Shown here: positions 1-29,672 of the stretch, in pieces
Layout: each line of letters opens with the position of its first letter
Numbering within the stretch: position 1 is the stretch's first letter
Origin: a virus
IMG/VR virus record: IMGVR_UViG_3300025647_000182
Span: 1 to 29,672 of that record
Length of the DNA stretch: 29,672 bases
Strand: one strand, 5' to 3'
The notes under the pieces: model-generated
Seen by the model: the letters and a program-made list of their open reading frames with translations, nothing else
Told to the model about the DNA's origin: nothing
The model's database searches: none
Program-made: the position numbers and the translations under genes

Positions 1-1757
1 GAATCGACGTAACAGGAGCCGCCACCTTCTCAGCAGGCATCGCAGCCACCACGGGGACGTTTAGTGGTGCTGTTACCTCAACTGGAGCAATCGCAAGCAC
101 AGCAGTGGACAGAGCCATCGTGGACTTTAGCGGCACCACGGCTAGGTTTATAGCAGGGCGGTCTGGGGGTAATTATGCCGGTTTAGAGATGCACGTTGCT
201 GGCGCTTCTGGAGTAACAAAAAGATTCAGCATTGATTACGAGAGCAATACCAAACTGTTTGCGGCTAATGGAACGTCAGAATTATTCTCTATAGCCCCCA
301 CAGGAGCCGCGACGTTTAGTGGCAACATAGGTTTAGCAGCATCCACAACATTCCCAACCACAGGCATGTTCCACCGCTCTGCTGACACGAAGCTACACCT
401 TGTTGGTGGCGTTAGTGGATTTAGCTTTGATGATGCGGCGGGTGCGTCAACACTTGCAACAATTAGCAACACAGGAGCCGCCACCTTCTCCTCAGGCATC
501 ACAGCCACTGCCCTGACCATCAACACCGCAGCCTCCCCAGCAGTCGTCTATCAAATCAGTGGGGTGACTCAGGGCATCACAGGTATTGCGCAGGTAACTA
601 ACGGCGGAGTTACTGGAACTGTCATAGGCGATGGTTTTACACGGGTGCTTGCAGGCAAGAAGCACTGGTGGTCTACAGATGATGGTGTTACGGCTGATAT
701 GGTGCTCGACGCCAGCGGCAATTTGGGTATTGGTATCTCTAACCCTGCGGATTACTACGCTAACTTTAATAGTTTAGTGTTAGGTAACACATCAGCGGCT
801 TCAGGCATGACCATAGCGTCAGGCACAACGTATGACGGCACATTAGCGTTTGCTGACGGCACTTCAGGCACAGCGGAGTATTCAGGTTACATTCAATATA
901 GCCACGGAACTGATTCGCTTTCTATTGGCACAGCCGCCACAGAACGCATGACCCTCGACGTTAACGGGAACGTGGGTATTGGTACGAGTTCAGCTACTTC
1001 AACCGCAGGATTTAATAAAGTAGTAAAACTTGAAGACGCTGCTAATGCTTCTTACGTTGTTAGTGGTGGGGTGCATGAATCAGAGTTTGCTGTATCTTCT
1101 GACGGGGGATGGCTAGGCACATCAACCTCCATACCACAAAGATTTGTTACAAACGGCGAAGAACGCATGCGCCTCGACGCCAGCGGCAATTTGTTGGTGG
1201 GTACTCCTTCAGCAGGCGGTGTAGGCACAACAATATATAGCCCTTCTGGTGTTGGACGCATAGACCTAAATAAATCAACTAGCGGTGCTGCTACTGCCAT
1301 GGCCTTCTATTACGTTGGTGGTTTGGTGGGTTCTATTTCATACAGCGACACAGCCACAGCCTACAACACCTCATCAGACTACCGCCTAAAAGAAGACGAC
1401 GTACCTATGACAGGTGCTACAGAGCGTGTCAAAGCATTACGTCCAATCAACTTTGCGTGGAAGGTAGACGGCTCAAGAACAGATGGTTTCTTTGCACATG
1501 AAGTACAGGAAGTTGTACCGGAATGCGCGACAGGCTCTAAAGACGCAATGCGTGATGAAGAATACGAAGTCACTCCAGCAGTCGAAGAAGTCAGAGATGA
1601 AGACGGCAACGTAACTACAGAAGCCGTAGCAGCCGTTATGGGTACTCGCAGTGTTCCTGATTATCAGGGCATCGACCAAAGCAAGCTGGTGCCTTTGTTG
1701 ACAGCAACCATTCAAGAGCTTATTGCTCGTATCGAAGCCCTAGAAGGAGCAAAATAA
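1..1757 (+). CDS. Tail fibre/spike with C-terminal S74 chaperone domain (5' truncated)
   Basis: The reading frame is open from position 3 and runs off the left edge; the GTG at 105 is only an internal codon. The visible part is a low-complexity shaft rich in Gly, Ala, Thr and Ser, with repeated units such as TGAATFSGNI and LDASGNLGIGTS. The last ~125 residues match an intramolecular chaperone of the Peptidase_S74 type: SSDYRLK (likely cleavage Ser at 1374-1376), then ALRPINFAWK and GFFAHEVQEVVPE, ending in a short helix. In this family the domain trimerises and folds the fibre, then cuts itself off just before the conserved Ser. The protein probably binds the host surface. It is followed one base later by a small gene. 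Confidence 0.88.
   Translation, partial: IDVTGAATFSAGIAATTGTFSGAVTSTGAIASTAVDRAIVDFSGTTARFIAGRSGGNYAGLEMHVAGASGVTKRFSIDYESNTKLFAANGTSELFSIAPTGAATFSGNIGLAASTTFPTTGMFHRSADTKLHLVGGVSGFSFDDAAGASTLATISNTGAATFSSGITATALTINTAASPAVVYQISGVTQGITGIAQVTNGGVTGTVIGDGFTRVLAGKKHWWSTDDGVTADMVLDASGNLGIGISNPADYYANFNSLVLGNTSAASGMTIASGTTYDGTLAFADGTSGTAEYSGYIQYSHGTDSLSIGTAATERMTLDVNGNVGIGTSSATSTAGFNKVVKLEDAANASYVVSGGVHESEFAVSSDGGWLGTSTSIPQRFVTNGEERMRLDASGNLLVGTPSAGGVGTTIYSPSGVGRIDLNKSTSGAATAMAFYYVGGLVGSISYSDTATAYNTSSDYRLKEDDVPMTGATERVKALRPINFAWKVDGSRTDGFFAHEVQEVVPECATGSKDAMRDEEYEVTPAVEEVRDEDGNVTTEAVAAVMGTRSVPDYQGIDQSKLVPLLTATIQELIARIEALEGAK
12..509 (+). repeat. Direct repeats in tail-fibre shaft
   Basis: A 39-base unit at 12-50 recurs at 471-509 with four mismatches and encodes TGAATFS-type shaft residues. 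A shorter relative begins near 300. A separate 21-base unit encoding LDASGNL is identical at 705-725 and 1173-1193. Such repeats are usual in trimeric fibre shafts and can recombine to change fibre length. Confidence 0.7.
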
Positions 1758-1758
1758 C

Positions 1759-2058
1759 ATGACAACACAATGGACAATCGCACAACTCGAAAGAACCACA
1801 GCAACAGGCGGTGTCACTATCGCTCACTGGAGAGCCACAGCAACTGATGGGGAATACTCAGCCAGCTCATACGGCACCTGCTCTTTTACACCTGATGCAG
1901 ACTCAGAAGGCTTTGTAGCTTTTGAAGACCTTACAGAGTCTCAGGTACTTGAGTGGGTCTATGAAGCTCTGGATAAAGATGCTGTTGAAGCATCAATAGC
2001 GACTCAGATCGAGGCTCAGAAGGCTCCTGTGACTATGGCTGGTTTGCCATGGAATTAA
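1759..2058 (+). CDS. Small phage structural-type protein, function unknown
   Basis: A 99-residue protein begins one base after the tail-fibre stop, so the two are translationally coupled. The sequence (MTTQWTIAQLERTTATGG...) has a beta-rich first half containing IAHWRATATDGEYSASSYG, then an acidic segment FEDLTESQVLEWVYEAL and a short helical tail ending MAGLPWN. Small proteins of this kind are often found right after tail-fibre genes in marine phages and may be fibre or tail accessory proteins. There is no signal peptide or membrane segment. The role is inferred from position only. Confidence 0.75.
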   Translation: MTTQWTIAQLERTTATGGVTIAHWRATATDGEYSASSYGTCSFTPDADSEGFVAFEDLTESQVLEWVYEALDKDAVEASIATQIEAQKAPVTMAGLPWN

Positions 2059-2116
2059 TCATGGGACACACATATAAATAAAAGAAGCACTATATTAGTA
2101 CTTAGAGAAATTAACT

Positions 2117-2266
2117 ATGTCAGCTCTCGAATTTGTTAATACCGCCTGGCCTGTTGCAGTGGGATTTGTTACGCTGGTTATAGTTTTAGCCAAGATGCAT
2201 AATGACATTGAAACCTTAAAAGAAAAGGTAAAAGTAGTGTTCGATTTATGGAATAATAGAAAATGA
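2117..2266 (+). CDS. Small single-pass membrane protein (49 aa)
   Basis: ATG at 2117 to TGA at 2264-2266 gives 49 residues. The N-terminal half is hydrophobic (WPVAVGFVTLVIVLA, about residues 11-25) and forms one membrane segment. It is followed by a charged amphipathic helix (AKMHNDIETLKEKVKVVFDLW). The layout recalls small haemolysin- or holin-accessory proteins in which a coiled coil is joined to one membrane span, but the identity is not certain. It is the last plus-strand gene before the terminator at 2282. The upstream AGAGA is a weak ribosome binding site. Confidence 0.55.
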   Translation: MSALEFVNTAWPVAVGFVTLVIVLAKMHNDIETLKEKVKVVFDLWNNRK

Positions 2267-2281
2267 TTATTTTCATAAATA

Positions 2282-2307
2282 AAAAAGGGGCTGTAAAGCC
2301 CCTTTTT
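2282..2307. terminator. Bidirectional rho-independent terminator
   Basis: GGGGCT (2287-2292), loop GTAA, then AGCCCC (2297-2302), flanked by five A on the left and five T on the right that extend the stem. Because both flanks are homopolymeric it works as an intrinsic terminator in both directions. It sits exactly where plus-strand structural genes and the minus-strand replication operon converge. Confidence 0.92.
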
Positions 2308-2309
2308 AT

Positions 2310-2531
2310 TTACTCTACTATTTCGCCTTGAGGAGCTTCTAGTTCTACTCCCAGTAGCTCGGTAAAGCCTTTATTAGCAACCTCGATTTGGTCTAGCCGA
2401 GCACGAGTTTGTACGCCCTGCTGTTGCAAATCAGTAATCTGATTGATAATATACTTCGCTTTATCACTAATCTCGTCGACTTTGTACTCAACACCATTGA
2501 AAGTGATAGTTTTTACTTCGTTTTCTGCCAT
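2310..2531 (-). CDS. Small conserved phage protein (DUF6447-like)
   Basis: A 73-residue protein: MAENEVKTITFNGVEYKVDEISDKAKY, then a predicted helical stretch (IINQITDLQQQGVQTRARLDQ) and a short acidic tail. The arrangement, a beta-hairpin with 'GVEY' followed by a coiled-coil helix, resembles small proteins found in cyanophages and other marine phages (DUF6447-like); this assignment is from memory of the pattern. It is the last gene of the minus-strand nrd operon, 19 bases after nrdB, and ends at the terminator. Function is unknown. Confidence 0.65.
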   Translation of the reverse strand: MAENEVKTITFNGVEYKVDEISDKAKYIINQITDLQQQGVQTRARLDQIEVANKGFTELLGVELEAPQGEIVE

Positions 2532-2550
2532 AATATATATAGGTTCCTAT

Positions 2551-3513
2551 TTATTTAAAGATATCTTGCCAGTTACCGGTAGTGCTCGCGCGAGAATACT
2601 CGGTGGCTCGGTTTTCAAAGAAATTAGCGTGTTCTACGCCGTTTAACATATAGTCTAGCCACTCTAAAGGATTTTTCTCGCTCCCAAAAATCTTTTTCAA
2701 GCCTAGCCCTAATAGTCTTCTGTCTGCAATATAACGAATATAACCTTTTACCTCTTCTGGAGTTAGATTAGGTACATCTGCTCCTTCAAAACAAAGGTCA
2801 ATAAACGCGTCTTCTAGCTCTACTGTACGCTCCGCTGCACAATAGATTTGATACTTTAAGTCATCATTCCATAATTCTGGGTTTTCTTGAATAAAAGTTC
2901 TAAATAAACGACTCATGCCTTCTACATGTAAACTCTCATCCCGGACAGACCAAGTTACAATCTGACCCATTCCCTTCATTAAGTTATGTCGTGGAAAATT
3001 TAATAGAATTGCAAAGCTACTAAATAATTGCACGCCTTCAGTAAAGCCAGAGTATATAGCCATAGTTTTAGCTATATCCATCTTAGTTCCCATACCAAAG
3101 TTACTTAAGTATTCATGCTTGTCCAGCATTTCTTTATGTTCAAAGAACTTCTGGTACTCATCTTCACTGAAACCAAGAGTTTCAAGTAACAATGAGTATG
3201 CTTCTTGATGCACTGCTTCCATTGCTGCAAAAGCAGAGAGCATCATTCTTACTTCAGGTTGCTTGAATGTAGGTAAATAATGAGTAGCATAGCCACAACA
3301 TACATCAACGTCAGCCTGTGTAAAAAACCGAAAAATATTAGCAATCAATTTCTTGTTGCCAATAGTCATTTTCTCTCTATAATCCTTTAGGTCGTCTGCA
3401 AGATTTACCTCATCGGGCAGCCAATGGGCGTGTTGTTGTTGCTTATAGTGTTCAAAAGCCCAAGGATAGTTAAACGGTTTATAGTATGCTCTTTCTTCTA
3501 GTAAGTTACTCAT
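2551..3513 (-). CDS. nrdB: Ribonucleotide reductase class Ia, small (R2) subunit
   Basis: Supplies the tyrosyl radical that NrdA uses to reduce ribonucleoside diphosphates to deoxyribonucleotides. All expected ligands of the di-iron site are visible: D68, E99, H102 (EAVHQEAY), E159, E193 and H196 (RDESLHVEG). The radical tyrosine is Y106, seven residues after E99, the same spacing as E. coli E115/Y122. At 320 residues it is somewhat shorter than the E. coli protein (~375) but complete at both ends. Its ATG (3511-3513) lies inside the last codons of the upstream HNH gene (8 base overlap), so it is translationally coupled to an intruding gene. Confidence 0.96.
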   Translation of the reverse strand: MSNLLEERAYYKPFNYPWAFEHYKQQQHAHWLPDEVNLADDLKDYREKMTIGNKKLIANIFRFFTQADVDVCCGYATHYLPTFKQPEVRMMLSAFAAMEAVHQEAYSLLLETLGFSEDEYQKFFEHKEMLDKHEYLSNFGMGTKMDIAKTMAIYSGFTEGVQLFSSFAILLNFPRHNLMKGMGQIVTWSVRDESLHVEGMSRLFRTFIQENPELWNDDLKYQIYCAAERTVELEDAFIDLCFEGADVPNLTPEEVKGYIRYIADRRLLGLGLKKIFGSEKNPLEWLDYMLNGVEHANFFENRATEYSRASTTGNWQDIFK

Positions 3514-4117
3514 AATGTTTATTACTCTTTTTAAAATTCTCTTGGGCAGTTAATATTTGCCAGTTTTGGTGATAGTGCAATCCGCTAACGTTATTACCTT
3601 GAAGAGGAACAATATGGTCAATATGATACTGTATACCAAACATATCTTTTCGTAGCATATTTATAGCATACATCTCTTCTAATATAATATGGTCTAGCTC
3701 TGAAAACCACTTAGGAGTAGCTTTTAACTTAGCAGCCCTTCTATTAGTAGCCCTAGCAGCGTAGGATTCTTTATTCTTAGTATAGTGTGCTTTGTGTTTT
3801 AATCTTATTCTATCTCTATTCTCCGTATAATAAGAAGACTCACACTCTCTACAGCAATTTCTTAATCCATCAAGTTTTTTAGTACTTAGGTTAAACTCTG
3901 ATATAGCTTTTAAAGTATTACACCGACGACACTTTTTTTCTCCATTTATAACTGGTAGTGACTTATTATTCGGAGTTAGGCCTAGGAACCCATACTCTTT
4001 TATTCTATTAGCTATAGTCCTGACGGAGCAATTAAAGTGTAAAGCTAGTTCTGGCCTTGATACGCCTTTCTGAACTAAGCATTTTAACTGCTCTTTATCT
4101 ATCGCTACCCTTGACAT
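3506..4117 (-). CDS. HNH homing endonuclease inserted between nrdA and nrdB
   Basis: A 203-residue free-standing HNH nuclease. It has an N-terminal HTH (RPELALHFNCSVRTIANRIKE, about 21-41) and a zinc finger formed by C63, C66 and the C88/C89-C92 pair. The C-terminal HNH/His-Me finger has H165, D167, H168 (YHIDHIVPL), N185 and N194, and ends KKSNKH. The ATG at 4115-4117 overlaps the last four codons and stop of nrdA by 13 bases, and the end overlaps nrdB by 8 bases. The element therefore fits between two coupled genes without breaking either. HNH genes placed this way spread by cutting uninvaded relatives. Expression depends on the nrd operon. Confidence 0.92.
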   Translation of the reverse strand: MSRVAIDKEQLKCLVQKGVSRPELALHFNCSVRTIANRIKEYGFLGLTPNNKSLPVINGEKKCRRCNTLKAISEFNLSTKKLDGLRNCCRECESSYYTENRDRIRLKHKAHYTKNKESYAARATNRRAAKLKATPKWFSELDHIILEEMYAINMLRKDMFGIQYHIDHIVPLQGNNVSGLHYHQNWQILTAQENFKKSNKHYE

Positions 4118-5874
4118 GAAAGGCAGCCTTCTTCATCAATGGTTTCAAATAGGTATTGTCTTAGTACTTCATCTGATACGTTCTCAGCCCTTTTCATTGC
4201 TTCACTTCGTAGATAGTACAGAGTCTTTACTTTTTTCTGCCAAGCCATCATATGTACTGCATGAAGTTCTTGTTTTGATATATTAGCTGGAAAGAAAACA
4301 TTGAGAGACTGACTTTGGCATATAAAAACTTGCCTATCTGCTGCAAACTCAATAATCCATCTCTGGTCTATCTCTACTGCGGTTTTGAATACAGCTTTGG
4401 TATAATCATCTAGAAAATCTAGATGCTGTACTGAGCCTCCGTTTGTAATGATACTCTTCCAAACTTCATCTGTGTTTTTATCTATTTCATCCAAGGCAAA
4501 TTCGAGATACTCATTTTTAAGAAGGCTTGAACCACTTTTTGTCTTTTGAGTAAATGCATTAGCTCTATAAGGCTCAATACTAGGACTTGTGTTCCCACAT
4601 ATAATACTACTACTGGCGTTAGGAGCAACAGCCAAAAGGTGAGCATTACGTACAGTACCAGAAATATCATCTGGACATGCACCTCTTTCATTTGCGAGCT
4701 CTCTTGTTGCACGAAGTGCCTCCGATTTAATCCTACTAAACATTTTAATATTCGCACTTTTTGCAAGTGCACTCTCAAAAGCTATACTATGTCTTTGCAG
4801 ATAAGCATGAAATCCCATAGCGCCTAGACCAATACTTCTTTCTCTTTCTGCACTTAACTTTGCTCTGTGTAGCTCTGAAGGAGCATTTTCTATGAAGAAA
4901 GTTAACACATTATCCAACATTCGTACTAGGTCAGGAATGAATTGGTCATTGTTTTTCCACTCATCATATTCCTCCAAATTTACACTAGATAAACAACATA
5001 CTGCTGTACGTTCACTATCTGTGGCAAGCGTAATCTCAGAACATAAGTTAGAGTGATGTACCTGTAGCCCGAGCTTTTTCTGAAAATCTGGAAGAGCTTC
5101 TTGAACTGTATCTTTAAACATAATATACGGTTCGCCAGTCTCAACCCTGTTCTGAATCAGCTTTACCCAAAGAGTTTTAGCAGATACAGTTTTTACTACC
5201 TTTTGAGTGTGTGGGTCAATTAAGGCCCATGAATCATCAAATCCTTCTACTCTTGTAGCTTGTTCTATCAGATTCATGAACTCATCAGATAGAGTAACGG
5301 CATGATGTAGGTTAGTAGATTTTCTATTAACGTCCCCGCCTGTAGGCTTACGTATGTCCAAAAATTCTTCAATCTCAGGATGTGATATGTCCAAATATGC
5401 TGCATAGCTACCTCGTCTAGTTACTCCTTGTGAAAACGCTAACATCTCTGCATCAACTACTTTTAGAAATGGTATTACTCCAGTACTCTCTGACCCCGCA
5501 GAGGTTTTGCTTCCCACTGAACGAACGTTATTCCAACAACCACCAACTCCACCACCTACACTCGAAAGAAACGCATTTTCAGTATAATGACCTGTAATCC
5601 CTTGCCGGCTATCTTCAACATAATTCAAAAAGCAACTAATAGGTAGACCACGATTTGTTCCACCATTACTCAGAATGGGTGTGGAGAACATAAACCATAA
5701 TTTACTTGCATAATCGTACAGCCTCTGCGCGTGTGCGTCATCATCTGCAAATGCCTTAGCTGCTCTAGCAAATGCGTCTTGTGGAGAGTTTTCTCCTTCA
5801 ATCAAGTACCTATCTTCTAGTGTTTTAATACTAAACTCTGATAAGTAGTTATCTCTATTATAATTAAGCTGCAT
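4105..5874 (-). CDS. nrdA: Ribonucleotide reductase class Ia, large (R1) subunit
   Basis: The catalytic subunit. Visible residues are C81 (PISCFLN) and C293 (AVCCLSS), which form the active-site disulphide; N276/C278/E280 (NLCSEITL), the thiyl-radical site; Y553-Y554 (LYYLRSE), the radical path; and a C-terminal C584/C587 pair (GCLSCQG) for re-reduction by thioredoxin or glutaredoxin. At 589 residues it is much shorter than E. coli NrdA (761), mainly because it lacks the N-terminal ATP-cone. It should therefore not be switched off by dATP, which suits a phage that needs large dNTP pools. It overlaps the upstream flap exonuclease by 11 bases and the downstream HNH gene by 13. Confidence 0.96.
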   Translation of the reverse strand: MQLNYNRDNYLSEFSIKTLEDRYLIEGENSPQDAFARAAKAFADDDAHAQRLYDYASKLWFMFSTPILSNGGTNRGLPISCFLNYVEDSRQGITGHYTENAFLSSVGGGVGGCWNNVRSVGSKTSAGSESTGVIPFLKVVDAEMLAFSQGVTRRGSYAAYLDISHPEIEEFLDIRKPTGGDVNRKSTNLHHAVTLSDEFMNLIEQATRVEGFDDSWALIDPHTQKVVKTVSAKTLWVKLIQNRVETGEPYIMFKDTVQEALPDFQKKLGLQVHHSNLCSEITLATDSERTAVCCLSSVNLEEYDEWKNNDQFIPDLVRMLDNVLTFFIENAPSELHRAKLSAERERSIGLGAMGFHAYLQRHSIAFESALAKSANIKMFSRIKSEALRATRELANERGACPDDISGTVRNAHLLAVAPNASSSIICGNTSPSIEPYRANAFTQKTKSGSSLLKNEYLEFALDEIDKNTDEVWKSIITNGGSVQHLDFLDDYTKAVFKTAVEIDQRWIIEFAADRQVFICQSQSLNVFFPANISKQELHAVHMMAWQKKVKTLYYLRSEAMKRAENVSDEVLRQYLFETIDEEGCLSCQG

Positions 5875-6694
5875 CCAGCATTCTCCGTGTTACTTCTGAC
5901 AAATTATCAGGCCCTATTGCATCATCGCAATATGTTACTAAATCCATTAATTCATAGTTCTTAAGTAAAATTTCTGCGTTAGCATTCAACTCTTGAATAT
6001 ACTTATAATGCCCTGGAATAGGTATACTATCATAGATAGACATAGCATCCCCATATTCTTTTATTAACTGCTCTGCACGTTTTGGGCCAATACCGCTAAT
6101 GCCAGGTATGTTGTCACCCTTATCTCCGGTTAAACACTTAAAAGAGATATATTCTTCACGAGAAACTCCATAATGCTCAGACCAGTTATCTACTGTTACT
6201 TCTTTACGAGTTACATAGGAGAATCTATTTACTCCCTCTTGAATTAACAAGTCCCAGTCTCTATCACTAGAAATCAACCAAATATGGTCTAATTTGTACT
6301 TGTTTTTATGTTTTACTAGGTGGGCAGCAAGGTCATCTGCCTCTACACCTTGAAAACGAATCACTTTATAACTCTCTGCTAACAACTCTAAAGTTTTCTC
6401 ATATTCATTAAAGAAATCTTTAAAAGCCTGTGCTTCTGCCTCTGTTTGCGTGTCGTATTTATCTTTTCGATTCTGCTTATACTCAGGTAAAATCTGCTTT
6501 CTGTAGCTAGACGACCCCCAGTCGGCTGTGATAATCACATTCCCACATTTGTAAGACGTTGCTAGAGACTTTACTGTTGTTACATAATCATGACGAAAAT
6601 CTGTTCTACCTGCATGTTTCCATCTAAACGCAAGGTTTAGAGCATCAACAATAAGAGTTGAGCCTGTTTGTATATCATTAAAATTAAAAGCCAC
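5864..6694 (-). CDS. 5'-3' exonuclease / flap endonuclease (FEN)
   Basis: A 276-residue single-domain FEN like the N-terminal domain of Pol I and T5 D15. Metal-binding acids are visible: D17 (LIVDALNLAFR), D58, E118/D120/D121 (GVEADDLAA), D144/D146 (SSDRDWDLL), and D191/D194 (LTGDKGDN). These are followed by the helix-hairpin-helix GISGIGPKRAEQLI that binds DNA. The WGSSSYRKQILPEYKQNR segment is the basic helical arch. It removes RNA primers and flaps. The phage polymerase at 14350-16620 has no 5' nuclease domain, so this separate gene supplies it. It overlaps the resolvase-like gene by 11 bases and nrdA by 11. Confidence 0.94.
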   Translation of the reverse strand: MAFNFNDIQTGSTLIVDALNLAFRWKHAGRTDFRHDYVTTVKSLATSYKCGNVIITADWGSSSYRKQILPEYKQNRKDKYDTQTEAEAQAFKDFFNEYEKTLELLAESYKVIRFQGVEADDLAAHLVKHKNKYKLDHIWLISSDRDWDLLIQEGVNRFSYVTRKEVTVDNWSEHYGVSREEYISFKCLTGDKGDNIPGISGIGPKRAEQLIKEYGDAMSIYDSIPIPGHYKYIQELNANAEILLKNYELMDLVTYCDDAIGPDNLSEVTRRMLDAA

Positions 6695-7130
6695 CTATGA
6701 ACTCCATTATTTCATTTGTTAACCATTCTTCAGCTAGAAGTACATAACAATCTAGAAAAGATATATACATCCACTCTGGACATACTTCAGGCTTTTCTGC
6801 TGTACATACAAATACTTTGGAGCGGTCATACTTAAAGAATAATAAAGGCTTTTGATTTCCGCCTTCTGCCTGTACTACTACTTTCTTCCACCAACGAATT
6901 AAATCATTTGTCTTTGGTTGTGTAAATACTTTATCACTAAGTGGAGAATCTTTATAATTTTTAACTTCTATACAGTAATGATTTCTTTGATTGGGGACAT
7001 ATAAATCTCCTTTTAAGTACTCAAGTGCGCCAGAAGCTGGAACTCTTTCAAACTTCAATCCTGTTAATTCTCGAAGCATGTCCCTTACTAGATACTCCCC
7101 CCTCGCCCCCTTCGCTCTCGAATCTACCAT
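6684..7130 (-). CDS. Holliday junction resolvase-like PD-(D/E)XK nuclease
   Basis: 148 residues with the Hjc-type pattern: E12 in KGARGEYLVRDML, G41-D42 (KGDLYV), and E55-x-K57 (CIEVKNY). This is the catalytic E...D...ExK set of archaeal Hjc-like and many phage resolvases. It probably cuts branched DNA before packaging or during recombination; a general nicking nuclease is the alternative. The ATG at 7128-7130 has a good AAGGAAG site upstream. It sits between sbcC and the flap exonuclease, which fits a DNA-repair role. The C-terminal half is not conserved with anything I recognise. Confidence 0.82.
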   Translation of the reverse strand: MVDSRAKGARGEYLVRDMLRELTGLKFERVPASGALEYLKGDLYVPNQRNHYCIEVKNYKDSPLSDKVFTQPKTNDLIRWWKKVVVQAEGGNQKPLLFFKYDRSKVFVCTAEKPEVCPEWMYISFLDCYVLLAEEWLTNEIMEFIGGF

Positions 7131-7233
7131 AATCTTCCTTTAGTTCTCCATGACAAGTGCATGGCTTGTGTATTTCTATAGGAGGCTCACATTTATCATA
7201 ATTCCACCAACCTCTTCGTCTACCTGCTCCCAC
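7048..7233 (-). CDS. Small cysteine-containing protein, hypothetical
   Basis: A 61-residue frame with a GTG start at 7231-7233 that overlaps the sbcC stop as TAGTG, a coupling seen at several junctions here (TAATG at 10621, 22072 and 22795). It contains WWNYDKCEPPIEIHKPCTCHGELKE-type residues: three Cys and two His in a short span that could bind a metal. Its last 83 bases overlap the start of the resolvase-like gene in another frame, and that tail looks unconserved. It fills an otherwise empty 100 base gap. I recognise no family. It may be a real small gene or a chance open frame. Confidence 0.45.
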   Translation of the reverse strand: MGAGRRRGWWNYDKCEPPIEIHKPCTCHGELKEDYGRFESEGGEGGVSSKGHASRINRIEV

Positions 7234-9026
7234 TATTCTAATCCACTAACGTTCCCGTTCTTGACTACTTCTATTTTTGCGAGTAAGGGATGTGCCCATC
7301 CGTGTGAGACAATATAAGTATTCAGGTCTTCACCCAAAAGTACCTCTACCATCTTTTCGCGACCTGCATCATCCAACACGTTAATAACTTCATCTAGAAA
7401 TAATACATTGATTTTAGACTTCGAAATACTACTCATTAACTTGCGAATTGCGATAAGTGTAGCAGTATTAACCCTTGCCAATTCTCCAGAAGAAAGAGCT
7501 AGAATATCTACTATATTACCGTTATCCGTTATTTGTACATTTAACTTATCGTTTGAAACTACAAACTCTAGTGTAAATCTACCATCAGAAAGCTCTCCAA
7601 GATATTCATTGGTGAGTTCTTCCAATTCTTTTACTAAGTTTTCAATCTTGTATGCAAGCAACCCATTTGTACTAAAGGCTTTCTTCAACACTTCAAGATT
7701 ATTATCTAATTTCAAGCAATCATCTAACTCTGCTTGACACGCATTTAATTGAGAAACAAACTCATCTGTCTGCTCCTGAATTACTTGTATTCGAGTATTT
7801 CTCTTTGTTCTTAGCTCATTTTCCTTTGAGAGTTTCGATACAGTGTCTTTTGAGTCTTGTAATGCCTTCTGTAAGCTAGAAATCCTACTATCAAGCTGTC
7901 CTTTGTCCACTGGCTCACTCTGTAAAGTGTGGTCAATAGACCTATACAAGTCTTCCCAATCCTTTTTAGCTTTTGAGTTAGCTGTATATACACTGTTGTT
8001 TTCTTTAATTCGTTCAATTTCATTCATTAACTCCTTCATTTTGTTGGTAGCAGAGACATTCTTCTCTACTTCCGCACCCATGAGACTCTGTTTAAACGAA
8101 TTATCCACTGATTGTTCACAAGTAGGGCAAGTATCCCCCAATCCTTCTAGCTTATGTAAAAGTCGTTGAGCACCCGCAGCGATTGCGTTTAAACTACCTA
8201 CTTCAGATTGTAAATTATCGTAGCTTTGTAACTGTTTAACACTTGACCCATTTATTGATGCAATATCAATAGTGCTCATAATGCTTTTATATTGATTATT
8301 TTTACTAATTTTTTTATTTTTTTCGGAAATATTTTGAAGTTCTATCGTTAATGAAGCCAGTTCTTTCTCATCTTTAGATGTATCAATATCAAAATTTAAC
8401 AGCTCTACTATACTGGTATCACTTAATTTATTGTCTTCAAGCCATTTTTCTACGGTTGATAACTTAGAAGTTATGCGTGCAATAGCAATACCGGACTGTT
8501 TTGATGCCTCCTTAAATATATCGAATAACTCTACATAATGCTCTAGGTGCAACAAATCTATTAGAAACTTTTTTCTATTTGAATCAGTAGCAGTAAGAAA
8601 CTGTAGGCTTGCATTTGTATTTTGGTATACTAGCTGAGAAAACGTTTTGAAATCAATACCTATGATATCTTGTATAGATTTATAAGTATTTGTAGCCGTA
8701 TGACTAGAGATATCTTCTCCATCTTTTTCTAATTTAACCCTGATGGTAGAGCCTCTATTTACAGTTATTTCATAGTCTTCGTCATCTTTGCTAAAGGAAA
8801 GGTAAATACTATAGCCATTATTAATATAACGATTTGGAATATCCGCTTTCTTAATGCCTTTTGAATTTTTATTGTACAGAACCTCTTCAATAATTAACGG
8901 TATGGAAGACTTTCCCATACCATTAGTGCCAATAATTTGTGTTACTATGTTCTCATCTAGCTGTAGCTCATTGCCAGAGCCGTAACTAAAGCAATTATCC
9001 CATTTCAGCTTTTGAAGCGTAATCAT
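7233..9026 (-). CDS. sbcC: SbcC/Rad50-like recombination ATPase (T4 gp46 type)
   Basis: A 597-residue SMC-like ATPase. Walker A is GTNGMGKS (33-40). Two coiled-coil arms flank a zinc hook CPTC (300-303). The signature is LSSGE (511-515), Walker B is VLFLDE (541-546), and an H-loop (SHGW, H575) follows. With SbcD it forms the complex that processes double-strand ends for phage recombination-dependent replication. It starts 3 bases after the sbcD stop. Its first ten codons lie in a 30 base duplication of the sbcD 3' end read in another frame (see findings). It is close in length to T4 gp46. Confidence 0.95.
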   Translation of the reverse strand: MITLQKLKWDNCFSYGSGNELQLDENIVTQIIGTNGMGKSSIPLIIEEVLYNKNSKGIKKADIPNRYINNGYSIYLSFSKDDEDYEITVNRGSTIRVKLEKDGEDISSHTATNTYKSIQDIIGIDFKTFSQLVYQNTNASLQFLTATDSNRKKFLIDLLHLEHYVELFDIFKEASKQSGIAIARITSKLSTVEKWLEDNKLSDTSIVELLNFDIDTSKDEKELASLTIELQNISEKNKKISKNNQYKSIMSTIDIASINGSSVKQLQSYDNLQSEVGSLNAIAAGAQRLLHKLEGLGDTCPTCEQSVDNSFKQSLMGAEVEKNVSATNKMKELMNEIERIKENNSVYTANSKAKKDWEDLYRSIDHTLQSEPVDKGQLDSRISSLQKALQDSKDTVSKLSKENELRTKRNTRIQVIQEQTDEFVSQLNACQAELDDCLKLDNNLEVLKKAFSTNGLLAYKIENLVKELEELTNEYLGELSDGRFTLEFVVSNDKLNVQITDNGNIVDILALSSGELARVNTATLIAIRKLMSSISKSKINVLFLDEVINVLDDAGREKMVEVLLGEDLNTYIVSHGWAHPLLAKIEVVKNGNVSGLE

Positions 9027-9059
9027 AAGTTATCCCATTTCAGCTTTTGAAGCATAATC
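8995..9059. repeat. 30 bp tandem duplication at sbcD/sbcC junction
   Basis: Positions 8995-9024 and 9030-9059 differ at one base (9019 versus 9054) and are separated by 5 bases. On the coding strand the first copy encodes the last nine residues and stop of SbcD (DYASKAEMG). The second copy, in a different frame, encodes residues 2-10 of SbcC (ITLQKLKWD). Confidence 0.95.
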
Positions 9060-9989
9060 GCTGTAAGTTGCTAGAATGTCTGGTATTTTATTTTCTGATA
9101 TTTCTAATATGTAGCTTAGGTACTCTATCAGCTCCTCTTCTACAGTCATATCTTTACTAATAATGAGACTTGCTTCTGATTTTCGAACTACTACTTTCTT
9201 GTCGAGTAGCTCTGAATTCTTAATGCCTGCTAAGTCTTGAATATCGCCTTCTATTTCATAGATAGTATGATTATAGTCTGTCGGTACCATATCCTGTTGA
9301 TTACTTACTGTCTTACGAATCAGTTGTGGAAGGTTGAAAGATTCCCAGAACCAAGTCCAGTCGTACTCATTAATGAGAATATAACCTGTTTTTACTTCTT
9401 TTCTATGAAAAGATGTAGTCATAGGGCTGCCTGGGTACACTATATTACGCTGACAATTGCTGTGTGAATGTAAATCTCCAGCAAAAACTACAGGGAAATC
9501 TAAAAACCTGTCTAAATCAATCTCGGGCTTTACATGTGGAGGTATCTCTCCTCTCACATGTGTAAATAGTGCTTTGCTCTTATCAAAGTGCTCCACACTA
9601 TCTTTTCTATGTAAATCTGCGTATGGCAGTATACCGAAGCCTAAGTCACTATCAATATAAGAAATATCGACAATGTGTATCAAGGGATTGATGTCTCTTG
9701 ATACTTGCTTTAAGTTAGTAAAGAAGGTTTTATGTTTCCTAGTAGCTTCATGATTCCCGTCGTAAATAATGGTTGGAATCTTTACCTCTCTAATAAAAGA
9801 GAAGTAAAGCTCCAATTCTTCCATATTCGGCAGCCTATCAAATAAATCGCCTCCTATAATGTGCATATTGCACTCTTTCTCTAAATCATAGATTTGTTGA
9901 AAGAATAGGTTATAGCGATTTAACGCCCATGCTACTGGAACATTCTTCTGCCCCAGCTTTATGTGCCAATCTGCCGTGAATAAAATCAT
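9030..9989 (-). CDS. sbcD: SbcD/Mre11-like nuclease (T4 gp47 type)
   Basis: A 319-residue calcineurin-like phosphoesterase. Metal-binding motifs are in order: D7-W-H9 (FTADWHIKLGQ), D48 (IIGGDLFDR), N79-H80 (YDGNHE), and a later FAGDLHSHS followed by YPGSP. This is the Mre11/SbcD nuclease core. It pairs with the downstream sbcC, as T4 gp47 does with gp46. The ATG overlaps the stop of the SSB-like gene by 4 bases (9986-9989). The extreme C-terminus (DYASKAEMG) comes from a sequence duplicated into the start of sbcC, so it may not be part of the original fold. Confidence 0.94.
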   Translation of the reverse strand: MILFTADWHIKLGQKNVPVAWALNRYNLFFQQIYDLEKECNMHIIGGDLFDRLPNMEELELYFSFIREVKIPTIIYDGNHEATRKHKTFFTNLKQVSRDINPLIHIVDISYIDSDLGFGILPYADLHRKDSVEHFDKSKALFTHVRGEIPPHVKPEIDLDRFLDFPVVFAGDLHSHSNCQRNIVYPGSPMTTSFHRKEVKTGYILINEYDWTWFWESFNLPQLIRKTVSNQQDMVPTDYNHTIYEIEGDIQDLAGIKNSELLDKKVVVRKSEASLIISKDMTVEEELIEYLSYILEISENKIPDILATYSDYASKAEMG

Positions 9990-10621
9990 CCTACTTTAAA
10001 CTCTTCTTCAAGCATTTCGTCGTCGTTATCTTTGCTACCTGTTCGCAGTCGGTCCAAAAGCTCTTTCTGAGCGTCTGGAGTTGGGCGAGGCATAACATCG
10101 TCCATAGACTTCAGCTCTGCAATCGTGCTAAGCTCTTCGGCACTCAAAGCGCGATTTTTACACTTGAGTACTTGCAACTGGTATTCTACATTGTAAGGAA
10201 GTGGCCCTGTCTTTACTCGCTTGAAACAAATGTCCCAGCCATTCTCAATATCAGTAGGGTCTCCAAGACCATCTTGTGCAGTCTGCACAATTTGTTCCCA
10301 CAGTTTCTTCTTCAGATTTACAACTTTCAACTTACCATCATTTGGGTCAATACACTGTGTAGCGTAAGACCAGCCACATTTCAGGTCGGGGTAGTACTCA
10401 CGAACCCAATCTTTTTCGGAGTTATTAAAACGTTCTGCGTTCCTGTCAAAAGACAGACATTCTAGTGGGAGGTTTTTGCCGTTCTCGCCTTCAATCCAAT
10501 AAACGTATCGAGCGAGAATATCGCCTACGATTCGCATTTTGTTTTCGCCATCTTTGAAGGCGAAACTGTCCATGCTTGATTTCTGTGCGGAGCCTTTTTG
10601 CTTATTAAATGATATAGCCAT
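9986..10621 (-). CDS. Single-stranded DNA-binding protein (gp32-like, probable)
   Basis: 211 residues with a Ser/Lys/Gln-rich N-terminus, a central aromatic- and Cys-containing core (LARYVYWIEG, YYPDLKCGWSYATQCID, NVEYQLQVLKCKNRALS) and an acidic C-terminal tail (KDNDDEMLEEEF). An aromatic OB-like core with an acidic tail is typical of phage SSBs, where the tail contacts other replication proteins. Its position directly before sbcD in a replication operon supports this. No zinc finger like that of T4 gp32 is seen. The ATG overlaps the upstream stop by 1 base (TAATG). I am fairly, not fully, sure. Confidence 0.7.
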   Translation of the reverse strand: MAISFNKQKGSAQKSSMDSFAFKDGENKMRIVGDILARYVYWIEGENGKNLPLECLSFDRNAERFNNSEKDWVREYYPDLKCGWSYATQCIDPNDGKLKVVNLKKKLWEQIVQTAQDGLGDPTDIENGWDICFKRVKTGPLPYNVEYQLQVLKCKNRALSAEELSTIAELKSMDDVMPRPTPDAQKELLDRLRTGSKDNDDEMLEEEFKVG

Positions 10622-11022
10622 TAGTGTATATTCCTTTTAGTGACTTCTTCGTATAAGAAATGAACGGAATGCTCATCCATACTCAATAGTCTATTATTGT
10701 TTATAAACTCTAAACTTACCGGGACGTGCAATAAATCTAGTGTTACTTTACGAGAGACAAAGTATTCTGCTAAACTTCTTAATGAAGCAAGAGCATAGTA
10801 TTCAGCAGTCTCACGGTGCGAATACTTATATGACTCATACAGCAGCACATCTGGGTGTACCAAAAAGCTACCGCCTGAGAAATTCTTAGTAGAAAGGTTA
10901 TAAATTGGGTCGTATGTATTTTTAGGCATACGCTTGGTTATAAGCATTTCCATTATACGATTACACAAAGCAACACTTCCATTTGCTTCATTATAAACCT
11001 TCTGCCAGTCATATAAGAACAA
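10621..11022 (-). CDS. Conserved phage replication-region protein, unknown function
   Basis: A frame open from 11052 would start at TTG inside the -35 box of a promoter, so I prefer the TTG at 11020-11022. That TTG has AGGAG exactly 7 bases upstream and begins LFLYDWQKVYNEANG, 133 residues. Visible segments are LYDWQKVYNEANGS, KNTYDPIYNLSTKNFSGGSFLVHPDVLLYESYKYS and ETAEYYALASLRSLAEY; these look like a conserved helical protein of marine phages. It has no known catalytic motif. A role near SSB, such as a loader or mediator, is suggested only by position between the SF2 helicase and SSB-like genes. Confidence 0.7.
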   Translation of the reverse strand: MFLYDWQKVYNEANGSVALCNRIMEMLITKRMPKNTYDPIYNLSTKNFSGGSFLVHPDVLLYESYKYSHRETAEYYALASLRSLAEYFVSRKVTLDLLHVPVSLEFINNNRLLSMDEHSVHFLYEEVTKRNIH

Positions 11023-11023
11023 T

Positions 11024-11052
11024 ATTATACTCCTATTTAGGGTAATTGTCAA
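11024..11052 (-). promoter_or_regulatory. Sigma70 promoter P1
   Basis: -35 TTGACA (11052-11047), 17 base spacer, -10 TATAAT (11029-11024), with AAAAATAATTC upstream. It should drive the SSB-like/sbcDC/FEN/nrd operon. The -10 overlaps the ribosome binding site of the gene at 10621-11022, so that gene is probably translated from read-through mRNA. Confidence 0.85.
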
Positions 11053-11062
11053 GAATTATTTT

Positions 11063-12364
11063 TCAAAGGTACTTCATGTGGTAGCCTTCTTTTAAGTAGT
11101 ATCCTACTCTATTTGAAGCCTGTTTCTGAGCAGTTTTCCCTCTTAAATGTATATCTACTATAACAGGGTCTACCTTACCCTCTCGTTTACGTATTACACG
11201 ACCTATTAGCTGTGTTAATAAAGGTTCATTATTAACAGGTGTTGCTAAAATTAGGCAGCTTAGTGTATCTACAGAAATACCCTCTGAAAAAATTGCTTGC
11301 GTACCGTATAATACATTCTTAGTGCCAGTTAACATCTCTTGTACTAGCTTTTCTCTATTCTCATGTGAAACCTCACCCGTAACACAAACTGCGTTGTCCC
11401 CAGTCAGCTCGGCGCAAGCTCTTAGAAGTGCAACTCGGTCGCTTACAACTAAGACTTTATGCCCTTTTGCGGCGTAGGCCGCCGCCAGCATTGCTATTGT
11501 GTGGCGATATTCTTCATTGTTGGATAAGTTAGTTACTCTATTTGCCCACGGGATGCTTGCTCCATCCATAAACCTTATTTCTGAGTGTACCAAATGAATA
11601 CTAGGAATCATGTAGTTTTCTTTAGGTGGCTTGAATATTTTACTCCCAAAGAAGTCTCTAAATACTACATGCTTTCCATCCTTTCTTTCAACAGTACCAG
11701 ATAGCCCTATCTTATACCTACAATAGTTTGTATCTATAATTTTAGAAAAGGTAGGGCTGCTCACATGGTGCATTTCATCAAGTATAATAGTCCCAAACTC
11801 TTTTTTGATTTTAGGAATGTTTCGGTATAAACTCTGAGTATTACCAATTACAATCTTACTATCCATCTCAAATCTACCACTACCTATTATGCCAGGTGTA
11901 AACCCATAAACTTTTTCAACTTCTTTTGCCCATTGATTTCTCAAAGGTACAGTGTGTGTTACTATAAGCGTCTTCTGCCCTAACTTACCGGCTATGGCAA
12001 GACCCGTGAAGGTCTTGCCCCAGCTTACCCAGGCATTGATTATAGCGTTGTCTTCAATTTCATCATAGACTTTTTGTTGACTGTCTCTTAGAGGAAATTT
12101 AAACGTAGGAAAGTCTACAGGCTTTAAAAGCCGATTATCAATTATTCTATAGTTTGTAGGTATTAGGTCAATACGACCTACAGGTATAGACACCACACCT
12201 TCTCTAATTAGCCCCATAGTTTTAATAACTTGGGGCGGGTCTAGTTCATTATATGATGGAATTGTATATGTTAGTTCCTTATCCAGCTCTAATTGCTGCT
12301 GAGGAGAGCAACTCATATAAATTCTATTGCTGATAACTGCTTTTGGCGTAACTGTTTGGGTCAT
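11063..12364 (-). CDS. SF2 DNA helicase (UvsW-like)
   Basis: A 433-residue superfamily 2 helicase. Motif I is VSWGKTF (113-119, with S-W-G-K-T instead of the usual G-x-G-K-T), motif II DEMH (196-199), motif III LSGT (221-224), and motif VI QLIGRVIRK (about 386-394). The DEMH box, the SGTVERKDG segment and the size fit phage UvsW/ResIII-type helicases that handle branched DNA in recombination-dependent replication. It overlaps phoH by 4 bases (ATGA). The next promoter, P1, begins right after its stop. Confidence 0.9.
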   Translation of the reverse strand: MTQTVTPKAVISNRIYMSCSPQQQLELDKELTYTIPSYNELDPPQVIKTMGLIREGVVSIPVGRIDLIPTNYRIIDNRLLKPVDFPTFKFPLRDSQQKVYDEIEDNAIINAWVSWGKTFTGLAIAGKLGQKTLIVTHTVPLRNQWAKEVEKVYGFTPGIIGSGRFEMDSKIVIGNTQSLYRNIPKIKKEFGTIILDEMHHVSSPTFSKIIDTNYCRYKIGLSGTVERKDGKHVVFRDFFGSKIFKPPKENYMIPSIHLVHSEIRFMDGASIPWANRVTNLSNNEEYRHTIAMLAAAYAAKGHKVLVVSDRVALLRACAELTGDNAVCVTGEVSHENREKLVQEMLTGTKNVLYGTQAIFSEGISVDTLSCLILATPVNNEPLLTQLIGRVIRKREGKVDPVIVDIHLRGKTAQKQASNRVGYYLKEGYHMKYL

Positions 12365-13026
12365 AATCCTAAGTCATTTTTGGCTATAATGTAATTTTTA
12401 ACGAAGCTACTACGAACAATATCTTCTACCCCAAACTCAATAAAGTCAAACTCTTCCATGCGCTTTAGAATACCAAGAAAGTCTAGCATTCCACTTTGCC
12501 CACTTTTCAAGTCTGCTTGCCTAAAGTCTCCACAAAATATAACTCTACACCTTTCACCCATACGAGTGATAATAGAATCTAATTCATGAAAAGACATGTT
12601 TTGACACTCATCAATAATAATTACTGCATCTCGTAGTGTAATACCACGAATGAATGAAGTTGTCATAAAATCAACAATATTCTTCTGTTTAAGTATTTGA
12701 TATGCGTCACCTCGCCCAAAAAGGTCAATACAAATATCCTTATAAGGCTCTTCATAAACAGAAGACTTCTCTTTCTCATTGCCGGGCAGAAAGCCTATAT
12801 CTCGTGTTGGCACAGCACTACGAATAATTACTAATCGTTTGTACTGATGTTTTAGCATATCATCGAATGCTAGATAACAAGATATAAAAGTTTTACCAGT
12901 TCCTGCTAGGCCATGCAATACTAAGTTTTTATTTGATTCAAAAACTTCTAATTGATTCCGAGTAAGTGGTTCGATTTCTCTAAGGTCTAAGCTAGCTCCT
13001 GCTATTGTACGATTTTTTTTAGCCAT
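12361..13026 (-). CDS. phoH: PhoH-like ATPase
   Basis: 221 residues, one P-loop domain. It opens ASLDLREIEPLTRNQ; Walker A is GLAGTGKT (39-46); IRSAVPTRDIGFLPG follows; Walker B is VIIIDECQN (135-143); and CGDFRQADL follows, all hallmarks of PhoH. PhoH is common in marine phages and its role there is not settled; RNA-associated helicase/ATPase activity is suspected in the wider family. It overlaps the SF2 helicase by 4 bases, so the two are made together. The start ATG at 13024-13026 has AGGA a few bases upstream. Confidence 0.93.
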   Translation of the reverse strand: MAKKNRTIAGASLDLREIEPLTRNQLEVFESNKNLVLHGLAGTGKTFISCYLAFDDMLKHQYKRLVIIRSAVPTRDIGFLPGNEKEKSSVYEEPYKDICIDLFGRGDAYQILKQKNIVDFMTTSFIRGITLRDAVIIIDECQNMSFHELDSIITRMGERCRVIFCGDFRQADLKSGQSGMLDFLGILKRMEEFDFIEFGVEDIVRSSFVKNYIIAKNDLGL

Positions 13027-13032
13027 AAGTTC

Positions 13033-13479
13033 CTACACTTTTCTATGAGTGTCTTTGAGTTTCTTGTCAGAATACTCATATAGCATCCATGGAAACCCAT
13101 TTAGATGCAAGATGCCTGCCCAATTCATTCCTTGCTCAGGAGGCCGTGGTATGGTAAAAGGGCTTTTACTCTCTTTTACCCATAAAAGTGACGCTACATC
13201 CTTTTGTGTCACTTTTTTAATTTTTAGATAAATCAACTTTAGCATTCGTGTTTTTTCGTAGATAAAAGGCATACCATTACTATCTATAAAGTATTTTGTA
13301 GATTGCTTTAATATGCCATTATGCGTAAACACAGCCTTACTTAGTTTATATTGAGTTCTATGAGGGCTCTGTGCCCTCCGAATACCTAAAGTAGCTCCTG
13401 GCATATTCTTATCATCTACTAACGCACTATCTACAAATAATAAGCCGTCAGCAAGCATCCAGTTATCTGAGTATAACAA
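13033..13479 (-). CDS. Conserved phage protein, unknown; start codon probably non-standard
   Basis: About 148 residues from the first TTG (13477-13479). It contains LADGLLFVDSALVDDKNMPGATLGIRR, TKYFIDSNGMPFIYEKT, PFTIPRPPEQ and LHLNGFPWMLYEYS. The pattern looks like a conserved soluble protein, but I cannot name a function. The frame is open further upstream and encodes TYKTVSSVKFPVYLLYSD before this TTG, which looks like genuine protein. No ATG, GTG or TTG lies there. ATA at 13525-13527 (after AGGAAG, 9 bases) or ATT at 13519-13521 may be the real start. The purM stop lies immediately upstream, so re-initiation is likely. Confidence 0.7.
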   Translation of the reverse strand: MLYSDNWMLADGLLFVDSALVDDKNMPGATLGIRRAQSPHRTQYKLSKAVFTHNGILKQSTKYFIDSNGMPFIYEKTRMLKLIYLKIKKVTQKDVASLLWVKESKSPFTIPRPPEQGMNWAGILHLNGFPWMLYEYSDKKLKDTHRKV

Positions 13480-13523
13480 ATATACTGGAAATTTTACTGA
13501 GCTTACTGTTTTATACGTAATTA

Positions 13524-14357
13524 CTATGGTACTATTCTTCCTATTACTTTAGCGTCTGGTATATCTAGCACATCTGGGTCATTTACCACTAATAACATTC
13601 CCCATCCACAATTAAACGTATTTTCCATCTGCTCTGTAGTCATTCCTACTAATTGCTTGATGTTTTTCCAATAAGGATTAAGTGTAAGGTCTATAGTGTA
13701 GTTAAAGCCGTTGAGCACCCGTGGCAAGTTTCCATGAATACCTCCTCCAGTTATATGAGCACATGCTTTAATATGTTCTAGATTATCCATAATCTCATTA
13801 GTATATATTCTAGTAGGGGTAAGAAAATCTTCCGTCCATTCTTTTACATTTACCCTGATAGTGGTAAACCCATTACTATGTATTCCACTACTAGGAATCC
13901 CTACTATATAGTCCCCTATATCTATGAAAGGTGAAGGAAGCCTTCGTTCTACTACCCCCATAATGAAACCAGCTAAATCAAACCAAGTCTTTCTAAAAAA
14001 CATTGGATTTAACTGAGCAGTTTCTCCACCCACTAACTTACACCCAGCCAACTCACAGCCTTTTATAATACCATGTAGAATCTCTTTACTTTTATCCATG
14101 TCCAGAGAACCTGTAGCATAATAGTCTAAAAAGCTATGGGGTCGGGCGCCTACACATAATATATCATTAGCGCACATTGCTACTAAGTCAATACCTACTG
14201 TATCAAACTTATTAAAGTGCTCAGCAATTAATAGCTTAGTACCAACTCCATCTGTAGATAAGGCTATATCTTTGCAAGAGCCTACATTAATTATTGCACC
14301 ATAACCAGATAATCCTAGATATTCTGATAATTCATTGGCTTTTGTTTGGTCAACCAT
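13524..14357 (-). CDS. purM: AIR synthetase (phosphoribosylformylglycinamidine cyclo-ligase), short form
   Basis: Purine synthesis step converting FGAM to AIR with ATP. PurM motifs are visible: STDGVGTKLL (34-43), GIDLVAMCANDILCVGA (55-71), FLDYYATG, GGETAQ, IPSSGIHSNG, HITGGGIHGNLPRVL and FNCGWGM. I start at ATG 14355-14357 (277 residues), overlapping the polymerase 3' end by 8 bases; the longer frame to 14408 has no upstream support. Bacterial PurM is ~345 residues. The N-terminal segment with the family's conserved YKDAGVDI-like residues is absent, so activity is uncertain. This is a metabolic gene carried within a replication operon. Confidence 0.92.
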   Translation of the reverse strand: MVDQTKANELSEYLGLSGYGAIINVGSCKDIALSTDGVGTKLLIAEHFNKFDTVGIDLVAMCANDILCVGARPHSFLDYYATGSLDMDKSKEILHGIIKGCELAGCKLVGGETAQLNPMFFRKTWFDLAGFIMGVVERRLPSPFIDIGDYIVGIPSSGIHSNGFTTIRVNVKEWTEDFLTPTRIYTNEIMDNLEHIKACAHITGGGIHGNLPRVLNGFNYTIDLTLNPYWKNIKQLVGMTTEQMENTFNCGWGMLLVVNDPDVLDIPDAKVIGRIVP

Positions 14358-16620
14358 AAACTTTCTCAAATTTACCCATAGAATAGTCATCTCCAATCTC
14401 AAAATCACAACCTACTGGAGCACCTGGAATAGATAAACCTCTATCCATTTGTATATATTTCTGCAATGTTTCTACATATAGGTCTACTTCATTATCGGGC
14501 ACTTCTGCTAGAATAGAGTCATGAACTAGAGCAAAGATACGAGATTTCATACCTTTTGCTTTAATGAACCCACCCATATCTATAGCACCTAATAAGTTAA
14601 TATCAGAAGCAGTAGACTGCACCAAAAAATTAAGGCCAGACCTAATACTATGACTTTTAATCCCTGCGTCAGTAGAGCCGACATTGGGTAATCTCCTTTT
14701 ACGGCCAAAGTAACTGTAGATAAATCCATTCGCAGCAATAAAAGATTGATTATTAGTTATCCAGTCTTTTAATTTGTGAAATTCATTAAAGTACTCAGTA
14801 ATTACTTCTGTGGCTTCTTGCGGGCTAAAATACTTGCCCGAATCTTTTGTTACTTGCTCACTAATCTTCTTAGGGCCAGCTCCATACATGATACCAAACG
14901 TCACTGCTTTAGCAGCCTGTCTTTTCTCTTTATACAATGTAGCTACATCTTCTACATCACATGGTAGACCAAATACTCTCTTTGCAATACTACTATGAAA
15001 ATTACCTCCGCTACGAAACACTTCAATCAGGGCCTTGTCATCTGCTAGAATGGCTGCAACATATACCTCTGCTGTTGTTAAGTCCATTGCTACAATCTTG
15101 TGGCCTGGGGCAGCTTTAATACACCCCTTAACTATAGGATTGTCCCTAGGCAGCTGTTGCATATTCAGCTTTCCACTTGAAGATAATCGCCCAGATGTAG
15201 TGCTGTGCAGATTAAAGCCAGTACGAAGCCTAGAATCTCTATCTAGCTGTGGTATAATCTTATCCAAATAAGTATTCTTGATTTTAGACTTCTGTCGTAT
15301 AGCAAGAATAAGTTTTGGTACTTCTGAGTGCTCTGCAAGCTCCTCAAGAACTTCTGCATCTGTTGAAGCTGCTCCTGTTCCTGTCTTCTTTCCTGTTGGC
15401 TGTAGCCCAATATAATCAAACAAAAGAGACCTCAGTTGAACAGTACTATTAGGATTAAAAGGCTTTCCTTGTATTACCTCAAACTTACTAATTACTGGGT
15501 TTTTATACAGCTCAGCAATTGCCTCGTCAATCTGTTTTTGCATTAATTCCTGAGATACTGTAAGACGTTCCAAGTCGAAGGGCACTCCATTATCCTGAAC
15601 ATCAATTAGAAATCTACAGCCTGGAATTAGAATATTGTCATAGACACTCTTCAGCTTTTTATTTTGTTTAATTTTTACAAATTTTTCAAATATTAAGAAA
15701 GTACAGACGGCATCCATTGCTGCGTATGTCTTCATAACTTCAAATGGAATACTTTCCCATGTGAATTCATTTTTTAGCACACCATGCTCTTTTCTATAAG
15801 AATCAATCCAGTCATACATAGGCTTCTCATAGTCGCCATATGGAGTAAACTTCATAGCTAGTTGTTTAAGGCCATGCCCTCCAGGATTCTCGTCTATGAG
15901 GTAATGGAGCAACATTGTGTCCTCAAATCGAGGAAAGTTAAAATTAAAGTGATACTCAAAGAATGCAATGTCAAACTTAGCATTATGAAATATTACTACT
16001 TTCTCATCAAAGAGTTGTTGTAGAAGCCGCTCAGTATCTTCGTTAAAGCATTCTGTATTAATATAGACACCTTTATCTCTTTGATAAGATAAAGAAATTC
16101 CAAGCATATGCCCATCTCGTGGGTATAATCCGGTTGTCTCAGAGTCTAATGCGATGTACTCTGAAGGACAATCAATAGCTGCTTGAATGTAGGCGTTTGC
16201 CTCTTCAGTATCTTCAATACCATAAGCATTTTTGCTAGTGATAACTACATCAGTAATCTCACCTTTAATGTGCTTAATAATATTATCTCGTGAATTTTCC
16301 CAAGTATCTCTCGCTTCTGGTTTAAAAGCAAGCATTGCAGGGTTAATTACGGGTAAAAACTTACCGTCTAGTTTCTTCCCAGAGTATTCAGTTACTGAGG
16401 TAGCTTTAGTATAGAACTTTAAAGCATCACTACCAACTAGGATAATCCAGTCATATGCATCAAGGTCAATTTTTATGTCACAATCCCGCTTCAATACTTT
16501 CTTAAGAGTTGGGTCGGAACATAACTGATATTGGTCGAATTCAAACTCATGGTCAAATTCGGATTTATAGTTTACTCTACTTTTCTTAGTCTCTATTAGA
16601 GCGACTTTTGGGCTCGTCAT
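14350..16620 (-). CDS. polA: Family A DNA polymerase with 3'-5' exonuclease and N-terminal UDG-like domain
   Basis: The replicative polymerase, 756 residues. Residues ~50-120 (LVGSDALKFY, GKFLPVINPAML) resemble a uracil-DNA glycosylase fold. Exonuclease motifs are D159/E161 (ALDSETTGL), D217 (HNAKFDIAFF) and D303 (YAAMDAV). Polymerase motif A is D513 (AMDLTTAEVY). Motif B is R567-K571-F575-G-Y579 (KRQAAKAVTFGIMYG), with Phe at the Pol I 762 position. Motif C is H700-D701-S702, where Ser replaces the usual Glu of HDE. There is no 5' nuclease domain; the separate FEN gene supplies it. It is followed by purM with an 8 base overlap and preceded by primase 8 bases away. Confidence 0.96.
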   Translation of the reverse strand: MTSPKVALIETKKSRVNYKSEFDHEFEFDQYQLCSDPTLKKVLKRDCDIKIDLDAYDWIILVGSDALKFYTKATSVTEYSGKKLDGKFLPVINPAMLAFKPEARDTWENSRDNIIKHIKGEITDVVITSKNAYGIEDTEEANAYIQAAIDCPSEYIALDSETTGLYPRDGHMLGISLSYQRDKGVYINTECFNEDTERLLQQLFDEKVVIFHNAKFDIAFFEYHFNFNFPRFEDTMLLHYLIDENPGGHGLKQLAMKFTPYGDYEKPMYDWIDSYRKEHGVLKNEFTWESIPFEVMKTYAAMDAVCTFLIFEKFVKIKQNKKLKSVYDNILIPGCRFLIDVQDNGVPFDLERLTVSQELMQKQIDEAIAELYKNPVISKFEVIQGKPFNPNSTVQLRSLLFDYIGLQPTGKKTGTGAASTDAEVLEELAEHSEVPKLILAIRQKSKIKNTYLDKIIPQLDRDSRLRTGFNLHSTTSGRLSSSGKLNMQQLPRDNPIVKGCIKAAPGHKIVAMDLTTAEVYVAAILADDKALIEVFRSGGNFHSSIAKRVFGLPCDVEDVATLYKEKRQAAKAVTFGIMYGAGPKKISEQVTKDSGKYFSPQEATEVITEYFNEFHKLKDWITNNQSFIAANGFIYSYFGRKRRLPNVGSTDAGIKSHSIRSGLNFLVQSTASDINLLGAIDMGGFIKAKGMKSRIFALVHDSILAEVPDNEVDLYVETLQKYIQMDRGLSIPGAPVGCDFEIGDDYSMGKFEKVYG

Positions 16621-16628
16621 GTATACCT

Positions 16629-17456
16629 CTAGTTATATAGTTTATCTTTTAGTTTCTTTACTTGTGACTCTTTCAAGGCACCTGGGTCAGTACTCGTCAA
16701 ACATACATTTCTACTTAACAACTCTACTTCTTCACACATTATCTTAACTCTTTCTGCGGCTTTTTGACCTGGCTCATCTCCATCAAAAAATATATCTATA
16801 GTATCTACACCTTGTATCGAAAGCATTCGTAGCTTGTCTTCATTAATATTCTTTGTGCCAAAAGTACAAATTGCATTAGTTAACCCTTTGTCATGTAGGT
16901 TAATCATGTCGTAAATACCTTCTACCAATATAACACAGCCTTGTATCGGTTTAACTATAGGAAACAAAGGCATCTTAGCACCCGCAGGCGAAATCATATA
17001 CTTTGGAGTGCCGTTTGTAGTGTGCCTTCCATTAAAGGCTACTATTCTGCCTGAAATATCTCGAATAGGAAAGTTAATTCTACCTATAAAGTCTGTGCCA
17101 TGATGCTGAAAAGCCTCAAATCTTTTGTAAGTCTCAGCTTTAATATCTCTCCACGTTCCGGTATACGGTGTACTATTTTTGGGAAAAGACAAACCAACAC
17201 TTTCAGACCTCTTATCTTTAAGTTTCTTTTTAAGAAGTTCTCGTCGTAATTGTAGTTGATTTGCCTTTTCCCCAAAAAATGTAAATAAGTTCCCTTTGAA
17301 CTCACAAGAAAAGCATTGAAATATACCAGTAATCTGGTCAATACGCATACTAGGGTTTCTATCTGCATGCTCAGGGTTAAGGCAGGAGACTAGAAAGTCT
17401 CCACCTTTTGGCATGTAATAAACATCCCTTGATTTCAGTAGCTCTTCTACGTTCAC
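16629..17456 (-). CDS. DnaG-type DNA primase
   Basis: 275 residues. A zinc-binding N-terminus has C25, H30, C48 and C51 (IFQCFSCEFKGN). A basic linker follows, then the RNA polymerase core with PIRDISGRIVAFNGRH, and a TOPRIM fold with E179 (VILVEGIYDM) and D225/D227 (FFDGDEPGQ). It lays primers for the polymerase. It is short compared with DnaG (~580) because it has no C-terminal helicase-binding domain. The GTG start (17454-17456) overlaps the upstream stop by 1 base. The replicative helicase is a separate gene two positions upstream, so primase and helicase are not fused as in T7. Confidence 0.93.
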   Translation of the reverse strand: MNVEELLKSRDVYYMPKGGDFLVSCLNPEHADRNPSMRIDQITGIFQCFSCEFKGNLFTFFGEKANQLQLRRELLKKKLKDKRSESVGLSFPKNSTPYTGTWRDIKAETYKRFEAFQHHGTDFIGRINFPIRDISGRIVAFNGRHTTNGTPKYMISPAGAKMPLFPIVKPIQGCVILVEGIYDMINLHDKGLTNAICTFGTKNINEDKLRMLSIQGVDTIDIFFDGDEPGQKAAERVKIMCEEVELLSRNVCLTSTDPGALKESQVKKLKDKLYN

Positions 17457-17743
17457 TATCTACCTATATCCTTTATCTGTGTGTTACTAATAACTTGATA
17501 TGCTCCTTTGTTGTACGCTGGAGCTATTGTATACTTTGCAGAAACTTCTACTTTATATGATGTATCTACGAATTGCCTTACTGCTTTAGTATTTGGTACT
17601 GATTCATATTGTTTAGTTTCTCTACGATATACTGTAGTTCGTTGTAGTGGCTCAAACTCTGCGGTGTAGCCCTTAGATTTAGGAAGAGGCTTTCGCTTTC
17701 TTCCAGTGGTAGAATAGTTTAAACTTCCGAATTGCGTTCCCAT
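17456..17743 (-). CDS. Conserved basic phage protein near primase, unknown
   Basis: A basic protein of 95 residues from ATG 17741-17743, which has GGGAG nine bases upstream; a TTG two codons earlier is too close to that site. It starts MGTQFGSLNYSTTGRKRKPLPKSKG and ends with a beta-rich segment (KYTIAPAYNKGAYQVISNTQIKDIGR). It is the first gene after promoter P2 and is coupled to primase by a 1 base overlap. This suggests a replication accessory role such as DNA binding, but no motif proves it. Confidence 0.72.
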   Translation of the reverse strand: MGTQFGSLNYSTTGRKRKPLPKSKGYTAEFEPLQRTTVYRRETKQYESVPNTKAVRQFVDTSYKVEVSAKYTIAPAYNKGAYQVISNTQIKDIGR

Positions 17744-17773
17744 AAACAAAAACTCCCCTGCCCTAGAATCAAT

Positions 17774-17802
17774 ATTATACTAGAACAGAGGAGAAATGTC
17801 AA
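17774..17802 (-). promoter_or_regulatory. Sigma70 promoter P2
   Basis: -35 TTGACA (17802-17797), 17 base spacer, -10 TATAAT (17779-17774), with A-rich AAAAAAAGTTC upstream. It drives the primase-polymerase-purM-phoH-SF2 helicase operon. It lies directly after the DnaB-like helicase stop at 17812. Confidence 0.85.
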
Positions 17803-17811
17803 GAACTTTTT

Positions 17812-19200
17812 TTATATGTCACTGATGCTTTCACCGGTCTTCGAAGCGGAGTCAGACTTCTCTTGTGGAGTAAGAGCCGACTCTGGGCCAATCTTTAGAC
17901 TATCCCAATCTACTACCGAAGTGAACGAAGTCATAGCTCCGTTTCGCATTTTCACACAGTTGAGGGTAATACAATTATCCTCATGTTCCCAGGTCTCTAA
18001 CGTAAACGCTGCATCTGCTGCGTCTAAGATACCCTTTGCAAAACGAGCTTCTCCACTCGCATCTGTTTGATACGGAGAGAATACGGTTACTTCGTATTCC
18101 TGTGCCATAGACTTCAATGCCTTAGACACTTCTATTTGCTCTGTCCAGTCATACTGGCCACCGGTTCGAGAAGGCAAGGAAGAACGTTTTACTTGATTTA
18201 TATAATCAACTACGATAATACCAACATTCAGAGGCCGTACTTTTTTATCAAGCTCGGCTCTGATTTTGGACAGTGTAAGTGCCGGTTCGTATACCACGTC
18301 CAACTGTTGAGTTGGTAACAGCTCACAGTTGTTAGTTAGTTTACTATGGAACTTAGCAAAGTCACGGTCGATTCTATATTCTTTTAAACGTTCTTGCCCG
18401 CCTGTAAACCTAGATGCCCACCAGCCTGCAACTCGTTCCCATTCAGTTAAACTAAGATTTTTAGTTCTTAGTCTATTGAATGGTACACCTGTTGCAATGG
18501 AACAACATCTTTGTAGGATATTTCTGCTATCCATCTCAATAGTGAAATAAATAGCAGATTTACCACTCGCAAATACACTCTGTGCAATATTAGCACAGAT
18601 TACAGATTTACCTGCGCCCCTCTTACCGCCCACCATTACCAAGTCTCTGGGAGAGAACTGGGTTGATAGGTCATACTCGGCGTTTAGGCCGAGAGGGACA
18701 TACTTCTCTAGTTCCTCTTCTGGCTCGAACAAGTCAATACGTTGCATACTTTCTTGTGGGTCTTCTAAGTCCACCTTACTTTCAATGTCAAGGACAATCT
18801 GGTGAAGGTGGTCTACTGACTCTTGTGCATCTTCAAAAGATACACTATTGTCAATATAGTCTTCGAGCGAGTTGAGTATCTCTTTCTGGGTATACTCGTT
18901 TTTTAGATACTGAAGAAGCATGTATGCATCGGCGTCAACTTCAACGCTTTCTATTGCATACAGCTTTTCTCTAGTAGCACTATCCCGAATCTCCAGTTTG
19001 AGGTCATCGAATGAGGGCATTACATGAAATTTTTCACAATGCTTGTCAATCACACTATAAAGAGCATGGTACTCAGCAGGCAAATAATGCCTATGAGTAA
19101 CGCTCCAGGTTTGAAAGTCCCGAAGCGTTAGCACTTTATTAATTAACGCGCTTGCAATATTAACCGTAATTCTCCCAAATTCGAGGTTAAACAGCCACAA
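17812..19200 (-). CDS. DnaB-like replicative DNA helicase
   Basis: A RecA-fold helicase of up to 462 residues. An N-terminal helical domain (~1-150) is followed by Walker A GGKRGAGKS (191-199), IYFTIEMDSRN, Walker B with D332 (VGIIVVDYINQ), and later QYDWTEQIEVSKALKSMA and SPYQTDASGEA with a DAADAAFTLE strand. It should unwind the fork as a hexamer. The first possible start is TTG 19198-19200, which lies in the arm of a strong hairpin and has no ribosome binding site. A GGGAG sits further down, before in-frame ATT codons, so the true start is uncertain and the first ~15 residues may not be made. Confidence 0.92.
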   Translation of the reverse strand: MWLFNLEFGRITVNIASALINKVLTLRDFQTWSVTHRHYLPAEYHALYSVIDKHCEKFHVMPSFDDLKLEIRDSATREKLYAIESVEVDADAYMLLQYLKNEYTQKEILNSLEDYIDNSVSFEDAQESVDHLHQIVLDIESKVDLEDPQESMQRIDLFEPEEELEKYVPLGLNAEYDLSTQFSPRDLVMVGGKRGAGKSVICANIAQSVFASGKSAIYFTIEMDSRNILQRCCSIATGVPFNRLRTKNLSLTEWERVAGWWASRFTGGQERLKEYRIDRDFAKFHSKLTNNCELLPTQQLDVVYEPALTLSKIRAELDKKVRPLNVGIIVVDYINQVKRSSLPSRTGGQYDWTEQIEVSKALKSMAQEYEVTVFSPYQTDASGEARFAKGILDAADAAFTLETWEHEDNCITLNCVKMRNGAMTSFTSVVDWDSLKIGPESALTPQEKSDSASKTGESISDI

Positions 19201-19220
19201 AGCAAGGCTCTGTGGCTGTT
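19190..19220 (-). terminator. Strong hairpin between HTH-repeat gene and helicase (attenuator-like)
   Basis: Arms 19190-19199 and 19211-19220 pair perfectly over 10 bases (ACAGCCACA/TGTGGCTGT plus one A-T). An inner AGC/GCT pair of 3 bases follows after one mismatch. On the minus strand it follows the stop at 19246 and covers the TTG at 19200; only a short T run follows. It could partly terminate transcription after the abundant DNA-binding protein, or control helicase translation. Confidence 0.65.
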
Positions 19221-19245
19221 ATTCTTTACAACCTAACTGCTAGTA

Positions 19246-19971
19246 TTAGCCAGCAGCTTTAGCACTTTTCGCAGCACCATCGTAGTCAGAAGCAGTGAGC
19301 TTGCGACGAGTCAGCATAGTTTTTACACCACGAGCTGTCTTACCAATAGCCTCGGCGATAGCTTCAACAGTCATGCTGTTGAGGTTATCAAGGGTTGCCA
19401 GTGGGTCTTCTTTTGCAGCTGACTTGGTAGTTGCCTGGCGAGGAATCGCATCAATCTCACCAGCACGCAGCAAGCTCAGAGCTTTACCGCGAACTGAGTT
19501 CACGCTTCGATTCAGTGCTTCAGCAATATCTTCTACGAAGGAACCGCCCTGTACCATAGCTACAAACACAGCATCCTCTTCAACAGAGTAAGTGCGAACA
19601 CTTTCTGCTTTAGGGGCTGGCTTGACATGGGAGGTCAGTTCCATCGACAGAATCTTGCCTTGAATAGACTTCGGAGAGAAGGAGCCGTCTTCAAACAGGC
19701 CAGCAATCTCAGCATAAGTATATTCACCACTATTGTCCTGCACGAATGCAGCCAAAGTGTCTTCTTGTGCTTCTGAGAAAGCGCGTGAGGCGCCAGCAGA
19801 AGCCAAGTCTACTTCGAAACCCATTTTTCGCAGTTTGCTAGAAATGGAACGGGTAGAGGTTTCAAGCGTTTCAGCAGCAGAAGCTACTGTAGCTTGTGAA
19901 ATTGGGCTTTCATCACCAACGAAAGCAGTCAATTGGGCGGTACGGTCTTCAGTCCATTTAGGAAGGGACAT
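19246..19971 (-). CDS. DNA-binding protein with four tandem Myb/SANT-like HTH repeats
   Basis: 241 residues made almost wholly of four related helical units: about 5-55 (KWTEDRTAQL...STRSISSKLRKMG), 64-115 (RAFSEAQEDTL...SPKSIQGKILSM), 127-177 (RTYSVEEDAVF...RSVNSVRGKALSL) and 195-228 (TVEAIAEAIGKTARGVKTML). Each of the first three begins with an aromatic-Ser/Thr pair and all end in a recognition-type helix (S-x-x-S-I/V-x-x-K). Short Ala/Lys/Pro linkers join them. It is likely a multi-contact DNA-binding regulator or genome-organising protein. It follows the ligase C-terminal gene by 3 bases and is followed by a hairpin that may limit read-through into the helicase. Confidence 0.78.
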   Translation of the reverse strand: MSLPKWTEDRTAQLTAFVGDESPISQATVASAAETLETSTRSISSKLRKMGFEVDLASAGASRAFSEAQEDTLAAFVQDNSGEYTYAEIAGLFEDGSFSPKSIQGKILSMELTSHVKPAPKAESVRTYSVEEDAVFVAMVQGGSFVEDIAEALNRSVNSVRGKALSLLRAGEIDAIPRQATTKSAAKEDPLATLDNLNSMTVEAIAEAIGKTARGVKTMLTRRKLTASDYDGAAKSAKAAG

Positions 19972-19974
19972 AGT

Positions 19975-20727
19975 TTATTCTCCAGTTAAAATTAAAAGAT
20001 TAGTTACAATAGTTACGCCAGCAGCTCTGGCCTGTTTAGTTTTTGCGGATTCTATACCGCTTTCATTTACTAGGATTGTCACATCTCTAGTTAAACTACT
20101 TTTTACCTCATACCCACTCTGTTGGAGGGCTTCTTGTGCAAGAGCTTTCGTTTTATAACTAACTAATTTGCCAGTTATACATACTACACCCTTAACTATA
20201 GAGGTATTTTGTGCTTTTACAAACTTCCAGCTAAAGGGTAGGTTCTGCACTTGAGGATACTCAAGCTCTAACCAACTCAATAGACTAGCAGTAGATTTCT
20301 CTCCCAAACCAGCCGCACAACACCTGTCGTAGTCTATATCGGTAATAGAGTTACAGACATTAGAAAGTTTTTGTGCAGCGGTTTTTCCAATAAGAGGAAT
20401 ACTAAAAGCTGGTAATAGCACATTTAGTGGTGCATCTTGTGAGCGGTCAAGTTCTTCTTTTAGCTTTGATGCAAGTCTCTCAGAATTAAGAGCAGTGGAT
20501 AACCGCTCAAGGACTTCAAACGAGTATAGCTCACTCAAATCTTGAATGTCTAGCTTTCGTATAGTGGCTGGGCCAAGTCCTTTAATCTTAAGACATGATG
20601 CAAAGTGCTCTATAAGTTTCCCTATCTTCGCTCCACAAGATGCGTTACGACAATACAAAAGATAGTTGACGCTTTCCAAAACCGCATTGCAGCTTGGGCA
20701 ATGTGTTGGGGCTTGGATTGCTATCAT
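19975..20727 (-). CDS. ligA: NAD-dependent DNA ligase, C-terminal subunit (zinc finger, HhH, BRCT)
   Basis: 250 residues corresponding to the second half of bacterial LigA. It has a zinc finger with C10, C13, C26 and C31 (CPSCNAVL, YCRNASCGAKIG), then HFASCLKIKGLGPATIRKL leading into helix-hairpin-helix repeats (~47-150), then a BRCT domain (~178-250, VKGVVCITGKLVS). The zinc finger and HhH domains clamp DNA around the catalytic half encoded just upstream at 20796-21716. The ATG at 20725-20727 has AGGAG 7 bases upstream and its own promoter P3, so this is a real separate gene and not a frameshift product. Confidence 0.93.
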   Translation of the reverse strand: MIAIQAPTHCPSCNAVLESVNYLLYCRNASCGAKIGKLIEHFASCLKIKGLGPATIRKLDIQDLSELYSFEVLERLSTALNSERLASKLKEELDRSQDAPLNVLLPAFSIPLIGKTAAQKLSNVCNSITDIDYDRCCAAGLGEKSTASLLSWLELEYPQVQNLPFSWKFVKAQNTSIVKGVVCITGKLVSYKTKALAQEALQQSGYEVKSSLTRDVTILVNESGIESAKTKQARAAGVTIVTNLLILTGE

Positions 20728-20753
20728 CTGGTATCTCCTGAAATTGAAAGTAT

Positions 20754-20782
20754 ATTATACGGCTTTTAAAGATATTTGTCAA
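20754..20782 (-). promoter_or_regulatory. Sigma70 promoter P3
   Basis: -35 TTGACA (20782-20777), 17 base spacer, -10 TATAAT (20759-20754), with AAAAATAATTC upstream. It lies between the two ligase genes and drives the C-terminal ligase gene and the HTH-repeat gene. Confidence 0.86.
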
Positions 20783-20795
20783 GAATTATTTTTCT

Positions 20796-21716
20796 TCAGG
20801 TGTTTACACGTCGAACTACACGAGGTATAATCTCCCCAGAGCGTATAACCTCTACTTGACATCCTATCTCTAAATCCAACTCTCGAATATACTGGATATT
20901 ATGCAGAGTTGCACGACCTACAACAGCTTCGCCAATCGTAACTGGTTCTAATATTGCTACTGGACTTACGACTCCGCTCTTACCAACCTGCCAAACAACG
21001 TCTAGAAGGGTAGTAACAATACCGGCCGCCTGCTCCTTAAGAGCGAACGCCGCGCGAGGGTGATGCGCAGTAAAACCCATCTTGGTAAAAGTATCATAGC
21101 AATTAATGCGAAATACTTTACCATCAGTAGGGTAATTACTGGCATCAAACTTTGTAACAACATTGAAGCCGTCCTGGCTCAGTTGAGTCATTACTTCTTC
21201 AAAGGTGTTTAAGTTGTGCCCAACCATGTCGTAGGCTACAAAGGTAACATCTCTACTCTTAAACTCTTGCAAGTCTTTGAGATTTAATGCACCCGCAGCG
21301 TAATTACGAGCGTTTGGTATGGACTTGGGGGATACTACTTCACCAGTAATCTGGACTAGCCCTTTAGTAGAAATACTACTAGGAACTAGATGTCGCAGTT
21401 TATCGGAGATATCACGACCTTGAATACCATCCCCTCTGGTAAGGGCTAACTGGAATGTTCCATCTAAGAATAGAATGGAAACAGCAGCCCCATCAAGTTT
21501 AGGAGTACATACATAACCTTCAAGTGAGGGAGCATCTGCTAAACTAAAGTATTTTTGCAGGCTGTACATCTGAAATGCGTGCTCGATGGCATCTGTAACA
21601 GTGTAGCCTACATTATTGTAATTATGTTTAGCAGCTAAGAGGTCAAACTCTCCATCCGTAAGAATAGGAGAGCCTTCGTAATAGAGCTTACTCGCATTGT
21701 CTAAAAAGTTACGCAT
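20796..21716 (-). CDS. ligA: NAD-dependent DNA ligase, catalytic subunit (adenylation and OB domains)
   Basis: 306 residues: a short NAD-binding Ia region (YYEGSPILTDGEFDLL), then the adenylation domain with catalytic lysine K73 (CTPKLDGAAVS), TRGDG (93-97), ITGEVV (E126), FALKEQ and WQVGKSGVVSPVA. An OB fold ends it (GCQVEVIRSGEIIPRVV). It seals nicks using NAD+. It stops just where LigA would continue into its zinc finger, which is the next gene downstream with its own promoter. T5-type phages also encode split NAD ligases. The ATG has AGGAA 6 bases upstream, after promoter P4. Confidence 0.94.
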   Translation of the reverse strand: MRNFLDNASKLYYEGSPILTDGEFDLLAAKHNYNNVGYTVTDAIEHAFQMYSLQKYFSLADAPSLEGYVCTPKLDGAAVSILFLDGTFQLALTRGDGIQGRDISDKLRHLVPSSISTKGLVQITGEVVSPKSIPNARNYAAGALNLKDLQEFKSRDVTFVAYDMVGHNLNTFEEVMTQLSQDGFNVVTKFDASNYPTDGKVFRINCYDTFTKMGFTAHHPRAAFALKEQAAGIVTTLLDVVWQVGKSGVVSPVAILEPVTIGEAVVGRATLHNIQYIRELDLEIGCQVEVIRSGEIIPRVVRRVNT

Positions 21717-21740
21717 AGATTTTCCTAAATTTGAAAAGAT

Positions 21741-21769
21741 ATTATACGTCAGTTTTAGCTCTTAGTCAA
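21741..21769 (-). promoter_or_regulatory. Sigma70 promoter P4
   Basis: -35 TTGACT (21769-21764), 17 base spacer, -10 TATAAT (21746-21741), with AAATAATTC upstream. The spacer contains GCTAAAACT at the position shared with other promoters here. It drives the catalytic ligase gene. Confidence 0.84.
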
Positions 21770-21772
21770 GAA

Positions 21773-22072
21773 TTATTTATACAAGTCTTGAATTAAATCT
21801 AAGAAATGTTCTTCTAGTACACTTTTCGATTCTGCCAGGGAAAGTATTTCTATAAGCCCTGCAAACAACTCTCTCGAATTATTAAAGTCAAGAGGCATAG
21901 CTACACCTTCCGGAGTAGGCAACCACTCTTCATTAAAATCCATATAGTACTTTCGTAGGTGAATATATTCTATTCCCCTAAAAGTATTAATGGTGAGACG
22001 AACCTGAATCTCTTTTGTTTCATCATAGTGTATTACACGCGAATAAGCCTCTGGAGCCTCGAAAAGCTCCAT
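21773..22072 (-). CDS. PC4/p15-like ssDNA-binding transcription cofactor (probable)
   Basis: 99 residues. The core VRLTINTFRGIEYIHLRKYYMD, then EEWLPTPEGVAMPLD and ELFAGLIEIL, matches the PC4/p15 fold: four strands with the 'iR.yy' strand and 'PT..G.s.pl', followed by a helix. PC4-like proteins bind single-stranded or melted DNA as dimers and influence transcription or replication. The ATG overlaps the stop of the upstream gene by one base (TAATG), so it is the last gene of an operon beginning at P5. The assignment rests on the strand-helix pattern and is a good but unproven match. Confidence 0.68.
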   Translation of the reverse strand: MELFEAPEAYSRVIHYDETKEIQVRLTINTFRGIEYIHLRKYYMDFNEEWLPTPEGVAMPLDFNNSRELFAGLIEILSLAESKSVLEEHFLDLIQDLYK

Positions 22073-22344
22073 TAGCGCCTACCTTCATTTTTAAGAATAG
22101 AGGAGAGGGGTATCACGCTAGATACGCTACTAGGTTTGAGTAGTCTGTAGGAATCAGTGTCCCAACAGAAAAACAGCAGAGTATCTTCTGTCTCCTTCGC
22201 CCTATTCTTTTTACCTTTAATATAAGGTACAGAGAAATCAAGTGTGCAGACATTGTACTTTAGCTTATTTGATTGTTCACTACGATAAGTAATTATGGCA
22301 TCACCATATTCACGTACTAAGTACGTTAGTTCTTGCTTTTTCAC
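22072..22344 (-). CDS. Conserved phage protein, unknown function
   Basis: 90 residues with a GTG start (22342-22344) and AAAGGAG seven bases upstream. Segments such as YLVREYGDAIITYRSEQSNKLKYNVCTLDFSVPYI and LLFFCWDTDSYRLLKP look well ordered and mostly beta. There is no catalytic motif I can name and no signal or membrane segment. It is coupled to the PC4-like gene by a 1 base overlap, so the two may act together. A 15 base palindrome (22312-22326) lies in its first codons. Confidence 0.75.
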   Translation of the reverse strand: MKKQELTYLVREYGDAIITYRSEQSNKLKYNVCTLDFSVPYIKGKKNRAKETEDTLLFFCWDTDSYRLLKPSSVSSVIPLSSILKNEGRR

Positions 22345-22480
22345 TGTAGCTCCTTTAGTAGCAGTTTAGCAATATTTATTACTGTGCTGTCTATAAAGGA
22401 TTAAAGTTGCGCCGTTTTTTTGATTTCGCAGGCAGCGCATTCCTCCTGCGTACTCCGGCGGCCCTAGGCGGACTGCGGAA
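22345..22480. other. Non-coding gap with a GC-rich island
   Basis: A 136 base gap with no convincing gene. Positions 22431-22478 are 35 of 48 G or C (73%), very unlike the AT-rich flanks. A 6 bp hairpin (CGCAGG 22427-22432, CCTGCG 22445-22450) and repeated GGCGG units with a CCTAGG core lie in it. No promoter is seen. It could be a structured leader for the gene at 22072, a small RNA or inserted foreign DNA. Confidence 0.6.
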
Positions 22481-22795
22481 TTATGTTAGCTTAGGTATTT
22501 CTACCTCATTAGTGTCAGTATCTGCGTATGCTAAAATAAAGTCTATACCAGAAGCACTAGATAAATCTTTTTGTGCTTGTTTAAGTACTCTATTTACCCT
22601 AGTACCGTTAGCTCTTCTACTTAGGCATTTACAGTCTACAAAGTAGGTTTTTCCTGTTTTAGTGTTAATAGCGACAATATCTACTAAACCTTGTGAAGTC
22701 CCCTCTTTTATAACCTCATAACCTTTACTCATTAAGTAGTTAGCTATCACGTTAGAGGCTATAGCGCCTCTAACGTGTTCCTTGAAGTTCGACAT
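22481..22795 (-). CDS. PD-(D/E)XK nuclease, resolvase-like
   Basis: 104 residues beginning MSNFKEHVRGAIASNVIANYLMSKGYEV, a helix typical of small PD-(D/E)XK nucleases. D39 (GLVDIVAIN), then D54-x-K56 (YFVDCKCLSR), form the active site; Asp replaces the usual Glu in the ExK pair. It is probably a second Holliday-junction or branched-DNA nuclease, or a nicking enzyme. The ATG overlaps the upstream stop by one base. A perfect 12 bp inverted repeat (22748-22777) lies 18 bases after the start, where it could hinder translation or be a binding site. Confidence 0.82.
   Translation of the reverse strand: MSNFKEHVRGAIASNVIANYLMSKGYEVIKEGTSQGLVDIVAINTKTGKTYFVDCKCLSRRANGTRVNRVLKQAQKDLSSASGIDFILAYADTDTNEVEIPKLT
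22748..22777 (-). repeat. Perfect 12 bp inverted repeat inside start of nuclease gene
   Basis: Arms CACGTTAGAGGC (22748-22759) and GCCTCTAACGTG (22766-22777) with a 6 base loop. It is within codons 7-16 of the nuclease gene at 22481-22795 and should fold strongly in its mRNA. Confidence 0.9.
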
Positions 22796-23232
22796 TAATT
22801 CGATGCAAGCAGTGTAGTAAAGTACTGTGCAGCTTTGCCAGTCAATTTAGAGACAATTTCTTCGTCAACTTCATGACCTGCATCAGAGATAGCAGCAACC
22901 AAGGCTGCAATCGCATCAGCTTTTGATACACGAGAGCTAGTAGCGGCACCTGAGGCAGCAGCTTTAGTAGCAGCAGCTTTCTTAACGTACACACCAGCTT
23001 TAGTAAGAATCATACGAACACCGTTTGGTGACTCATCTAACTCGGCTGCGATATCTTTAACAATCTCCATAGAATTCTCAGGAGTTGGGTTTGCTTCTTC
23101 ATACATTGTAACTGCTTCTGCTTTTTTATCGTCGTCCCACATCTTTCTTTTCCTCTTAGTAGTAATTTTTACCCCTGGACAAGTTCCAGTGGCATCTCTT
23201 TGCTGTTGATAAAATCGGTCTCCCAAACTCAT
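22795..23232 (-). CDS. Myb/SANT-like single-HTH DNA-binding protein
   Basis: 145 residues from ATG 23230-23232, first gene after promoter P5. The core MWDDDKKAEAVTMYEEANPTP then IVKDIAAELDESPNGVRMILTKAGVYVKK (31-84) has the same aromatic-start, three-helix plan as the repeats of the 19246 gene. An Ala/Thr/Ser linker and a short helical C-terminus follow. The GGAG at 23238-23235 is only two bases from this ATG but eight from the in-frame TTG (codon 3). A second ATG at 23142 has AAGAGGA eight bases upstream, so two protein forms are possible. It is probably a small regulator. Confidence 0.75.
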   Translation of the reverse strand: MSLGDRFYQQQRDATGTCPGVKITTKRKRKMWDDDKKAEAVTMYEEANPTPENSMEIVKDIAAELDESPNGVRMILTKAGVYVKKAAATKAAASGAATSSRVSKADAIAALVAAISDAGHEVDEEIVSKLTGKAAQYFTTLLASN

Positions 23233-23252
23233 ATCTCCAATTTAGAAAAGAT

Positions 23253-23281
23253 ATTATACGAGAATTTGAGCTACGCGTCAA
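23253..23281 (-). promoter_or_regulatory. Sigma70 promoter P5
   Basis: -35 TTGACG (23281-23276), 17 base spacer with GCTCAAATT, -10 TATAAT (23258-23253), AAAAATATTTC upstream. The -35 contains the TGA stop of the methylase gene. It drives the HTH protein, nuclease, unknown and PC4-like operon. Confidence 0.83.
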
Positions 23282-23853
23282 GAAATATTTTTTTGATACT
23301 CTAGCAATGCTTCACAAGCTAATTCGTTTGCTAAAGAGTTCTGCTCTTTGGTAGCGGGAGGTACAAAAAAGACCCCTCTATCAAGTCGTGCTGTTTTATC
23401 CCAAATATACCAGGCATAATCAGTAGCATCTGTGCCTTTACCAGTAAAGCTAGGTCTCTTACTGAGAACATGTAATGCTGTTGGGGTATTCTGCTTCCAC
23501 CACTCATGCCTGCCAATACTGCCTAAATAGTTAATCCTTAGTAGCATAATACAAGTATCAGATAAAAGAAGAGAATGGTCTATAAATTCTCTTGCAATAC
23601 TAAATGGTGGGTTTGATAGAATCAAGTCTGCTTTCTCTGTATGGTCAAAAAAGTCTTTTTCTTCCATAATCTCAGAATAAGTACAGGGAATATTTTGCTC
23701 TTCTAAAAAGAACTGTATTCTACCATCCCCCCTACAAGGCTCGTGTGCAGATGAAAACATAGACCAATCAATCTCTAAATTCTCATAACACCAGGGAGGT
23801 GTTGGATAGAAGTCTGTAGGATTAAGTCGTTGCCCTGTTTTTTGTCTGCTCAT
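23278..23853 (-). CDS. DNA adenine methyltransferase-like protein
   Basis: 191 residues from ATG 23851-23853, which has AAGGA six bases upstream; a TTG five codons earlier lacks support. Motif I for S-adenosylmethionine is EPCRGDG (38-44) and catalytic motif IV is NPPF (81-84) after LILS. This NPPF type methylates N6 of adenine in most relatives (N4 of cytosine also possible). It overlaps the upstream endonuclease-like gene by 32 bases. It probably protects phage DNA from host restriction or from its neighbour. The target sequence cannot be told from here. Confidence 0.86.
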   Translation of the reverse strand: MSRQKTGQRLNPTDFYPTPPWCYENLEIDWSMFSSAHEPCRGDGRIQFFLEEQNIPCTYSEIMEEKDFFDHTEKADLILSNPPFSIAREFIDHSLLLSDTCIMLLRINYLGSIGRHEWWKQNTPTALHVLSKRPSFTGKGTDATDYAWYIWDKTARLDRGVFFVPPATKEQNSLANELACEALLEYQKNIS

Positions 23854-24235
23854 TAATTGTCCTTGCAAAATCTTCTATAAAGCACCAGTTAAAATACTCT
23901 GATACTTGTGAGTTTAAATAAGTATGGATTCCCGCTCTATTTTTATAGTGGTCGCCATCTAAGACAAGTAAGCTATATTTTGAGGGAAATTTCTTAAAGT
24001 TCTCTATTACGAACGGTAACTTCTGGTCTGCTGTTCCTGAACCCATCTGTCTTTTGCACTCTATAGCCAAGTCTAGTTCTGGTATATAGAAATCCATTTT
24101 TGAGCGTGGGTTATTATAACAATCTGTAAAAATTACTTGAGTCTGTAACGTTAGTCGAAAACTTTGCATAATATCAAAAAGTTCCGTCTCTAAATGCTGC
24201 CCTGATTTTACTGCGTTTGCGCCTTGTGAGATCAT
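23822..24235 (-). CDS. PD-(D/E)XK endonuclease-like protein
   Basis: 137 residues. SGQHLETELFDIM (E16), D48 in RSKMDFYIPE, and ECK at 59-61 (LAIECKRQMGSGTADQK) form a PD-(D/E)XK active site. The following KLPFVIENFKKFPSKYSLLVLDGDHY resembles restriction-endonuclease-like proteins. It is directly upstream of, and overlaps, an adenine methylase and has its own promoter (P6). Together they look like a small restriction-modification-type pair, although it may instead be a recombination nuclease. The ATG has AGAGGA about eight bases upstream. Confidence 0.75.
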   Translation of the reverse strand: MISQGANAVKSGQHLETELFDIMQSFRLTLQTQVIFTDCYNNPRSKMDFYIPELDLAIECKRQMGSGTADQKLPFVIENFKKFPSKYSLLVLDGDHYKNRAGIHTYLNSQVSEYFNWCFIEDFARTINEQTKNRATT

Positions 24236-24263
24236 TAATATGTTCCTCTGTTTGTGAGTTTAT

Positions 24264-24292
24264 ATTATATACGGATCGAGGATCATTGTCAA
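24264..24292 (-). promoter_or_regulatory. Sigma70 promoter P6
   Basis: -35 TTGACA (24292-24287), 17 base spacer, -10 TATAAT (24269-24264), with AAAAAATATTTC upstream. It drives the endonuclease-like and methylase genes. Confidence 0.85.
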
Positions 24293-24302
24293 GAAATATT
24301 TT

Positions 24303-25013
24303 TTATATCCTCGACAAATCAAGTCCATATTTCTTCAAGTGCTCTAGTTTACCTAATTCATAGGCTGGTACATATGCGTTAAATCCACCAGTCTGAATGT
24401 CTAGGTCTTCTGATTTAACTTTCTGTAGAACATATACCGCATAGCAGTAAGTTCCATACTTTCTTTCATAGTCAAAAGCCTGAAGTCCAGACTTGTCACT
24501 AATATACTCCTTCGTCAACTTTTGGTCAACTATCACAGTGCTATGATAAGTGGAAGACCATGCGATTTCACCAACCGCAAAATCTTCTGATACACACTCA
24601 TCGGGAAAGTATTCCAGCTCTTTTCTTTCTTCATCATTACCTGGACGATGTGGCACACCCACTTTATCTAGTAAAGTCTTTACGAACCCCGCAGAGCGAT
24701 ATAGTCTTCTAGATATATCACTAACTGTTGCGCCTTGCAGATAATCAGTAACTGCTTCACAAATTTCACTATTACTTGCAGCTTTACCTCTATTCTGTGC
24801 TTTGCGCTTTGATACATACTCTTTTTGGTCTAGATGGTTTTGAATAATCTGAGTTAATCGAGTAGTATTATATGATATATTTAGTATTTCGCAAGCGTCT
24901 TTCTTTGTAATTGGCTTAACTGATGCATCTTGTGGGTTTAGCAGCCCGATAACTTTTTGAATATTGGAGCTAGATAATTGCTCATGCTCTTTCTTCTTTA
25001 TCTGCTTTCTCAA
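24303..25013 (-). CDS. HTH DNA-binding protein, function unknown
   Basis: A protein of 236 residues if started at TTG 25011-25013, which has GGAGG six bases upstream; the longer frame from 25052 has no site. The first part has two helix-turn-helix-like regions: KKDACEILNISYNTTRLTQII, and EAVTDYLQGATVSDISRRLYRSAG followed by a recognition-type helix. The second half is beta-rich and ends HLKKYGLDLSRI. It overlaps the dATP/dGTP hydrolase gene by 32 bases. It resembles conserved marine phage proteins of unknown role; regulation or recombination is possible. Confidence 0.72.
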   Translation of the reverse strand: MRKQIKKKEHEQLSSSNIQKVIGLLNPQDASVKPITKKDACEILNISYNTTRLTQIIQNHLDQKEYVSKRKAQNRGKAASNSEICEAVTDYLQGATVSDISRRLYRSAGFVKTLLDKVGVPHRPGNDEERKELEYFPDECVSEDFAVGEIAWSSTYHSTVIVDQKLTKEYISDKSGLQAFDYERKYGTYCYAVYVLQKVKSEDLDIQTGGFNAYVPAYELGKLEHLKKYGLDLSRI

Positions 25014-25287
25014 GCTGTGCCTCCAGTTTGAACAATAAACAACACATTGCATGTGCTAAGTGACTATAACCAGTCTCTGGGTCTAAGTCTTCTCCATCCA
25101 TGTGAGCAAATATATGACGTAAAGCACCTCCTGTATACCTCTTCTGAAGATTATCTAGTTTGCGCCAGTTCTCTTCATCATACTTCTCTGCACCAAAAGT
25201 TAATACTTTTGCTACTTCCATAGTAGCTTTTGGAGGCAGAAGGTACATCTTTGGTTTTTGACTATCAAATTTGCGCCCTTCCTCCAT
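24982..25287 (-). CDS. dATP/dGTP diphosphohydrolase-like protein (DUF5664)
   Basis: 101 residues: KFDSQKPKMYLLPPKAT, EVAKVLTFGAEKYDEENWRKL, YTGGALRHIFAHMDGEDLDPETG, then SHLAHAMCCLLFKLE. These are the hallmark segments of the DUF5664 / dATP-dGTP diphosphohydrolase N-terminal family, a MazG-like helical fold with metal-binding acidic residues. Relatives clear dATP or dGTP from the pool; one works in the phage diaminopurine pathway (MazZ). No PurZ or DatZ is in this window, so pool balancing beside thyX is the safer reading. The ATG follows GGAG by 7 bases, and thyX ends two bases upstream. Confidence 0.82.
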   Translation of the reverse strand: MEEGRKFDSQKPKMYLLPPKATMEVAKVLTFGAEKYDEENWRKLDNLQKRYTGGALRHIFAHMDGEDLDPETGYSHLAHAMCCLLFKLEAQLEKADKEERA

Positions 25288-25289
25288 TG

Positions 25290-25934
25290 CTATTCTCCAG
25301 TTATTTCAGGAAAGTGCTGTTCTACAATCTCCCAGCACTTTTGAGCTATTTGCATATGCTCTTTCTGAGTGCCATTTGCTCTGCGAAGATTACAATAGTG
25401 AACCCAAGAGCGCAAAGAACCTGCCATATATAGCGTTGTCTCTGTATTTCCTTCTGGCAATACAGCCCTGGCCTGCTCTTTAGCAATACCATTATCTAGC
25501 GCCCAACGATAAGCCTCTTTTGAGGCTGCAATAACTTTTCGTTGGCGTTTATGCCATTCTATGTCTAACCCATCATTATCTGATTCAATACTATTTTGTC
25601 GATTCTTAGGGTCTTGCAGCCTAGCTTCGCGAGTAGTAAAGTTTTCACTTACTGCGTATCGTTGGCTAAACTCTTGAAACGAGAAAGACCTATGCCTCAA
25701 AATCTGCCTAGCGATATCTCTCGTAGTTTTAATCTCGATAGTTAAGTGCACCATCTCTAAAGGAGACCAGTGGTTCTCCTTGATTAAAAACTTAATGAGC
25801 TTTCCTGCTGTTTTAGTATTATTTTGATTAGCAGGATTACTTACTCTAGCAGCATAGGCTACCAACTGCTCTGCTGTAAAACACTCTGAGTATGCGGTAG
25901 GCTTACTCAGAGATATCAGGTTAACATTACTCAT
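25290..25934 (-). CDS. thyX: Flavin-dependent thymidylate synthase
   Basis: Makes dTMP from dUMP with FAD and methylene-tetrahydrofolate. The ThyX motif RHRX7S is present as RHRSFSFQEFSQRY (residues 80-93 of the 214-residue form). It is preceded by NHWSPLEMVHLTIEI and followed by QARAVLPEGNTETTLYMAGSLRSWVHYCNLR, with the conserved 'ARxxLP' and dUMP/FAD-binding Arg residues. I start at ATG 25932-25934, which overlaps the upstream stop by 8 bases and has GGA seven bases upstream; the TTG at 25961 is unlikely. It supplies dTMP independently of the host. Confidence 0.95.
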   Translation of the reverse strand: MSNVNLISLSKPTAYSECFTAEQLVAYAARVSNPANQNNTKTAGKLIKFLIKENHWSPLEMVHLTIEIKTTRDIARQILRHRSFSFQEFSQRYAVSENFTTREARLQDPKNRQNSIESDNDGLDIEWHKRQRKVIAASKEAYRWALDNGIAKEQARAVLPEGNTETTLYMAGSLRSWVHYCNLRRANGTQKEHMQIAQKCWEIVEQHFPEITGE

Positions 25935-26136
25935 CAATATTCCACTCCATATTTTCTTCAATTGCGTACTGGCAGCATTGGATATAATCTCTATCCTCCT
26001 CTGTCAATACCTCCCAGGCATAAGTAAGTTTATCAACTAGAGCAGTTAACTCTTCTGGGTTGCTTAAATGACGATTACTCTCCATTAAGAATTGTAGCTC
26101 GTCCATTCTCTTATCTAGCTTCTCTCTTAGCTTCAC
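25927..26136 (-). CDS. Small conserved phage protein, unknown
   Basis: 69 residues with a GTG start (26134-26136) overlapping the upstream TGA as GTGA. It is all helical and charged: LREKLDKRMDELQFLMESN, then AWEVLTEEDRDYIQCCQYAIEENMEW. Proteins with a 'D-Y-I-Q-x-x-Q-Y-A-x-E-E' end are common in marine phages without known role. Its place just before thyX is the only functional hint. Confidence 0.7.
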   Translation of the reverse strand: MKLREKLDKRMDELQFLMESNRHLSNPEELTALVDKLTYAWEVLTEEDRDYIQCCQYAIEENMEWNIDE

Positions 26137-26282
26137 TCTTCTTCATCCTCTAAACAATAGTAAGGGCCGGAGTCTGGCTCTGAATACCACCAGCGTTCTT
26201 CTGATGCGTTAGGGCAGCGAACTGGCATACCATAACCATCTCCGTTAAGATACTCTCCACAGTTAGGGCAGGCTTCCTCCAT
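26133..26282 (-). CDS. Small putative zinc-ribbon protein (49 aa)
   Basis: ATG at 26280-26282 to TGA at 26133-26135, 49 residues. It has C5-P-N-C8 near the start, C23 in RCPN, and C43 near the acidic end (CLEDEEE), which could bind zinc. It is the first gene after promoter P7. The ATG directly follows the left arm of an 11 bp inverted repeat, and the stop overlaps the next GTG start. The spacing, promoter and coupling make this a real small gene. Function is unknown. Confidence 0.7.
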   Translation of the reverse strand: MEEACPNCGEYLNGDGYGMPVRCPNASEERWWYSEPDSGPYYCLEDEEE

Positions 26283-26334
26283 CTCAAATTACCTCTTTCT
26301 TCATTTTCAAAAAGATATTTTAAGGTAATTTGAG
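26283..26334 (-). promoter_or_regulatory. Perfect 11 bp inverted repeat around promoter P7 (operator-like)
   Basis: CTCAAATTACC (26283-26293) and GGTAATTTGAG (26324-26334) are perfect complements, 30 bases apart. One arm is in the P7 spacer, the other directly before the first ATG. Only one arm is transcribed, so it should act as DNA, for example as paired repressor sites. Confidence 0.75.
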
Positions 26335-26345
26335 CATAAAGTCAA
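26317..26345 (-). promoter_or_regulatory. Sigma70 promoter P7
   Basis: -35 TTGACT (26345-26340), 17 base spacer containing GCTCAAATT, -10 TAAAAT (26322-26317). It drives the zinc-ribbon, 69 aa, thyX, DUF5664 and HTH genes. Confidence 0.78.
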
Positions 26346-26353
26346 GAGTTAAT

Positions 26354-26788
26354 TTATGATTTCTTTGACAACCTCCACTTAAGAAAGCTACCATAAAGCA
26401 GTTTAACCCCTACTTGATAAGGAATAAATAGAACTCTGGAGAAGATATAGCCTTTCTCCTCCATCTCTTTTTTCTCAACAAACTTTAATTGAATGTTGTC
26501 AGCATACATACCTTCATAACGAAGAACTGCGTGACCTTCTCCTCTTACTTCGCAGTAACAAATCTTTGCTTTGCGAGTAAGCAAACTCCACCAGAACTTC
26601 TTCCAGCTATAATCGCTGATATGAAATAACAAGGTAAGCGAGAAGTCTTCGCAGTCTCCTTTATAGTCATGGTCTAGCGGTGCTTTTGGTAGCATAATAT
26701 ACCATGCATCTCTTGAACCATACTGGTCTTTATCGTAAACATACTTATAACATGATGCTAGCTGACTTACTGCGGATTCTTTTTTCAT
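26354..26788 (-). CDS. Transglutaminase-like cysteine peptidase in lysis cassette (probable)
   Basis: 144 residues. GDCEDFSLT with C46, H86 in GEGHAVLRYEG and D97 in YADNIQ form a Cys-His-Asp triad spaced as in bacterial transglutaminase-like cysteine peptidases (BTLCP/DUF920). A tryptophan-rich middle and a basic, hydrophobic C-terminus (SFLKWRLSKKS) follow. It overlaps the holin gene by 4 bases, which suggests a part in cell-wall attack, or modification of a host envelope protein. There is no signal peptide. The triad is clear; the substrate is not known. Confidence 0.68.
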   Translation of the reverse strand: MKKESAVSQLASCYKYVYDKDQYGSRDAWYIMLPKAPLDHDYKGDCEDFSLTLLFHISDYSWKKFWWSLLTRKAKICYCEVRGEGHAVLRYEGMYADNIQLKFVEKKEMEEKGYIFSRVLFIPYQVGVKLLYGSFLKWRLSKKS

Positions 26789-27189
26789 TTTTCTCTCTGA
26801 ACTCCTTTTACTTTCTCATAAGTTCTGAGACCGCCTAATCCGAGCATGCCCATAAGTACTGGCATCATTTCTTCTAAAGGTACTAAAGGTATAATAATGC
26901 TTTGCTCGAGCAGAGCAAGTACAAAATTGCAGAATGGAATGGCTATAAAATTACCTGCCATTCCAAATCCACATACCCAACCAATAAAAGGTCTCCAGCC
27001 TGCAACAAACAAACTTTTATGAGCTGCTTCAGTTTTATTGACTTCCAACTGTGCTATAACTTGCTCGTTTGCATACTTCTCAGACATCGTTGCAATCTCA
27101 TGAGCTAGAGCATTTCTTTGGTCTTTATCCTCCACAAATTTATCTAATAGACCAGCAACTGGCCCAATCAAACTAGCTATTAATGACAT
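26785..27189 (-). CDS. Holin (3-TM, GTA-type)
   Basis: 134 residues. A soluble helical N-terminus (LLDKFVEDKDQRNALAHEI) precedes KTEAAHKSLFVAGWRPFIGWVCG, a hallmark of the '3TM phage holin' family. Hydrophobic segments follow at about 67-92 and 96-120, ending in a basic tail (YEKVKGVQREK). It should form the membrane lesion that lets the lysozyme reach the wall. It overlaps the lysozyme gene by 17 bases and the peptidase gene by 4, so the lysis genes are tightly coupled. Confidence 0.82.
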   Translation of the reverse strand: MSLIASLIGPVAGLLDKFVEDKDQRNALAHEIATMSEKYANEQVIAQLEVNKTEAAHKSLFVAGWRPFIGWVCGFGMAGNFIAIPFCNFVLALLEQSIIIPLVPLEEMMPVLMGMLGLGGLRTYEKVKGVQREK

Positions 27190-27622
27190 TCTCTAGTCGT
27201 CCCATCAATCGCTCTGCGCGATTGCTTACTTGACGATACCATACGGAATCCCTTCCTTCAGTAGCGGCAAGTTTCCAGTCGCCTTTATCTAAGGCGGCTT
27301 TAAAGTTTTTAAACTTACTTAGGCGAGGTCGCCCAAGGTTAAACAACATATTTACGAGTATTTCTTGTACTTCTTCAGGAAAGAAGTCCCAGTTCTCATA
27401 GAGAATAGCACATTCTTTAATACAGACATCTAAGTCAGTATTGAATACTTTTTCTACTCGGTCTTTTGATACTTCTCTTCCTATTGGAAGGTTCCATTCT
27501 GGCTCAAATGGCAGTACAAGGTGTCCAATGCCAAAAGTTTTATAGCCTAAATGGTCTTCGTAAGTATGGTACTTTACGCCTTCATCTTCTTCTAGTTGCT
27601 TTCTTACTCTATCTCTATTCAT
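27173..27622 (-). CDS. Endolysin, T4-type lysozyme (GH24)
   Basis: 149 residues. The catalytic triad E14-D23-T29 (EDEG, YEDHLGYKTFGIGH) has the same 9 and 6 residue spacing as T4 E11-D20-T26. This is followed by NMLFNLGRPRLSKFKNF and SVWYRQVSNRAERL, which line the peptidoglycan cleft. It cuts the NAM-NAG bonds. No signal peptide is visible, so it depends on the holin. The ATG is within ATGA shared with the upstream stop, and GGAG lies upstream. Confidence 0.95.
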   Translation of the reverse strand: MNRDRVRKQLEEDEGVKYHTYEDHLGYKTFGIGHLVLPFEPEWNLPIGREVSKDRVEKVFNTDLDVCIKECAILYENWDFFPEEVQEILVNMLFNLGRPRLSKFKNFKAALDKGDWKLAATEGRDSVWYRQVSNRAERLMGRLENVINS

Positions 27623-28221
27623 TTTTTAACTCCTGTGGTTGCTTTTCTACCTATTCCTCTTGCATTGAGTTCTTTCGCTTCTGTATCTGACCACCAGTAC
27701 GGCGTTTCTCTACCTTTCCAGGATGCAAAATTTTGTTTATCTGCCATATAGAACTTGCGATAGCTGTCTATAGGGTTATCATAATCTTTTAGTTCGTCTG
27801 GCATAGCAAGACCGAAGGTTGTAAAGCCTAGTCTTTCTATGTTTTTTGGGTCTGGTAATTGATTTATTACTAGAGCAGATGCATGTTCTCTACCATATCG
27901 GTAGTGATACTCACTATTAAGTGCATTTGCATAGCAGTGTGTCCACTCAAAATTATCCAGCGATGACCTGGCCCATATAGTTGATGGGTGATTGTACATT
28001 GTAGGAAGATAAGGAAAATCCCTAACTTCTTTTTTCTTTTCTTCTTTTAATACTGCCCATTCTTCAGCAGTAAGTTTACGAGGAACAAAGCCAATATACT
28101 TATCTATCCACATATTTGTGCAAAGTATCTGGCCTGCCTCTAAAATCATTTTACTTACATGTTTATCTACGTGGTACTCTGCACACTTATCAAGGTCAGA
28201 GTCAAGATAAAATAGGTTCAA
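27619..28221 (-). CDS. Conserved marine-phage protein, unknown function
   Basis: 200 residues from TTG 28219-28221 with GGAG six bases upstream. It has MNLFYLDSDLDKCAEYHVDKHVSKMILEAGQILCT, YNHPSTIWARSS, EYHYRYGREH, FGLAMPDELKDYDN and FASWKGRETPYWW. These Asp/His/Cys and Trp-rich segments are strongly conserved-looking and widespread in marine phages, usually without function. The His-rich N-terminus could hold a metal. It overlaps the lysozyme gene by 4 bases, but it is not clearly a lysis gene. Confidence 0.78.
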   Translation of the reverse strand: MNLFYLDSDLDKCAEYHVDKHVSKMILEAGQILCTNMWIDKYIGFVPRKLTAEEWAVLKEEKKKEVRDFPYLPTMYNHPSTIWARSSLDNFEWTHCYANALNSEYHYRYGREHASALVINQLPDPKNIERLGFTTFGLAMPDELKDYDNPIDSYRKFYMADKQNFASWKGRETPYWWSDTEAKELNARGIGRKATTGVKK

Positions 28222-28223
28222 GG

Positions 28224-28373
28224 CTACTCCTCAGAATCATCTAAAGTTATTACTCCTGTACTTACCAGGTGTGCAATTGTTGCTTCTATTCCTTCTTTTT
28301 TGCCTATATTATAGCAGGTAATCCCGCAGCCTATCAAGGTAAAAATAAATATAGCGTAAACTTGTATTTCCAT
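28224..28373 (-). CDS. Small membrane-anchored phage protein (49 aa)
   Basis: ATG 28371-28373 to TAG 28224-28226, 49 residues, with AGGA seven bases upstream. Residues 4-20 (QVYAIFIFTLIGCGITC) form one membrane span. Then comes a conserved-looking cytoplasmic tail, YNIGKKEGIEATIAHLVSTGVITLDD. Short proteins with this membrane-anchor plus 'G-x-x-x-G-I-E-x-T-I-x-x-L' tail are common in marine phages, function unknown. It is the first gene of the lysis operon below promoters P8 and P9. Confidence 0.72.
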   Translation of the reverse strand: MEIQVYAIFIFTLIGCGITCYNIGKKEGIEATIAHLVSTGVITLDDSEE

Positions 28374-28401
28374 AAGAGTTTCCTTAGTTTCTTAAATACC
28401 T

Positions 28402-28430
28402 ATTCTACATGGTTTTAAGCGTGTTGTCAA
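28402..28430 (-). promoter_or_regulatory. Sigma70 promoter P8
   Basis: -35 TTGACA (28430-28425), 17 base spacer with GCTTAAAAC, -10 TAGAAT (28407-28402). It is the inner of two tandem promoters for the lysis operon. Confidence 0.78.
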
Positions 28431-28457
28431 GAGTTTTATTTTCAGACTTAAAGAGGC

Positions 28458-28486
28458 ATTATATAATAAATGAGAAGTCAAGTCAA
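28458..28486 (-). promoter_or_regulatory. Sigma70 promoter P9
   Basis: -35 TTGACT (28486-28481), 17 base spacer, -10 TATAAT (28463-28458), with AAAAAATTATTC upstream. It is the outer leftward promoter, back to back with P10. Confidence 0.8.
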
Positions 28487-28528
28487 GAATAATTTTTTAG
28501 GTCCTCCAAGCTTTTTCAAAAATATTTC

Positions 28529-28557
28529 TTGACAGAACACTCAAACTCTTATATAAT
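28529..28557 (+). promoter_or_regulatory. Sigma70 promoter P10 (rightward)
   Basis: -35 TTGACA (28529-28534), 17 base spacer, -10 TATAAT (28552-28557): full consensus with AAAAATATTTC upstream. Transcription would begin about 28563-28566, at or next to the ATG of the first gene. Confidence 0.9.
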
Positions 28558-28563
28558 ACGCAT

Positions 28564-28734
28564 ATGAAAAAAGATAAAAAACAAGGTTGGACAGACCGTG
28601 AGAATAAAGTTCTTACGCTGATGTACTACCACGCCTCTATAGAAGAGCTTCTTGAGTTGCTTCCAAAAAGAGTAGAGCATGATATTCATAAACAGGTAGT
28701 ACACCTAAGAAAACGAGGACAGAGATTCAAATGA
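28564..28734 (+). CDS. Small Myb/SANT-like HTH protein, possibly leaderless
   Basis: 56 residues (ATG 28564-28566, TGA 28732-28734). A basic start (MKKDKKQ) is followed by GWTDRENKVLTLMYYHASIEELLELLPKR and HDIHKQVVHLRKRGQRFK, the three-helix Myb/SANT plan (W, then a conserved Leu pattern, 'LP.R', a recognition helix and basic tail). The ATG is only 6 bases from the -10 box, so the mRNA would begin at or next to it, or an inner ATG at 28621 is used. It overlaps the bS21 gene by 4 bases (ATGA). It is a likely early regulator. Confidence 0.8.
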   Translation: MKKDKKQGWTDRENKVLTLMYYHASIEELLELLPKRVEHDIHKQVVHLRKRGQRFK

Positions 28735-28919
28735 AAGTAACCGTAAGAGGAACAAATGTAGAAGGCGCATTGCGTCTATTTAAACGTAAGACAATGGACA
28801 ATGGCATACTGAATGCCGTTCGAGAAAAAGAATTCTTTGAGAAGAAATCTGCAAAGAAACAACGAAAGAAAGCTGCTGCGCGTATGCGAGAACTAAAGCG
28901 GCAAGAAACTAAATCTTGA
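28731..28919 (+). CDS. rpsU: Ribosomal protein bS21 (phage-encoded)
   Basis: 62 residues. MKVTVRGTNVEGALRLFKRKT then NAVREKEFFEKKSAKKQRKKAAARM lines up along most of its length with bacterial bS21 (ALRRFKR, VRRREFYEKP and the basic C-terminal helix). bS21 sits at the 30S neck near the anti-Shine-Dalgarno region and affects initiation. Phage bS21 is known in some marine and giant phages and can enter host ribosomes. It is translated in overlap (ATGA) with an HTH gene under P10, so it is likely made early. Its stop TGA is inside the -35 of P11. Confidence 0.93.
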   Translation: MKVTVRGTNVEGALRLFKRKTMDNGILNAVREKEFFEKKSAKKQRKKAAARMRELKRQETKS

Positions 28920-28944
28920 CTTAGGGGCTAAAATTCCGTATAAT
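28916..28944 (+). promoter_or_regulatory. Sigma70 promoter P11 (rightward)
   Basis: -35 TTGACT (28916-28921), 17 base spacer containing GCTAAAATT, -10 TATAAT (28939-28944). The -35 contains the bS21 stop. An ideal AAGGAGG (28957-28963) precedes the next ATG. Confidence 0.84.
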
Positions 28945-28969
28945 ACTTTCATAATAAAGGAGGTTTTAG

Positions 28970-29407
28970 ATGGTAGTTTACTCAATAAAAGGCAAATCCT
29001 CAAAGAAGTTTGATAAATATATTCAAAAGTGTCTTCGTCATTTGTTACCCAACTCAGTAGAGCATGATGTAGAGGTTTTAATACGCTTCAAAAAACTTCT
29101 CAAAAATGAAAACACTGGGCAAGCAAACGGCGACACTAATGAAGTCTTAATCGACGTAAGTAGATTTTATGAGCTTGAAGACGGCAGCTTGCAAAAGCTG
29201 TCTCTTGACGAAATAGCACAAAATCTAGCACATGAGTTAGTGCATGCAAAGCAATTTATACTTGAAGAAATTAACTCTATAGACTATATGTGGAGAAAGA
29301 CTGACTATTCCCAGTGCCCCTATTTGGAACAACCTTGGGAAATAGAAGCATACCATAGAGAAGTATACCTGTTTAAGAAATTTTGGAAAACTACAAAGGA
29401 GAAGTAA
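28970..29407 (+). CDS. Zinc metallopeptidase-like protein (HExxH)
   Basis: 145 residues with H88-E89-x-x-H92 (LAHELVHAKQF) and a likely third zinc ligand E126 in PWEIEAYHREV, the plan of SprT/ImmA-type zincin peptidases. An N-terminal beta/helix region precedes it. There is no signal peptide. Phage proteins of this kind may cut a host regulator or process a phage protein; the target is unknown. It has its own promoter P11 and an optimal ribosome binding site, so it should be strongly made. It is followed closely by a truncated gene. Confidence 0.82.
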   Translation: MVVYSIKGKSSKKFDKYIQKCLRHLLPNSVEHDVEVLIRFKKLLKNENTGQANGDTNEVLIDVSRFYELEDGSLQKLSLDEIAQNLAHELVHAKQFILEEINSIDYMWRKTDYSQCPYLEQPWEIEAYHREVYLFKKFWKTTKEK

Positions 29408-29408
29408 T

Positions 29409-29672
29409 TTGGAATACAGACTTGTTAAGTCTCTCGATGAGCTTTATATGTATGCGAGAGAAAAAAAGACTATGGAATATTGCAGTTCAGTAAAGGGATG
29501 GCATAGGTTAGCTTCAGGTGTTTGGCTAGCTAAATCTTTATACGTTCTTCAAGCTATAATTGATAGTGAAGCTGTTCGAGTTGCAACAGAAGAAGAGCCA
29601 GTTGTACTTGTTGAGTGCATAGATATGGATGGATTAAGTAAATGGTTTTTAGAGGCTTCTATTCCCGCTTTG
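29409..29672 (+). CDS. Partial phage protein, unknown (runs off window)
   Basis: A frame open from TTG 29409-29411 to the window end (88 codons). AGGAG lies seven bases before the TTG and overlaps the end of the metallopeptidase gene. It begins EYRLVKSLDELYMYAREKK and continues CSSVKGWHRLASGVWLAKSLYVLQAI. It is helical with no recognised motif. It is co-transcribed with the metallopeptidase; its C-terminus is missing. Confidence 0.65.
   Translation, partial: MEYRLVKSLDELYMYAREKKTMEYCSSVKGWHRLASGVWLAKSLYVLQAIIDSEAVRVATEEEPVVLVECIDMDGLSKWFLEASIPAL

Follow-up and report, generated by a model that had tools for sequence, protein, structure and literature searches.

Organization of the operon

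In the window, that is, the whole stretch of 29,672 nucleotides that was analysed, a short operon begins with a gene for an HTH protein and ends with one for ribosomal protein bS21. The gene that follows has its own promoter. The features of this region are listed below.

28529-28557 (+): promoter P1, TTGACA (28529-28534), 17-nt spacer, TATAAT (28552-28557); 12 of 12 consensus positions
28558-28564 (+): 6-nt gap from the -10 box to the ATG, whose A (28564) is the transcription start predicted from promoter geometry
28564-28734 (+): HTH (Myb/GcrA/D5-type) protein, 56 aa, first gene of the operon; PHROG_323, AF2
28731-28734 (+): ATGA stop/start overlap from the HTH gene to bS21, read from the sequence
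28731-28919 (+): bS21; PF01165, TIGR00030, PHROG_21469; groups with related phages' bS21 in a single clade
28916-28944 (+): promoter P2, TTGACT-17-TATAAT, -35 box overlapping the stop codon of bS21; promoter of the next gene, which has a normal leader
28957-28963 (+): Shine-Dalgarno sequence AAGGAGG of the gene after bS21
28970-29407 (+): putative zinc metalloprotease, 145 aa, HELVH followed by PWEIEA; assigned from motifs and relatives

The genes around the operon include thyX and those for an endolysin, a holin-like protein, a D5-like regulator, a DnaB-like helicase and PolA. bS21 lies among T5-like replication genes, and the phage context claimed in an earlier note on this DNA is supported. 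No Rfam families or tRNAs were found in the window. Two further ORFs should be mentioned, both on the minus strand. The one at 28224-28373 is divergent from the bS21 operon; it has 49 residues with one membrane segment (MEIQVYAIFIFTLIGCGITCYNIGKKEG...) and a leadered promoter at 28430-28402, and is conserved in G004, G005, G009, G010 and G011. The other (3506-4117, 203 aa) is located between two ribonucleotide-reductase-like genes and resembles an HNH homing endonuclease by eye.

Identification of the bS21 protein

The 62-residue product of the second gene matched PF01165 (Ribosomal_S21) at 7.1e-15 with 54.9 bits (cut-off 27) and TIGR00030, an NCBIfam equivalog model, at 1e-15 with 57.3 bits (cut-off 28.95), the latter over model positions 1-58 of 58. 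It also matched PHROG_21469 "ribosomal protein S21" (1.1e-11), and the credible phmmer matches in the PDB were all bS21 or mitochondrial or plastid S21 chains (best 5.6e-8). These matches bear out the identification of this protein as bS21 in the earlier note. The protein contains 20 Lys/Arg against 7 Asp/Glu residues, with a net charge of about +13. When modelled alone by AF2, it formed one long helix (residues 10-61) with modest confidence (pLDDT 76, pTM 0.33), and the single Foldseek match of this model (E 6) was a 66-residue chain from an E. coli disome structure. bS21 is a two-helix protein whose full folding off the ribosome is not expected.

The single long helix would also fit a bS21 homologue with a role away from the ribosome, for instance one in which it binds RNA as a basic partner of the HTH protein, and the bS21 of a Bacillota species is reported in the OLE RNP (PMC12054373). 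The full-length match to the equivalog model argues against such a role, as does the ribosome entry demonstrated for another phage's bS21, and we regard it as very improbable.

The dN/dS value of bS21 was 0.05, indicating purifying selection, and that of the HTH gene was 0.08 against its nearest relative. Wherever the ratio could be computed, it was 0.05-0.25 for the two genes, so that synonymous changes per site exceeded replacements. Bacterial contamination or a chance ORF, for which nothing speaks except the short length of the gene, has a negligible probability: dN/dS is far under 1, and phage genes flank bS21 both in the window and across dozens of contigs, one of them a complete 77.9-kb genome. 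This synteny refutes it. As judged from these comparisons, the bS21 is genuine and has been carried for a long time by a clade of uncultivated T5-like phages.

HTH gene and its coupling to bS21

All 23 aligned members of the HTH family matched PHROG_323 "D5-like transcriptional regulator" (best 2.5e-11). The window copy alone was below the Pfam threshold and reached PHROG_323 only at E 0.04. Weaker links were to Myb in some members (0.002) and to GcrA in one (1.5e-4). AF2 gave a confident three-helix bundle (pLDDT 90). Foldseek returned many HTH proteins for this model, none of them decisive and none below E 0.68; the DNA-binding domain of GcrA was among them, with TM values of 0.61/0.68 but an E-value of 3. 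The gene had previously been called Myb-like. Its HTH fold stands, as seen from AF2 and PHROG_323, but the Myb match itself is weak and confined to some members. The protein groups with D5-like regulators and probably binds DNA, possibly its own promoter P1 or other phage promoters. Derivation of the HTH gene from a duplicated domain of the D5 encoded in the window was rejected, since pairwise profile comparison gave a weak result (probability 3.5%).

The ATGA overlap and the full-consensus promoter described in the earlier note are both present in the sequence. The overlap strongly suggests translational coupling from the HTH gene to bS21. This direct contact holds in the window; among the relatives it occurs only in the lineage of the window and in a few further ones.

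Promoter P1 and the predicted leaderless start

P1 is highly conserved in its boxes. Over 54 distinct HTH loci they read TTGAC(A/T) and TATAAT, with TATACT in one, and distinct relatives show 11-12 of 12 consensus positions with a 17-nt spacer throughout. At these 54 loci, 6 nt separated the -10 box from the ATG in 43 cases, 7 nt in 7, 8 nt in 3 and 5 nt in 1. The letters between the two boxes and those just before the ATG vary: the mean identity of 44 different 17-nt spacers was 40%, and the 6-nt discriminators took 34 forms among 55. This means that the distance is conserved and not the sequence.

RNA polymerase typically starts about 7 nt past the -10 box. Such a start falls on the A of the HTH ATG, which leaves no space for a Shine-Dalgarno sequence. 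This geometry strongly suggests that the operon mRNA is leaderless, with its 5' end predicted to lie no more than about two bases from the HTH AUG. The initial 20 nt of the transcript are A-rich, and they were unstructured in three of the four transcripts folded.

In the sub-clade of the window (11 contigs), only 3 other genes were predicted to be leaderless, and 111 promoters had leaders of 15-59 nt. A chance origin of the spacing was rejected, because the HTH promoter was leaderless in 11 of 11 cases and a suitable ATG ORF occurs at 2.0% of random positions. Restriction of leaderless starts to the bS21 operon nearly holds for this sub-clade; it fails for three divergent members, G003, G006 and G100, which have 1 to 7 further predicted leaderless genes per contig. 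With the HTH gene counted, these three (L099-L103, L112-L113 and L279-L283) have 7, 2 and 8 leaderless consensus promoters, respectively, and the genes concerned include LigA-like and PHROG_624-like ones. The presence of several such genes means that a leaderless start is no sign of bS21 itself. From the promoter predictions, the leaderless route is a trait of the clade, with the bS21 operon as its most constant user.

Conservation of the operon

A first scan gave 11 loci, in all of which the HTH gene precedes bS21. In a wider bS21 scan, in which 80 loci were kept, about half had the HTH gene and the remainder belonged to other phage groups. Scanning with an alignment of HTH proteins retrieved 54 distinct ones, and bS21 was located downstream in 52 of their loci. 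The pairing of the two genes proposed in the earlier note is thus a stable one. The two distinct loci without bS21 (L212 and L251) retain the HTH gene and the protease gene; bS21 is therefore dispensable to the rest, and a strict pair of bS21 and protease is argued against.

Most relatives have a third ORF of 22-31 codons between the HTH gene and bS21, joined by ATGA or GTGA overlaps. It encodes a microprotein with a single membrane helix and a short, mostly acidic tail, and is absent in the window, L003, L012/L196 and L090. This microprotein and the lack of leader room after P1 are additions to the earlier note.

Pairs of consensus promoters in tandem, separated by about 90-120 bp, were observed elsewhere in the relatives (G005:1952/1862 (-), G009:22893/22986 (+), G010:2020/1930 (-) and G006:26194/26315 (+)), with single counterparts in G003, G004 and G112. 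Their discriminators are GC-rich (CGGCGC) and resemble those of rRNA promoters. Several are followed by a conserved AATCGTCGTCGTACTACTACTGGCGC stretch with no clear ORF, and these sites perhaps encode small RNAs.

Gene downstream of bS21

In contrast to the leaderless HTH gene, the gene after bS21 has a leader with a 25-nt gap and AAGGAGG. The arrangement of P2 is identical in L003. Among the loci compared, the product has 61 distinct relatives. HExxH is present in 60 of them, the remaining one being interrupted by the contig end, and both HExxH and PWExEA are near invariant. Members matched Peptidase_M91 (3.8e-4), BSP (7e-4) and SprT-like (0.009) in Pfam, the window copy alone being weak, and no credible relative was found in the PDB. 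The protein is probably a zinc metalloprotease, as suggested by its motifs, outside any confident curated family. Its gene is usually located 3' of bS21. McNutt et al. have speculated that phages with bS21 may encode a protease against host bS21 (PMC9976891), and the metalloprotease is a candidate, and no more than that, for such an enzyme.

Phage clade, descent and host

PolA, TerL, the helicase and D5 are closest to those of Demerecviridae. The identity is at best about 44% for the window's PolA, about 30% for its DnaB-like helicase and at best about 50% for TerL of the complete relative G003. In relatives with the same operon whose contigs reach the polymerase gene, PolA is 68-89% identical to that of the window, which places the operon carriers in one uncultivated clade. 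G003 is a complete unit of 77,894 bp, whose assembly has an end repeat of 4,911 bp. Since this size is below the >100 kb of cultivated Demerecviridae, we refer to a T5-like clade and not to a member of that family.

Five cultivated Demerecviridae (pVp-1, AhSzq-1, My1, Thalassa and PSTCR5; 109-129 kb) share PolA, TerL, D5 and the DnaB-like helicase with the clade. Neither bS21 nor the HTH gene was found in these five, and each has at most one P1-type promoter-ATG site. A tblastn search of cultivated phages with the window bS21 gave no match. The E. coli bS21 query (identical to the L124 sequence) retrieved isolates with bS21, with no T5-like isolate among the matches listed.

A tree of phage and host bS21, called for in the earlier note as a check, was built from 134 proteins and 70 columns and contains many open forks. 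Nearly all clade members fall on one branch (support 99/90), which is separate from the sampled alpha-, beta/gammaproteobacterial, Bacteroidota and other phage bS21. L036/L041 and L077 lie outside it on long branches. The simplest reading of this tree is a single old acquisition of bS21. Host assignment from bS21 was dropped, because the branch joins no sampled bacterial group in this tree. A 4-kb clade contig in a Bacteroidota MAG (L093, DNHN01000013.1; also G002) had pointed to a Bacteroidota host, and this was rejected. The contig is likely mis-binned, since the MAG has its own normal Bacteroidota-type bS21 (L177).

Possible role of the phage bS21

Of the ribosomal proteins encoded by viruses, bS21 is the most frequent. 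In this clade the operon is small and strongly conserved, and it ties bS21 firmly to a promoter, a start codon and a probable DNA-binding protein. We propose that the host sigma-70 RNA polymerase would transcribe the operon from P1, and that a 70S ribosome would initiate on the 5'-terminal AUG of the HTH gene, where no Shine-Dalgarno sequence is involved. Translation would then pass to bS21 through the stop/start overlap. The phage bS21 would enter host 30S subunits, in which bS21 is loosely bound and exchangeable. There it would lie beside the mRNA/anti-Shine-Dalgarno helix, and initiation might be altered in favour of phage production.

The steps of this model differ in strength. The consensus promoter gives moderate reason to expect early expression. 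Incorporation into ribosomes is most likely, by analogy with the pelagiphage bS21, which was incorporated into E. coli 70S ribosomes (PMC6375957). A bias of initiation toward phage mRNAs is a published hypothesis and is put forward here only tentatively. The model as a whole agrees with the retention of bS21 in nearly all HTH loci, its single well-supported branch, purifying selection and the promoter geometry. Several points count against it. The pelagiphage protein reduced GFP synthesis in vitro with E. coli ribosomes to about 5% (PMC6375957), and might thus be a poison. The late expression of bS21 in large phages infecting Bacteroidetes, its best-studied carriers (PMC9723584), argues by analogy against early timing. 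bS21 is missing in two loci that keep the HTH gene and the protease. On balance, we consider the model slightly more probable than not.

The same GFP result would suit a phage bS21 that shuts off the host by poisoning initiation on its leadered mRNAs, with leaderless or specially led phage mRNAs escaping; the predicted leaderless operon would be one of these. In the window's sub-clade, however, ordinary Shine-Dalgarno leaders precede most genes, and these would be equally affected, and the in vitro effect might be mere incompatibility with E. coli. This explanation seems distinctly unlikely. Somewhat less unlikely, though still not probable, is that the phage bS21 keeps host ribosomes complete after shut-off of host rpsU and leaves mRNA preference unchanged. 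bS21 joins the ribosome late in assembly and can be exchanged (PMC9976891, PMC6375957), and the phage copy has a normal core (Pfam, TIGR00030) under strong purifying selection, all of which would fit replenishment. Its own branch, apart from the sampled Pseudomonadota and Bacteroidota bS21, does not, as the protein has not stayed similar to any of the host copies sampled.

In the model of altered initiation, the predicted leaderless start links bS21 to a translation route that survives the loss of bS21 and other 30S proteins. Ribosomes induced by kasugamycin, from which bS21 and other proteins are missing, translate only leaderless mRNAs (Kaberdina 2009, cited in PMC7069363). Ribosomes poor in bS21 would still read leaderless mRNA, so a leaderless head might suit a gene needed during a shortage of bS21. 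An extended circuit can be imagined, in which the metalloprotease strips host bS21, bS21-free ribosomes, which would use leadered mRNAs poorly, still read the leaderless head and so supply the HTH protein and phage bS21, and the latter refills them, so that leadered phage mRNAs are favoured and leaderless output falls. We regard this circuit as a long shot. If it were true, the leaderless head would be a switch permitting synthesis of the replacement subunit while ribosomes lack bS21. The operon makes the function of a phage bS21 open to testing by means of short synthetic mRNAs and a single purified protein.

Comparison with known systems

Phage-encoded bS21 has been reported previously (Mizuno et al. 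2019, PMC6375957; Chen et al. 2022, PMC9723584). The bS21 of Pelagibacter phage HTVC008M (PMC6375957) is likewise full-length and of similar size. This phage belongs to Kyanoviridae, its bS21 gene follows CobS, and its bS21 joined alphaproteobacterial sequences in the tree; unlike for the window clade, an HTH partner or a leaderless operon is not reported in that paper. In the large phages of Bacteroidetes, bS21 is also conserved and has been proposed to redirect initiation, but it lies among structural genes in genomes of 293-331 kb (PMC9723584). In the window clade it is located near lysis and replication genes behind a consensus sigma-70 promoter, and the complete relative is about 78 kb. 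In L184 (Vibrio phage 2.275.O, a jumbo phage), an annotated bS21 (RpsU3) lies in a translation-gene cluster, between IF-3 and an L7/L12/ClpS-like gene.

The rpsU gene of Flavobacterium johnsoniae is autoregulated: ribosomes without bS21 favour bS21 mRNA (McNutt et al. 2023, PMC9976891). That gene has an extra-strong Shine-Dalgarno sequence, whereas the head gene of the window operon has no leader, and feedback is only conjectural here. Leaderless initiation by 70S ribosomes on a 5'-terminal AUG is known from lambda cI mRNA (PMC9031893). cI is a phage DNA-binding protein made from such an AUG, as is predicted for the HTH protein. Lambda cI is a prophage repressor, whereas the window belongs to a T5-like phage, and the cI operon is not known to contain a ribosomal protein.

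The word leaderless is absent from PMC6375957 and PMC9723584, neither of which describes the promoter of a phage bS21, and a partial survey of the literature on leaderless mRNAs with S21 or phages gave no report of such an arrangement. Provisionally, therefore, what is new is the setting of bS21 in a conserved, predicted leaderless operon of an uncultivated T5-like clade; the phage bS21 gene alone is known.
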